A DNA stretch of 64,000 bases from Gammaproteobacteria bacterium. GTDB taxonomy: Bacteria; Pseudomonadota; Gammaproteobacteria; Pseudomonadales; Pseudomonadaceae. Below, in pieces: positions 1 through 64,000 of this stretch. The stretch spans positions 1-64,000 of the forward strand of contig JAAYFD010000032.1 in the NCBI GenBank assembly GCA_012728415.1, in the 5' to 3' direction. The notes beneath the pieces are model-generated. The model was not told the DNA's origin, made no database searches, and saw nothing but the letters and a program-made list of their open reading frames with translations. The position numbers were made by a program, and so were the translations under genes. Position 1 is the stretch's first letter. Each line of letters opens with the position of its first letter.

Positions 1-1
1 C

Positions 2-502
2 ATCTTTGCCCTACTGGTGGCCGCACAGCTGATCGCCAAACAGGTCAAACAACCCCGCCAGCGAACCGATGCTGTGCTCAACTTCTATCGCATGGCGCGC
101 AAAAAAGGCTACAGCCGGCAACACATCTACCAGATGCATGACTTCATCGAGTGGATGATTCGTATCCCCAAGCACGAACTGAGCTACTATAATCAAGGCA
201 TACACCTGATCGAACAGGAGGATGACACCATGGGCTACATGGCAATTTACAAACGAGAGTCCTTTGCACAAGGGATTGAGCAGGGCATTGAAAAAGGAAT
301 TGAGCAAGGAATTGAACAAGGCATGGATAAAGGCCGGCTGATCGCACTGCAAAGCACCTTGCAAAAGCTGCTGCAGCTGAAGTTCCGCGAGCTGGACGCC
401 GCCACCCAGGAACGCCTACAGAACGCCAGCGCAGCAGAACTCGAACACTGGACCGAGCGCATCCTGTTTGCCGACAGTCTGGAAGCAGTGTTTGCGGAGT
501 AA
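2..502 (+). CDS. Rpn-family (PD-(D/E)XK transposase/recombination-promoting nuclease-like) protein, C-terminal part, 5' truncated by window edge
   Basis: Frame open to window start; C-terminal GIEQGIEKGIEQGIEQGMDKG repeats typical of Rpn-like proteins. Confidence 0.6.
   Translation: MFALLVAAQLIAKQVKQPRQRTDAVLNFYRMARKKGYSRQHIYQMHDFIEWMIRIPKHELSYYNQGIHLIEQEDDTMGYMAIYKRESFAQGIEQGIEKGIEQGIEQGMDKGRLIALQSTLQKLLQLKFRELDAATQERLQNASAAELEHWTERILFADSLEAVFAE
270..333 (+). repeat. Short in-frame ~12-bp tandem repeats encoding (GIEQ/GIEK)n
   Basis: gggattgagcag/ggcattgaaaaa/ggaattgagcaa/ggaattgaacaa/ggcatggataaa. Confidence 0.7.
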
Positions 503-654
503 AACCTTGCCAGCGCAACGGACTGTTACCAAAATCGAGGCAACTCTCCACGGGTCAGCCGTCTAGGCGTTTTACGAAAAGCACCAGCTGGAAAAATGAG
601 CTGGGCTTATTACATGCAAGAAAATTATCCCGCTCAGCATTTATCAGACCGACA

Positions 655-1422
655 ATGACAGTAAAGAACCACAGCATATTCCAGCACATTGACCGCCTCA
701 AAGCCCGGCTCGACCAGCATCCCCCCTTACCGCCTGCTGTGGTCAGCAATCTGCGCGAGAACCTGATCCTCAACTGGACCTATCACAGCAACGCCATTGA
801 AGGAAACACCCTTACCCTGAAAGAAACCCGCGTCGCGCTGGAAGGCATTACGGTGGGCGGCAAAACCCTGCGCGAGCACTTTGAAGCCATCAATCACCGT
901 GACGCCATTTTGTTGCTGGAAGAACAGGTTCAGCAGAAAAGCCAAATTACAGAATGGTTGATCAAATCCTTGCATCAGCTGGTGCTGAAAAACATCGACG
1001 ATGAAAACGCAGGCCGTTATCGCACCACCAACGTGCTGATTGCCGGGGCCACACACCGCCCGCCGGATGCCCTGCAAGTGCCACAACTGATGGAACAATT
1101 CATTGCTCAACTGCAACAGCAGGCACAAACCCTGCATCCGGTTGAGCTTGCCGCCCGCGCCCATGGCGAGCTGGTCAAAATTCACCCTTTCACCGACGGC
1201 AATGGTCGCACCTCGCGCCTGCTGATGAACCTCATCCTGCTACAGGCCGGGCTGCCAGCGGCAATCATCAAGGTTGAACAACGGCTGGCATACTACAGCG
1301 CACTGGACAAAGCCCATACCACAGGCGACTACCAGGACTTTATTGCGCTAGTGGGACAGTGCGTAGTGGAAGGGTTTGAGACGTATTGGTGGGGGCTGGG
1401 CATTAACGCATGGAAGAAATGA
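655..1422 (+). CDS. Fic family protein (class II-like, N-terminal inhibitory motif)
   Basis: HPFTDGNGRTSR matches HxFx(D/E)GNGRxxR; SNAIEGN matches (S/T)xxxE(G/N) inhibitory motif. Confidence 0.92.
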   Translation: MTVKNHSIFQHIDRLKARLDQHPPLPPAVVSNLRENLILNWTYHSNAIEGNTLTLKETRVALEGITVGGKTLREHFEAINHRDAILLLEEQVQQKSQITEWLIKSLHQLVLKNIDDENAGRYRTTNVLIAGATHRPPDALQVPQLMEQFIAQLQQQAQTLHPVELAARAHGELVKIHPFTDGNGRTSRLLMNLILLQAGLPAAIIKVEQRLAYYSALDKAHTTGDYQDFIALVGQCVVEGFETYWWGLGINAWKK

Positions 1423-2501
1423 ACATTCTCTTTATCGGCAAGCGTTTTAACACCAACCGTGATGCCTTGCTGGAAAAGTTTGGCCGCAATTACCAGTTTC
1501 CACTGCATTTGGCACAGCGTCACAACGTGGCCCTGTGGCTGGTGGATTACCACAGCAAAACCACCATTCAGTGCAGCGATGGCCCGCTCAATATAACCTC
1601 CACCCCTGTTAAAAATCTGGCCGTGTTCAAGCACTATCTGCTGGGCGCTTATAAATCTACCCAGCCCATAGATATGGTGATTGCCAGTGGGGATTGCTAC
1701 ATAGCCCTGATGGCGCAGCGCATTGCCAAAAAGCTCAAGGCAAAATTCGTATTTGATGTATATGACAAATACGATGAGTTTGGCGGCTATGTAAGGCCAC
1801 TGGGTTTTGACTTATTTGGCTACCTGTTGAAAAAGGCTGATATGCGTCTGTTTGCTAGCCATGCGCTGCTGCACAGCCTAGGCCAGCCTGAGCGCGATGC
1901 GATATTAAGCAACGGGCTGGATGCCAACCACTTTCGCCCCATAGACAAAGCCGAAGCGCGGCGCAAACTGCAACTACCTGCCGATGCCACCTATGTAGGC
2001 TACTTTGGCAGCATGGAGCCAGACCGAGGCGTGCAAGACCTGATTGCCGCCGTGCAAATCCTGCGAGAACAAGGGCAGAGCATAGAACTACTCTTGGGTG
2101 GCAAAGCCCATGACAGCCTGCAACTTGATCAGCCCGGCATCCGTTACTTGGGCAATGTGCCCTTTGCCGATGTGCCCTATGCACTGGCGGCCTCTGATGT
2201 GTTGGCCATCCCCCATCGTCGCTCGGCTTTTTTGGATGCGGCCGCACCTAACAAAGTAGGCGAAGCGCTGGTTATGCAGCGCCCCATTGTTGCCACCCGC
2301 TCACCCAACCTCACAGCCAATTTCCCGCAGCAAGCGCAAGAGCTGGAGCCCTATTTGGCAGAGCCAGAAAACCCGTTCTCTTTAGCTAAAGCAATTGAAA
2401 AGCAGTTGCAAAACCGCTATTTGATTAGCGCTAATAGTAAGTTGGGCTGGAACGAAGTGGCTGCTGAAATTGAGACGTATCTGGATATGCTCCGTCAATA
2501 A
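1419..2501 (+). CDS. Glycosyltransferase family 4 (group 1) protein
   Basis: MNILFIGKRFN start; GYFGSMEPDRGVQDLIAAVQ and PNKVGEALVMQRPIVAT motifs of GT-B retaining enzymes. Confidence 0.8.
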   Translation: MNILFIGKRFNTNRDALLEKFGRNYQFPLHLAQRHNVALWLVDYHSKTTIQCSDGPLNITSTPVKNLAVFKHYLLGAYKSTQPIDMVIASGDCYIALMAQRIAKKLKAKFVFDVYDKYDEFGGYVRPLGFDLFGYLLKKADMRLFASHALLHSLGQPERDAILSNGLDANHFRPIDKAEARRKLQLPADATYVGYFGSMEPDRGVQDLIAAVQILREQGQSIELLLGGKAHDSLQLDQPGIRYLGNVPFADVPYALAASDVLAIPHRRSAFLDAAAPNKVGEALVMQRPIVATRSPNLTANFPQQAQELEPYLAEPENPFSLAKAIEKQLQNRYLISANSKLGWNEVAAEIETYLDMLRQ

Positions 2502-2521
2502 AAGATGTAACGATGCCAAGC

Positions 2522-3787
2522 CTAAGCAGTAGCGATCCAGTTTTTTTCCTGCATGAGTTGCAATATTTTTTCCGTTGCTTTTTCTTGCGGTAGCTCATCA
2601 AATGCTTTCAAAACCAAAGCGTGGCGCTGATGACGGTAACCATCTTCTTTCCACTGTTGCTCCAGAGCCTCAAGCAATTCTGGCCATGTTTTGACTTTGG
2701 GGCCAGGAGTCATGTCATTGTAGTCAAATTGAATTTGACGATCCTTGCGAATATATTCCTCCATATCAGGAACAAGGAATAAAACTGGTTTATCCAGTAA
2801 TAAAAAATCCATATAAATGGAAGAGTAGTCCGATATCATCGCATCGGCGAACCCTATCAATGGATAGAGATCGGCGCCAGCATCGTATATATGCAAATGT
2901 TTGCCACTAAAATATTCTACCCCCCGCTCCCAAGGATGAAATTTGAATACCAGTTCAACCTGATGGAGAGCGCACCAAGCATCAAGGTTTCTGCATGTGT
3001 CCGAGTCTAAGCCCAAAGGTGTGGGCCGTGACTCCCGAAAGGTCGGAACAACCAGCACAATCCGGCGCTCTTGCTGCTGCCAGGTTTCAATTTTTCCTAA
3101 GATGCCGGTATCTGTGCCTAACAATGCGTTTTTATCACACGAAAAAGAATTACGCGGATACCCAGAGGCAAGAAAGTAGTGGCTAGCAAACGCAGGACGA
3201 AAAACCTCTTCCAAGTAAAACCTTGATGTTGTATTAACCAAGTCGTATCGCACATGTCGGCCTGTGAAAGTCCGTAAACCCAAGCGTAAAATAGTAATTA
3301 CAGAGCCGCTGATCCATTGTTTTTCTTTTGCCTCATGGCTGACCTTGCTACCTTCAATCTGCTTAAATCCTACACCGTGCCATAACTGTATTTTGCGAGC
3401 ACCAGACAATAAAAATCGGCGCATTTGCAGATACCAGTCACAGGAATCAACAACTAAGACACCTGCACGAACAAGCAGCCAGACGCCCTGAACAGATGGA
3501 TAAAAAAGCACAGGCAGGCCATTGTCTTCCAGGAGTTTTTTGTCAGCTCGGTGAGAGGTCAGCCACATACAGCGAATACCCACTGGTAAACTGTTTTGCG
3601 CCTGCAAATAGAAATACTTGCTATTGTCAGTAAATTTTCCGCCATTGCGCCCCATGACAACCATCAGGTTTTTTTGGCGCGGCACCAGCCAAATCAATGG
3701 AACGATCACAAGCCAGCCTATCAAGGCCAGCATGGTCTGGGAGAAAATACGCCCGCCTTCACGCAACCAGTCAGCGCCTGACATCAA
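2522..3787 (-). CDS. CDP-glycerol/CDP-ribitol glycerophosphotransferase family protein (TagB/TagF-like)
   Basis: KIQLWHGVGFKQIEGSK and ADAMISDYSSIYMDFLLLDKPVLF motifs of the Glyphos_transf family. Confidence 0.88.
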   Translation of the reverse strand: MMSGADWLREGGRIFSQTMLALIGWLVIVPLIWLVPRQKNLMVVMGRNGGKFTDNSKYFYLQAQNSLPVGIRCMWLTSHRADKKLLEDNGLPVLFYPSVQGVWLLVRAGVLVVDSCDWYLQMRRFLLSGARKIQLWHGVGFKQIEGSKVSHEAKEKQWISGSVITILRLGLRTFTGRHVRYDLVNTTSRFYLEEVFRPAFASHYFLASGYPRNSFSCDKNALLGTDTGILGKIETWQQQERRIVLVVPTFRESRPTPLGLDSDTCRNLDAWCALHQVELVFKFHPWERGVEYFSGKHLHIYDAGADLYPLIGFADAMISDYSSIYMDFLLLDKPVLFLVPDMEEYIRKDRQIQFDYNDMTPGPKVKTWPELLEALEQQWKEDGYRHQRHALVLKAFDELPQEKATEKILQLMQEKNWIATA

Positions 3788-5135
3788 TCACCTGCCCGGT
3801 CCGTTCGGTCAACAAGATCCGAAGCGTCGCATCAGCGACTGTCTTTACATCCAGCAAGGAATCTTGTGGCTCGTTGCCAAAATTTTCTGTACGCATCGGG
3901 GTTGCTGTACGCTCCGGGTTGATTGCGTTGATACGCACATTGAACGGCAAATATTCTTCAGCCAGGCCCTGCATCAAGTTGACCACAGCTGCCTTGGTGG
4001 CTGAATACACTGCTGAGCGGGCACGCCCCCTCGTATATGAGCTAGAGGCAAACAGAGCAATACTGCCCCCTTGCTCTTTTAGCACTTCAAACGCTTCACG
4101 CGCAACGATAATACTGCCACGCAAGTTGGTTAAAAGTTGCTCGTCAATCACCTCATCACTCTGCCCCGCCAGCAAGCCTGTATGCAGCACCCCGGCCGTA
4201 TTAACCACATAATCAATACGACCAAACTGCTCCATGGCACTTGCAAACAGGTGCCTTACCGCCTGGCTGTTGGCAACATCCATTCCGCTACTGCGCGAAG
4301 CTGCCACTATATGAGCACCGTGCAGTTCTGCCAGCTGTTGCACTGCCTGTCCAATTCCCTTGCTGGCCCCCAGAACTACAACTACTTTGTTTTGTAAGGC
4401 GGAAAGGTTTTCATTTGCCTGGAATGTGCCCGAGCGCAGTTGAAATAAGCGATCAGCAAGGTAAATATCTGACGGATATGTAATTTTGATATTGCTGGTA
4501 TCTCCGGCGACCACATGCACCTTGCCCAGTCCATAATGCAAAATCAGCCCACAATCATCCGTAACCTTGAGCTCTGAGTCAGTGGCAGCCAGTGCATGTG
4601 CCTTGCGCAATAAGCCCGCCCGAAATGCCTGCGGAGTTTGCCCAAGCCGCAACTGCTCACGGTCGGGAATCTTTGTAATACAGTTTTCTGCATCCACCTG
4701 AATCACTGTATCCGGGGAAGGTACTCCAGTATCAACGGCGTCAAAGTGTTCCAATGCGTTCAGACACCGGTCAATGGTGGCAGCATCCAGCAAAGGTCGC
4801 ACCGCATCATGGACGAGGACTTTGTGGCTGTCCCCTTTGATCGCTGCAATACCAGCAGCCGAACTGGCCTGCCGTGTATCGCCACCTAGCAACACTCGTG
4901 TGACCTTGCTGTAATCACCATGCAGAATAATTTCCTCCATCAGCGCTATTTGCTCACGGGAAGTGACGATGATGATTTCATCAATGCCTGCATGGTTCTG
5001 AAAACAATCCAGCGTGTGTTCAATGACACGCTTGCCGGCTAGCTTTAGAAATTGTTTGGGAGTTTCTGAGCGAAAGCGGGTGCCTGTGCCAGAGGCAAGG
5101 ATAATGGCGATATGTTGAGTTTGCAATGTGCTCAA
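3771..5135 (-). CDS. Bifunctional D-ribitol-5-phosphate cytidylyltransferase / ribulose-5-phosphate reductase (Bcs1-like; IspD/TarI domain + SDR domain)
   Basis: N-term ILASGTGTRFRSETPKQFLKLAGK, VHDAVRPLLD; C-term VVVLGASKGIGQAV and SSYTRGRARSAVYSATKAAV (SDR). Confidence 0.85.
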   Translation of the reverse strand: MSTLQTQHIAIILASGTGTRFRSETPKQFLKLAGKRVIEHTLDCFQNHAGIDEIIIVTSREQIALMEEIILHGDYSKVTRVLLGGDTRQASSAAGIAAIKGDSHKVLVHDAVRPLLDAATIDRCLNALEHFDAVDTGVPSPDTVIQVDAENCITKIPDREQLRLGQTPQAFRAGLLRKAHALAATDSELKVTDDCGLILHYGLGKVHVVAGDTSNIKITYPSDIYLADRLFQLRSGTFQANENLSALQNKVVVVLGASKGIGQAVQQLAELHGAHIVAASRSSGMDVANSQAVRHLFASAMEQFGRIDYVVNTAGVLHTGLLAGQSDEVIDEQLLTNLRGSIIVAREAFEVLKEQGGSIALFASSSYTRGRARSAVYSATKAAVVNLMQGLAEEYLPFNVRINAINPERTATPMRTENFGNEPQDSLLDVKTVADATLRILLTERTGQVIDVRR

Positions 5136-5144
5136 AGCAACTCC

Positions 5145-5993
5145 TTATTCTTCGTAACCAAAAAATTCACAAGGCCTATTTAAATTGATTTTCGTAATGC
5201 CATGATTAACTCTCTGTTCAACTGGCGGTAAAGACATATAATCCCCATATGTGTTTTTCAAATAAAAATCAGGATCAAGTGGGGCAGGAAAAAAATGGCC
5301 TTCGAACTCCACCTCAGAAAAAGGAAGCATACTTGCCTTATTGAAGACCTCAGAAGGCATCTCAAAAACAGAGCCCACATACTCACTTTTATTATATTTT
5401 TTACATGACTCTAACCAATCAATCACTGAAACCAGAGCAGAAACAGGGATTTTTTTCAAAATGAATTCAAAACCTGAGAATAGAGAGGGAAAAAATCTGA
5501 AAGCACTTTTATATCTATCCACAAGACTACGCTTAAACTTTAACTTAAAAATAAAAAAAAATACCTGCATTATTCGCCAGCGCAGAGCCCTGAAAAATCC
5601 ATTCTCGAACTGGCCATCAATAGGAAACACATCAATCCAAGCAGCTGAATAGTGTTGGCGACCATTTATATTTCTATGAATTGAAGTAGAGAAATCATAA
5701 ATACGGGTCACATGCCATATATATCCTGACATATAGTCAGAGGGCGTAATAATTTTCATACGGCCAGGCATAAGATCTCTAACCTCAATTAATTTTTCAT
5801 AGTCTGGCCTTGGCATCATAATATCAACATCATCATCCCAAGGTATAAATCCCCTATGCCTTACGGCGCCTAATAATGTGCCATAACAAAGACAATATTT
5901 AATATTGAATTTCTTACAAATTGCGTCAAAATCAACAAGCATCTTTAACAAGTGATTTTTATAAGACTCGAGCGTATCTTCTGAGTTTTCCAC
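5145..5993 (-). CDS. LicD family protein (phosphocholine/phosphonate-type transferase)
   Basis: CLCYGTLLGAVRHRGFIPWDDDVDIMMPRPDY is the LicD nucleotidyltransferase-fold signature. Confidence 0.9.
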   Translation of the reverse strand: MENSEDTLESYKNHLLKMLVDFDAICKKFNIKYCLCYGTLLGAVRHRGFIPWDDDVDIMMPRPDYEKLIEVRDLMPGRMKIITPSDYMSGYIWHVTRIYDFSTSIHRNINGRQHYSAAWIDVFPIDGQFENGFFRALRWRIMQVFFFIFKLKFKRSLVDRYKSAFRFFPSLFSGFEFILKKIPVSALVSVIDWLESCKKYNKSEYVGSVFEMPSEVFNKASMLPFSEVEFEGHFFPAPLDPDFYLKNTYGDYMSLPPVEQRVNHGITKINLNRPCEFFGYEE

Positions 5994-6036
5994 TTAACGG
6001 CTCTCCTAATAAAGGCATCTTCAATTAGGGCGCTTA

Positions 6037-7875
6037 TCAAACTTTATCGTTATCCCCACGCAAGGCTTTCTCTATATACTCTCTTAATAGACAAACAAAG
6101 TGTTGAATATCATTTTTATCTACCTGCCCAATATTAGCTATACGGAAGGTATTAAACTCTTCAACCTTTCCAGGATAAATAGTATAGCCAAGACTGTAAA
6201 AATGATCATGCATTTTATTAAAATCCAACTCTTCGGGTAGGTTAATAGATGTGATAATTTTAGAGTGATGTGCATCATCCACCAAATAGGTCAGCCCCAT
6301 TTGTTTAAGCTCGCTGGTTAGTAATTCCCAAGACTCGCTGTAGCGTTGATAACGCTGGGCTATGCCTTCTTTTTTTGCCTCTATTACGGCTTGTTTTAGG
6401 GCGTAAAGGGTTTGCACAGGTGGGGTAAAACGCATTTGACGGGTTTTAATGAAGCTGCTGTATTGTTCATGTAAACTAAGATAAAACGTTCTTGGCTCTA
6501 TATCTTTTAGGCTATCAAACTTTATTTTACTGGCAACAATAAAGCAGATACCCGCCATGCCCTGAATATTTTTATTGCTACTAGCTACAAGGTAAGTGAT
6601 GTTTTGCTCTTGCATGTCAATTGGCAATGCAGCGTAAGAGCTCATAGCATCCAAAATCACATCCAATTGATATTTGGCAGCTAACTTGCCAATGCCTTCA
6701 ATATCGTTAAGTAAACCAGTCGTGGTTTCATTGTGAATAAGCGCCAAATGGCTAAATTGTGTATTTTGCTGAATTATTTCTTCGAGTCTGGCTAAATCAA
6801 CAGGCTCTACGGGCGAGCTGTTAAATTCCACAAAATTCATTTTATAGCGACTGGCAATTTCGCACATGCGCTGTCCGTAAGCTCCATTATTAATTATCAG
6901 CACCGCTTTATCGTGCGGCACCACTGAGGTGAGTACAGATTCTACAGCCGCTGTACCGCTACCACCAAAGAGCACAGAAGTATAAGTTTCCGGATTGGCC
7001 ACAATCGAGGTTAATTCTACTGAAACAAACTCCATCAGCTCACCAAACTCTTGCTCTCGCGGACAAATATCAGGCACCACCTGCGCGAGCTTTACGCTGT
7101 CAGTAGTAGTAGCTGGACCAGGATTTAGTAATATATTTCGTTTGATTTGTATATTAGCCGCTTTAATTTTAGGTAAAACAAGTTTAAGGGCGCGGGCAAG
7201 ATGCTGGGCGTCGTCAATTTCGCACCAAGCAAGCGAGTCAATTTTTTTTATTTTAAAAGGTGCAGGATGATGGGCGTTGTTTACAGCCACTAAAATATAT
7301 TCATAGTCAATTTTCTTATTATCTTGAGCAGCGTAAACTTCACACATAGCATGGTAAGAGGCTTGAGAGATTGAAGTAATGCCCACTAGTTCAGCACTTA
7401 TATGTGTTAGCTGCTTGGCTTCTTTAGACATTTTTTGCAGAGTATTATCACCAGCAGCCTGTATATAAACCTCATCATTAGAGTGGGTAGTACCGCTAGC
7501 CAAAATCGTATCGGAGCTGTGAATCAAGTGCTTGATTGCATCAGATTCATAGAGTAAATCTGACTCCAGCAATAAAAAATCCTCATTCAGGTATTTGCGC
7601 ATAACAAAAAGTGTTTCCATACTACCAGTATTCGAGAAATCACTATTGTTAATGCAGATAATCTCAGGAAACTTCTGTGCAAATGTTTGATAGTGCTCCG
7701 CTAAATAGCCTGTACCTATAAAAATCTTTTCGATACCTGCTTTGAGTAAATTATTAACACTGCGCTCAATCAGGCTAATACCCTCAATAGGCAAAAAACC
7801 TTTCGGCATTGTTTTGGTTTTATCTTTCAAACGACTGCCAAATCCGGCAGCAAGAATTACAGCAACCTTAATCAC
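6037..7875 (-). CDS. Bifunctional NTP transferase (PntC-like, CMP-AEP forming) / 2-aminoethylphosphonate-pyruvate transaminase
   Basis: N-term AVILAAGFGSRLKDKTKTMPKGFLPI (NTP transferase); C-term NILLNPGPATTTDSVK and ASSNKNIQGMAG (PhnW-like PLP fold). Confidence 0.85.
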   Translation of the reverse strand: MIKVAVILAAGFGSRLKDKTKTMPKGFLPIEGISLIERSVNNLLKAGIEKIFIGTGYLAEHYQTFAQKFPEIICINNSDFSNTGSMETLFVMRKYLNEDFLLLESDLLYESDAIKHLIHSSDTILASGTTHSNDEVYIQAAGDNTLQKMSKEAKQLTHISAELVGITSISQASYHAMCEVYAAQDNKKIDYEYILVAVNNAHHPAPFKIKKIDSLAWCEIDDAQHLARALKLVLPKIKAANIQIKRNILLNPGPATTTDSVKLAQVVPDICPREQEFGELMEFVSVELTSIVANPETYTSVLFGGSGTAAVESVLTSVVPHDKAVLIINNGAYGQRMCEIASRYKMNFVEFNSSPVEPVDLARLEEIIQQNTQFSHLALIHNETTTGLLNDIEGIGKLAAKYQLDVILDAMSSYAALPIDMQEQNITYLVASSNKNIQGMAGICFIVASKIKFDSLKDIEPRTFYLSLHEQYSSFIKTRQMRFTPPVQTLYALKQAVIEAKKEGIAQRYQRYSESWELLTSELKQMGLTYLVDDAHHSKIITSINLPEELDFNKMHDHFYSLGYTIYPGKVEEFNTFRIANIGQVDKNDIQHFVCLLREYIEKALRGDNDKV

Positions 7876-8558
7876 AGCCTCTCCATAATCACATTAAATC
7901 TTAACTTTGAATTACCGTACTCTTTAAAATCCTGATCGAATACGTCTATTTTCAAACCATTCTTATTTGCAAAGTTCACAAACCATTCTTTTTCGTAAAA
8001 CAAGTGCTCAAGATCTTTATATTTTTCATTATATTCTTCAGCATTCAACCCTTGAGACCTAATCAAGTGATACTCTTGTTCTTTTTCTTTATCATTAACA
8101 TCTAATATTGCAATTTTATTTTTTGACTTCTCAATCATTTTACCCAACACCAATTCTGCGTACTCATGGTTAGGAAAGTAATGAAAAACCCCATGCGAAA
8201 GAACCAAATCATACTTTTTATTTATATCCATATGTGCTGCCTCTGCAACAACAAACTTCCCCTCTCGCATAACTGTGCTAGCCAGCTCAATTAATACCTC
8301 TGAAAAGTCTAGCCCGCCCACAGAGTTACCTCTTTTGAAAAACGGATACAAAAAAGCTCCGCTTCCACAACCAACCTCAAAGACAGCATCTTCTAAACCT
8401 ATATCAAGCCTGCTAATTAGCTTATCGGTGTAAACCTTCCAATTATTCAAATTAAAAGCACCTGCACCAAAATCAAAACCATCAGCCTTTATTAGTATCT
8501 CCAATATTGCGCCCGATACTCTTTCTTCTTTATTCCAAATTTTACTCCAGTTTTTCAT
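7872..8558 (-). CDS. Class I SAM-dependent methyltransferase
   Basis: VFEVGCGSGAFLYPF motif I; YDLVLSHGVFHYF. Confidence 0.8.
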   Translation of the reverse strand: MKNWSKIWNKEERVSGAILEILIKADGFDFGAGAFNLNNWKVYTDKLISRLDIGLEDAVFEVGCGSGAFLYPFFKRGNSVGGLDFSEVLIELASTVMREGKFVVAEAAHMDINKKYDLVLSHGVFHYFPNHEYAELVLGKMIEKSKNKIAILDVNDKEKEQEYHLIRSQGLNAEEYNEKYKDLEHLFYEKEWFVNFANKNGLKIDVFDQDFKEYGNSKLRFNVIMERL

Positions 8559-8568
8559 AACGATTGCC

Positions 8569-9639
8569 TTAAAATTTATTTTTCATAACAACATCTAAAG
8601 GTGGCCGTGGCATCTCTGGATCTTCTCCACATTTCACATGAATAAAGCTCAATCCACTTTGTTTTTGTGCTACTATCAAAACATCAACAAATTCTTGAAC
8701 ATTAGTTATCACCTTTTCATGACAGCTTAAGCCAGAGGCTTTAGCGATACTTATATAGTTAACGTGAGCTTGGTAAGTATTTTGTCCTCCAGTAGATTTA
8801 TTACTTTCGTTATCAAATAAAATGTAGGTTAAATTGATGTCTTTGGCGTAACGTCCTGCGGTAGTTAAGCCGCCCATATGCATAACAAATTCAGCGTCGC
8901 CACCACAGACAATTACTTTTTTGCCAGCTTTAGCCGCACCCACTCCAACGGACAGCGCTCCACCCATATTGCCGGCCATATAAAAATTTTCGGTATCTGG
9001 CATAAAACTGTACATTTCACGGGCGGTGTTTCCTGTGGTACCCACAAACAAGGCTTCGCTATTGGCAAAGGCTTGGTTCATTGCGTTTAAAAATTTACTA
9101 CGTGGCACGTAGGAGGAAAGATCTAAACGGTGTTCGGGTAAAAGCTTAACTTTGGTAAAGCTATTCTTTTTGAGCACACCGATTTTCATACCTTGATCTA
9201 GGCTTCTGATTTGTGCCAAGATATTATTCAAGTTTTCGTTGTCCAAAATTTCATACTCATACCCATAAGATTTAATTAATTCTGGCAGTTCAGTGGCAAG
9301 GTGTTTGTGCTGAATTTCACTATCACCTTCTTTATAAGTACGCCAACTGGTAATGATAGGAAACTGCACGCCATACGGGTTCAGCAAGCTGGTGATACAG
9401 CTGCCCATATTTGTTATTCCGCTAGACTGTACAACCACCACTGGTTTTTTACCTGCCATTTTTAGCCCTGCAGCTATGGAACAAGCTATCGCTTCACTGG
9501 CACAGGGTAGATAGTCAATATTAGGATTATTAATTGCTTCGTTAATAAGAAATTTAGCAAAACTACAAGGCACCACACATAGATGTGAAACGCCCTGATC
9601 GATTAAACCCTGAACAAAGCTTTCGGTATGAATAGGCAT
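8569..9639 (-). CDS. Phosphonopyruvate decarboxylase
   Basis: TPP-binding decarboxylase; ASEAIACSIAAGLKMAGKKPVVVVQSSGITNMG and DNESNKSTGGQNTY; next to PEP mutase. Confidence 0.88.
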   Translation of the reverse strand: MPIHTESFVQGLIDQGVSHLCVVPCSFAKFLINEAINNPNIDYLPCASEAIACSIAAGLKMAGKKPVVVVQSSGITNMGSCITSLLNPYGVQFPIITSWRTYKEGDSEIQHKHLATELPELIKSYGYEYEILDNENLNNILAQIRSLDQGMKIGVLKKNSFTKVKLLPEHRLDLSSYVPRSKFLNAMNQAFANSEALFVGTTGNTAREMYSFMPDTENFYMAGNMGGALSVGVGAAKAGKKVIVCGGDAEFVMHMGGLTTAGRYAKDINLTYILFDNESNKSTGGQNTYQAHVNYISIAKASGLSCHEKVITNVQEFVDVLIVAQKQSGLSFIHVKCGEDPEMPRPPLDVVMKNKF

Positions 9640-9662
9640 ATAATACTTACTTATATTGTTTA

Positions 9663-10973
9663 CTAACGAGTACCTGGGATTAAATTCAAAATATCTTTAA
9701 TTGGCATGCAATCTGATTCAGCCTCTAAACTGCGCTTATTTTTAAGAATGGACTTGGCCACCTTCATCATGCCAGGGTAAGCTGCACGTAGCATGTGGTT
9801 GGCATAAATGACCACATTTACACCAAGCTCAACAAACTCGTCGGTAGTTACACTATTAAAAGATGTGGGCACAACAATTAGTGGTGTGTGCATATCCTGA
9901 GTACGGAATTTTTGTACAAACTCGATAATTTCAGCTGGGTCTTTATGACGAGAGTGAATCATAATGCCGTCAGCGCCGGCCTCTATATAGGCGTGTGCTC
10001 TAGCCAGAGCATCATCCATGCCCGCCTCTAAAATTAGGCTTTCCACGCGTGCGACTATCATAAAATCTTGAGTGATTTGTGCAGCCTTGCCAACCTTTAT
10101 TTTCTCACAAAAACTTTCAATAGAGTCTTGTTTTTGTATAACTTCATTGCCAAACAAAGAATTTTTCTTTAGCCCTGTTTTATCTTCAATAATTGCTCCG
10201 CTAACCCCCAAACGCTCCAAGGTTTTTACTGTGAACTCAAAGTGCTCTGTTTTTCCTCCTGTATCTGCGTCGTAAATCATTGGTAAAGTGGTTGCTTCAA
10301 AAATTTCATTAATAGTATTAGTTCGAGCAGTAGTATCCACAGCCTCGATATCAGGCTTACCTTTGGAAGTGGAGTCAGTCAACGAACTTGACCACATGGC
10401 ATCAAACTTGACAACTTCCCCCCCCTCAGTAATTTCTTCAGCATTTTCAGCAATCAGCCCACTTAAAGCATTGTGAACTTCTAGAATTTTCACTATAGGT
10501 TTTGCTTCAATTAGTTTTCGCAGGCGACCTAAGCGAGCGGTAGCAGTAATACCTAGTTTGTTTTTTTTATCTTTAACATTAGCTTCGCTAATTTCTGAGC
10601 TATAAGAAACCTCAATAAGCTTACCGCCCCACCTAGCCAATATATCAATCACTTCTTGTCGATATTTTCGCTGACTATTGATCTTCCAGTCATCACCTCG
10701 CACAACAAAATCTGGTTTCAACGCTTCCAAATTTTCTTTATAACTCGCGCTTTCTTGGGGAATCACCTCGCTAACCATCGATAAGGTTTCTAGCACTTCC
10801 TTGCGTGTATCATAATCCAGATAAGGTACATCATTCACTTCTCCTCCCGCTTTATCCGTCCATAGACCAACGATGACAGTACCATACTTAGCGGCTTCTT
10901 TTAAAACTCTGATATGGCCTGCGTGGAGCAAATCACCAATCAGACTTACATATACTTTAGGCATTATTGACAA
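9663..10973 (-). CDS. Phosphoenolpyruvate mutase with N-terminal HxGH nucleotidyltransferase-like domain
   Basis: EDKTGLKKNSLFG matches EDKxxxxxNS of PepM; N-term VYVSLIGDLLHAGHIRVLKEAAKYGTVIVGLWTD. Confidence 0.92.
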   Translation of the reverse strand: MSIMPKVYVSLIGDLLHAGHIRVLKEAAKYGTVIVGLWTDKAGGEVNDVPYLDYDTRKEVLETLSMVSEVIPQESASYKENLEALKPDFVVRGDDWKINSQRKYRQEVIDILARWGGKLIEVSYSSEISEANVKDKKNKLGITATARLGRLRKLIEAKPIVKILEVHNALSGLIAENAEEITEGGEVVKFDAMWSSSLTDSTSKGKPDIEAVDTTARTNTINEIFEATTLPMIYDADTGGKTEHFEFTVKTLERLGVSGAIIEDKTGLKKNSLFGNEVIQKQDSIESFCEKIKVGKAAQITQDFMIVARVESLILEAGMDDALARAHAYIEAGADGIMIHSRHKDPAEIIEFVQKFRTQDMHTPLIVVPTSFNSVTTDEFVELGVNVVIYANHMLRAAYPGMMKVAKSILKNKRSLEAESDCMPIKDILNLIPGTR

Positions 10974-11189
10974 ATCCTTTAAGCAGCCATATTAACCCAT
11001 GAAAACAAACCAACAATTTTATTTAGCGCTTACTAAATTTGCTCTAGATATTTTACGCTAGCCCCTAATATTAACTGATCAACAAAACTAACCACCATGT
11101 GTTTGCCAAAATCTGAAAACTAACATTTTATGAAATAAAATGCTACGGAATTTTCGTGAAGTTTCATAATTAAAACACAGTGAGCATGC

Positions 11190-12908
11190 TCAATCTTGTT
11201 TACCCCCAACACTCTGTATGACTTGACAGTTTGCGAGCGTGTTCGTTCGGTGCGCAATAATCACCACAGTCTTCTCACCAGAAAGCATATTAACCGCCTG
11301 ATTAACTTCTTCTTCCGTCTGGCTATCCAGCGCACTGGTCGCCTCATCCATTAACAACACTGGCGGGTCCCGATAAAGGGCACGGGCAATACCAATACGC
11401 TGCCTTTGTCCGCCCGACAAACGAATCCCTCGGTCACCCACCCGGCTTTGGTAGCCGTCGGGTAGCTCTGTGCTGATAAAGTCATGTATCTGTGCGGCTT
11501 TAGCGGCACGTTCTACCGCATGCATGTCGATCTGGTTGGCTGGCACGCCAAAGGCGATATTCTCGGCGATGCTGGTATCGGCCAGGTAAATATGTTGCGG
11601 TACATAGCCGATGGCGGCCTGCCAGTTTTGAATATTGCTGCTGTCGATCACCTGCCCATCGACAGAGAGCGTGCCCGCCTGCGGCTCAAGCAGGCCCAGC
11701 AGCAAGTCCATGACGGTGCTTTTGCCGGCACCACTTTTGCCAACGATGCCAACGCTGGTGTTGGCAGGAATCACCAGTTCAAAATCCTGCAAAACGGCCT
11801 TGTCTGGAGCAGACGGGTAGGAAAAGCGAATGCCCTGTAAACGGATTTCTTGCTGTGGGGCCAGCACTGTTGAAGCAGCGCGGCTCGCCTGGCGTGGCAG
11901 GCTCAGATGCTGGTGAACGGTATCCAGCGCAGCGGATGAAAATTTCAGCTGGGCAAAGCCCCGGTACATGATTTGCGCCGAAGGCAGCAAGCGATAGGCG
12001 GCAAAGCCGTACAGACCCAGTACTGGGAGTACCTGGCCAATGTCGTTGCTTTGCTTCATCAGGATGAGCGCCAAAATAATCAGCCCGCTATAGCCGACGG
12101 TTTCCACCATGTACAGCGGCGACTGGCTCAGGGTTTCGGCATTGGCCTGATGGCGCGAGAAGTCGCGGGAAGATTGGTTGAATTTATGCTGGTAGGTTTC
12201 GGCGGCTTGGGTAATTTTTACATCCTTGATGCCACCCAATGCCTCGTTACATGCCTGAAAACGGGCACCGTTAGCGGCCTGACGTGCTTTGCCGGTATCT
12301 CCCAGCCGCTTGCGCACCAAGGTATAAATTACGCCATAGAGCACAGCAATAACGGCAGCGGCGCTGATGGCAATCCAGGGGTTGTAAAACAACAGCAACA
12401 ACATCATGGCGGTTGCTACTGCGCCCTGTGCAATCAACTGCGAGACCGGTTTAATCAAACCATTTTGCAGTTGGTCAATCTCCGACAGCACATTACGGCT
12501 AAGCTCGGACGGGTTATAGCGCAGGAAAAATTCGTAAGGCTGGTGCAAATAACCCGACAGCAGCCGTGCGCTGATGCTGTGGCGCAGCAAAAAGGTAAAG
12601 CGGTTCACCAGATGCAGGGTAACGGTTTTGAATGCGGATGAGCCGACCACCAGCACGATGGAGGCAATACCCAGCGCGGTGATGAATTCTTGATTGCTGT
12701 TAAAAGCAAACCGGTTATAGAGCCAGCTCAGGGCAGCATTGTCTTGCACGATATCGGGCCGGGCCAGCACCGACAAAAACGGCATGATGGATACCACGCC
12801 TGCCGTTTCGGCCAGCGCCATCAGGGTGACCAGTACCATCATCACCACGGCCCGGCGGCGTTCGTGGCGGGTCAGAATGGCCCAGATTTTTTTCAGGTCG
12901 GATTTCAT
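11190..12908 (-). CDS. ABC transporter, fused permease/ATP-binding (MsbA/PglK-like exporter)
   Basis: TM region plus GIVGKSGAGKST, RLSGGQRQRIGIARAL, VLLMDEATSALD. Confidence 0.9.
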   Translation of the reverse strand: MKSDLKKIWAILTRHERRRAVVMMVLVTLMALAETAGVVSIMPFLSVLARPDIVQDNAALSWLYNRFAFNSNQEFITALGIASIVLVVGSSAFKTVTLHLVNRFTFLLRHSISARLLSGYLHQPYEFFLRYNPSELSRNVLSEIDQLQNGLIKPVSQLIAQGAVATAMMLLLLFYNPWIAISAAAVIAVLYGVIYTLVRKRLGDTGKARQAANGARFQACNEALGGIKDVKITQAAETYQHKFNQSSRDFSRHQANAETLSQSPLYMVETVGYSGLIILALILMKQSNDIGQVLPVLGLYGFAAYRLLPSAQIMYRGFAQLKFSSAALDTVHQHLSLPRQASRAASTVLAPQQEIRLQGIRFSYPSAPDKAVLQDFELVIPANTSVGIVGKSGAGKSTVMDLLLGLLEPQAGTLSVDGQVIDSSNIQNWQAAIGYVPQHIYLADTSIAENIAFGVPANQIDMHAVERAAKAAQIHDFISTELPDGYQSRVGDRGIRLSGGQRQRIGIARALYRDPPVLLMDEATSALDSQTEEEVNQAVNMLSGEKTVVIIAHRTNTLANCQVIQSVGGKQD

Positions 12909-12911
12909 GGA

Positions 12912-13372
12912 TTAGTTTTTCGTGATTAATTCGTAGTAAGTGCCGCGCCCCTGGCCGCAGCGTATGAGGATGTTTTTTGCCACTAGACCATCCAGAACGT
13001 AGTACGCTTTTGTTTGCTGAACGCCCAATACGCCTATGGCTTGTTTCTGGTGATTGTTTGCTTGCTTAGTAGATGATCAATGATCAGTTTTTCATTTGGC
13101 GTTAATCGTTCGTAATCGTTCACAATCGACCGTAATCGTTCGGCGTTACCCATGTTTTCAGAGTCACCAGCAGGTTCAAAATCAAACACCACCCACACAC
13201 CATTAGGCTCCACTTTCCATTCTGGCGTGGGGTAATCGTCCTGTTTGCAGGCTTCAATAATGCGTTCGATGCCGCGCCCCCAGGCTTCTATCAGTCCGGC
13301 CAGGAAAAAGCATTTGGCAATTTCCGGGTTGTACGGGATGGACTCATGCTTGCCCAGTAGCTCGTCTTTCCA
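12912..13372 (-). pseudogene. 3' remnant of an ATP-binding protein with AlbA_2/HATPase_c_4-like C-terminus, frameshifted
   Basis: Minus-strand frame 13372-13034 reads WKDELLGKHESIPYNPEIAKCFFLAGLIEAWGRGIERIIEACKQDDYPTPEWKVEPNGVWVVFDF...ERLTPNEKLIIDHLLSKQTITRNKP*; homology resumes in another frame as VLGVQQTKAYYVLDGLVAKNILIRCGQGRGTYYELITKN*; in-frame TAA precedes WKDELL. Confidence 0.75.
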
Positions 13373-13402
13373 TTAGCGTTTTCCTTGTTTTGACTGTGCC
13401 GG

Positions 13403-13912
13403 TTAACCTTTTACTGTCCAGTTCATATTTGCTTTTAAGATTTTCTGACCCACCACACAAGGGTGGGCATCTATCGCTTTAATTTGCTGCTTCAGCTTGG
13501 TTTGCAAATCAGCAACGTCAATCGTAAACAACCTATTTTTGCTTTGCTCAACATGCAAAACAACTCTTATTCTTGAGCTTTTCAGGGCGTTTTTCGCAAA
13601 ATCTTTTTCTTCTGCACTCGCATTGCGTTCAGCTGCGACCAAACCAGCAAGAGTATCTTTAACTTTTGCAGCTACAGTGTTTGCCAAAACAGAGGGCTTA
13701 ATTTTTTCAGTATCAGGATGACGGTAGTCCTTGACCTCAATTAACCATGTATTATTACTGGATTTATCTATATAAATAAAATCTACAGCTTTAGTCCCAT
13801 TCACTACCTTTACAAATCGGCTTCTATAAAACGCCCATTCATCATATTTACTAGCTTCGGAATTACTGGCAGAGTCAAACGTAAACTTTAGGTTTTTTTC
13901 AATCAGAATCAT
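13403..13912 (-). CDS. Small protein with PD-(D/E)XK-like core (putative nuclease partner of the adjacent ATPase)
   Basis: AVDFIYIDKSSNNTWLIEVKDYR resembles D...ExK; start overlaps upstream ATPase ORF by 14 nt. Confidence 0.6.
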   Translation of the reverse strand: MILIEKNLKFTFDSASNSEASKYDEWAFYRSRFVKVVNGTKAVDFIYIDKSSNNTWLIEVKDYRHPDTEKIKPSVLANTVAAKVKDTLAGLVAAERNASAEEKDFAKNALKSSRIRVVLHVEQSKNRLFTIDVADLQTKLKQQIKAIDAHPCVVGQKILKANMNWTVKG

Positions 13913-14963
13913 CCGTCAACTCCATAAAGCGATCCGTTTGCTGTAATGCTTCATCCAGCAATACAAGTGTTTGCAAGTCAGTTAGCTCGCTTCCTTGCTC
14001 GATGGAAATCTCGTTTTCGCTTAAAGCCAGAGAAAAGAACTTTTGCGTGTAATTTTTGTTGCCGTCCTTCCTGCAAATAATTTCAAGTTCACGTAGTAAA
14101 AATAATGAATGCGTAGCGATAAAAATTTGCACTCCGCTAGCAGCCAGTGTGTAAATAACCTGCGCAACCAGTTTAATCAGTTTCGGATTCAGATTGGCCT
14201 CAGGCTCATCCCAAAAAATATAGCCGTTTTCTTGCAGCACACCATTACTTATCAGCTGTGCAAGCATGGCCAGCTTGCGTAAACCCTCGGACACCAGCTG
14301 CATTTCCATATTGCCGGCTCCTGCTTTACTCAAATAAAACCTCCCGGTTTTATCCAGGATGACTTTACCTGACATGGCCTGCTCAAGTGGCTCAAGCAAA
14401 TCCGCAACGGATGCTGAGCGTCGCCCTTTTAACTGCGGAACTCCCAAGTGAATACAGGTATCACGCCATGTTTCTTCAAAGGGCACATGATGCATATCGT
14501 ATAGCGCGACAAAGCCCGGATAAATGGTCATCAATTCGCGGGTTGGTAAAAACAGGGCACGTGCTTTTTGCCATTTTTTCGGCAGTTGCTCAACTTGCAC
14601 ATCACTTTGGGCGTTAGTAGCGAAACTGATACGGGTATCAAGGGTGGAATCTGCAAACGTTAAAGAAATTTCACAGCGGGCACGGCCTTGCTTTCTGCTG
14701 GCCAGTCGCCCCAGGGCATCGGGCTTAAAGACGCCCATGAGCTTTTCAGCATAAGCCTTTTGCAAAAGGGTTTTGGTCGGGCTAGTGTCGGGCTGTTTGC
14801 GGCCTGTTTCTTCACTGGTAGCAAGCAAGGCATACGTGGCTTTCAACAGGTGTGTTTTGCCTGTGCCGTTTTCGCCGATAAAGACATTCAGCCCCGCAGC
14901 AAACTCCAGGCGGTGCTCACCAGGGAAAAGCGTAAGATTGGTTGCGGTTAATTGCTTTATCAT
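13899..14963 (-). CDS. AAA family ATPase (RecF/SMC/ABC-like, AAA_21 type)
   Basis: Walker A GENGTGKT; LVSEGLRKLAMLAQLI signature; Walker B GYIFWDEPEANLNP; IFIATHSLFLLREL. Confidence 0.85.
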   Translation of the reverse strand: MIKQLTATNLTLFPGEHRLEFAAGLNVFIGENGTGKTHLLKATYALLATSEETGRKQPDTSPTKTLLQKAYAEKLMGVFKPDALGRLASRKQGRARCEISLTFADSTLDTRISFATNAQSDVQVEQLPKKWQKARALFLPTRELMTIYPGFVALYDMHHVPFEETWRDTCIHLGVPQLKGRRSASVADLLEPLEQAMSGKVILDKTGRFYLSKAGAGNMEMQLVSEGLRKLAMLAQLISNGVLQENGYIFWDEPEANLNPKLIKLVAQVIYTLAASGVQIFIATHSLFLLRELEIICRKDGNKNYTQKFFSLALSENEISIEQGSELTDLQTLVLLDEALQQTDRFMELTDDSD

Positions 14964-15122
14964 GTTTCTACTCAGGCCAGAAAGTATAGGTAAACAGGCT
15001 TTGCAGATTAGCATACCTGCTGGCTAATGCGTCACACTCGTCATTGCCCGGCCTGCCCGGGCAATCCCCGCAACTCATGGAACTGGCTGTGCAAAACGCG
15101 GCCTGACTGGTTCAGCGCTTCC

Positions 15123-15971
15123 CTAATCATCCTTGTACATCAACGCCGTGATCTGCTCTGAAATCAGCCCCATCAGGAAAATCATCACGCTGCCGGTGTA
15201 CAGCAAGGCGCTCATGTTGGTGAACTTGCCATGGTGATAAAAAGTATGCCCATACCAGAACGAAGCCAGGCCAAATAGTAGCGCGGCAATGGGAGCAAAA
15301 AGCTTGAGTGGCGAGTACAGGGTGCCGATTTTGAAGATGATCAGCAGAAAACGCATGCCGTCGCGCAGCAGGCGGATATGGCTTTTACCGATGCGCTGGG
15401 CGGCGTGAATGGGTACATAGCTGACCGAATAACCGGCACGGAAAAACGCCATGGTGCTAGTGGTCGGGTAGGAAAAGCCATTGGGCAGCAGATACAGAAA
15501 CTCGCAGAACTTGTCTGCCCGCACCGCCCGCATGCCGGAGGTCAAATCTTCGATTTTGTGCCCGGTCATGTAAGTGGCCAGCCAGTTGTAAAATTTGTTG
15601 GCCACGCCCCGCCCCACGCTGGCCTGCGAGCCTTTTTGCCGTGCACCGACCACCATGTCATGGCCTTGTTCGAGCCGCTCCAGCAGGCGCGGAATGTCTG
15701 CTGGGTCATGCTGACCGTCGGCATCCATAAATACCAGCACCTCTCCCTGCGCCGCCCGTGCGCCAGTCTTGATCGCCGCGCCATTGCCCTTGCTATACGG
15801 GTGGCTGACCACTCGTGCACCGGCAGCTACGGCTACTTCGGCGGTGTTGTCGGTGGAGCCATCGTTGACCACGATGATTTCTGCCTGCGGGAAACGCTCG
15901 GCAAGTCCGGCAACGGTGGAGCCGATGGCAGCGGATTCGTTTTTGGCGGGGAGGATGATGCTAAGTTTCAT
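15123..15971 (-). CDS. Glycosyltransferase family 2 (dolichyl/polyprenyl-phosphate sugar synthase-like) with C-terminal TM segments
   Basis: SIILPAKNESAAIGSTV, VNDGSTDNT, MDADGQHDP. Confidence 0.88.
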   Translation of the reverse strand: MKLSIILPAKNESAAIGSTVAGLAERFPQAEIIVVNDGSTDNTAEVAVAAGARVVSHPYSKGNGAAIKTGARAAQGEVLVFMDADGQHDPADIPRLLERLEQGHDMVVGARQKGSQASVGRGVANKFYNWLATYMTGHKIEDLTSGMRAVRADKFCEFLYLLPNGFSYPTTSTMAFFRAGYSVSYVPIHAAQRIGKSHIRLLRDGMRFLLIIFKIGTLYSPLKLFAPIAALLFGLASFWYGHTFYHHGKFTNMSALLYTGSVMIFLMGLISEQITALMYKDD

Positions 15972-17890
15972 GGAGTTTCCTGTTCAGCCTTTTCAATAGC
16001 TTCGTTCAGTGCGCTGTATAAGTAATCAATATCTTGTTGATAGGATGCCCGCGAGCGTTTGAGTTTGCGAGTATCCTGCTTTATAAACACCTGTTCTGCC
16101 TGCTGTAAAAGCTTAATTGCTTCGATGGCATAGCCTGCGGTTGCAACTTCTGCAACCATGGCCAGTGCGGCATCTGTTTCGTTGTAGCGGCTGATCGCCT
16201 GGCTGTACTCCTGTTGCATTGCTTGCGGCTGCTTCAAGTATAAAAACAGCTGGCCGCGCAAATAATGTTGCAAACGTATAAACAGTGGGAACTGGCTGTA
16301 TATGGGGCTACTGCTCATGGCATCTAAAAGCTGGAGTGAATAATAGGCATAGTCGGTATTATTTCTTTTGACAACTGTTTCCACTATCGTGCGGACACCT
16401 TTCACGGTTTGAGCATCAAACTCCTGATATTTCAAGCGTTCACCAGCAAGGGCAAAGTCTTGCTCTGTGGCAACACCAACAAATACTTTCTGTAATAGCA
16501 AACGGGCAGTTAACAAAGAGCTTTTATCAAGCCGCTGGCTTTGCTCTTCCAGATAACTGTTGGCTTTTTCGTACTCGCCCCGGTTCATGTAAAAAGCTGC
16601 CATGCTATTGATGGCACGCGGCGACTCGGTGGCCGACTGAACCCAATGCAGCTCCAGCCGGTCGTTATCGGCCCAGAGGCTGGCACGTAGCCAGGTCATG
16701 GAGGTCAGGATGCCTAAAACCAGCACTGTAACAACAGGTAACAGCTTGTAGCGCGGTGCCAATATCACGCTATACCAGGCCAGTGGCAAAAACAAAAATA
16801 GCGCCGCCTGATAGTTGCGATGCTCAAAATACAGCTCCAGCCCAATCACTGTGGACTCCATCAGGTGGGCAGCAAAGAAAAACAAAACAGCTAGAGCAAC
16901 CACGGGGGCTTTGCGGCGCACCCAAAAGGCAAAGCCGAGCAAACCAGATAGAAAAGCAATAGCTGGCACAGTGGTGACTGGCTGCCACAGGCTGCGCGAA
17001 ATCACATAACCATCCTGATACAGGCCGTTGCCTTCGATGCGGGGCACAAACAGGTGGAACAGGTATTCGCACACAATCCGCGCCTCGGTCAGCAGACGCT
17101 CAATCATATTGAAATTACGGTTTGGCCAAGGGTTTTCGGACAAATTGATATAGGTGGCCAACTTATAGCCAAGTGCCAGAGAGGGTAGCCACAGGAAAAT
17201 CGCACGCCACTGCCAGGCCGGCTTGCCGTCTTTGGGTAGACAAAATTCGATACACAGAATCAGCAGTGGCAGCAGAGCGCCATTTTCTTTGCTGTAGGTG
17301 GCCAGTACAGTGAACAGGCCAATGGCAAAGGTCATCCAGAAATAGGCACGCTTGGGTGTTTTTTGCAGGCTTAGACGTGCGTGCAGATAGAGCACAATGC
17401 CACCCAGGCTAAACAGGGTAGCCAGTTGTGCCATGCGTTGCACCACATAGAGGGTGGTGGAGACCATATAGGGATGCAGCATCCACAATGCGCAGGCCAG
17501 CACGGCAATCCACTGCGCCTGCTGCTCACTGACTGACTTGAAGTTGCGCGCCAGCAACAGCACAGCCCAGCACACCAGCAGGCCACAGAGAAGATGAATC
17601 AGAATATTGGTTTGCTTAAACCAGGGGGCGTAACTAGGCCAGGTGTTGTCATCGAGCAGAAAGCTGGCAAGTGATATAGGGCGGCCTGTAGGACCGGACC
17701 AGCCGCTAAATACAAAAGCATGAAAGGTTTCCCAATTGACGATACCTCCCATGGCACCCATGGCGTTCAGATTCGGAAAATCGTCAAACAAAAAACCGCC
17801 TTGCAGGCCGGGCAAGTAAAGAAGATAGGTGGCCAGGACCAACAGGGCCAGCGCCACCTCTGCACTCTTATTCTGATAAGTTATTTTCAT
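15968..17890 (-). CDS. Multi-TM GT-C-like glycosyltransferase with C-terminal TPR-like region (candidate pilin glycosyltransferase)
   Basis: GGFLFDDFPNLNAMG first loop and TGRPISLASFLLD; many TM segments; directly follows pilA; start refined to MKITYQ because a terminator hairpin covers the longer start. Confidence 0.65.
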   Translation of the reverse strand: MKITYQNKSAEVALALLVLATYLLYLPGLQGGFLFDDFPNLNAMGAMGGIVNWETFHAFVFSGWSGPTGRPISLASFLLDDNTWPSYAPWFKQTNILIHLLCGLLVCWAVLLLARNFKSVSEQQAQWIAVLACALWMLHPYMVSTTLYVVQRMAQLATLFSLGGIVLYLHARLSLQKTPKRAYFWMTFAIGLFTVLATYSKENGALLPLLILCIEFCLPKDGKPAWQWRAIFLWLPSLALGYKLATYINLSENPWPNRNFNMIERLLTEARIVCEYLFHLFVPRIEGNGLYQDGYVISRSLWQPVTTVPAIAFLSGLLGFAFWVRRKAPVVALAVLFFFAAHLMESTVIGLELYFEHRNYQAALFLFLPLAWYSVILAPRYKLLPVVTVLVLGILTSMTWLRASLWADNDRLELHWVQSATESPRAINSMAAFYMNRGEYEKANSYLEEQSQRLDKSSLLTARLLLQKVFVGVATEQDFALAGERLKYQEFDAQTVKGVRTIVETVVKRNNTDYAYYSLQLLDAMSSSPIYSQFPLFIRLQHYLRGQLFLYLKQPQAMQQEYSQAISRYNETDAALAMVAEVATAGYAIEAIKLLQQAEQVFIKQDTRKLKRSRASYQQDIDYLYSALNEAIEKAEQETP

Positions 17891-17892
17891 AA

Positions 17893-17924
17893 TAAAAAAG
17901 CCTGCCACCAGTAGCAGCAGGCTT
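17893..17924 (-). terminator. Rho-independent terminator downstream of pilin gene
   Basis: Minus strand AAGCCTGC-TGCTACTGGTG-GCAGGCTT followed by TTTTATT. Confidence 0.75.
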
Positions 17925-17944
17925 CTTGCTAGCTGTTGCTAAAA

Positions 17945-18406
17945 TTAGCTACGGCAAGTTTGTGGCAGATACTTATTCTTTGTTGCATCTTTGCTTTGCT
18001 CGAAGCATCTCCACTCTACTGAACCTGCAGTGGTTACAGCGCTCAGTGTTAGCTTAAGGCCTTGAACACCGCTAGCAACACCCGAAGTTTTCATTGTTGC
18101 TGTTATCATACCAGGTGTTGTGTTATCACCACTGTTGCCGGTACCGACTTTCTCAACATAGTTACCGGTAATAGACGTATCGGGGGCTAAGCCTGCAGAT
18201 GCGTTATGAGGCGGAAAGTAACCGCGGTCAGCCCAGAATTCTGCTACGGCAACTTTACCACCACTAGCCAAGGTCATCGCTTCTGACACCTGAGAACGGG
18301 CGGTGTAATCCTGATAAGCAGGCAGCGCAATGGCAGCCAAAATACCGATGATCGCCACGACGATCATCAGTTCAATAAGGGTGAAGCCCTTTTGTACGTT
18401 TTTCAT
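17945..18406 (-). CDS. pilA: Type IV major pilin
   Basis: Class III leader [40 protein letters not shown]-terminal Cys pair; RBS ttaaggagag. Confidence 0.93.
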
Positions 18407-18477
18407 TTTTCTCTCCTTAAGATTCAAGTCAGGTCTGGCTTGGGCAGTGCCTTCACCAATTAACCTGATGGTGCTAA

Positions 18478-18493
18478 TGCAACTGCTGTGCCA
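18478..18493 (-). promoter_or_regulatory. Sigma-54 (-24/-12) promoter of pilA
   Basis: Minus strand TGGCAC-AGCAG-TTGCA, ~72 nt upstream of the pilin ATG. Confidence 0.85.
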
Positions 18494-18687
18494 GCCTGGC
18501 GCACCCCATTAAAAAACATTACAAAAACACAGGCCATTTGAGTTTGCGCATCGCAAAATCGACCGCAACCAATTGATATTAATGTGTTTATTTTCAGACA
18601 CCAAAACTAGCCAAAATTACACTTAAAAACAAAATGAAGCCCTGTGCTGCTTACGCACGGGCAAGCGTTGCTGTAAAATTTCGCCGC

Positions 18688-18756
18688 TGTCACAGCCTGT
18701 CAGTGACACAAAACAGCACTGTCACACCAAGGCTGTGACACAGGTTCAATTGTCAC
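18688..18756. promoter_or_regulatory. Array of five alternating TGTCAC/GTGACA half-sites (candidate operator)
   Basis: TGTCAC 18688, GTGACA 18703, TGTCAC 18720, GTGACA 18735, TGTCAC 18751. Confidence 0.6.
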
Positions 18757-18842
18757 AACGGGAGTTCGGGTAGAATGCACACCCTGATTAATCTGACTGT
18801 TTGTCCAGACCATTAAAACAGCCTGCTACTCCGGAGGAAGCG

Positions 18843-19319
18843 GTGAACCACGAGCCAGTCATCAATATCGATACAGCTGCCCTGCTAATGGGGGTCAGCA
18901 AGCGTACGTTATGGCGGTATTTGAGTGATGGGCGGCTGAGTACGCTGCCCAAGGATGAAGATGGGCGCGTCATGCTGTTGGTGGCGGAGGTGGCCGAACG
19001 TTGCAAGTTTCGCTTGCAGGCTGGCGATGGCGATATGGAGACGGATGATCACGCCTTGCTTGCCCTGGCAGACGGTGGTGATGCCGTTGCACAAACCGGC
19101 TTTGCCCTGTTAATGCTGGAGCAAGGCATACATGAGCTGGCGCTGCATTATTTGCAGCTGGCTGCTGCGCAAGGTCATGCAGACGCCATGCAGCACCTTG
19201 CCAACCTGTACCAGGCTGGCACGGGTGTAACCCAGTGTTTTGATACGGCCCTGTCCTGGCGAAGCAAAGCGGCGGCGCTCGGCCACCCCGTAGCGCGAGA
19301 GCAGCTGGCGCTGATGTAA
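18843..19319 (+). CDS. HTH (MerR/excisionase-like) protein with Sel1-like repeats
   Basis: INIDTAALLMGVSKRTLWRYLSDGRL HTH; ALHYLQLAAAQGHADAMQHLANLYQAGTGV Sel1 repeat; GTG start after cggaggaagcg. Confidence 0.7.
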   Translation: MNHEPVINIDTAALLMGVSKRTLWRYLSDGRLSTLPKDEDGRVMLLVAEVAERCKFRLQAGDGDMETDDHALLALADGGDAVAQTGFALLMLEQGIHELALHYLQLAAAQGHADAMQHLANLYQAGTGVTQCFDTALSWRSKAAALGHPVAREQLALM

Positions 19320-19331
19320 CCCTTTTAATTC

Positions 19332-20903
19332 TTAATTGCTGACCAGCTGCTGTGCTTCATCCAGCAAACGTTGCAAGTGGACTTCACCCAGAAAGCTCTC
19401 GGCATAGATTTTGTACAGATCTTCGGTGCCGCTGGGGCGGGCGGCAAACCAGCCGTTTGCGGTGACCACTTTAATGCCGCCAATGGCGGCATTGTTGCCG
19501 GGCGCACAGGTGAGGATGTGCTCAATGGGCTCGCCAGCCAGTTCGCGTTGCCGAACCGACGCCGGGCTGAGCTGTTTCAAAGCCGCTTTTTGTTCTGCCG
19601 TGGCCGGTGCGTCCACCCGACGATATACCGGTGCGCCATGTTGCTGTTCCAGCTTGCTGTAGTACTCCGATGGCAGCATGCCGGTAACCGCGGTTATTTC
19701 TGCCGCCAACAAGCAGAGCACAATACCGTCCTTGTCGGTGCTCCAGGGCCGGCCATCTTGGGTAAGCAGGCTGGCACCGGCGCTTTCTTCACCGGCAAAG
19801 CCCAGCCAGCCTTTGTGCAACCCTTCAACAAACCATTTGAAACCAACCGGCACTTCATGCAGTTCCCGCCCATGACTGGCCACGATGCGGTCAACCATGG
19901 AGGTGGTCACCAGTGTCTTGCCGATTTTCAGGTCTCTGGGCCAGTTGTCCCTATAAGCCAGCAGGTAATCAATACAAACACAGATGAAGTGGTTAGGGTT
20001 CATCAGGCCAGACGCATCCACAATGCCGTGACGGTCAGCATCCGGATCGTTGCCAAAAGCCAGATCAAAATCGTGACGAGCGTTCAGCAAGTTGGCCATG
20101 GCAGCCGGGCTGGAGCAGTCCATGCGGATGCGGCCGTCATGGTCCGGCGGCATGAAGGCAAAACTTTCATCAATTTGCTCATTGGTCACCGTCAAGCCGA
20201 GGCTGACATCCTGCGCCAGTGCCTGCCAGACCGGCAAGGCCGTGCCGCCCATCGGGTCAGCACCCAGCTTAAGCCCTGCGCGACGAATGGCTGCAAGATC
20301 GATCACGTCTTCAAGGCCGTCAATGTAGTGTTGCACGTAGTCATGGCGGGTTGCCTGTGCCATTGCCTGCTCCAGCGGCACTTCGGCTACACAGGTACAC
20401 CCCTTGAGCAGGTAGCTGTTGGCCTGCTGTTGTAGCCAGTCGGTCACATCGGTATCGGCCGGTCCGCCATTGGGCGGGTTGTATTTGATGCCGCCATCTT
20501 CCGGCGGGTTATGCGAGGGGGTAATGATGAGGCCATCGGCCAGCCCGTCAACACAGTCTGCGTTATAGGCAAGGATTGCCCGGCTGACCAGCGGCGTTGC
20601 GGTTACCTGGACACCTGCGGCTATGCGTACATCCACTCCATTGGCAACCAGCACCTGCAGTACAGTTTCCCATGCCGGCAAGGACACGGCATGGGTGTCG
20701 TGGCCCAGAAACAATGGGCCGTCAATGCCGGCCTGCCTGCGGTAGTCCACCACCGCCTGGGTGATGGCCAGCAAATGTGGCCGGTTGAAGCTGTGCGTTA
20801 ACGGCGAACCCCGGTGGCCCGAGGTGCCAAAGCTTACAAGCACGGCAGGGTCGGCAACGTCGATGGTGGCATCAAGGTAGGCGGTACGGATCGGGTGGTT
20901 CAT
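19332..20903 (-). CDS. pgm: Phosphoglucomutase (alpha-D-glucose phosphate-specific)
   Basis: VSFGTSGHRGS, IITPSHNPPEDGGIKYNPPNGGPAD, GNDPDADRHG. Confidence 0.93.
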   Translation of the reverse strand: MNHPIRTAYLDATIDVADPAVLVSFGTSGHRGSPLTHSFNRPHLLAITQAVVDYRRQAGIDGPLFLGHDTHAVSLPAWETVLQVLVANGVDVRIAAGVQVTATPLVSRAILAYNADCVDGLADGLIITPSHNPPEDGGIKYNPPNGGPADTDVTDWLQQQANSYLLKGCTCVAEVPLEQAMAQATRHDYVQHYIDGLEDVIDLAAIRRAGLKLGADPMGGTALPVWQALAQDVSLGLTVTNEQIDESFAFMPPDHDGRIRMDCSSPAAMANLLNARHDFDLAFGNDPDADRHGIVDASGLMNPNHFICVCIDYLLAYRDNWPRDLKIGKTLVTTSMVDRIVASHGRELHEVPVGFKWFVEGLHKGWLGFAGEESAGASLLTQDGRPWSTDKDGIVLCLLAAEITAVTGMLPSEYYSKLEQQHGAPVYRRVDAPATAEQKAALKQLSPASVRQRELAGEPIEHILTCAPGNNAAIGGIKVVTANGWFAARPSGTEDLYKIYAESFLGEVHLQRLLDEAQQLVSN

Positions 20904-20963
20904 GGGAAGGCAGGTTCCGGTCTGGGGTTCAAAGGGTCAGTTGTTGGCCAGGCAAGCTTTGCC

Positions 20964-21437
20964 TCAAATCAGCGGATGGTCACCCAGCTGCTGCCGGATA
21001 CGCTCGGCTTTTTTCGCGTCGCTGGTCTGCGCCGGTCCGTCTTCTGCGTACAGTTCCAGCAGTTTGATTCCGGCTGCCGGGTGGCCATGCTGCAGCGCCA
21101 GTTCGAACCAGTCGGCCGCCTGCTGCGGATCACCCGCCTGATGGATGTTGTCCTGCAATGAATATACGCCCAGCTGGTAGGCAGACTTGGCATCGCCGGC
21201 CTGTGCTGCCAGGCGCAGCAGACGCACGCCTTCATTGCGTGCCCCCATACCCTGCCCCTTGTGCAACAATAAGTGGCCATAAAAAGCCCGCGCTGCCACA
21301 TCATCATAGGTAGCCATACGGGAAAACTGGGTTTGCATCCACTCCCATATCCAGTCTGTTTCCACTGCCCAGCGCTGATTGAACAGCCGCCGTGCGACCC
21401 AGTACCCAAGCAGGGTGCGCCATTTCCAAAACATCAT
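20964..21437 (-). CDS. Sel1-like/tetratricopeptide repeat protein
   Basis: EGVRLLRLAAQAGDAKSAYQLGVYSLQ, QAADWFELALQHGHPAAGIKLLELYAE. Confidence 0.7.
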   Translation of the reverse strand: MMFWKWRTLLGYWVARRLFNQRWAVETDWIWEWMQTQFSRMATYDDVAARAFYGHLLLHKGQGMGARNEGVRLLRLAAQAGDAKSAYQLGVYSLQDNIHQAGDPQQAADWFELALQHGHPAAGIKLLELYAEDGPAQTSDAKKAERIRQQLGDHPLI

Positions 21438-21796
21438 CCTTCTCCCGGGTAATCAAAGGTAAATATCCGCTGCAGCTCCTGGGTGTGCCAGCGTTTTGCA
21501 TCTGCTTCGCTGGCGGGCATGTCCAGAATGCCGGCTTCGCACAGGTGCTGAAAAAAGCCCTGCCGCGGCAAACTGCTGCCAGTCTGACTGACCACCAGTG
21601 CACTGCGCAATGGCCAGCCACGCTGCGCATCCTGCTCGGCCAGCTGCTCCAGCAAGCGAGCCAGCTGCTGCATTTTCGGCACTCGCAAAGGCAGCGCATC
21701 CAGCAATTGCCGGTAGGTGAGCACGGCCTGCCGGCGCCGGGTCTGCATCAGCTGGTCAAGCAACAAGGCGCGCGCTTGACCTGTATCGTCAGACAT
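21434..21796 (-). CDS. Hypothetical protein
   Basis: Overlaps neighbours in a compact minus-strand operon; MSDDTGQARALLLDQLM start. Confidence 0.5.
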   Translation of the reverse strand: MSDDTGQARALLLDQLMQTRRRQAVLTYRQLLDALPLRVPKMQQLARLLEQLAEQDAQRGWPLRSALVVSQTGSSLPRQGFFQHLCEAGILDMPASEADAKRWHTQELQRIFTFDYPGEG

Positions 21797-22112
21797 CCCA
21801 GTTTTGCACATTGAAAATCCGCCCAAAGGCCCGCAGCAGCACGGCACTGGGCTCGCGCTCGCCGCTTTCGATCATGTGCAGATAAGCCGGGCTGATGCCC
21901 GCTTCTCTGGCCAGGGCTTCGAGTGTCAGTTTGTGCTCTTCGCGCAGGCTACGCAAGTTGCTCAGGGGAACCGCTGCGACCGGTTCGGGCTTGCGCTGTT
22001 CGGCTGTTTGCCTGGCATCCCGGCCTGCCTCACGCAGCAGCTGCTGAAAATCCGCCCAGGGCAGCACGGCGTAGTCCGGCTTGCCCTCGCGGTAAATCAC
22101 CTGGATATCCAT
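21789..22112 (-). CDS. XRE-family HTH regulator
   Basis: LRSLREEHKLTLEALAREAGISPAYLHMIESGEREPS. Confidence 0.85.
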   Translation of the reverse strand: MDIQVIYREGKPDYAVLPWADFQQLLREAGRDARQTAEQRKPEPVAAVPLSNLRSLREEHKLTLEALAREAGISPAYLHMIESGEREPSAVLLRAFGRIFNVQNWDV

Positions 22113-22120
22113 GACAGCAG

Positions 22121-22918
22121 TTAGTCCTGCCCGTCTGTTTCGGGGGTTGTGTCAGTTTCGGGGGTTGTGTCAGTTTCAGATGCTGTGTCAGCGTCGGCGG
22201 TTTCCGCTTCAGCTTCCTGTCCGACAATGCCCAGCAGCTCAACCTCAAACACCAGGGTAGAGTTGGCCGGAATGGCAGGGGTCGGGCTTTGCGCGCCGTA
22301 GGCCAGTTCGCTGGGGATCACCAGACGATATTTCTCGCCAACGCTCATCAGTTGCAGCGCCTCGACCCAGCCGGGAATCACTGCCATTACTGGAAACTCG
22401 ACCGGTTCACCACGCTCAATGGAGCTGTCAAACACACTGCCATCAATCAGGGTACCGGTGTAGTGTACGCTGACAGTATCGCCTGCTTTGGGCTTGTTGC
22501 CTTCGGCGGCCGTCAGGACTTCGTATTGCAGGCCGGACTCTGTAGTGATCACGCCATCACGCTTGGCATTTTCAGCCAGATAGTCCTGACCCGCCTTGGC
22601 GGTTGCATCATTTAAGGCGTTCATTTTTTCTTCTGCACGCTTTTGTACAAACATGAAGGCTTCCATCAGCTCTTCATCGTCCACGCGCTGCTCAGCATCA
22701 GCCAGGGCGTCAGCAATACCGGCAGCAACCGCTTGCGGGTTGATGTCGTCCATGCCGTCCTCTTTCAGGTTCTTGCCCATGGTCAGGCCGATACCGTAGG
22801 AAACCTTTTGTGCAGGCGTGTCCAGATCCAGCTTGGTCTGTGCAGGCTTGCTGTTGTCACAGCCAGCCAATGTCAGGGTTGCCACGGCCACAACGGCGGC
22901 CAGATGCTTTAGCTTCAT
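22121..22918 (-). CDS. FKBP-type peptidyl-prolyl isomerase, lipoprotein (FkpA/Mip-like) with acidic C-terminal tail
   Basis: Lipobox TLAGC; VSYGIGLTMGKNL; VSVHYTGTLIDGSVFDSS; GWVEALQLMSVGEKYRLVIPSELAYG. Confidence 0.9.
   Translation of the reverse strand: MKLKHLAAVVAVATLTLAGCDNSKPAQTKLDLDTPAQKVSYGIGLTMGKNLKEDGMDDINPQAVAAGIADALADAEQRVDDEELMEAFMFVQKRAEEKMNALNDATAKAGQDYLAENAKRDGVITTESGLQYEVLTAAEGNKPKAGDTVSVHYTGTLIDGSVFDSSIERGEPVEFPVMAVIPGWVEALQLMSVGEKYRLVIPSELAYGAQSPTPAIPANSTLVFEVELLGIVGQEAEAETADADTASETDTTPETDTTPETDGQD
22139..22190. repeat. 18-bp tandem repeat within the FKBP gene encoding (TDTTPE)n
   Basis: cgggggttgtgtcagttt x2 followed by a degenerate unit. Confidence 0.7.
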
Positions 22919-22979
22919 GAATGTATCCTTGTTGATAATATGTTGAATAAATGAACGGGCAAGCTTAGCAGCCCTGTAT

Positions 22980-23042
22980 CCATTTTAAAGGGGTCAGGTC
23001 CATTAAAATGCAGTTAAGCCGACCTGATCCCATTTAAAATGG
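22980..23042. repeat. Palindromic REP/RAYT-like element
   Basis: CCATTTTAAAGGGGTCAGGTC ... GACCTGATCCCATTTAAAATGG inverted repeat. Confidence 0.6.
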
Positions 23043-23093
23043 AAAGCATTAAGCAAACAAGGTTCCCTTGAATGTGTGCTGCTGCACAACTTC

Positions 23094-23124
23094 TTGACCT
23101 TCCCATGGTGGCAAGCTTTACCAT
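23094..23124 (+). promoter_or_regulatory. CueR-type copA promoter/operator
   Basis: TTGACCTTCCCATGGTGGCAAGCTTTACCAT: long (19-bp) spacer with ACCTTcc...GGcAAGcT dyad like MerR-family copper operators. Confidence 0.7.
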
Positions 23125-23158
23125 TGGCGCAATCTGAATTACTTGACTGGAGGTCACC

Positions 23159-25621
23159 ATGTCCAGCACCAACCACCTTGAAATTCCGGTCAAAGGCATG
23201 ACCTGTGCGTCCTGTGTCGGCCGTATCGAGCGCGAGCTGTCGGCGATGCCCGGCGTCAGTGAAGTCAATGTCAATCTGGCCACCGGACGGGCGAATATTG
23301 CTTACGATGGGCAGCAAACTGCCGCCAGCTTGTTTAGCGCTATTGAGAATCTGGGTTTTGAGCCACAGGCGCAGCAGGCCGAGCTTGCCATCAAAGGCAT
23401 GACCTGTGCCTCCTGTGTGGGCCGCGTTGAAAAACAGATCAGCACCTTTCCTGGCATCATCAGTGCCGAAGTCAATCTGGCCACTGGCAAAGCGCGTATC
23501 CAGCATGCAGGCGCGGACTTTGCTGCCCTGACTGCCCTGCTCGGCGAAAACGGCTACCCGGCTGAACGGGTTGACGATGCTCCGGCCACGCAGCAGGCCG
23601 ATCCGTCCGGGCAGTTTACCGAGACCGTAGAGGGCTTGAAAAAATCCTTGCGGGTAGCCTTTGCCCTGGCCATTCCGCTGTTCATCATGGAAATGGGCGG
23701 CCATCTGTTTCCTGCGTTTCATGACTGGCTGAATGCCTTGCTGGGGCAAAAAACCAACTGGATCATCCAGGCGGTGCTGGCCGCCGGTGTGTTTTTTGGC
23801 CCCGGCTGGCCGCTGATCAAGGCCGGCGTGCGCGGGCTGATCCGCTGGCAACCGGACATGAACGCACTGGTGGCACTGGGCACCGGCTCGGCCTTCGGTT
23901 ATTCACTGGTGGCTACTTTTATGCCCGGCGTTTTGCCTACGGGTACGGTCAATGTCTACTACGAAGCGGTCGCCGTAATTATTGCGCTGATCCTGCTGGG
24001 CCGTTATATGGAAAACAAGGCCAAGAGCAACACCTCGGAAGCGATTCAGGGGCTGCTGAAATTGCAGGTAAAAACCGCCCGCACCATCACCTGCTGTGGC
24101 AACGCCAAGGACGTACCCATCGAGAAAGTGACCGTTGGCAAGACGCTGGAAATCCGCCCCGGCGAGCGTATTCCGCTGGATGGTGTGGTCACCGATGGCG
24201 ACAGCTTTGTCGATGAGTCCATGATCAATGGCGAGCCGGTGCCGGTGCAGAAAACCGCCGGCAGCCAGGTGGTTGGCGGCACCATCAACCAGACCGGCGT
24301 GCTGCGCATGGAAGTACAAAAAACCGGCGGCGACACCTTGCTGGCACAAATCATCCGTCTGGTCGAGCAGGCCCAGGGCAGCCGTTTGCCAATCCAGAAT
24401 CTGGTCAACCAGATTACCGCCTGGTTTGTGCCGGCGGTGATGGCCGCCGCCGGCCTGACCTTTCTGGTCTGGGTTATCTTTGGCCCTTCGCCCGCCCTTA
24501 CTCTGGCGCTGGTCAACGCAGTGGCCGTGCTGATTATTGCCTGCCCCTGTGCCATGGGGCTGGCCACGCCGACTTCCATCATGGTCGGCACTGGCCGTGC
24601 CGCCCTGCTGGGCGTGCTGTTCCGTCAGGGTACCGCCCTGCAGGGCTTGCAGGATGTCAAGGTGGTGGCAGTGGACAAGACCGGCACCTTGACCGAGGGT
24701 CGTCCGGTGCTGACCGACTTTGTCGTCGCCAGCGCAATGGATGAAACCCGTGCCCTGCAACTGCAAGCCTCGCTGGAGCACCAGTCCAGCCACCCGGTGT
24801 CCCGCGCCATAGTCGCAGCAGCCGAAGAAAAGCAGCTGACCATGTTGCCGGTGACGGAGTTTGAATCCATGACCGGCCTGGGTGTGCGCGGCAACGTGGA
24901 TGGCCAGCAGCTGCATGCCGGCTCCCACCGCCTGATGCAGCAGCTGGACATTGATGCCACAGAATTTGCCGAAGCCGCTGCCACACTGGCCAAAGAAGGT
25001 AAAACACCGATGTATCTGGCCATCGACGGTCAGCTGGCGGCCATGCTGGCCGTGGCCGACCCGATCAAGGCCAGCACTCCGGCGGCCATTCGCGCCCTGC
25101 ACGAGCTGGGCCTGAAGGTAGTGATGATCAGCGGCGACAACCAGCACACCGCCCGCGCCATTGCCGCGCAGCTGGAGATTGATGACGTAGTGGCCGAGGT
25201 GATGCCGGCGCAGAAAGTCGAGGCCGTGCAGCAACTGCAGGAAAAATACGGCAAACTGGCCTTTGTCGGCGACGGCATCAATGACGCTCCCGCGCTGGCC
25301 AGTGCCGATGTCGGCATTGCCATTGGCACCGGCACCGATATCGCCATCGACGCCGCCGATGTGGTGCTGATGTCCGGCCAGCTGACCGGCGTGGTCAATG
25401 CCCTGCAGATCTCCCGCAGCACGCTGCGCAATATCAAGCAGAACCTGTTCTGGGCCTTTGCCTACAACGCCGCGTTGATCCCGGTGGCCGCTGGTGTTCT
25501 TTACCCGGTCAACGGTACGCTGCTGTCGCCCATGTTTGCCGCGGGCGCCATGGCCATGTCCAGTGTGTTTGTGGTCAGTAACGCCCTGCGCCTGCGCAAG
25601 GTAAAAGCAGTGTTGGCGTAA
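23159..25621 (+). CDS. copA: Cu(I)-translocating P-type ATPase with two HMA domains
   Basis: Two GMTCASC motifs, IIACPCAMGLATP, VDKTGTLTEG, GDGINDAPALA. Confidence 0.96.
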   Translation: MSSTNHLEIPVKGMTCASCVGRIERELSAMPGVSEVNVNLATGRANIAYDGQQTAASLFSAIENLGFEPQAQQAELAIKGMTCASCVGRVEKQISTFPGIISAEVNLATGKARIQHAGADFAALTALLGENGYPAERVDDAPATQQADPSGQFTETVEGLKKSLRVAFALAIPLFIMEMGGHLFPAFHDWLNALLGQKTNWIIQAVLAAGVFFGPGWPLIKAGVRGLIRWQPDMNALVALGTGSAFGYSLVATFMPGVLPTGTVNVYYEAVAVIIALILLGRYMENKAKSNTSEAIQGLLKLQVKTARTITCCGNAKDVPIEKVTVGKTLEIRPGERIPLDGVVTDGDSFVDESMINGEPVPVQKTAGSQVVGGTINQTGVLRMEVQKTGGDTLLAQIIRLVEQAQGSRLPIQNLVNQITAWFVPAVMAAAGLTFLVWVIFGPSPALTLALVNAVAVLIIACPCAMGLATPTSIMVGTGRAALLGVLFRQGTALQGLQDVKVVAVDKTGTLTEGRPVLTDFVVASAMDETRALQLQASLEHQSSHPVSRAIVAAAEEKQLTMLPVTEFESMTGLGVRGNVDGQQLHAGSHRLMQQLDIDATEFAEAAATLAKEGKTPMYLAIDGQLAAMLAVADPIKASTPAAIRALHELGLKVVMISGDNQHTARAIAAQLEIDDVVAEVMPAQKVEAVQQLQEKYGKLAFVGDGINDAPALASADVGIAIGTGTDIAIDAADVVLMSGQLTGVVNALQISRSTLRNIKQNLFWAFAYNAALIPVAAGVLYPVNGTLLSPMFAAGAMAMSSVFVVSNALRLRKVKAVLA

Positions 25622-25640
25622 AATGACCCGGTCTGTACGA

Positions 25641-25666
25641 CGGGGCACCTCTCTGAGGCTGCCCCG
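25641..25666 (+). terminator. Stem-loop after copA
   Basis: CGGGGCA-cctctctgaggc-TGCCCCG. Confidence 0.4.
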
Positions 25667-25670
25667 CCTT

Positions 25671-25784
25671 GTCATGCTGCGCGGCACCAGCACCCCGTCA
25701 TGCTGCGCATGGCGAAGCGCAGTTGCAGCATCCATGGACCCTGCGACTGCGCGCAGGGTGACAAATCAGGGCTCGCAGGGTGAC
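25671..25784. repeat. Intergenic repeat cluster (GTCATGCTGC x2, GCAGGGTGAC x2)
   Basis: gtcatgctgcgcggc..., gtcatgctgcgcatggcgaagcgcag..., gcgcagggtgac, tcgcagggtgac. Confidence 0.55.
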
Positions 25785-25822
25785 GGGTATACTGGATGAC
25801 TACCTTTTCTTGGAGGCGCTGT

Positions 25823-26227
25823 ATGAACAAAACCATAGGTCAGGCAGCAGAAGAATCCGGCATCAGCCGCAAGATGATCCGTTACTACGAAGAAACCGGC
25901 CTACTGCCACCAGCACGGCGCAGCGAGTCGGGCTATCGTTATTATGACGAGCCGGCCATCCGCCGCCTGCAGTTTATTCGCCGCGCCCGTGACATGGGGT
26001 TTTCGCTGGAGCGCATCAGCCAGTTGCTGGGGCTATGGCAAAATGAACAACGCCACAGCGCCGATGTCAAAGCCCTGGTCGAGCAGTATATTGCCGAACT
26101 GGACGAAACTATCCGCCAGATGCAGGCCATGCGCGATGAACTGTACGACTGGGTTGACCACTGTCATGGTGACGATCAGCCCGAATGTGCCATTATTGAC
26201 CACCTGAAACCTGCAACGGAAAACTAA
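25823..26227 (+). CDS. cueR: CueR-like copper-responsive MerR-family regulator
   Basis: MNKTIGQAAEESGISRKMIRYYEETGLLPPARRSESGYRYYDE; C-terminal CHGDDQPEC metal site; RBS GGAGG. Confidence 0.92.
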   Translation: MNKTIGQAAEESGISRKMIRYYEETGLLPPARRSESGYRYYDEPAIRRLQFIRRARDMGFSLERISQLLGLWQNEQRHSADVKALVEQYIAELDETIRQMQAMRDELYDWVDHCHGDDQPECAIIDHLKPATEN

Positions 26228-26230
26228 TCC

Positions 26231-26563
26231 ATGGGCAAACTGCTGCGCATCGTATTGCTGCAACTGTTACTGGTCGCTGGCCTGGCCACTGCCGGCGGAC
26301 AGCTGCTGGCCACGCCTACAGCGCCCCATGTTTTTACCGATAGCAATATTCACTGTCTGGATTGTCCGGCACCTGCCGGCGACAGTTTCACGGATTGTTG
26401 CATCCAGGTGCACCAAGGTTGCAGCAGCTGCGCCAGCATTCACCCTTCGCTTCTGATTGCCAGCATTCCCCCTGTCCGGACAGGCTTTGACGAGCCGCAC
26501 AGCCGGCTTGCCGTGCCCGTTTACACTCCGCCCAAGCCCCCGCCCAGAACCGTCCTCAGTTAA
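26231..26563 (+). CDS. Small secreted Cys-rich hypothetical protein in copper cluster
   Basis: Signal-peptide-like N-terminus; CLDCPAPAGDSFTDCCIQVHQGCSSC; 4 nt after cueR. Confidence 0.55.
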   Translation: MGKLLRIVLLQLLLVAGLATAGGQLLATPTAPHVFTDSNIHCLDCPAPAGDSFTDCCIQVHQGCSSCASIHPSLLIASIPPVRTGFDEPHSRLAVPVYTPPKPPPRTVLS

Positions 26564-26660
26564 TTTTTGCACCCCTGCGCATGCTTGTGTCTTGGAAGAC
26601 GGCTTGTTGCCTTCGCTTCATCTGCCTGCGCACAGAAACCAGATTATTGAGGATTATTGC

Positions 26661-27110
26661 ATGAAAACATTTTTCACCAGCCTATTGCTGACCAGCGCCA
26701 TGACCCTGACTTTCGCCAGCCATGCCAGCGCCGGCGAGCCCATTGCCGCCACCCTGCATAAAGACCCCTGGTGCGGCTGCTGTACCGCTTATGCGGACTA
26801 CCTGGACGAAAACGGCTTCAAGACCAAGCGCATCGACCACCAGGACATGTCACCGGTCAAGCGCAAGCTCGGCACCCACAAGGCTGCCAGCTGCCACACG
26901 GTAGAAATTGACGGCTATGTGATTGAAGGCCATGTGCCGGTTGCCGCCATCAACAAGCTGCTCAAGGAGCGCCCGGACAACATTCGCGGCATCGCCCTGC
27001 CCGGCATGCCGCTGAACTCGCCCGGCATGGGCCCGGAAAAACCCGGCAGCCTGGAAGTGCTGAGCCTGGACAAGAACGGCAACGTCACCGGCCTGTATCA
27101 GCGCCTGTAA
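26661..27110 (+). CDS. DUF411 family periplasmic (copper-associated) protein
   Basis: Signal peptide; HKDPWCGCCTAYADYLDENGFKTK, GTHKAASCHTVEIDGYVIEGHVP. Confidence 0.9.
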   Translation: MKTFFTSLLLTSAMTLTFASHASAGEPIAATLHKDPWCGCCTAYADYLDENGFKTKRIDHQDMSPVKRKLGTHKAASCHTVEIDGYVIEGHVPVAAINKLLKERPDNIRGIALPGMPLNSPGMGPEKPGSLEVLSLDKNGNVTGLYQRL

Positions 27111-27121
27111 AATTTCGCACA

Positions 27122-27160
27122 ACAATAAAAACGGCCACCCGGGGTGGCCGTTTTTATTGT
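27122..27160. terminator. Bidirectional rho-independent terminator
   Basis: acaataaaaacggccaccccggggtggccgtttttattgt-type perfect hairpin. Confidence 0.9.
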
Positions 27161-27175
27161 TTGTACAGCTATCCT

Positions 27176-28384
27176 CTAGCCCACATCCGGCAGCCAGCCG
27201 GCGACGATCAGCAACTGGATCAGGATGATCCCCAGCCCCAGCACAAATACTCCCCACAACGCGGGAGTACCGCCGGCTACCCGGTAGCCGGCCGGGTCCA
27301 TCCGCCGCGAGCGGCGCACCAGCAAAGGCGGCAAGATCAACGACAGCACAGCCAGTGCAATGGCAGCAAAACCCAGCGCAAAAATAAAGCCGTTTGGATA
27401 AAACAGGGCAAAAAACAATGGCGGTAAAAAGGTCAGCAACCCTGTCTGCAAGCGCCCGCGCACCGTGTTTTGCCGGCGGAAGGTATCGGCCAGAAAATCA
27501 AACAGCCCCAGCGCTACCCCGAGAAAGGATGTCGCCAGCGCCAACCCGGCAAACAATCGCACAGCCATCTCCACCTTGCCACTCTTGGCTACCACCTGGA
27601 TCGCACCAAGCAAGCCGTTAATACCGGAGCGCTGTGCCAACACCCCCATAAAGGTATCGGTGGCAATACTGCCCAGCGTCGCCAGCTGCCAGAGCACGTA
27701 GATCAGTAGCGGAATGGCGCTGCCAGCCACAAAAATCAGCCGTAGCTTACGCGTATCACCCTGCATATAGCTGACAATGCTGGGTACGCTGCCGTGAAAG
27801 CCGAATGAGGTAAACACCACTGGAATGGCCGACAAGATCAGCGCTTCGCGTACCGGCATGGCCAGCAAATTGACCTGTTCGACATGGGGCAACAACAGCA
27901 CCAGCATTAGTGCAAGAAAGACCACCTTGATAGCAAACAGCATGCGGTTGACCCGATCCACCGAGCCGGTACCAAGGCACACGACGCTGCCACCTATGAC
28001 TGCAAAGGCGAGAATGCCAAGCCAGCCGGCCAGCTGGAAGCCAAAAACCTTGCTAACAGAAAGGGTAATCATGTCCCCGCCACCAACCAGGTAGGCGGCA
28101 ACCAGCGAGTACATCAGAAACGGCATGGCCAGCCGCGCCAGCCACTGCCCCGTGCGACCCAGATATTGCTGGGCTAACGAACCCAGACCGGTATCTGCAT
28201 CATTGTATTGATAAACCTCGACCAACAGCAGCGCGGTGTAGCTCATCACCAGCCAGAGACCAAACAGCATGGCCAGGGCGGTCCAAAACCCTATGCCGGC
28301 AGTGGCTACCGGCATCGCCAGCATGCCCGCGCCAAGAGCGGTACCGGCAACAATGAAGGTGCTGCCTATTGCACTGTTTTTCAC
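27176..28384 (-). CDS. Aromatic amino acid transporter (TyrP/Mtr family)
   Basis: [33 protein letters not shown]; 11-TM HAAAP profile; start uncertain. Confidence 0.8.
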
Positions 28385-28658
28385 TAGAGTGTTCCGTATT
28401 GGCGGATGCCGTCGCATCCGGGAAGCGGCGTAGTAAAACACAGCCGTCCCGCTGCTGCAAAACCTGCAATCAGACAACTTGATCCTGAGCCGGCAACCTG
28501 GCCTTGCCTTACGCTCCAGCTGCCTGTCTGGTTAATTAGACCAGCGTTCCATAACAGGGTGTCGGGGCGAAACATAATGAAAGCACGGCAAAGATCAACA
28601 ATGCAGTACCGGGGCCCTGAACATCAAAGCTGCCTGATTGAGCAAACCAGACAGACCG

Positions 28659-29537
28659 CTAGATCAGCGTCAGCGCAATAACCAGCGGCATAACCACCAC
28701 AGCCAGCAGGTTGCCCAGCAGCACGACACTGGCCACCGTGTCTGTGTCTGCCCGGTATTGCTCACTGAGCAGATAATTGAGCACTGCCGGTGGTAACGCA
28801 GCCGACACCACCAGCATTTTTATCCAGAGCGGGCTTAGCGGCAGCACCAGTACAATCAATGTCACGCTGAGCAGCCCCGCCACCAGGTACAGCAGATTGA
28901 TACGCACAGCCAGACCCAGCTGGCTGATACGCCCCGACGCCATGCGCACGCCCAGACTGAACAGCATCAGCGGAATGCTGACTTGCCCCAGCATATCGAC
29001 CGTGGTCTGAATAAATAGCGGAATCTGTTCGCGCACCGGTGCCAGCGTAACGCCCAGCACGCCCGCCCAGACATTGGGGTTGCGCAACCAGCCCCAAGAG
29101 CCGCTACTGCGTGATATCAGCCAGATACCTATCGAAAAATGCAGCGTATTGGAAATCACAAAGAGGACGATGATGTCGCCCAGCACTTCCTTGCCATAGG
29201 CCAGCACCAGCAGCGGAATGCCCATGTTGCCGGTATTGCGGAACATGCCGGTCATCAAAAAAGCGGGCCGGTTGACAGCTGCTGGCCGCACAAACCAGAG
29301 CAGCAGCCCCGGTAGCAAAATAATGGCCACCCCGGCCACCATCAACGCCCAGTCACTGGCCAGATCGACGGGGTTGGCCAACAGGGCAGAAAATATCAGT
29401 GCCGGGCAAAACAGGTGCACATTGACCGAGTTGATGAACTCCATTTCTGGCGCCTGCTGGCGCTTGCGGGCAAACAGGTAACCCAGACCGGTTACAGCAA
29501 ATACCGGCACGATGATGTTGAGCAGGGTAAGCAGCAT
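28659..29537 (-). CDS. AEC family transporter
   Basis: Hydrophobic; NIIVPVFAVTGLGYLFARKR, FRNTGNMGIPLLVLAYG. Confidence 0.85.
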   Translation of the reverse strand: MLLTLLNIIVPVFAVTGLGYLFARKRQQAPEMEFINSVNVHLFCPALIFSALLANPVDLASDWALMVAGVAIILLPGLLLWFVRPAAVNRPAFLMTGMFRNTGNMGIPLLVLAYGKEVLGDIIVLFVISNTLHFSIGIWLISRSSGSWGWLRNPNVWAGVLGVTLAPVREQIPLFIQTTVDMLGQVSIPLMLFSLGVRMASGRISQLGLAVRINLLYLVAGLLSVTLIVLVLPLSPLWIKMLVVSAALPPAVLNYLLSEQYRADTDTVASVVLLGNLLAVVVMPLVIALTLI

Positions 29538-29542
29538 GGACG

Positions 29543-29773
29543 TTAGTCGTCAGTACCGGCTGCAGCTTCGTTTTCACGATGATTTTTATTCAGCAGCCGC
29601 CAAAAATTCAGGTGAGAACCAACTGCCAACACGGCAAACACACCAGCAAGGGGCATCTTGTCATTAATAATGGCAATCATGGACACTGCCGTGCACAGAA
29701 GCAGCGACACCACTGAGACCCCCATAACCAGGGCACGTGGCGATATTTTGTCTGTGGATTGATTTTGTTGCAT
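29543..29773 (-). CDS. Small two-TM hypothetical membrane protein
   Basis: Open frame directly upstream of AEC transporter. Confidence 0.45.
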   Translation of the reverse strand: MQQNQSTDKISPRALVMGVSVVSLLLCTAVSMIAIINDKMPLAGVFAVLAVGSHLNFWRLLNKNHRENEAAAGTDD

Positions 29774-30021
29774 CTGGACCGACTCTCCGGATAAAGACTT
29801 TAAGAAACGCTAGATTATTGCCTGCATGGCTCAACTGCTGCCGACAATAGCCATGCACTTCAGCGGTTCCCGGAGATCTTTCCGGGCGGTGCATCGGGCT
29901 AACGGGACACCGCAGGATACTTGAGCTGTCGCAGATTTCATACTGCAAGCGGCATTAACCACAGGTATCATGACGTTTAACTGTATTTCCACACCTCATT
30001 TACCCGTAACGGGCAGATCGC

Positions 30022-30768
30022 ATGTCTTTTCCCCTGGAAGCACTAGGTATCGGCCTGATCCTTGGCAGCCTGCTCGGCCTGACCGGTGCAGGTGGCTCGC
30101 TGGTTGCACTGCCTTTGCTGCTTAGCCTGCACCTGCCCATGCGCGACGCTATCGGCATCAGTCTTGGTGCAGTTGGCCTGTCAGCGCTCATTGGCGCGCT
30201 GGGGCGCTGGCGCAGCGGCGATATCCAGCTAAAGATTGTGCTGTTTCTTGCACTCAGCGGTGTGCCGGGCAGCTGGCTTGGCCAAAAGCTGGGGCAATTC
30301 GTACCTGAATCCCTGCTGATCTGGACATTTTGCCTGCTGGTACTCTGGTCGGCACAGCGCATGTGGCATCAGGCCAGGCTGCCAGAAACACCCGGCCAGG
30401 TGCTGCGCCCGGCTGTTCTTGCCGTCATCGGTCTTTTGGTGGGTGTCTTGTCCGGCCTGCTCGGCGTTGGTGGCGGCTTTCTGATTGTGCCGGCGTTGCT
30501 CTGGTTTAGCCCTTTGAACATGCTGGCAGCGGCGGCCACCTCAATGGCGGTGATTGCACTGGTATCTGGCTCTGGCTTCTTTATTTACCTAGCCTCGGCC
30601 AACCCGCCAGCCGACTTGCTCACCGGCCTGTTCGCCGGCGGCGCCACGGGTGTACTGCTGGGCAACAAGCTGGCTGTGCGCCTGGGTGGTGTTCTGTTGC
30701 AGCGGATTTTCGCCCTGATGCTGCTGGTGGTCAGCCTCAGCGTGGCCGCACAAAAGCTGCTGGGCTGA
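30022..30768 (+). CDS. TauE/SafE family sulfite exporter
   Basis: LGLTGAGGSLVALPLL and LLGVGGGFLIVPALL repeats. Confidence 0.9.
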   Translation: MSFPLEALGIGLILGSLLGLTGAGGSLVALPLLLSLHLPMRDAIGISLGAVGLSALIGALGRWRSGDIQLKIVLFLALSGVPGSWLGQKLGQFVPESLLIWTFCLLVLWSAQRMWHQARLPETPGQVLRPAVLAVIGLLVGVLSGLLGVGGGFLIVPALLWFSPLNMLAAAATSMAVIALVSGSGFFIYLASANPPADLLTGLFAGGATGVLLGNKLAVRLGGVLLQRIFALMLLVVSLSVAAQKLLG

Positions 30769-30803
30769 CAGGCAAGCAAAGGAGCCCAAAGGAAAAAGAC
30801 AGG

Positions 30804-31922
30804 CTATTGGTTACCTACAACAAACGAACCTGGCCCACTTTGTTTGGGCTCTTTTGATGTCTCCAGTAACGGCAGTTCAAGCTGCTGCGCCTTGCCTTTC
30901 AGGTCTTCCAGCCGCACTCCGATACCCAACAGGCGCACCGGCTTGTTGCCCCGGGCGTAGGCCGCTGCCAACATCATGGCAAAACGTTCCTGGCTGACCA
31001 GTGCTCCAGCCTGCTCAAGCGTGGTCTGGCTGAAGTCATGAAACTTGATTTTTACATGGGGCCGGTCAATCCGGTAGTACTCATCGAGCCGCTCCATACG
31101 TCGCTGCAAGCTGGCCATCAGCCCTGGCAATTTGGCCAGACAGGCTTTCAGATCTGGCAAGTCATCGCTGTAGGTTTCCTCCACACTGACACTCTGACGC
31201 CTGCTGTTGGCCTCCACCGGACGCTCGTCAATACCGTGGGCCAGCTGCCACAAACGCTCGCCAAACTTGCCGAACTGGCGCACCAGTTCCAGCCGGTCAA
31301 AGGTACGCAGCGTCGCGCAGTTGTCAATGCCTAGCCGCTCCAGCTTCTGCGCCGTGACCTTGCCCACACCATGCAGTTTGTTCACCGGCAGCTGCAGCAC
31401 AAAATCATCCACCTCGTCCGGGGTAATCGTAAAAAGCCCGTTGGGCTTGCGCCAGTCAGAAGCGATTTTGGCCAAAAACTTGTTGGGCGCCACCCCGGCC
31501 GAGACCACCAGCCGCAAATCTTGCCAGACCCTGCTGCGGATCTCCTGCGCCATCAGGGTGGCACTGCCCCTGCAGTTGTCGCTTGCGGTGACATCAAGAA
31601 AGGCTTCGTCCAGCGACAAGGGTTCAATCAGCTCAGTATAGTCTTGCAGGATATGGTGAATCTGCTGTGAAACCTGCCGGTACAGATCCATGCGAACCGG
31701 CATGACAATCAGGTCGGGGCATATTTTCAGCGCCTGCGCCATCGACATCGCCGAATGGACGCCCCAGCTGCGCGCCTCGTAGTTGCAGGCTGCGACCACT
31801 CCACGCTGGCGCGGATTGCCGCCCACCGCCACCGGTTTGCCATACAGCGCAGGATCCTCACGCATCTCCACCGCCGCATAAAAGCAGTCGGCGTCAATAT
31901 GGATGATCTTGCGTGTTGCCAC
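30804..31922 (-). CDS. dinB: DNA polymerase IV
   Basis: HIDADCFYAAVEMREDP, EPLSLDEAFLDVT, SAGVAPNKFLAKIASDWRKPNG. Confidence 0.96.
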   Translation of the reverse strand: MATRKIIHIDADCFYAAVEMREDPALYGKPVAVGGNPRQRGVVAACNYEARSWGVHSAMSMAQALKICPDLIVMPVRMDLYRQVSQQIHHILQDYTELIEPLSLDEAFLDVTASDNCRGSATLMAQEIRSRVWQDLRLVVSAGVAPNKFLAKIASDWRKPNGLFTITPDEVDDFVLQLPVNKLHGVGKVTAQKLERLGIDNCATLRTFDRLELVRQFGKFGERLWQLAHGIDERPVEANSRRQSVSVEETYSDDLPDLKACLAKLPGLMASLQRRMERLDEYYRIDRPHVKIKFHDFSQTTLEQAGALVSQERFAMMLAAAYARGNKPVRLLGIGVRLEDLKGKAQQLELPLLETSKEPKQSGPGSFVVGNQ

Positions 31923-31924
31923 AC

Positions 31925-32731
31925 TCAGCCCTCAACAACATCCGGCAGGCTGTAATCGTCGGCATCCATCCAGGCCGGAAAACGCTGCTTGAAACGGTCC
32001 AGCCTGGCCGCGCTGAGCCGCACCTGATATACACCCTCCTGGTCACGCACATGCAGCAAGCTGTCACCAATAAAGTCCAGCACCTGGGAGTCGCCACTGT
32101 GGGCATGGCCATTGTGGTCTTCGCCAATCCGGTTAACCCCGGCCACATAGCACAGGTTTTCAATGGCACGGGCCGGCAGCAGGCGGTTCCAGGCATCACG
32201 GCGTACTTGCGGCCAGCTGGCCAGATAAAACAGCAGGTCGGTAGTTTGTGCATCGCGACTCCATACTGGAAAGCGCAGGTCATAGCAAACCAGAGGCCGG
32301 ATGCGCCATCCCTTCAGCTCCAGCAACAAGCGCCGGTTACCAGGCCGAAAGCGTTCGTGCTCACCGCCCATGCGGAACAAATGCCGCTTGTCGTAGTACT
32401 CCAGGCTACCGTCAGGCCGGGCCCAAACCAGCCGGTTACGGTAGTCGCCCTCGCCGGCCTTGATGGTCAGGGTGCCACAGATCACAGCACCCAGCCGGGC
32501 AGCCTGCTGTTGCAGCCAGCGGGTGCTGGGACCGTCGGCCGCTTCGGCTTGTTCTGCCGAGTCCATGCTGAACCCGGTGTTGAACATTTCTGGCAGCAGC
32601 ACCAGGTCTGCCCCCTCTACCTGCTGCAGCAGGCGGTCAAAATTGTGCAGATTGGCCTGAGTATCGAAACGCGTGACCGGTGCCTGCACCAGGGCCACAT
32701 TCAGGTCTTCGCGTACAGTCATATCGTGCAT
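31925..32731 (-). CDS. Nitrilase-family omega-amidase (YafV-like)
   Basis: LLPEMFNTGF, YYDKRHLFRMGGE, RPLVCYDLRFPVWSR catalytic triad regions. Confidence 0.88.
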   Translation of the reverse strand: MHDMTVREDLNVALVQAPVTRFDTQANLHNFDRLLQQVEGADLVLLPEMFNTGFSMDSAEQAEAADGPSTRWLQQQAARLGAVICGTLTIKAGEGDYRNRLVWARPDGSLEYYDKRHLFRMGGEHERFRPGNRRLLLELKGWRIRPLVCYDLRFPVWSRDAQTTDLLFYLASWPQVRRDAWNRLLPARAIENLCYVAGVNRIGEDHNGHAHSGDSQVLDFIGDSLLHVRDQEGVYQVRLSAARLDRFKQRFPAWMDADDYSLPDVVEG

Positions 32732-33861
32732 AACAGTTCTCCTGCCCGGTTCAGGGTCTCATCGGTCTTGGCAAAACACAGGCGCAGCCAGTACCTGTCG
32801 GCTGGCGGCCGTTCATAAAAAACAGAAAGCGGAATACTGGCAATACCCTTTTCTTCGGTGAGCCAACGAGCCATGGCGACATCGTCCAGGTCATCACGGA
32901 TGGCCCGGTAATCGACCAGCTGAAAGTAGGTGCCGGCGGCCGGTACCAGGCTGAAGCGCGAGCCAGCCAGCGCGGCACACAGGCGGTCACGCTTGGCCTG
33001 ATAGAAAGCGGCCAGCCCATCCACATGTTCCGGATGCTGTTGCATGAAATCCGCCAACGCCAGCTGCAGCGGTGTTGGCGCACAAAAGCTGACATACTGA
33101 TGCACCTTGCGGACTTCGGCGCTCAGCCTGGGCGACGCCACCAGGTAACCGGTTTTCCAGCCGGTGACATGGAAGCTTTTGCCAAAGGAGCTAACCACCA
33201 GCGCGCGCGGATACAGCTGCGAATGTGTCAAAACACTCTGATGCCGTTGCCCGTCAAACACCAGATGCTCATAGACCTCGTCACTGAGGATATGGATGCC
33301 GCGCGACTCGGTCAGAGCTGCCAGCCGGTCCAGGTCGGCCGCGGTCAGCAGGGCACCACTGGGGTTGTGTGGGCTGTTGATGATGACCAGGCGCGTGCGG
33401 TCATTGATGGCGGCAGCAAAAGCGTCCCAGTCTGGCGTAAAGTCATCACCCAGCTGCACATGCCTGGTAACGCCTCCGGCCAGGCGTACCGCTGGCTCAT
33501 AGCTGTCATAGGCCGGATCAAAAACAATCACTTCATCACCCGGGTGCACCAGCGCCTGAATGGCGCAGAAGATCGCCTGGGTCGCTCCCGGTGTGATGGT
33601 GATTTCTTCTTCCTGGCAAACTTCAATGCCATAGCGCCGGCTGATCAGGGCGGCCACCTGTTCACGCAACTCGGGCACGCCAGTCATGGGCGGGTACTGG
33701 TTGTCATCGCCGGCGACCCGCGCAGCGAGCGCTTCTTTCAACGCCAATGGAGCGGGAAAGTCAGGAAAACCCTGGGACAGGTTAAGAGCACCGCGCTGCT
33801 GAGCCAGCTGTGACATCTGGCTGAAAATGGTGAGGCCCACATCGGCCAGTTTACTGTGCAT
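32719..33861 (-). CDS. Methionine/glutamine-type aminotransferase (YbdL-like)
   Basis: RGALNLSQGFPDFPAP, NSPHNPSGAL, SSFGKSFHVTGWKTGY. Confidence 0.9.
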   Translation of the reverse strand: MHSKLADVGLTIFSQMSQLAQQRGALNLSQGFPDFPAPLALKEALAARVAGDDNQYPPMTGVPELREQVAALISRRYGIEVCQEEEITITPGATQAIFCAIQALVHPGDEVIVFDPAYDSYEPAVRLAGGVTRHVQLGDDFTPDWDAFAAAINDRTRLVIINSPHNPSGALLTAADLDRLAALTESRGIHILSDEVYEHLVFDGQRHQSVLTHSQLYPRALVVSSFGKSFHVTGWKTGYLVASPRLSAEVRKVHQYVSFCAPTPLQLALADFMQQHPEHVDGLAAFYQAKRDRLCAALAGSRFSLVPAAGTYFQLVDYRAIRDDLDDVAMARWLTEEKGIASIPLSVFYERPPADRYWLRLCFAKTDETLNRAGELLCTI

Positions 33862-33967
33862 GACTGCAATGCTCCTTGTGATCGGGAAGGCAGTTGATTG
33901 TGCCAGAGAAAGAAAACAGGAGGAAAGGAAAAGCGGGAAAACGGGTCAGGCACGTGAGAGGTGGTAC

Positions 33968-34011
33968 AAAAAGAGGTCAATTCCGTTTAGCCAATGGATT
34001 TGCCCCTTTTT
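33968..34011. terminator. Imperfect hairpin downstream of SMR pair
   Basis: aaaaagaggtcaattcc-gtttagccaat-ggatttgccccttttt. Confidence 0.5.
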
Positions 34012-34045
34012 GTTCCATTTCGGTTTTCAGGCACTCAATCAGCCA

Positions 34046-34363
34046 TCAGGCCAGCTGCAGTCCGATAATGCCCAAAACAATGCAAATCACGCCGATAATG
34101 CCCTGACGGCCAAGGCGCGCGTTGAACAAAAACCGGTCCAGAGTCACGGTACCCAGCACGCCCAGGCTGCCCCAGGCAGAGTAGGCCACACTCAGCGGCA
34201 CATAGCGCACCACGATGCTAAGCAAAACAAACGCCAGAATAATCATCAGCAAGCCGGTAATGCCCCAGGCCAGCCGCTGAAAGCCATGCGAACGTTTCAG
34301 GCAGTAGTTGGCAGCCAGATCCAGTGACACTGACCCCAACAGCAGGGAAACAGGAAGAATCAT
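34046..34363 (-). CDS. SMR family transporter subunit (MdtI-like)
   Basis: 4-TM SMR; SVAYSAWGSLGVLGTV; paired and overlapping with upstream SMR gene. Confidence 0.85.
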   Translation of the reverse strand: MILPVSLLLGSVSLDLAANYCLKRSHGFQRLAWGITGLLMIILAFVLLSIVVRYVPLSVAYSAWGSLGVLGTVTLDRFLFNARLGRQGIIGVICIVLGIIGLQLA

Positions 34364-34725
34364 GCCTCTACCCTCCCCTGCCCGGCAGGCTGTGTGTCTT
34401 TGTCCGGCCCCTGGTCGAAGGTGACCAGCAACAGGCCAAACATCATCAGGCCGACAGCCAGGAGCTGGCCCGTACTCAGGTGCTCACCGAATAACAGCAT
34501 GCCTGCCATGGCAATCAGGAACAGGCCGGCACCTTCCCAGACCGCATAGGATACGGCCAGCGGGATATGCATCACCGCACGGGAAAAAGCATACATGGAA
34601 AAAGAAATCATCACCACCATGAAGGCATAGCCCAGCAACGGTGAGTGGGTTGCGGCATATTTCATGCCAATGGTACTGGCGACTTCGGCCAAAACAGCCA
34701 GTGCCAGCATGATCCAGTAATACAT
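34360..34725 (-). CDS. SMR family transporter subunit (MdtJ-like)
   Basis: YWIMLALAVLAEVASTIGMKYA, AVSYAVWEGAGLF. Confidence 0.85.
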   Translation of the reverse strand: MYYWIMLALAVLAEVASTIGMKYAATHSPLLGYAFMVVMISFSMYAFSRAVMHIPLAVSYAVWEGAGLFLIAMAGMLLFGEHLSTGQLLAVGLMMFGLLLVTFDQGPDKDTQPAGQGRVEA

Positions 34726-34742
34726 TATCGCCTCTCTGGCAT

Positions 34743-34764
34743 TGCCGTCTTGGGCAATGCATCA
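34743..34764 (-). promoter_or_regulatory. Perfect 8-bp stem-loop just upstream of the mdtJ-like start
   Basis: Minus strand GCATTGCC-CAAGAC-GGCAATGC. Confidence 0.5.
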
Positions 34765-34828
34765 GGGATGCTCTGAAAAAACACTGTGCATGTGCAGGCA
34801 ATCAGCGTGGCTGTGTTTGCTTAAATTC

Positions 34829-34870
34829 GCTTTCATCGGGCGTGGGCATTGATCCCAGCTGGATGAAAGC
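34829..34870 (-). promoter_or_regulatory. Nested stem-loop in the leader of the SMR operon
   Basis: GCTTTCATC ... TGGG-atcaatg-CCCA ... GATGAAAGC. Confidence 0.5.
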
Positions 34871-35085
34871 ACATGCATTTCTATGCAAGAAGAGTGCTTT
34901 TTGAGAGTTTCCTTGTGTCTGAAATTAAGGGTTCGGGCGGGTCTGGTGCCCGGAAACTTGCAGACCAGGAGAGACGCTAACGGCCACTACGCCATTGGCT
35001 GTCAAACAGGTGAGGATGGGTGGAGCGGGTAAAAATTGCTTGCGGAGTAAGCATAAAGCCTCGGGGGGCTGCCTATAACGAGGCA

Positions 35086-35094
35086 ATTATAACA
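35086..35094 (-). promoter_or_regulatory. Extended -10 promoter element (TGTTATAAT)
   Basis: TGn-TATAAT on minus strand, ~360 nt upstream of mdtJ-like start. Confidence 0.5.
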
Positions 35095-35099
35095 CAACC

Positions 35100-35144
35100 A
35101 ACAAGAGGCCAGACAGATTTTATAAATGTGCCTGGCCCCTTGTT
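35100..35144. repeat. Palindromic element at tamB 3' end (possible terminator, REP/RAYT-like)
   Basis: AACAAGAGGCCAG ... CTGGCCCCTTGTT. Confidence 0.55.
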
Positions 35145-35147
35145 CGC

Positions 35148-38100
35148 TTAAAAGCTGCGGCGATAGAACAGGTCCAGCGAGTTGGCCAGTCCGCTGGCGG
35201 CATCCAGGTACAGCCGGCGGGTCAGTTTGTAACGCAGCCCCAGGGTCGTGCCCGGTTCGAAAATGCCGACCCCATACCGCAAGCTCAGGCGTTCGGTGAT
35301 CTGCCCGCTGGCGACTACGCTGGTCTGGTCACCACTGCCTTCGCTTTCCAGCTGGAAGTCCTCAATGCCCAGACTGTCGGCCAGCTTCTGTGTCACCGGC
35401 AGGGCACCCATCAGGCCGAGTCCGATGGCTGCTTCAGCCATCATATTGCCGTCGTCACCGCCACCCAGGGGCTTGCCCAGCAGCAGCCAGGACATGGCCT
35501 GCTCGTCAGCCATTGGCGGCTCGGAGAACACTTCTGCCGCGGGCTGCTCGGCAAGGCCGCTAATACGCAAGCCAGCCGTCACGCTGCCAGTCACCCGGAC
35601 TGCCTCAATATCAATATAGGGCTGGGTCAGTGGCCCGGAAAACACCAGCCGTGCCCGGCGCAAATCGAGCTTCTGGCCATAACCGCGGAAACGGCCATTT
35701 TTAAGCTCCAGCACGCCACGGCCCGACAGGTTGTCGGCCACCAGCAGGTTGCCCTGCACATCTGAAGTCAGGCCAAAGCCGCTGAACTTGAGCCGCTCGC
35801 TACCTACGTCGATAGCAATGTTCATATGAACATCAAGATCCGGCTCTTGCGGCTCCCGCCCGACAACCACCGTATCACTGGAGACACTGACAGAGTCCGG
35901 CGGCAGCTCGGGCACCGTGATGCTGCCCCTGGGCACCGCAACACTGCCGGTCACTGCCAGCCCGGCCGGGTCGTAGGCAATATGCAGGTCAGGCGCAACC
36001 TCCAGGTCGGCGTAGGGCTGAACAAATACCGGCAAATCCTGGCCTTTTAGATGAATGGCGGCGTTCAGCTCGCCGGCCCAGTCAAGGTCACCCGTCAGGC
36101 TGGCAGTGCCTTTGTTGCCGCTGCGCCAGCCTCCTTGCAGACGTGCCTGCTGGCCATCAATACGGACTGTCAGCCCCAGCTGCTCCAGCGTAACTGGCAA
36201 CATGCCGCCGCCGACATGGGCGTCAGCCAACAGGATTTCGCCCTGAATGGCCGGTTGCAGCAAGGTGCCGGCAAGCTCGCCCTGCCCCGTGATACGTCCT
36301 TGCAGGTGCTCGATGTCCGGCAAAAATCCATGCAGAACATGCAAATCAAGCTCTCGCAGGTCAAAGCGCCCGCGCAGTGGCTTGTCCTCCGGACGGGGGT
36401 CTATTCTGCTCTGAATCAGCAGGCGCCCCTGCTCTGCTCCCTGCAGCTCGATACGGGCATCCACTGCAGCCGGCAGCAGGTCTGCCTCCAGCTGCAGTGT
36501 GCGCCAGGCGAACCGCTGCCCTTCCTGCTCCAGTAGCAATGCCCCCTGACCAGCATCCAGCCCGACCTTGCCGTGCAAGCCGGCCTTGTCCTCACGCACC
36601 TGCAGCTGGCCATCAAGCCGGCCATCAATACCCAGCCCGTCCGGCAGCCAGGGCTGCAGACTGGCCAAAACAAACTGCTGTAACCGGTAATCCAGCTGTA
36701 GTTGTGGCAACACCTGCTGCCGGCCATCAGCACACAGGCGGCCATGTGCACTGACCAGACAGTGGGCACCCAGTCGTGCATGCTGCTCGTGCAAATAGTC
36801 CACGTCCATGGCGCGCTCCAGTTGCCAGTCCTGATTTTCGATGGCGAGTTGCAAGTGCTCCAGCTGACCCTGCCAGTGTAGCTGTTCAGCCTGCAGGTTA
36901 CCGCTGAGCCGCAAGCGAGCATCGGCCAACGGCCCGGTCAGGCTGGCTTCGAGCTGGTGCTTGGCCAGGCTGCCGGCGGACTTCAGCTGTAGCTGGCCCA
37001 GCAATTCTTCGCCGCTGGCCAGTCCACGCGCCAACAGGTTCAGCTTGCCGCTATGCCCCTGCTCCAGCTGCGCTGCCAGTTTGAGGCTGCGCACACGCTG
37101 GCCGTCGAATGCCAGATTGCGGCCACTGAGCTGAATATCGGCATCCGGTTGCTCCAGGGTGCCACCCAGCAAAATCTGCCCTTGCAAGGTACCGGTGACC
37201 CCGGGCTGCAGCTGGCCAGGCTCGGCAAGGTCGAGTTTCAGCTCTCCAGACAGCTTTTGCTCCAGCTGCGCCCAGCCATGTATGCGGTTATCACCCAGGC
37301 GCATGTCCAGCACTGGCAGCTGCCAGTGCTCACCCTGGCCAGTCGCCTGCAGCTCTGCCTTGAGCGGCTGCTCACGCAGCCGGCCACTTAGCTCCACATC
37401 GGCTGTCAGCGCCAGGTTCTCTCCCGCCAGACGGCCTTCACTGCGAATATGGCCATCCAGCTGACCGGGCAAGTCAGCAACCCAGTAGCCCGGGTCAATA
37501 TGTTCAACATCCAGTTCGGCAGCCCAGCTGACTGCATCCTGCCAGGCGGCATCCAGTACGCCGCGGATATGCCCCGTGCCTGCCGTCACCTCCAGCGGCT
37601 CAACCCGCACCCGCTCCGCATCACCCTTTAAACGGCTGTCGATAGCAAACTCGCCGGCCGGTCCCCGCAACTTGCCCTGTACGCTACCCTGATAACGGTC
37701 ATCGGCATAGTCAACAACCAGCTGTGCAGTATCAATCTGCACCGGCGCCTCGTCCATGCCGGCAAAATACTGCCAGGGGAACTGTCTGGCATGCACTTCG
37801 GCGCTGGCGCTCAGGCTATCTGCCCAGCCGGCACGCCCCTGGATTTGCACATGTCCGTTATCAGCATGGCTCAGCCGCAGTTGCTCAAGCACCGCACCAG
37901 GCAAACCTGCACTGCCATGGCCGGCGACGACAAAGGTTTGCTGCCTGGCCTGCAGCGCCGAGTCCAGTTGCCAGACAAAACCCTGTTCAAGGCTACCCTT
38001 CGCCGTAAGTCCGACGCTCTCAACCAGCATGTCTGCCGGCAACAGCCCGCCCAGCTCCAGCCGCTGTAACGCCAGCTCCAGGCTCGCCGGCAGGGCCGCC

Positions 38101-38828
38101 CGCAAAGGTTGCAGCCGCGCCTGCAGCGTACCGGTCAGGGCCCCCTGCAGCACGCCGTCCAGCCGTACTTCATCCCGCAACGCGCCATCCAGCCGCATGC
38201 TAAGCTGCTGCTGCCCAAGCTCTGGCAGCTCGCCGCCGGCGTCCAGCGTAAACTCCAGTGGCCATTGTTCATTCAGCTGCAAGCGGCCATCCAGCGCGGC
38301 CTGATAGGTGTCGTAGACCAGCGACAGATTGCCAACAACCAGCTCATTGCCGCTGGCGCTGGCCGCAAGCTGCAGCTGACTCAGCAACCCCTCACCATTA
38401 AGCAGCAGTTCGCCAACTTCCAGCTGCCCGATACGCACTGCAACAGGCAGATTTATATCGGGCAGCTCCACATCGGCAGCCGGCTCGTCGGGCTCATCCG
38501 TACTGTCGGGCAACTCCAGCGTGACCCGTTTGACCTGCAACTGTTCAAGGCACAGCATACCGCGCCACAGGCAGGCAGCATCCAGCTCCATCAGCGGCTG
38601 CTCCAGCACAACCCGTGTTTCATCGCTTTCCCACTGCAAGCGATCCGCCTGCCATCGGCCCAGCAGCGCTCCCTGATAACGCTCTAGGCTCAGCCCGGGC
38701 ACCCGCTCCAGCACCCAGCGACTGCCGGTGTCGCTCAGCAACAGGCCAACTCCCGCCAGCGGCACCAGCACCAACAAAGCCAGCAACGGCAACAACACCC
38801 ATAGCAGGATACGGCGTGTCCGCGTCAT
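35148..38828 (-). CDS. tamB: Translocation and assembly module subunit TamB
   Basis: 1226 aa; C-terminal DUF490-like EVFSEPPMADEQAMSWLLLGKPL...LRYKLTRRLYLDAASG; follows tamA. Confidence 0.93.
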   Translation of the reverse strand: MTRTRRILLWVLLPLLALLVLVPLAGVGLLLSDTGSRWVLERVPGLSLERYQGALLGRWQADRLQWESDETRVVLEQPLMELDAACLWRGMLCLEQLQVKRVTLELPDSTDEPDEPAADVELPDINLPVAVRIGQLEVGELLLNGEGLLSQLQLAASASGNELVVGNLSLVYDTYQAALDGRLQLNEQWPLEFTLDAGGELPELGQQQLSMRLDGALRDEVRLDGVLQGALTGTLQARLQPLRAALPASLELALQRLELGGLLPADMLVESVGLTAKGSLEQGFVWQLDSALQARQQTFVVAGHGSAGLPGAVLEQLRLSHADNGHVQIQGRAGWADSLSASAEVHARQFPWQYFAGMDEAPVQIDTAQLVVDYADDRYQGSVQGKLRGPAGEFAIDSRLKGDAERVRVEPLEVTAGTGHIRGVLDAAWQDAVSWAAELDVEHIDPGYWVADLPGQLDGHIRSEGRLAGENLALTADVELSGRLREQPLKAELQATGQGEHWQLPVLDMRLGDNRIHGWAQLEQKLSGELKLDLAEPGQLQPGVTGTLQGQILLGGTLEQPDADIQLSGRNLAFDGQRVRSLKLAAQLEQGHSGKLNLLARGLASGEELLGQLQLKSAGSLAKHQLEASLTGPLADARLRLSGNLQAEQLHWQGQLEHLQLAIENQDWQLERAMDVDYLHEQHARLGAHCLVSAHGRLCADGRQQVLPQLQLDYRLQQFVLASLQPWLPDGLGIDGRLDGQLQVREDKAGLHGKVGLDAGQGALLLEQEGQRFAWRTLQLEADLLPAAVDARIELQGAEQGRLLIQSRIDPRPEDKPLRGRFDLRELDLHVLHGFLPDIEHLQGRITGQGELAGTLLQPAIQGEILLADAHVGGGMLPVTLEQLGLTVRIDGQQARLQGGWRSGNKGTASLTGDLDWAGELNAAIHLKGQDLPVFVQPYADLEVAPDLHIAYDPAGLAVTGSVAVPRGSITVPELPPDSVSVSSDTVVVGREPQEPDLDVHMNIAIDVGSERLKFSGFGLTSDVQGNLLVADNLSGRGVLELKNGRFRGYGQKLDLRRARLVFSGPLTQPYIDIEAVRVTGSVTAGLRISGLAEQPAAEVFSEPPMADEQAMSWLLLGKPLGGGDDGNMMAEAAIGLGLMGALPVTQKLADSLGIEDFQLESEGSGDQTSVVASGQITERLSLRYGVGIFEPGTTLGLRYKLTRRLYLDAASGLANSLDLFYRRSF

Positions 38829-40549
38829 AACTCCGGTCCCATTGAAAAGTGGATACGCCAGTCACGGTCATCGTGCAGGGCGTGGGCAAAGTCCAGCCGC
38901 AACGGGCCAATCGGTGACACCCAGCGAATACCGGCACCCACGCCGACTTTCATGCTATCGGTCAGGCTATCCACAGCATTACCGCCATCGACAAAAGCCG
39001 CCGCACGCCAGCGTTCAACAAATTCATACTGGTACTCCAGACTTTGTGCCACCAGGTAGCGACCACCCACCCTGTTCCGCTGCGAATCACGCGGTGACAA
39101 GCTCTGGTAGTCGTAGCCTCGCACGCTTTGGTCACCACCGGCAAAGAAGCGAAGCGACGGCGGGATGGCGGAGTATTTGTCGGTTGCCACACCACCCACC
39201 TCAATCCGCGCCAGCACCCGGTGCTTGTCAGCCAGCGTAGTAAGCCCCCGGGCCAGCGCGCTGACATGCACCACATCCGCATCAGACAGCAGATTTCCGG
39301 AACCGGCGCTGATATCCAGCTGCAACCGGTAGCCCTTGCTCGGGTCCAGCGCGGAGTCACTTTTCAACTTGGCAAAACCAATGCTGGGCAACAGAAACTT
39401 GCTATGCCGGCTGCGGTTGCTGCCACGATCATATTCGTAACGCTCGTCTTCCCAGCGCAGGCCAATGGTGCGTTGCCAGTCATGGCTGACTTTTTTGCGC
39501 CATTGAGTACCCAGTGTCAAACGCTGGCTACTGGCATCGACCAGCTCCTCACGCTGATAACCGGCGACAAAGCGCAGCTCGTCCGACAAGGGTGAGCTGA
39601 GCGGAATTGCATACCAGGTGCTCACATTCTGTCTTGGCTTGGAAATTTCACTGTCAAAGCCCAGTTTGTGGCCTTTGCGATTGACCCGGTGGCGCTCCCA
39701 GCTGAAGCGGCCACGCGGCCCCACATCCGTAGAAAAACCGGCTCCCAGCCCCAGTGTGCGCGGCTTGACCGCTTCCAGCCGCACCTGCACCGGCACCGTC
39801 AGTGGCCCATCTTCACTGCCTGGCGCATCCACCTGGACGCCGGCAAAATAGCCGGTGTTCTGCAGGTTTTGCGACAACTCGGCCAATAATGCCGAGTCGT
39901 AAGGCACGCCGCTCTCAAACGGGATCAGCGCCGCCAGCAGGCGCTCGTCAATTTTGCCGGTCTCAACATACTCCACATCTCCCAGCCGGTAGCGCGGGCC
40001 GCTGTCATAATGCAGCTCGATATCAGCAGCTCCAGCTGCCGGATCAACCAGCAAGCGGTGACTGGTAAAGGTGCCGGCAAAAAAACCATACCGCAGGCCC
40101 TGTTGCTGCAGGGCACTCTTGACCTCGTCGTAAGCCCCATGGTGCAACTGGCTGCCGGGTTTGAGTCGCGGGTCACGCACCCGGAAAGCATCCATGCCAG
40201 CCGCCTCGCCTTCTACGCGAATATCGACGGTACGCAGCCGCACCGGCTCGCGCACCTGGATATGCACCCGCAATACAGGCTTTTCACCGTCGAGCACCTC
40301 GGTGCGGTAACGGTTGGCATAGTAGCCCAGTGCCTCACCGGCCAACCGTGCCTGCTGTACCGCCGCACGCTGGTAGCGACGCAGGCTGGCTGCATCATGC
40401 CCGGACAAATCACCGATCAACGCCGCCACGTTGGCATTCAGCTTTTTGTTTTCCGGCTTGCTGAGTACTTCCAGCCGGGCTGCCCAGCTGCTCTGGACCA
40501 GCACCAGCAACAACAAGGCTGCCAGTGGCCGTGTTAGCATATTGCGCAT
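38825..40549 (-). CDS. tamA: Translocation and assembly module subunit TamA (BamA/Omp85 family)
   Basis: POTRA region and bacterial surface antigen barrel; RFFAGGDQSVRGYDYQSL. Confidence 0.93.
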   Translation of the reverse strand: MRNMLTRPLAALLLLVLVQSSWAARLEVLSKPENKKLNANVAALIGDLSGHDAASLRRYQRAAVQQARLAGEALGYYANRYRTEVLDGEKPVLRVHIQVREPVRLRTVDIRVEGEAAGMDAFRVRDPRLKPGSQLHHGAYDEVKSALQQQGLRYGFFAGTFTSHRLLVDPAAGAADIELHYDSGPRYRLGDVEYVETGKIDERLLAALIPFESGVPYDSALLAELSQNLQNTGYFAGVQVDAPGSEDGPLTVPVQVRLEAVKPRTLGLGAGFSTDVGPRGRFSWERHRVNRKGHKLGFDSEISKPRQNVSTWYAIPLSSPLSDELRFVAGYQREELVDASSQRLTLGTQWRKKVSHDWQRTIGLRWEDERYEYDRGSNRSRHSKFLLPSIGFAKLKSDSALDPSKGYRLQLDISAGSGNLLSDADVVHVSALARGLTTLADKHRVLARIEVGGVATDKYSAIPPSLRFFAGGDQSVRGYDYQSLSPRDSQRNRVGGRYLVAQSLEYQYEFVERWRAAAFVDGGNAVDSLTDSMKVGVGAGIRWVSPIGPLRLDFAHALHDDRDWRIHFSMGPEL

Positions 40550-40618
40550 TAAAAACTCATATATTCGTATACCCGACAGTATCGTGCTGTCGTTTTAACG
40601 CAGGAAAAAGGCCTACCC

Positions 40619-41437
40619 ATGAAGCTTGTATCTTTCAACATCAACGGCTTGCGTGCTCGCCCGCATCAGCTTGAAGCCCTGATTGAAACCCACCAGCCCG
40701 ATGTCATCGGACTGCAGGAAATCAAGGTGGCTGACGAGCAGTTTCCGCATGAATTGATTCGTGAGCTAGGTTATCACGTAGAGCACCATGGGCAGAAGGG
40801 TCACTACGGCGTTGCACTGATGTCGCGCCAGGCTCCGGAGAATGTGATCAAGGGCTTCCCGGGGGATGAAGCGGATGCCCAGCGCCGCTTTATTCGTGCC
40901 GACTACCGTGACGCCAACGGCCAGCTGGTCACCGTGATGAACGGCTACTTTCCCCAAGGAGAAAACCGCAAGCACGAAACCAAGTTTCCGGATAAAACCA
41001 GGTTTTATGCCGACCTGCAGGAGCTGCTGGAAACCTCATTTACCCCACAAGACCCGATCGTGGTCATGGGCGACTTTAATATCGCACCCGAAGACAGTGA
41101 TATCGGCATTGGTGACCACAACGCCAAACGCTGGTTGCGTACCGGTAAATGCTGCTTCTTGCCGGAAGAGCGTGAATGGATGCAAGACTTGAAAGACTGG
41201 GGGCTGGTGGACAGCTTCCGCCATCTGCACCCGGATATCAGCGACCGCTTCAGCTGGTTCGACTATCGCAGCAAGGGGTTTGACGACACCCCTAAACGTG
41301 GCCTGCGGATCGACCTGATCATGGCCAGCCGGGCACTTGTCCCACACTTTGCCGAAGCCGGCATCGACTATGAGCTGCGCGGCATGGACAAGCCCTCCGA
41401 TCATGCCCCCATCTGGCTGACCCTGAAACCGCGCTGA
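40619..41437 (+). CDS. xthA: Exodeoxyribonuclease III
   Basis: [46 protein letters not shown]. Confidence 0.95.
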
Positions 41438-41468
41438 TCCGCTTTTCTGGTCGGCAGGTTCCTGATAG

Positions 41469-42515
41469 ATGAAGCAGCCACGAATTCAGCTTGGCAACCT
41501 GTCGGTCGGCTTTGTCCAGCCGATAGCAGACGCTCTGGACACCCTGGGCATCTGTGCCAAGCCCCTGCTGGAGCGCTTTGGCCTGCCGGCAGCACGACTG
41601 GCCGAAGCCGGTGCCCGGCTGTCGATTCCCCACTACATGCGGCTGGGCCATGCTGCCATCATGCTCAGCAAACGCCCCGGTCTGGGTCTGCTCATGGGCC
41701 AGCACAGCCGTCTGGAGCACTTGGGGCTGGCCGGTGCCTGTGCAGCACTGGCGCCGGATATCCGCTCAGCCATGCGCGCCCTGACCCGGTTCGAACCCTT
41801 GTATGCCTACAACTATCTGGGCCAGAGCCACCTGCAAGAAAGCGGTCAAGGGGCGTGGGTAAGCTTTTATTCAATTGCTCCCTATAACGGCTACAACCGA
41901 TTCGTGGTCGATGCCGTACTCAAAAGCTGGCACTGTCACATGCAGCAAATCGCTGATCAACCGGTCAGGCTGGAGCGGGTTCAAATCGAATACCCGGCGC
42001 CACCCCATGCGAGCGACTTTGAAGCGGCTTTTGGCTGCCCGGTAGAGTTTTCCGCTCCGGCCAACCGCATTCTGTGCAGCCCGGCCACCCTGGCCATCGG
42101 CAACCCCCGGCATAGCCCACACAGCTGGCATGAGCTGCAGCAGCTGTGCCACCAACAGCTGACACAGCAACAAGCACCGGTCAGCCTGAGCGATCAGGTA
42201 GCCCGCCTGCTAGGCCAGCAGCTGCGCCATGGCGAGCCGGAGCTGACCAGTATTGCACGCCAGTTACGGCTGCCCGCCTGGACGCTGCAGCGCCGGCTGG
42301 CGCAAGAAGGCAGCAGTTTTCGTGAGCTGCTGCAAGACACCCGCCATAACCTGGCAGTCTGCTACCTGCGCGATACGCAATTAACCCTTGCGGAAATCGC
42401 CTGGCAGCTGGGTTTTGCCAGCAGTGAAGCCTTTCAGCGAGCTTTCAAACGCTGGCAAGGGCAGCCACCCGGGAACTTTCGTCGCCAGCAGGCAGTCCCT
42501 GACGACAAAGCCTGA
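41469..42515 (+). CDS. AraC family transcriptional regulator (OruR-like)
   Basis: C-terminal RQLRLPAWTLQRRLAQEGSSFRELLQDTRHNLAVCYL...LGFASSEAFQRAFKRWQG. Confidence 0.9.
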   Translation: MKQPRIQLGNLSVGFVQPIADALDTLGICAKPLLERFGLPAARLAEAGARLSIPHYMRLGHAAIMLSKRPGLGLLMGQHSRLEHLGLAGACAALAPDIRSAMRALTRFEPLYAYNYLGQSHLQESGQGAWVSFYSIAPYNGYNRFVVDAVLKSWHCHMQQIADQPVRLERVQIEYPAPPHASDFEAAFGCPVEFSAPANRILCSPATLAIGNPRHSPHSWHELQQLCHQQLTQQQAPVSLSDQVARLLGQQLRHGEPELTSIARQLRLPAWTLQRRLAQEGSSFRELLQDTRHNLAVCYLRDTQLTLAEIAWQLGFASSEAFQRAFKRWQGQPPGNFRRQQAVPDDKA

Positions 42516-42612
42516 ACAGGCTTTCGCAGTCACCCGATGGGGTTTGGTGCCGACCACCCTGTGCCTGTACAATTCGCGCCTGAAGTTTCCCAGCTCCCAT
42601 CACGGTTATTTA

Positions 42613-43932
42613 ATGTCGGATTTTTTCGCCCCGCTGTTTGATTGGCTCGCCCTGCACCCACACTGGCTTGGGGCCAGCGTTTTCTTAATCATCCTGATCG
42701 AGTGCATGGCGCTGATCGGGGTACTCTGGCCTGGCGTAGTACTGGTGTTTTCCGCCGCCCTGCTGGCCGGACAAGCCGGTCTAGCCCTCTGGCCACTGTA
42801 TCTTTTGGCCTGGCTCGCCGCCATGCTGGGAAACAGCGGCTCCTATCTGCTGGGCATTCGACTGCAAGCCGGCGCACGCAGTTTGCCGCTCCTGCGCAAA
42901 TATCCGCACTGGCTGGCCCGGGCCGAGATCCACCTCTCCAGATACGGTACCGGCAGCCTGCTGGCCGGCCACTTTATCGGTCCGCTGCGTCCAGTCCTGC
43001 CGCTACTGGCCGGCATGCTGAAGATGCCAGCAAAGCGTTTTTTTATTGTCAACATGCTGGCTGCCGGTATCTGGTCATTCACAGCAATATTGCCCGGCTG
43101 GTTAACCGGTGCAGCCCTGGACAGCGCACCGCCTGACCAGTTCTGGAGTCAGGCGGGGCTGCTGGCAGCCGGTTTCGGGCTGTTGGCTGCAACTGCTTTC
43201 TGGTTCGGCCGCCGTCCTCACCCTCAACGCTTCACTTGCCTGGCCCTGCTCAGTGGTTTGTTGCTGGCGCTTTTATTGACCTTCTGGCCAATGCTCGCGG
43301 TATTTGACCGTTACCTGCAACAACTGACGCTAGCCAGTTCCAGCCCCGTCCTGGACCCAATTTTGCTGGTCTTCACCCAGTTCGGTGACGTGAAACTGCA
43401 AATTGTGCTGGATGCCCTGCTGTGTATCCTGCTGCTTGCTTACCGGGCATTTCCGGCCCTGGTTTTTGCCGCCGGCAGCCTGCTTGGCTCAACGGTGCTC
43501 AACGCAAGCCTGAAAAGCCTGGTCGGACGCACTCGTCCCGAGCTGCTGCCTCAGCTGCTTGATGGCTACAGCATGCCCAGCGGGCATAGCGTACGCAGCT
43601 ACACCTTTTGCCTGGTTATTGCCATACTGCTGGGGCTCGGCCAGCGCCGACAGGTGCGGGCAGGGCTCCTGTCATTAGCATTGCTGCCAGCCAGCCTGGT
43701 GGCTTTTTCCCGCATCTACCTGACTGCCCACTGGCCAACTGATGTGCTGGCTGGCGCCCTTCTGGCCGTCTTCAGTTGTACAGTCATGCTGGCCCTGCTT
43801 GGACGGCAGCAGCCGGCACATGCACTGCCCCGCCCTTTCTGGCTAACACAAGCCGGGCTGTCGCTGGGCATATTCATCCTGTTTGCTGCCTGGTCGTTTT
43901 CCACTGCGGCCACTCGATACAACCTGCTTTGA
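42613..43932 (+). CDS. DedA (VTT domain) - PAP2 phosphatase fusion membrane protein
   Basis: N-term DedA region; C-term KSLVGRTRPELL, MPSGHSVRSYTF, RIYLTAHWPTDVLAG. Confidence 0.88.
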   Translation: MSDFFAPLFDWLALHPHWLGASVFLIILIECMALIGVLWPGVVLVFSAALLAGQAGLALWPLYLLAWLAAMLGNSGSYLLGIRLQAGARSLPLLRKYPHWLARAEIHLSRYGTGSLLAGHFIGPLRPVLPLLAGMLKMPAKRFFIVNMLAAGIWSFTAILPGWLTGAALDSAPPDQFWSQAGLLAAGFGLLAATAFWFGRRPHPQRFTCLALLSGLLLALLLTFWPMLAVFDRYLQQLTLASSSPVLDPILLVFTQFGDVKLQIVLDALLCILLLAYRAFPALVFAAGSLLGSTVLNASLKSLVGRTRPELLPQLLDGYSMPSGHSVRSYTFCLVIAILLGLGQRRQVRAGLLSLALLPASLVAFSRIYLTAHWPTDVLAGALLAVFSCTVMLALLGRQQPAHALPRPFWLTQAGLSLGIFILFAAWSFSTAATRYNLL

Positions 43933-43945
43933 GTTATACCACTCG

Positions 43946-45313
43946 ATGACCTCGCTCCCATTTCGTCCTCGGCTGCTCAAAGAATGGCAAGCCTTGCTCA
44001 AACTGTCCGTGCCCATCGTAATCGCCCAGCTGGCCAACGCCGCCATGGGCTTTGTCGACACCATGATGGCCGGCCGGGTCAGCCCTACAGATCTGGCTGC
44101 TGTGGCGCTGGGGAACTCCATCTGGATGCCGGTTTTCCTGTTCATGAGCGGCGTTTTGATGGCCACCACCGCTAAAGTGGCGCGCGTCTTCGGCGCCGGA
44201 AAAACCGGACTGATCAGTCCGCTGGTACGCCAGGCGTTGTGGCTAGGGCTAACACTGGGCAGCCTGCTGGGTGTTTTGATGTGGAATGCCGAGCCCTTGC
44301 TGCAGTGGCTCAATATCGATCCACTGCTGATCAAGCCCGCCATGGGCTATCTGCAGGCAGTAGCCTGCGGCTTTCCCGCAGTAGCCTTGTATACCGTCTT
44401 GCGCTGCTACAGTGATGCCCTTGGGCATACCCGGCCCAGCATGGTCATTGGACTGTTAGGCTTGCTGATCAACATTCCGGCCAACTACATCCTGATCTAC
44501 GGCAAATTTGGTCTGCCGGCCATGGGCGGGGTTGGCTGTGGCTGGGCCACTGCGCTGGTCATGCTGTGCATGATGCTGGCCATGTTCTGGTGGGTACGCT
44601 GGGCGCCCCATTACAGGGAGCACAACCTGTTTGGCCGCTGGGAACTGCCCAGCCGGACCGAACTGCGCAGCTTGCTGGCGCTGGGCTTGCCAATTGGTGT
44701 ATCGATTTTTGCCGAGGCCAGTATTTTTTCCATCATTGCGCTATTGATTGGCGGTCTGGGAGCCAATATCGTAGCCGGCCACCAGATCGCGCTGAACTTC
44801 AGCTCGCTGGTGTTCATGCTGCCCTATTCGCTGGGTATGGCTACCACGGTGCGAGTCGGTCAAAACCTTGGAGCTGGCCGGCCCTCTGATGCGGCATTTG
44901 CTGCCTGGGTGGCAATGGGCAGCGCCCTGCTGCTGGCCTGTATTTCGGCCAGCTATATGACACTGCTGCGCGAACCGATTGCCCGTATCTACACCAATGA
45001 CCCGCAGGTACTGGGAATTGCCGCAACACTGATCATTTATGCTGCCATTTTCCAGTTTTCCGATGCAATACAGGTAACCGCTGCCGGTGCGCTACGCGGC
45101 TATCAGGATACCCGGATAACCATGCTAATCACCTTGGCTTCCTATTGGGGCATTGGGCTGCCGGTGGGCTACTCACTGGGCCTGACCAGCCTGTCCGGAC
45201 CCGCACAGGGGCCGGCCGGGCTTTGGCAAGGGCTGATAGCCGGTCTGACTTGCGCTGCTGTACTGCTTGGCTGGCGACTGGTGCATATGGGCAAGAAAAA
45301 CAAGACCGTCTAG
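43946..45313 (+). CDS. MATE family efflux transporter (NorM/MdtK-like)
   Basis: PIVIAQLANAAMGFVDTMMAGRVSPTDLAAVALGNSIW. Confidence 0.92.
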   Translation: MTSLPFRPRLLKEWQALLKLSVPIVIAQLANAAMGFVDTMMAGRVSPTDLAAVALGNSIWMPVFLFMSGVLMATTAKVARVFGAGKTGLISPLVRQALWLGLTLGSLLGVLMWNAEPLLQWLNIDPLLIKPAMGYLQAVACGFPAVALYTVLRCYSDALGHTRPSMVIGLLGLLINIPANYILIYGKFGLPAMGGVGCGWATALVMLCMMLAMFWWVRWAPHYREHNLFGRWELPSRTELRSLLALGLPIGVSIFAEASIFSIIALLIGGLGANIVAGHQIALNFSSLVFMLPYSLGMATTVRVGQNLGAGRPSDAAFAAWVAMGSALLLACISASYMTLLREPIARIYTNDPQVLGIAATLIIYAAIFQFSDAIQVTAAGALRGYQDTRITMLITLASYWGIGLPVGYSLGLTSLSGPAQGPAGLWQGLIAGLTCAAVLLGWRLVHMGKKNKTV

Positions 45314-45383
45314 CCCCTGCCGCTTGACGGTCTGTCAACTGCTAGTCCCGGAAACCTTCAAGCCTGCTGCAGCCTGCCCGTGC

Positions 45384-46757
45384 TTACAACAGTTCCTTGT
45401 GCCGTGAGCAGCGGTTGGAGATGCCCGGAGTAAAACGCCCCGGATGGGTTTTGCGCTCAAGCGGCAAGCCACACTTCTCCCCAGTAACCGTAATATGCGC
45501 CTCACAAACCGGGTTTTCATAGTGTCTGAGCCAAGTATTGTACTCTTCAGCACTGACCATACAGTAGCGCGCTGCATAAGCCGCCGGGCTCTTCAAAAAC
45601 TCATCCACTTCATCGACCTGAATGGTAATGTGCCCAGCCCCGGGCTGCATGGTAACCAGAGATACACCGGCATCATCAAGCCGCTGCAAGATACCCCGGG
45701 CTGCCTGTATGGCTGCCTTGAACTCACGGCTGGCCGCCTCGTGCTGCGCGCGCACCTGATGCAACTCGTCCTGCAATTCTGCCAGCCTGGCATCGTGTTG
45801 TTGCTGTAGCAGTTGCTGCTGCTGTCGCTGTGAGGCTGCCAGCAATTTCTTGTGTGACTGCAGCTCCTGTTCAAACTGCGCCTTGAGCAGAACAACCTGG
45901 TTTTGTTCTTTTACGGCCAGACTTTCCAGCTCTCGCCTGGCATCCTCGCCAATGCTGCCCAGCTGGCTGATCTGCTCCTGCAGCACGCGATTTTGCTCAA
46001 GGCTTGCCTGCAGATCTCTTTCCAGCTGTCGAATTTTTTCCTGGCTGGCAGCCTGCTGCCGGGCCGCCTGTTGTCGCAAACTGGCAAGCGCCCTGTCATG
46101 CTCGGCTTCAAGAGTGCGGATACGCAAGCGTTGCTGCTTGATCAGTTGCGCCGCTTTTTTTCGCTGTGCAGCCTCCCGCTCGGCAGCCTGGCGCTCTTGT
46201 TCTTCCTTGCGTTCAATCTCTGCCGGCAGCTGCCAGGCCTCTTCGGCAACCACTTGCAGCTTGTCCAGCTCAAGAGTCGCTGGAGAAGCCGGCGCCTCGC
46301 CCGTATCCGCCAGCAAGCGCAGCTGGTTGCGCTGTACCGCATCACGAATCATGTGCAGATGATTATGGCCTGGGGCCAAATCCGGGTCCCACAAGTGCAT
46401 ATTGAGCCAAGGGATTGGCGACTGGCTATGACAAACCAGCCGAACCGGCCCACCCCCCAGGTCGGGGCCATATTCAGCCTTTTCGACCAGCTGGCGCAGC
46501 GGCACATTCCAGCCCGCATCTGCTGTTCCGGTCTCATCAAAATCAAGATAAAAGAGCACAACCGAGCGTATTTGCAGCCTCGGGTTGATCACGACATAAG
46601 CCGCGCGAGCCTGCTGGTCTGCCCACTCGGGCATGCTGACAACATTATCAAGCACAGCTTCAAACTCGGGGTACAGCATTTCTGTGACAATCCCGTCACC
46701 CCTGAACAGCATGATCGCTTCGGTCATTTGCTGCCGTCCCGGCCTGAAAGTGCTCAT
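45384..46757 (-). CDS. Coiled-coil hypothetical protein with C-terminal Cys/His motif
   Basis: Long Gln/Glu-rich coiled coil; C-term CEAHITVTGEKCGLPLERKTHPGRFTPGISNRCSRH. Confidence 0.65.
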   Translation of the reverse strand: MSTFRPGRQQMTEAIMLFRGDGIVTEMLYPEFEAVLDNVVSMPEWADQQARAAYVVINPRLQIRSVVLFYLDFDETGTADAGWNVPLRQLVEKAEYGPDLGGGPVRLVCHSQSPIPWLNMHLWDPDLAPGHNHLHMIRDAVQRNQLRLLADTGEAPASPATLELDKLQVVAEEAWQLPAEIERKEEQERQAAEREAAQRKKAAQLIKQQRLRIRTLEAEHDRALASLRQQAARQQAASQEKIRQLERDLQASLEQNRVLQEQISQLGSIGEDARRELESLAVKEQNQVVLLKAQFEQELQSHKKLLAASQRQQQQLLQQQHDARLAELQDELHQVRAQHEAASREFKAAIQAARGILQRLDDAGVSLVTMQPGAGHITIQVDEVDEFLKSPAAYAARYCMVSAEEYNTWLRHYENPVCEAHITVTGEKCGLPLERKTHPGRFTPGISNRCSRHKELL

Positions 46758-47204
46758 TGTAATTTTAGTCTCCCTGATAGCAGAACCCTGTCACCTAAGC
46801 AACACCGGAAAGGCTTCACCATCCTGCCAACCGGCAGGACTGCTTGCTGACGAAAACCTGCAGGCAAGCCTTGGTGATGCTACATCAGTTACCGCATATA
46901 GACGCAAAGCATGAAAAACTTTGTGATATGCAGCACAGAAGCCCAACCAAAGTGCGGTGCAGACGCTGCTTAAAAGAAGAATTTACGACAAAGAACGCAC
47001 AGATCAAATGGTGGCATAACAGTACCAGCCGGCACCAAGAGCGAATCCGCATACAGCAAGCCAGAACTGGCAGCCTGTATACAGAAGCAATTGCAGACAG
47101 CTGAACAGGCCCCTGTTGCAGCTGAAATTTCCAGACGCAAAAGGGGCCACACGGGAGCGGACTGACAGCGCCAGCCACCCGCAAAGCCCTGGACGGATCC
47201 TCTG

Positions 47205-49343
<2,139 letters not shown>

Positions 49344-49574
49344 TTAAAAACAACTGCAATACCTGTCTGATGCCGCCCGGATACAGGCTGCACAAGCAGG
49401 CCACCCCTGAATACCCCGGATGACATAAATACGGTGGCTGATAACAGCAAAGCCTGTTCTGGCCCTGCAAGATTTGCACCATCACCCCTCAGGCAATGCA
49501 TGCCCGCACACGACAAACACCAAGCTTTAAAATGAGGTAGCGGCCGACAGGAGCCGTCAAGAGATTTTTCAGGC

Positions 49575-49606
49575 ACAAAAAAACCGGTCACGGGGACCGG
49601 TTTTTT
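49575..49606 (-). terminator. Rho-independent terminator of rpsT
   Basis: aaaaaaaccggtcacggggaccggttttttg. Confidence 0.88.
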
Positions 49607-49620
49607 GCAATGCCTAGGGC

Positions 49621-49890
49621 TTATGCAGCAGCCAGCGCCTTGATGTGCTGGTTCAGGCGGCTCTTGTGACGGGCAGCCTTGTTTTTGTGCAGAATGCCTT
49701 TGTCAGCCATGCGGTCAATGACAGGAACAGCCTTGGCATAGGCCTCTTGGGCTTTGGCCAGATCTTTGGCGTCCAGTGCCTTGATTACGTTCTTGATGTA
49801 GGTGCGAACCATGGAACGCAGGCTGGCATTGTGGCTGTTGCGCTTCTCAGCCTGTTTGGCGCGTTTTTTGGCAGAAGGGCTGTTGGCCAC
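49621..49890 (-). CDS. rpsT: 30S ribosomal protein S20
   Basis: [35 protein letters not shown]. Confidence 0.98.
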
Positions 49891-50059
49891 AGTCGAACTC
49901 CTCGAATACTTCTACATGAAAGGGAAAAATGACTTGCGAATCATGCCGGTTTAGATGCTGCCTGTCAAGCCCGCACAGAACTTTATAGCGCCTTGCACGC
50001 CCACCATCGCATACGCGAAGCTTGCACTATAAACCCCTCATCTGCAGCTGCTGCATCCG

Positions 50060-50305
50060 TTCCGCCAGCCGCTTCAGCTGTATGGGCAATATAAACTGTA
50101 CCGGCGGCCCCAACTGCACGAGCAGCTTCAGCCGCGCCCCTGGCTATCCTGTGCTGACCCAGCCTGGGCCCTGCTCAAGCTCTTTTCACCACTGAAGTGG
50201 CTCCTGCAGTTGACTTGTACGAGCGGCTTTAGCCGTGGCCCGGAACCACCTTGTGCTGACCTTGTTCAAGCCCTGTTCGCCACTGCAGTGACTCCCACAG
50301 TGGCA
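50060..50305. repeat. REP/BIME-like array (at least two pairs of inverted Pseudomonas-type REP units)
   Basis: CACGAGCAGCTTCAGCCGCGCC (50117), GTACGAGCGGCTTTAGCCGTGGCC (50217); minus-strand ACTGCAGGAGCCACTTCAGTGGTGAAAA (50183-50210) and CCACTGTGGGAGTCACTGCAGTGGCGAA (50276-50303). Confidence 0.7.
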
Positions 50306-50330
50306 TCCAAGATCCTATTTAAAGCGATAT

Positions 50331-51740
50331 TTACAGCGGCTTGCCGCGATTGCCATGCTGACTGACAAACGCTTGTACAGTTGCCAGGTCGTTGGCCAAC
50401 ACGGTACAGCGCTCTTCACGTTCGAACAGGTCAGCCATGTGCGCTGGCAACTGTGGGGCGACGCCGGATACAGCCTTCTCCACCGCTTCCGGAAACTTGA
50501 CAGGGTGTGCAGTGGCCAGGGTCACCATGGGCACGCTTGGGCTGCGCCGGCATTCGCGGGCTGCCCGCACGCCAATCGCCGTGTGCGGATCAATCAGCTC
50601 ACCACACTGGGCATACACCTCGGCAATGGTCTGACAGGTTTGCTCATCATCTACGGCAAGAGAATCAAACAGCTTGCGCACCTCACTCCAGCGGTCTTCT
50701 TCAACAGACAACTGGCCAGTTGCACGGAAGCGGTCCATCAACCCTGCCACCAGCGCGCCGTTGCGACCGTGCATGTCAAACAGCAAGCGCTCAAAGTTTG
50801 ACGACACCATGATATCCATGGATGGCGATAGCGTCGGGTGCAGTTCATCCTTGTGGTAGCGGTTGCCGCTCATGAAACGGTGCAGGATATCGTTGCGATT
50901 CGTGGCCACAATCAGTTGGCTGACCGGCAAGCCCATGTTGCGCGCCAGATAGCCAGCAAAGATGTCACCAAAGTTGCCGGTCGGCACCGAAAATGCTACC
51001 GAGCGGTGCGGCGCGCCCAGCTGCAGCGCGGCATGAAAGTAGTAAACAATTTGCGCCATGATGCGCGCCCAGTTGATCGAGTTGACCGCCACCAGACGGG
51101 TACCCTTGAGAAAGCCCTGATCGGCAAAACTGGCCTTGACCATTTCCTGACAGTCATCGAAGTTGCCTTCGATGGCGATATTGTGAATGTTGTCACTGAT
51201 GGCGGTGGTCATCTGTTTGCGCTGTACTTCGGACACGCGCTGGTGCGGGTGCAGGATGAAGATATCCACATTGTCACAGCGGCGGCAGCCTTCGATAGCA
51301 GCCGAACCGGTATCACCGGAGGTGGCACCCATGATGACCACACGTTCACCGCGCCTGGTCAGCACATGGTCCAGCAGACGACCGAGCAGCTGCAGGGCAA
51401 AGTCCTTGAACGCCAGGGTCGGGCCATGGAACAGCTCCAGCGCCCACTCGTTGGTATCCAGCTGACGCAGCGGTGCGACGGCACTGTTGGCAAACGCACC
51501 ATAGGTGTCTTCGATAATGGCCTTGAAGTCGGCATCACTGATGCTGCCGGCAACAAAGGGACGCATCACTTCAAACGCCAGTTCATGATACGGCAGACCA
51601 ACCCAGGACTGCATTTGCTCCAGAGAGAAGCGTGGCAGGTTTTCTGGTACGTAAAGGCCGCCATCACTGGCCAGTCCGGCCAGCAGTACCTCTTCAAAAT
51701 TCAGGGCCGGAGCCTGGCCACGTGTGCTGATATAACGCAT
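50331..51740 (-). CDS. thrC: Threonine synthase
   Basis: MRYISTRGQAPALNFEEVLLAGLASDGGLYVP; HGPTLAFKDFALQ; GATSGDTGSAAIEG. Confidence 0.97.
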   Translation of the reverse strand: MRYISTRGQAPALNFEEVLLAGLASDGGLYVPENLPRFSLEQMQSWVGLPYHELAFEVMRPFVAGSISDADFKAIIEDTYGAFANSAVAPLRQLDTNEWALELFHGPTLAFKDFALQLLGRLLDHVLTRRGERVVIMGATSGDTGSAAIEGCRRCDNVDIFILHPHQRVSEVQRKQMTTAISDNIHNIAIEGNFDDCQEMVKASFADQGFLKGTRLVAVNSINWARIMAQIVYYFHAALQLGAPHRSVAFSVPTGNFGDIFAGYLARNMGLPVSQLIVATNRNDILHRFMSGNRYHKDELHPTLSPSMDIMVSSNFERLLFDMHGRNGALVAGLMDRFRATGQLSVEEDRWSEVRKLFDSLAVDDEQTCQTIAEVYAQCGELIDPHTAIGVRAARECRRSPSVPMVTLATAHPVKFPEAVEKAVSGVAPQLPAHMADLFEREERCTVLANDLATVQAFVSQHGNRGKPL

Positions 51741-51761
51741 ATTGCTTGCCTTTATAAATGA

Positions 51762-53066
51762 TTAGTTCAGCTGTTCGACACGAATGCGAATGACCGGGGT
51801 ACTGACCGCCTCCAGCGCTTCCAGTGCGGCGATCGCATCAATCATGCGCACTTCCTGCACCCGGTGAGTCAGCAAAATGACGGGAATGAGGCCGTCCTGC
51901 TCCTCGGCTTCTTTCTGCATGATGGATTCGATATTGATGCCACGCTCCGACAAAATGCTGGCCACCTGGGCCAGTACACCGGGGTGGTCCTGTGCCTGGA
52001 TGCGCAGGTAGTAGGCCGATTCACAGTCGGCAATGGGCAACACCGCCTCGCTCGACAAGGCTTCAGCCTGGAATGCCAGTGCGGCAACCCGGCAGTCAGC
52101 CTCCGCATCCATCATGCGGGCAATATCTGTCAGGTCCGCCACCACCGCCGAAGCGGTCGGCTCCATGCCGGCACCGGCGCCGTAATACAGGGTGCTGCCC
52201 ACGGCATCGCCATTAACCATCACCGCGTTCATCACGCCGTTGACGTTGGCCAGCAACCGTTCCTCAGGAATAAGGGTCGGATGTACGCGCAATTCAATGC
52301 CGCTACCGGTTCGACGCGCTACACCCAGGTGTTTGATGCGGTAACCCAGTGCTTCAGCATAGTTGACATCAGCCGTGGTCAGCTGCGTGATGCCTTCGGT
52401 ATAGGCTTTGTCAAACTGCAGCGGAATGCCGAAAGCAATGGATGCCAGAATGGTCAACTTGTGAGCGGCATCAATGCCCTCAACGTCAAAAGTCGGATCG
52501 GCCTCGGCGTAGCCCAGCGCCTGGGCTTCTTGCAGCACATCTTCAAAGGCGCGCCCTTCCTCCCGCATTTCGGTCAGGATGAAGTTGCCGGTACCGTTGA
52601 TGATGCCGGCCAGCCAGTTGATGCGGTTACCGGCCAGACCCTCGCGGATTGCCTTGATCACCGGAATGCCGCCTGCCACTGCAGCTTCATAGCCAACCAT
52701 GACACCTTTGGCCTGGGCCCGGGCAAAAATCTCATTACCGTGCACGGCCAGCAAAGCCTTGTTGGCTGTCACCACATGCTTGCCGTTATCTATGGCAGCC
52801 AACACCAGCTCGCGTGCAACAGTGTCACCGCCAATCAGTTCGACCACAACATCAACATCCGGATTGGCCGCAACCTGCATCGCATCACTGATTATCTCAA
52901 TGCCTGTGGTGTCACACTGCGGATTAATGCTGCGCGCGGCAATTTGTACCACTTCAATCCGGCGACCGGTGCGACGGGAAATTTCGCCTGCATTGCGCTG
53001 CAACACATTAAGAGTGCCGCCACCTACGGTACCCAGCCCACAAATTCCGACCTTGACGGTTTTCAC
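51762..53066 (-). CDS. hom: Homoserine dehydrogenase
   Basis: VGICGLGTVGGGTLNVL, VVTANKALLA, ILTEMREEGRAFEDVLQEAQALGYAEADPTFDVEG, ACT domain. Confidence 0.97.
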   Translation of the reverse strand: MKTVKVGICGLGTVGGGTLNVLQRNAGEISRRTGRRIEVVQIAARSINPQCDTTGIEIISDAMQVAANPDVDVVVELIGGDTVARELVLAAIDNGKHVVTANKALLAVHGNEIFARAQAKGVMVGYEAAVAGGIPVIKAIREGLAGNRINWLAGIINGTGNFILTEMREEGRAFEDVLQEAQALGYAEADPTFDVEGIDAAHKLTILASIAFGIPLQFDKAYTEGITQLTTADVNYAEALGYRIKHLGVARRTGSGIELRVHPTLIPEERLLANVNGVMNAVMVNGDAVGSTLYYGAGAGMEPTASAVVADLTDIARMMDAEADCRVAALAFQAEALSSEAVLPIADCESAYYLRIQAQDHPGVLAQVASILSERGINIESIMQKEAEEQDGLIPVILLTHRVQEVRMIDAIAALEALEAVSTPVIRIRVEQLN

Positions 53067-53129
53067 GCTATGCCAACCCCTCTTGTTACGGCCGCTCTTA
53101 TGGGTGCGGCCCTTAATTTGATCTATCGT

Positions 53130-53849
53130 TTATCTTGCCCGCAATGCCCGCGTCACCAGCCGGGCTGCCGGAACATAGCCCGGAATCAGCTCGCCATTTT
53201 CCAGCACTATGGTCGGTGTGCCACGAACACCCACTTGCCGGCCCAGCGCATGCTGACGATCAACCGGATGCCGGCAGCTGGCCGCTGCAACTGGCTGACG
53301 CCGCTTGGCGCTGGTCATGGCTTGCTGGCGGTCCTCGGCACACCAGATGCTGACCATGGTGTCGTAGGTGCTGCCTGACAGGCCCTGACGCGGCCAGGCC
53401 AGATAGCGCACCTGAATGCCCTGGCGGTTCAGCTCTTCAACCTCGGCATGCAGTTTCTGGCAATAGCCACAGTCTACATCGGTGAAAACGGTTATGCTGG
53501 CCCGTGTCTCATCTTTCGCAGGAAAAATCACCATATCGTCCGGATTCAATTCCTGCATCAGCTCTGCAATCATCTTTTGCTGGGCCTGACCGGTCAGGTT
53601 CAAAGCCCGGTCTTTGCTAATTTGGTACAGCTCGCCATGCAAAACATAGCTGGCACTTTGATCAACATAGAGAAACTGGCCATCAGCCAGCTGCACCTGA
53701 TACAGCCCAGCACCTTCAATCAGGACAATGTGTTCAATCAGGATATCTGGCTGCAGCTGCTTCAGCTGTTCACGGACCCGCTGTTCATCAGCCTGCGCCG
53801 GCAAGACAAGCACTAGCCCACAGTAAAGAAAAAGGAATAATGGACGCAC
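53130..53849 (-). CDS. dsbC: Thiol:disulfide interchange protein DsbC
   Basis: ITVFTDVDCGYCQKLHAEVEELNRQGIQVRYLAWPRQG; upstream of hom-thrC. Confidence 0.93.
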   Translation of the reverse strand: MRPLFLFLYCGLVLVLPAQADEQRVREQLKQLQPDILIEHIVLIEGAGLYQVQLADGQFLYVDQSASYVLHGELYQISKDRALNLTGQAQQKMIAELMQELNPDDMVIFPAKDETRASITVFTDVDCGYCQKLHAEVEELNRQGIQVRYLAWPRQGLSGSTYDTMVSIWCAEDRQQAMTSAKRRQPVAAASCRHPVDRQHALGRQVGVRGTPTIVLENGELIPGYVPAARLVTRALRAR

Positions 53850-53988
53850 CGCGACGCTCTGGTAACCTGCAAAAGCACAAATTCTACCACATCTATGCCT
53901 GTTGCCACAGGCCGGGCTGCCACTGTTTCTGTACCATCAGGTGGCCGCGACGCAGGCTGCCCACACCTTGCATGCGGGCAGGTGCAAG

Positions 53989-54219
53989 TCACTTGCGCCA
54001 ATAATTGTTGGCTGCAGCGACGGTCTGGAAATTGACGGCTATAACCTGGGACGCAGCTGTCAGCGAGTCGGCCGACTCGGCATATTCGGGGCGCAACCTG
54101 TGCAAAACCTCCGGATCAGGCTGGGTATACTTGACGCCGCGGCGGCTCAAGGTGATGGCCAGTTCAAATCCCTCCTGCGGGGTCTCCGTGACCAGACTGG
54201 TTAACCATATATCAGACAT
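53989..54219 (-). CDS. Small hypothetical protein
   Basis: 76-aa frame MSDIWLTSLVTETPQEGFELAITLSRRGVKYTQPD with upstream RBS (ggagaatgac). Confidence 0.5.
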   Translation of the reverse strand: MSDIWLTSLVTETPQEGFELAITLSRRGVKYTQPDPEVLHRLRPEYAESADSLTAASQVIAVNFQTVAAANNYWRK

Positions 54220-54354
54220 GTCATTCTCCTGGGTTCAGTGAAACAGTGCTGCGCAGACTACACCTGCCAGCCATGTGGCCCTGTGCGACACAAAAAGCAT
54301 AAGCCCCCATACCGCTCGCGTCCATCCTTTCCCCACTCTTGCAGCAGCAGGGAC

Positions 54355-56352
54355 TCAGGTACGAAACTGCTGCACGAGACCTTGCATCTGGCTGGCCAGC
54401 CGGGCCAGCTCTTCACTTGCCTGGGCAATTTGCCGGGAGCTGCCTGCGGTCTGTTCGGTAACGCCACCGATCTTGGCCAGGCTGTGATTGATTGCGTCAG
54501 TAACTGCACGCTGCTCTTCTGCAGCAGCTGCAATCTGCTGGTTCATGCCTGTAATGGCTTGCAAGTTGCCAGCAACTTCATGCTGCAGACTCGACGAGCG
54601 CTCCACCATTACAACACTTTCATCGGCATGCCGGCCAACTTGCTGCATCACCTCAACGACCTGGGCAACGCCTTTCTGCAAATCGGCAATCAGCTGATGA
54701 ATTTCTTCGGTCGAGTTCTGCGTGTGTGTGGCGAGAGTTCTAACCTCATCAGCGACTACTGCAAAACCACGGCCTGCCTCACCGGCCCGCGCCGCTTCAA
54801 TGGCAGCATTCAGTGCCAGCAGGTTGGTTTGTTCGGCCACCCCGCGAATAACATCCAGCACCCGGTTAATCTGCTGGCTATTGGTGTTCAAACGGCCAAT
54901 TACCTCGGCTGCCTCCCCCGTCCCGGCTTCCAGCAAGCGGATTTTTTGTAAAACCTCCTGCACCACCTGGTTGCTGGCGCTACCCTGCTGCTCGGCATCC
55001 TGTGCAGCCATAGCTGCGGCAGCAGTATTCTGTGCAACATCCAGAACAGTAGCAGCCATTTGATTCATGGCAACCACGGTCTGTTCCGTCTCGCTACGAT
55101 TTTGCTGAATGCCTTGATCTGCCTGGTCTGTAGTTGTCGACAGCTCTTCTGCAGTAGCCGCCACCTGAACCGAAGACTGATGCATGTGGACAACTGTGCC
55201 ATGGAATTTTTCCAGCATCCGGTTGAAGGCTTCTGCTACCTGTCCAATTTCATCACCTGTGTCAACCTGCACTCTGGCATTCAAGTCGTTGGTTTTCTCA
55301 ACCCAGGTGATGGTAGTGTGCAGGCAGCGTACCTGCGATACGATAAGACGGGACAGGTAAAACGAAAACAGTACCGCAGTAACAATTGCGCCCGCCGCAA
55401 CCAGCAAGGTCACACCCGCCGTTTTTTTCGCACGGCCAATCAGTTGACCCGCAGCGCGAATCAAATCCTGTGCATAGCTGGCAGCAACTTCGTGATACAG
55501 GTCAATCTTGACTGTCGACAAGTCGAACCAGTGTGCAGCATCAACTCCAAGGGGTCCGCCCGAGCGCTCCACCGCCTGCTGTCGCAACTGGTCTACTTGC
55601 CCGACTGCCGGGTTTTGCAGAGTCATCCGGAACAGCTCGCGCTGTTCAACAGAAGCGACAGCCAACATGCCCTCAACGTACTGGTCCTGGTTCGCCATGA
55701 GCACGATCACTCGCTGCAAAAGTGAACGGGGCAGCTGATCGGAGCTAAAAGCTGCGCTCAGTGTAGCCCGCTCGATGCCTGCAGATTCAGATGCATGCAG
55801 CGCGCCAACGTAGCTTCTGACTGGCGATGCCAACTCATAAGCAGCGTCAACCTGCGCCAGACCTTCAATGGTGCTTAACAACAATCTGTTCAGAGCAGTG
55901 TAAAAGCTGATCCCCTCTGCAGCTTGAACCTTCATTGCACGCACTTGTTCACGCATGGCTTCCAGCTGGCTCAGCTGCTGTAAAAACCTCTGCCAGCCCA
56001 TGGCAAACTCAGTGTCAAACTCATCCAGCTGCACCCGCTGCAGTGCATCATGCAGTACACGAACCTGTGCATCAGTGGCGCGCTGCTGCTGTTGCAGTTC
56101 ACTGCCAAAACGCTGCCCCGAGGCCCCCAGGTAGCTGCCAGTGCGGCCGCGTTCACGCTGCAACTCTTTCAGCAGCAGGCTTGACTGGCCAGACAAGCTG
56201 GTTAATTGCTCCAGCTGTTCGGCCTGATGCCAGGTCGCCACCTGGGTGAGCAGTGAGGTGGTCGAAAAGTAGACAAGCCCAGCCAAGGGAAATGCCAGAA
56301 CCAGCATCAGCTTGCGACTGATGCTCAAAGCATTTAAGAATTTCACGCACAC
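54355..56352 (-). CDS. Methyl-accepting chemotaxis protein with NIT (nitrate/nitrite-sensing-like) domain
   Basis: [20 protein letters not shown] motif; [32 protein letters not shown]. Confidence 0.93.
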
Positions 56353-56460
56353 CCCACTTTACATGCATTTGGCGGATATTTTGGCTATATATACAGCATC
56401 AGCAACCAAAGTCGGCTTGACAAAAATCACGACGCAGCCGGCCTGGCTTTAATGCTGATC

Positions 56461-57012
56461 CTATGCGCCTTCACGGCGCGCCAGCCACCAATACAGCGCG
56501 ATCAATGTTTTGGCATCCCTGATGCGCTGCTGCGCAAGGGCTTCACGTACCTGCTTGTCATCAAGCAGCACCAGCTCCAGCAACTCTCCCGCATCCGCCT
56601 GCAACTGGCTATTGGCCTCAACACCTTGCGCCCAGTACAAGAATATTTTTTCATTACAAAAGCCTGGCGTAGAGTAAAACTCATGCAGCAGCTGTACTGA
56701 CTGGGCCGTATAGGGCGTTTCTTCAGCCAGCTCACGACGGGCGCATGCTGCCGGGTCTTCGCCGGCGTCCAGCTTGCCTGCAGGCAGCTCCAGCAGATCA
56801 AGCCCGCATGCATAACGGTGCTGTCGCACCAGCACGACCTGCTGTTCTGGTGTTACGGCCAGCACCGCTGCACCACCAGGGTGCAACACACACTCCCTGC
56901 TGGCCAAACTGCCATCAGGCAAGCGCACCTGATCAACACATAACGAGATGATGCTGCCCACAAAATGCTCAGTTGAACTGACCGGTATTTCAGTCAAACT
57001 CATAGGTGTCAA
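56461..57012 (-). CDS. NUDIX hydrolase (ADP-ribose pyrophosphatase-like)
   Basis: [28 protein letters not shown] box. Confidence 0.92.
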
Positions 57013-58232
57013 ACTCCTGCCTTGCGCTTGGCCGCAATGTCCGAGGCTGCTGTAAACAGTACGTCAGTGGACGAGTTAAGGGCTGTTTCGGCCGAATCCT
57101 GCAAAACCCCGATGATGAACCCTATGGCAACCACTTGCATGGAGGTCTCAGTATCAATGCCAAACAGACTGCAGGCCAATGGAATCAGCAACAGCGAGCC
57201 GCCAGCCACACCCGAGGCTCCACAAGCGCACACTGCCGACACCACACAAAGAAGAAGTGCAGTACCAAAACTGACCTCAATGCCCAGCGTATGTACAGCA
57301 GCCAGCGTTAGCACCCCAATGGTAATAGCTGCACCGGCCATATTGATGGTTGCGCCCAGCGGTATCGAGATCGAATAGGTTGCATAGTCAAGCTTAAGCC
57401 GTTTGGCCAGCTCCATGTTGACCGGAATATTGGCGGCAGATGACCGGGTGAAAAACGCGGTAATACCGCTTTCACGCAAGCAGCGGAACACCAGAGGATA
57501 AGGATTTTTGCGAATTTTCCACCAGACCAGTAATGGGTTGACGATCAGCGCTACAGCCGACATCGCCCCGAGCAGTACCAGCAACAAATGCGCATAGCTG
57601 GCTAAAGTAGCCAACCCTGCTTCCACCACCATGGTGGCTACCAGGCCAAATACGCCCAGCGGTGCCAGCCGGATTACCCAGCGGATAATCCACGAAACGC
57701 TATCTGCCAAGTCATGTACAACACGCCTTGTGGTATCCGTAGAGTGCCGCAAAGCAATACCCAACCCTATGGCCCAGGCAAGAATGCCGATAAAGTTGGC
57801 ATTGGCAATGGCACTCACCGGATTGTCGACCATGGACAGGACCAGTGTTCTCAATACGTCACGAACCTCGGCAGGAGGCACCGCCGATATGTCCGCAGCC
57901 CTGACCAGTACCAGCTGTGAAGGAAAAGCCAGGCTGGCCAGTACAGCCACCACAGCAGCGCCAAAAGTCCCTATCAGGTACAAAACCAGAATTGGCCGTA
58001 TATGTGTTGGCTGATCATTGTCGTAACGCGAAATGGCTGCGGTTACCAAAATGAAAACCAAAACCGGAGCAACCGATTTCAAGGCAGAAATGAAAAGCTG
58101 GCCCAGCAGCGAAACCTCGCCAGCCCAGTCAGGCGCCAGCAGTGCCAGCACAACACCGGCAACCATGCCGACCATGATTTGCACCACCAGACCGGTGCGG
58201 TTCAAAAGAGATACAATACTGCTCAGGCTCAT
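57009..58232 (-). CDS. sstT: Serine/threonine:Na+ symporter
   Basis: Start [47 protein letters not shown], dicarboxylate symporter fold. Confidence 0.93.
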
Positions 58233-58445
58233 ACCATGTTCTTTGGATGTATGGACAAGCGCTGATTTTAACCTGAAAGCCAACTGAATGCGTCCGCAAT
58301 TGCCCATAATTACCGGCGTTTACGTTTTATTGTCACAACATGACCTGCCTCAACCTCCTGCTTCCCCATGCTTGACAGCCGCAGCGTTACTTGTTTTATT
58401 TGGCACACGTTTTGAGCCCAATTTTAATTCACAGGATAGAAAGTT

Positions 58446-58661
58446 ATGCAGAAAAACGCCTGGATCGTTACACTTGTGGGAACCGGCATCGCCGCAGCAG
58501 TGCTGCTGCTCTGGCTGGGCGGCGCAAAAGATGCAGCCCAGCAAACCGCTACTGCGACCATAGCCATGGCTTTTGCCATTATCCCTTTTATTTTTGCCAA
58601 GGCATGGGAAGCACTGGAGCAGATCAAGAAGTCCGAAAAAGACGCCGGTTCGGCACAGTAG
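58446..58661 (+). CDS. Small membrane hypothetical protein
   Basis: MQKNAWIVTLVGTGIAAAVLLLWLGG, followed by terminator. Confidence 0.65.
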   Translation: MQKNAWIVTLVGTGIAAAVLLLWLGGAKDAAQQTATATIAMAFAIIPFIFAKAWEALEQIKKSEKDAGSAQ

Positions 58662-58673
58662 CCGGATACAACC

Positions 58674-58702
58674 AAAAAGGCCTGCAAATGCAGGCCTTTT
58701 TT
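58674..58702 (+). terminator. Rho-independent terminator
   Basis: aaaaaggcctgcaaatgcaggcctttttt. Confidence 0.9.
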
Positions 58703-58815
58703 CTATCAAGAAACACAGCGTTCATGCTGGCAGACAGCACTCCAGAGCAACTTCCACCCGGCCGCTGGCCTGACTGCTTGCGAGGGCGCAGCTTATAATA
58801 CCAGGGCATAAAAAC

Positions 58816-58843
58816 AAAAAAGGGTCCCGAAGGACCCTTTTTT
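58816..58843 (-). terminator. Terminator of the tRNA operon
   Basis: aaaaaagggtcccgaaggaccctttttt. Confidence 0.85.
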
Positions 58844-58864
58844 GTTTCAGCTTAACGCCGTATT

Positions 58865-58940
<76 letters not shown>

Positions 58941-58947
58941 TTGAATA

Positions 58948-59023
58948 TGGCGTCCCCTAGGGGACTCGAACCCCTGTTACCGCCGTGAAAGGGCGGTGTC
59001 CTAGGCCACTAGACGAAGGGGAC
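58948..59023 (-). tRNA. tRNA-Glu(TTC)
   Basis: GTCCCCTTCGTCTAGTGGCCTAGGACACCGCCCTTTCACGGCGGTAACAGGGGTTCGAGTCCCCTAGGGGACGCCA. Confidence 0.97.
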
Positions 59024-59138
59024 GCAGCCTTGGAACTTTTAACAGTATCCATTTCCTGCTTCGGGCTGTACGCCCTGCTGGCTGGAAGTGGTGCGCATTC
59101 TATTGGTAACTTCGCCGCCCGTCAAGCCTTTTTTGAAT

Positions 59139-59546
59139 TTAGTGTTTGCTCTGCCCTGCCACCGGCAAGAACATCAGCCGAACCTCGGCATCCCAGTCAA
59201 ACGCTTTACCCTGTTCCAGAGCGGCAAACCGACGCTCCTCCAGCAACTGATACTTGGCAATTTCATCATCCGGCATAAAGTGCAAGCACTCACCACCAAA
59301 AAACCATAGCAAATCGCGGGGCACCTGGTGGGCAATCTGGGGATAGCGCTGGAAAACCTGGCTGACCAGCTCCTGGCCAAGATAGCGGTCATCATCGCCT
59401 TGACGCATGTGCTCAATCAGCTCGTCATAACGCGTAATGAATCCCTGGTGCTCTTCCGGCACCACGTCTTCCTCTGCCAGTGTTTGCAATACCTGCCGCA
59501 GGTACCGCAACAGGTCAATATGATGTTGTACATGTGCATCCGTCAT
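59139..59546 (-). CDS. PA2817-like conserved protein
   Basis: HIDLLRYLRQVLQTLAEEDVVPEEHQGFITRYDELIEHMRQGDDDRYLGQELVSQVFQRYPQIAH. Confidence 0.7.
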   Translation of the reverse strand: MTDAHVQHHIDLLRYLRQVLQTLAEEDVVPEEHQGFITRYDELIEHMRQGDDDRYLGQELVSQVFQRYPQIAHQVPRDLLWFFGGECLHFMPDDEIAKYQLLEERRFAALEQGKAFDWDAEVRLMFLPVAGQSKH

Positions 59547-59564
59547 ACTGTTAAGTGCCCCATA

Positions 59565-60443
59565 TCAATTACTTGGCAAAGCCTGCATCCCCACCCAGTG
59601 GCGGGCGAACTGTTCGGCACAGCGGCCGTTGCGGTTACCCCGTGCCTGAGCCCAGCGAATAGCCTGCTTCTCAAGCTCTTCGTCGCGCTGCCAACTCATT
59701 TTTTGCTGCGCTGCATAATGACTAACCCAGTGGCAGACCACATCCAGATAGTGGTCCTGGCTAAAAGCATAAAATGACAACCACAGACCAAACCGGTCAG
59801 ACAGGGCTATTTTGTCTTCCACTGCCTCGCCCGGATGCAGTTCGCCATTGTCACCGCGCTGCCAGTCACGGTTGTCGCTCATGTATTCTGGCAAAAGATG
59901 ACGCCGGTTCGAGGTTGCATAGAGCACCACATTATCCGGTGCCTGTTCCAGCGAACCGTCAAGAACACTTTTCAACAACCGGTAATCACCCTCTCCGGCC
60001 TCGAACGACAGGTCGTCACAAAACACTATAAACCGTTGTGGCAAGCCGGCCAGCGCAGCGACAATCAGCGGCAGTTCAGCCAAGTCATTGCGCTCGACCT
60101 CAACAAGACGCAACCCCTGCCCGGCGTATTCAGACAGAATTGCCCGCACCAGCGAAGACTTTCCTGTACCTCGGGCGCCCCACATCAGGGCATGATTACA
60201 GGGCAACCCCTGTAAAAACTGCCTGGTGTTGGCCAGCAGCAGGTCGCGCTGACGCTCAATGCCCAGCAAGTCACCCAGCTTGAGCCTGGAACGCACCTCG
60301 ACCGGACGTAAATAGCCCGCGCGCGGACTGCTGACCCAGCGTGCTGCCAGCTGCCTGTTCCAGTCCAGAGGTGGATGGCGCTCCGGCAGCAAGGGCTCAA
60401 GTCGGTCGAGGGTCTGGATCGCCCGCTGTAAAAAAACTTCCAT
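59565..60443 (-). CDS. DUF815 family P-loop ATPase
   Basis: MWGARGTGKSSLVRAIL, FIVFCDDLSFE, VLYATSNRRHLLPEYMSDN; start refined to MEVFLQ. Confidence 0.9.
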   Translation of the reverse strand: MEVFLQRAIQTLDRLEPLLPERHPPLDWNRQLAARWVSSPRAGYLRPVEVRSRLKLGDLLGIERQRDLLLANTRQFLQGLPCNHALMWGARGTGKSSLVRAILSEYAGQGLRLVEVERNDLAELPLIVAALAGLPQRFIVFCDDLSFEAGEGDYRLLKSVLDGSLEQAPDNVVLYATSNRRHLLPEYMSDNRDWQRGDNGELHPGEAVEDKIALSDRFGLWLSFYAFSQDHYLDVVCHWVSHYAAQQKMSWQRDEELEKQAIRWAQARGNRNGRCAEQFARHWVGMQALPSN

Positions 60444-60617
60444 TGAATTTTGCACTCTGGCCTCCCCGGTTTTGCGGTGCAAGGAATCCCGCACCAGCGC
60501 AAGCATTATCCGATAAAAGCTGGCATTATAGACGAGGTAGCCGAGCGCTGCGGGCCTGTCTGTGTACCCCCGCTGGCGACCAATCTGTATACCCACCTTA
60601 TTTGCGGGACATTTCTC

Positions 60618-61829
60618 ATGCAGTTCACCAAATCCAACAAACTGGCCAACGTCTGTTATGACATTCGCGGGCCGGTCATGAAGCATGCCAAGCGCCTGGA
60701 GGACGAAGGCCAGCGTGTAATCAAACTCAATATCGGCAACCCGGCCCCTTTCGGCTTTGAGGCGCCCGAAGAAATTCTGCAAGATGTCATCCGCAACCTG
60801 CCAACTGCGCAGGGCTACAGCGATTCCAAAGGCCTGTTCAGCGCCCGCAAAGCAGTCATGCACTATTGCCAGCAAATGAACATCGACGGTGTCGGCATCG
60901 AAGACATCTACCTGGGTAACGGTGTCTCCGAGCTGATCGTGATGTCTTTGCAGGCAATGCTCAATAACGGCGACGAGGTACTGATTCCGGCGCCCGACTA
61001 TCCACTGTGGACCGCTGCCTGCACCCTGGCCGGCGGCAAGCCAGTGCACTACCTGTGTGATGAGCAGGCCGGCTGGTTCCCTGACCTGGACGATATCCGC
61101 AGCAAGATCACGTCCAACACCAAGGCCATCCTGATCATCAACCCCAACAACCCGACAGGTGCAGTCTATTCTGAAGAACTGCTGCAGGAAATTGTTGAAA
61201 TCGCCCGCCAGCACAACCTGATCGTGCTGTCCGACGAAATTTACGACAAAATTCTCTACGACGGTGCCAGGCATACCTGTATTGCCTCGCTGGCCGACGA
61301 CCTGCTGTTTTTGACATTTAATGGCCTGTCCAAGTCTTATCGGGTAGCCGGTTTCCGCTCTGGCTGGCTGATTGTTTCCGGTGCCAAAGCCCGTGCCCAG
61401 GGCTATATTGAAGGTCTCGACATACTGGCCAACATGCGCCTGTGCGCCAATGTGCCCTCCCAGCATGCAATCCAGACTGCGCTGGGCGGCTACCAAAGCA
61501 TCAATGATCTGGTACTACCCAATGGCCGCCTGCTGGAGCAGCGCAACCGTGCCTGGGAACTGCTTAACGACATTCCCGGTATCAGCTGTGTAAAACCCAT
61601 GGGTGCCCTCTACGCCTTCCCGCGCATTGACCCGAAGGTTTGCCCGATCCATAACGACGAAAAGTTCGTGCTGGACCTGCTATTGCAAGAAAAGCTGCTG
61701 GTGGTCCAGGGCACCGCATTCAACTGGCCATGGCCCGATCACTTTCGGGTGGTTACCCTGCCACGGACCGAAGACCTGGAAGTGGCCATCGGCCGTATCG
61801 GCAACTTCATGAAGACCTATCGCCAATAG
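60618..61829 (+). CDS. alaA: Glutamate-pyruvate aminotransferase AlaA
   Basis: NKLANVCYDIRGPVMKHAKRLEDEGQRVIKLNIGNPAPFGFEAPEEI; NPNNPTGAVY; FNGLSKSYRVAGFRSGW. Confidence 0.93.
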   Translation: MQFTKSNKLANVCYDIRGPVMKHAKRLEDEGQRVIKLNIGNPAPFGFEAPEEILQDVIRNLPTAQGYSDSKGLFSARKAVMHYCQQMNIDGVGIEDIYLGNGVSELIVMSLQAMLNNGDEVLIPAPDYPLWTAACTLAGGKPVHYLCDEQAGWFPDLDDIRSKITSNTKAILIINPNNPTGAVYSEELLQEIVEIARQHNLIVLSDEIYDKILYDGARHTCIASLADDLLFLTFNGLSKSYRVAGFRSGWLIVSGAKARAQGYIEGLDILANMRLCANVPSQHAIQTALGGYQSINDLVLPNGRLLEQRNRAWELLNDIPGISCVKPMGALYAFPRIDPKVCPIHNDEKFVLDLLLQEKLLVVQGTAFNWPWPDHFRVVTLPRTEDLEVAIGRIGNFMKTYRQ

Positions 61830-61837
61830 CAGCCAGC

Positions 61838-62263
61838 ATGGATCTGCACATTGACGACTTCTACCGTGACGCGGCACTGGGGCTGGTCAAGCTATACCAG
61901 TCCTTTCCGCGCCCCGTCACCCTTTACCTGGATGACATGGTCGGCATTCTCCCGGCGGATGAGGTCGGCCTGCCGCATCCGCGCCAGCAGCACTGCCTGG
62001 CAACCTTGCTCTGGCTGGCCAATGAAGGCTACCTCCGCCATCTTGGCACACTGGGCTATGAAGCTCTTGACCAGGCCGAGCTGAGCGAAAAAGCCTTTGT
62101 TCGGCTGTCCAGCTGCAATCACCCGTTCAACGATTTCCCAGCCGATACTCCGGCCAGCATCCAGCGCGCCAGCGGCAGCATGGCCCAGCAGCTGCGGCGA
62201 CATTTGCAGTCCCGCAACAGCGAAGCCCTGATTGCTGTCATGCAGTATTTTTTCCAGATGTAG
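61838..62263 (+). CDS. Conserved hypothetical protein
   Basis: MDLHIDDFYRDAALGLVKLYQSFPRPVTLYLDDMVG; downstream of alaA. Confidence 0.65.
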   Translation: MDLHIDDFYRDAALGLVKLYQSFPRPVTLYLDDMVGILPADEVGLPHPRQQHCLATLLWLANEGYLRHLGTLGYEALDQAELSEKAFVRLSSCNHPFNDFPADTPASIQRASGSMAQQLRRHLQSRNSEALIAVMQYFFQM

Positions 62264-62445
62264 ATCCCGGCTAACGCCTTTCATGCAATGCCGGAACAGG
62301 TCCCTGTTGCACGAGCCAGCTCCGCTGGCCATTCCTAAAATATTTTGCAACAATCCTGTAATCCAGTCTGGCAAAAACTCTTGAATATCGCCCGGCTACA
62401 CACCATATAATCACGACCCTTTATAAAACTGGAGCTCTACGCATC

Positions 62446-63321
62446 ATGATGCGCATCTTACTTTTTCTTGCCACCAACGTTGCCGTACTTATTGTTGCCA
62501 GCATCGTCCTCAGCCTGCTCGGTATCGACAACTACACCGGGCAAAGCAACACCGAGCTGCTGGTAATCTGTGCCGTATTCGGCTTCACCGGTTCGTTTAT
62601 CTCCCTGTTCATGTCCAAGTGGATGGCAAAAAAATCCACGGGCACCCAGGTGATTGACCAGCCACGTACCCACAACGAACAATGGCTGATCAACACCGTA
62701 CAGCGACTGGCCAACGACGCCGGTATCGGCATGCCTGAAGTCGGCATTTTTCCTGCCTACGAAGCCAACGCCTTCGCCACCGGCTGGAACCGGAACAACT
62801 CACTCGTTGCCGTCAGCCAGGGCCTGCTTGAACGCTTTTCTCCGGAAGAAGTAGAGGCTGTACTGGCCCACGAAATAGGGCACGTCGCCAATGGCGACAT
62901 GGTTACCCTGACCCTGATCCAGGGCGTGGTAAACACCTTCGTCATGTTCTTTGCCCGCATCTTTGGCAATTTTGTCGACAAAGCAATCCTGAAAAATGAA
63001 GATGGCCCAGGTATCGGCTATTTTGTCGCCACCATCTTTGCCCAATTGGTACTGGGCATTCTGGCCAGCATTATCGTAATGTGGTTCTCCCGCCGCCGCG
63101 AGTTCCGCGCCGATGAAGCCGGTGCCAGGCTGGCCGGCACTGGTGCCATGATCAGCGCGCTGCGCCGCCTGCAGGTCGAGTCAGGCCAAGTCGAGTCACA
63201 AATGCCCGACAGCATGGCTGCCTTTGGCATCAGCAGCGGCTTCAAACAGGGCGTCGCCAGCCTTCTGATGAGCCACCCGCCACTGGAGCAACGTATCGCG
63301 GCCTTGCAACAACGCAGCTAA
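62446..63321 (+). CDS. htpX: Protease HtpX
   Basis: [37 protein letters not shown] (HExxH); [14 protein letters not shown]. Confidence 0.96.
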
Positions 63322-63335
63322 GCATCCAGCTTATA

Positions 63336-63372
63336 AAAACAACCGCGCCAGCTTTCTGGACGCGGTTGTTTT
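63336..63372. terminator. Bidirectional rho-independent terminator
   Basis: aaaacaaccgcg-ccagctttctgga-cgcggttgtttt. Confidence 0.9.
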
Positions 63373-63398
63373 ATTTTCTGCAGCTGCCACCAGGACGC

Positions 63399-64000
63399 TC
63401 AGCTGTCAGCTTGCAGCGCAGCAGCCAGACGTTGAAGCAGCGCGGCATCCTTGCACGCCGAATTGTTGCTGATCGCCAGATAACGGGGGCTTGCCTGTAC
63501 CGGCCGGGTCAGATGCTCAATATCAGAAGCAGCCTGCGCCTGCATCAGCAAGCTATTGATCAACTCGCGGTCGGCCACCAAAAAATCGATCGTACCCTTC
63601 AGCAACGCAACCAGTGCCATGGCCGGACTGTCCAGTTCATGCATTGCCTCAAGCTCAAGGTGCGGCTGCAGCCCGGTCAGGCTCCCCGTGACGCGCTGTT
63701 GCAACCAAAACCCGCCGCGCAAGCCGTTAAGCTGTGGCCAATGTTCCAGGCTGACCACTTCGCCACTGCGCAGCCAGATCAATTGTTCATGCTGCCACAA
63801 GGGGGGTAGCAAAGGGTGGGCCATTGTTTGTTGCAGGCGCTCCAGTCCGGCACCCAACCACAGGTCCAGCACCCCGGAAGCAAACTCTTGTGCACTGTCT
63901 TCACCATATTCGTGCACATGCAATTGCAACTCGCCGATCCTTTGCAACTGCTCCACCTCCTGTTCGGGGGATTTGCCGGCAGGCCACTGCACATCAGGCT
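63399..64000 (-). CDS. Hypothetical protein resembling periplasmic solute-binding protein C-terminus; 5' end beyond window
   Basis: Frame open to window end; LKGTIDFLVADRELIN and late-domain SBP-like pattern. Confidence 0.45.
   Translation of the reverse strand, partial: PDVQWPAGKSPEQEVEQLQRIGELQLHVHEYGEDSAQEFASGVLDLWLGAGLERLQQTMAHPLLPPLWQHEQLIWLRSGEVVSLEHWPQLNGLRGGFWLQQRVTGSLTGLQPHLELEAMHELDSPAMALVALLKGTIDFLVADRELINSLLMQAQAASDIEHLTRPVQASPRYLAISNNSACKDAALLQRLAAALQADS

Follow-up and report, generated by a model that had tools for sequence, protein, structure and literature searches.

An apparently complete HEC-02 pair, a catalogued two-gene candidate anti-phage system of an SMC-like ATPase and a putative PD-(D/E)XK nuclease

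Do two overlapping genes in a Pseudomonadaceae genome form an anti-phage system, and is this system new? The pair lies in a stretch of 64,000 nucleotides, here called the window (Table 1), and an earlier reading of the letters (the sequence-only reading) had described it as an ATPase gene overlapping a 169-aa gene with a VDFIYID...WLIEVK core, located in an accessory patch. We found both open reading frames intact, with the ATPase gene as the upstream and the small gene as the downstream member, and the core is present in the small protein. Translational coupling of the two genes is likely, given their 14-bp coding overlap. An in-frame ATG at 15014 adds 17 residues to the ATPase, and most homologues begin at the position corresponding to 14963. 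The GC content of the two genes (47.3% and 37.5%, compared to 54.6% for the window) agrees with the view of an accessory patch.

Table 1. Positions of the two genes, their overlap and the adjoining gene remnant in the window
Feature	Position	Strand	Basis
HATPase_c_4 (PF13749) gene remnant	about 13010..13390	-	Pfam match, E 5e-10; 5' part missing, frame-shifted
HEC-02 small gene, 169 aa, putative PD-(D/E)XK nuclease	13403..13912	-	PADLOC PDLC04145 'HEC-02A'
Coding overlap of ATPase and small gene, 14 bp	13899..13912	-	GGAG just 5' of the small-gene ATG
HEC-02 ATPase gene, 354 aa	13899..14963	-	Open reading frame; Pfam AAA_21/AAA_15; PADLOC PDLC04146 'HEC-02B'

Both proteins were searched against the defence models of PADLOC-DB 2.0.0 (2023), a step that the sequence-only reading had recommended, and both were assigned to HEC-02. 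The ATPase matched PDLC04146 over residues 1-349 of 354 (E = 2.3e-155), and the small protein matched PDLC04145 over residues 3-168 of 169 (E = 9.7e-59). No other system in PADLOC came near the HEC-02 score, and the small protein matched HEC-02 models alone. When tested for the HEC-02 gene arrangement, the two genes were adjacent and co-directional with the overlap described above. HEC-02 models also matched most members of the aligned small-protein family. The lettering of the models is swapped: in PDLC04145 and PDLC04146, A denotes the small protein and B the ATPase, whereas the remaining HEC-02 models encountered (PDLC04213-04230) use the letters the other way round. An NCBIfam search gave nothing usable. 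Judged by these matches, the window pair is apparently a HEC-02 module, complete and intact, and belongs to a candidate anti-phage system of two genes. We conclude that the pair exists as described and that its role is probably defence. It is not new, because HEC-02 is already catalogued in PADLOC, and the earlier claim that it fits no known defence type has to be abandoned.

HEC reportedly stands for Hma-embedded candidate, a series said to originate from a preprint (Payne et al. 2024, bioRxiv). According to papers that cite this series, HEC-04, an ABC ATPase-TOPRIM protein, acts against T4 and T5 (PMC12111858), and activity has also been reported for HEC-05, which is BrxU, and for HEC-06, a GmrSD-like protein (PMC11411939, PMC12988326). 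For HEC-02, a literature search outside of which the source preprint lay returned no biology paper naming the system, its mechanism or an assay. The label 'uncharacterised' given earlier thus holds for mechanism and assays in the literature searched, but not for the pair as such, which has a catalogue entry.

Searching GTDB genomes with the ATPase gave 80 loci. The aligned set consists of 57 loci with an intact following small gene, including two that were added (L002 and L004), and comprises 58 rows together with the window (alignment A1). At loci that yielded no small gene, the contig had often ended or the simple ORF rule had failed. The gaps between the genes at the 57 other loci are mostly -14 to +11 bp, and the pairwise identities of the ATPase and of the small protein correlate (r = 0.67, with 0/1000 permutations as high; shared phylogeny contributes to this value). 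Since the order and spacing recur at 57 loci and the distance matrices correlate, we consider that the pairing is not due to chance, and the correlated divergence of the two sequences fits a long-term partnership. Hosts of the family include proteobacteria, Firmicutes, Bacteroidota, Planctomycetes, Synergistota, Akkermansia and others.

Two coupled genes could also serve as a toxin-antitoxin or anti-plasmid module; the ATPase would then hold a nuclease toxin in check, and selection would act on maintenance of the element rather than on phage defence. In line with this, the AbiEii toxin appears in the name that Pfam gives to the ATPase domain, and AriA of PARIS, a related ATPase, was deposited as 'AriA antitoxin'. 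However, relatives of the small protein were detected in just two records of the plasmid search (Pseudanabaena and Paracoccus), and searches of IMG/VR and of phages with the small protein gave no viral or phage relatives. The embedding of relatives in BREX and Hma operons (see below) also favours defence, and we regard a toxin-antitoxin or anti-plasmid function as unlikely.

The small protein had been suspected to contain a D/ExK nuclease core. In the 58 aligned sequences, window included, E59 is invariant (58/58), K61 and K83 are each retained in 57/58, and position 44 is occupied by D in 46 and by E in 12. We propose that D44, E59 and K61, plus K83 on a helix, form the active site. Only two of the 58 aligned proteins deviate from the motif, those of loci L037 (9009-9584) and L055 (9038-9562), with the substitutions N for K83 and R for K61; by their sequences, these proteins are possibly inactive or use alternative sites.

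The AlphaFold2 model of the small protein, computed on A1, had a mean pLDDT of 95.9 and a pTM of 0.91. It contains, in this order, strands 45-49 and 54-62, a helix (73-97), a strand (114-122) and a further helix (133-144), with D44 placed just before the first strand, E59 and K61 on or beside the second, and K83 on the helix that follows. In the model, this order of elements is the one expected of PD-(D/E)XK proteins. Pfam searches with single family members gave weak matches to NERD, DpnII, SduA_C and Hjc, all of which are PD-(D/E)XK families. Using HHalign, D44 and E59-x-K61 were paired with the D and ExK of the NERD profile (P = 5e-5, probability 68%), compared to a probability of 0.9% for the ATPase, which served as a control. 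Foldseek did not find a match to the model in the PDB at E<0.001: the three best matches were hyaluronidases (E about 0.02, poor alignment), and those to PD-(D/E)XK proteins (Avs3, SfsA, Hef, MunI, Mus81 and arenavirus L) were weak, with TM values of 0.2-0.3. The sole match in a profile search of solved structures was Hjc (1gef), with an E of 0.54 that is not evidence by itself. Taken together, the conserved D/E44, E59 and K61, the alignment with NERD and the confident structure prediction, which had also been suggested beforehand, agree with the suspected core. The small protein probably has a PD-(D/E)XK nuclease fold, which we call supported rather than proven because of the lack of a significant Foldseek match.

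For the ATPase, the description as a RecF/ABC-type protein without TOPRIM stood up to the tests. Pfam assigned AAA/SMC/ABC-type domains only (AAA_21/AAA_15/SMC_N), and a TOPRIM domain was found neither among the Pfam matches nor in the structure model (pLDDT 92.2), in which only a beta hairpin and, at the C terminus, a helix (331-352) come after the head. Walker A (GENGTGKT, residues 30-37), the signature region (G227...K230), Walker B (FWDEPEANLNPK, residues 249-255) and the H-loop (ATH285) show no or almost no variation across 43 homologues, with G30, E31, N32, G33, G35, K36, D252, E253, P254, E255 and H285 present in 43/43. Among solved structures, the model matched SMC heads, Rad50, Septu PtuA (8eea, 8ee4, 8sux) and retron I-A ATPases (E 1e-14 to 1e-11), and the best matches by sequence profile were the PtuA proteins of Retron-Ec78/retron I-A.

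The genes around relatives of the pair bear on its function. In a genome of the same order (L101, 1244-14057), we found HmaA, PtuA, HmaB, the HEC-02 pair and HmaC in succession. This defence locus is nested: HmaA and HmaB enclose a PtuA-type ATPase gene, and HmaB and HmaC enclose HEC-02. In a member of the Negativicutes (L028) and in Marasmitruncus (L041), the pair is placed in the series BrxC, PglX, HEC-02, PglZ and BrxL, and in a member of the Synergistales (L046) it stands between BrxC and PglX. The insertion point of HEC-02 thus varies among the BREX operons of these three lineages, and the PglX sequence of L046 is spread over two ORFs. In Paenibacillus puerhi (L027), an Argonaute gene (5525-7654, minus strand; pAgo model, E = 5e-268) is located near the pair. 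A bulk PADLOC scan of 116 neighbour proteins and 106 proteins from arbitrary regions matched 79 versus 26 models at E<=1e-20, a coarse comparison, given the overlap among models and the presence of a reverse transcriptase in the control set. Therefore, we used the embedded operons as evidence. The closest relatives (L005 and L006, ATPase 73-74% identical) have two neighbours each without a PADLOC match, as in the window, and another neighbour in L005 is a sugar-nucleotide enzyme. The proposal that the pair serves defence is thus in accordance with the location of homologous pairs in defence islands, inside Hma and BREX operons and beside pAgo, while the window locus itself is a polysaccharide region.

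The SMC/Rad50-type head of the ATPase and the weak profile resemblance of the small protein to the Hjc resolvase would also suit a housekeeping pair for DNA repair or end processing (of the Rad50/Mre11 or RecF kind) that hitch-hikes in defence islands. Against this stand the insertion of HEC-02 within Hma and BREX operons, the low GC content of the window genes and the patchy spread of the family, which was detected in 3/295 genomes of the order, in 4/369 of the class at E<=1e-50 and in 0/3 of the other genomes sampled from the same genus. We consider a housekeeping role very improbable.

The window copy has no recognisable defence island around it. Directly downstream of the pair, and adjoining the module without being part of it, lies the remnant of a HATPase_c_4 gene, presumably of the AlbA_2/HATPase_c_4 regulator type. 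The broken gene noticed earlier is indeed truncated at its 5' end and frame-shifted. Past this remnant follow an ABC exporter, a phosphoenolpyruvate mutase and related sugar/phosphonate genes, and the opposite flank of the pair carries a GT2 glycosyltransferase gene. The pair is AT-rich and lies between these flanks beside the broken gene, which gives the locus the appearance of an accessory insertion within a surface-polysaccharide region. In another genome of the same genus, the GT2 gene (88% identical) is present without HEC-02 directly after it, on a contig that ends 270 bp later.

Part of this region (6037-10973, minus strand) encodes a fusion of PEP mutase with a cytidylyltransferase-like domain, a protein resembling phosphonopyruvate decarboxylase and a further fusion of a nucleotidyltransferase with an aminotransferase. 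The cluster was read from translations, with a test of the PEP mutase protein alone, and its gene content suggests a phosphonate-decorated surface glycan. A Fic/DOC-family protein (PF02661, E = 2e-24) is encoded at 655-1422 (plus strand), near the window edge.

The truncated and frame-shifted neighbour and the isolation of the pair in a polysaccharide region could indicate that the window copy is a passive relic that decays beside a broken gene, with the family being active elsewhere. However, both ORFs are intact and have kept all conserved residues, the overlap and the ribosome-binding site, and decay of this copy appears quite improbable to us.

We think it rather probable that HEC-02 is a candidate anti-phage module acting, like Septu, as an ATP-gated sensor-nuclease in which a PD-(D/E)XK protein takes the place of HNH. 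In such a mechanism, head-to-head dimers or higher oligomers of the SMC/Rad50-like ATPase would bind ATP and keep the small PD-(D/E)XK protein inactive. A phage-induced cue (a change in the nucleotide pool, DNA ends or intermediates of replication) would change the ATP state, and the released nuclease would cut nucleic acid and stop phage replication directly or via killing of the cell. Among systems studied by experiment, Septu is the nearest precedent, and its defence requires Walker residues of the ATPase as well as HNH residues (PMC13096335).

The same module could also target RNA (e.g., tRNA) through the small protein, with abortive infection as the outcome, a behaviour reported for the PtuAB of retron-Eco7 and for Septu EcB88. 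No feature of the HEC-02 sequence separates DNA from RNA, and members of the PD-(D/E)XK superfamily mostly cut DNA, their default substrate, which counts against an RNA target. For a Septu other than EcB88, an action on nicked DNA has been reported. In its favour, the PtuA group is among the closest structural relatives of the HEC-02 ATPase, and the PtuAB of retron-Eco7 depletes tRNA-Tyr while Septu EcB88 cuts tRNA-Tyr (PMC11555353, PMC13096335). We regard RNA targeting as possible but doubtful.

In a wider formulation that we put forward tentatively, HEC-02 would be a widespread nuclease system gated by ATP, with a stand-alone PD-(D/E)XK effector under the control of an SMC-like ATPase, in parallel to Septu but with an independently recruited nuclease, a new trigger and a new substrate. 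If the reading of an ATPase-gated PD-(D/E)XK protein is true, HEC-02 would represent the Septu design, an SMC-like ATPase with a small nuclease, built on another nuclease fold; as it stands, the pair is a further member of a listed candidate. The compact intact pair identified here provides testable residues for this catalogued candidate.

In comparison to HEC-02 as defined in PADLOC, both full-length proteins, the gene order and the spacing are shared, and no structural difference was found; the window copy is not embedded in Hma or BREX, whereas the same-order relative has the pair between HmaB and HmaC. Likeness of the small protein to NERD, DpnII, Hjc and SduA lies in the D...ExK active-site pattern, which aligns with it, and is confined to the core, with no significant fold match in the PDB. 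Gabija (GajA), OLD, HEC-04 and the effector of retron Eco8 have an ABC-type ATPase of the same superfamily as HEC-02. GajA, OLD and the retron Eco8 effector carry TOPRIM on the ATPase chain. The same is described for HEC-04 (PMC12111858), whereas the HEC-02 ATPase has none. An assignment to Gabija, OLD or retron Eco8 was rejected on the absence of TOPRIM from the Pfam matches and the model. The ATPase domains of PARIS (AriA/AriB) and AbiL (AbiLi) resemble that of HEC-02 (AriA, 5e-21; AbiLi, 2e-14), and both systems were rejected, as the small protein matches neither the AriB nor the AbiL partner model. Membership in Septu was also rejected: the best PtuA model gave an E of 8e-10, compared to 2e-155 for HEC-02, and the small protein had no PtuB/HNH match. 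Septu (PtuA and PtuB) and the effectors of retron I-A/Ec78 likewise combine an ATPase and a small nuclease in two genes, and the solved structures nearest to the HEC-02 ATPase include Septu PtuA. However, the Septu ATPase comprises about 460-550 aa, compared to 354 aa in HEC-02, and its partner nuclease is an HNH protein, whereas that of HEC-02 is PD-(D/E)XK-like.
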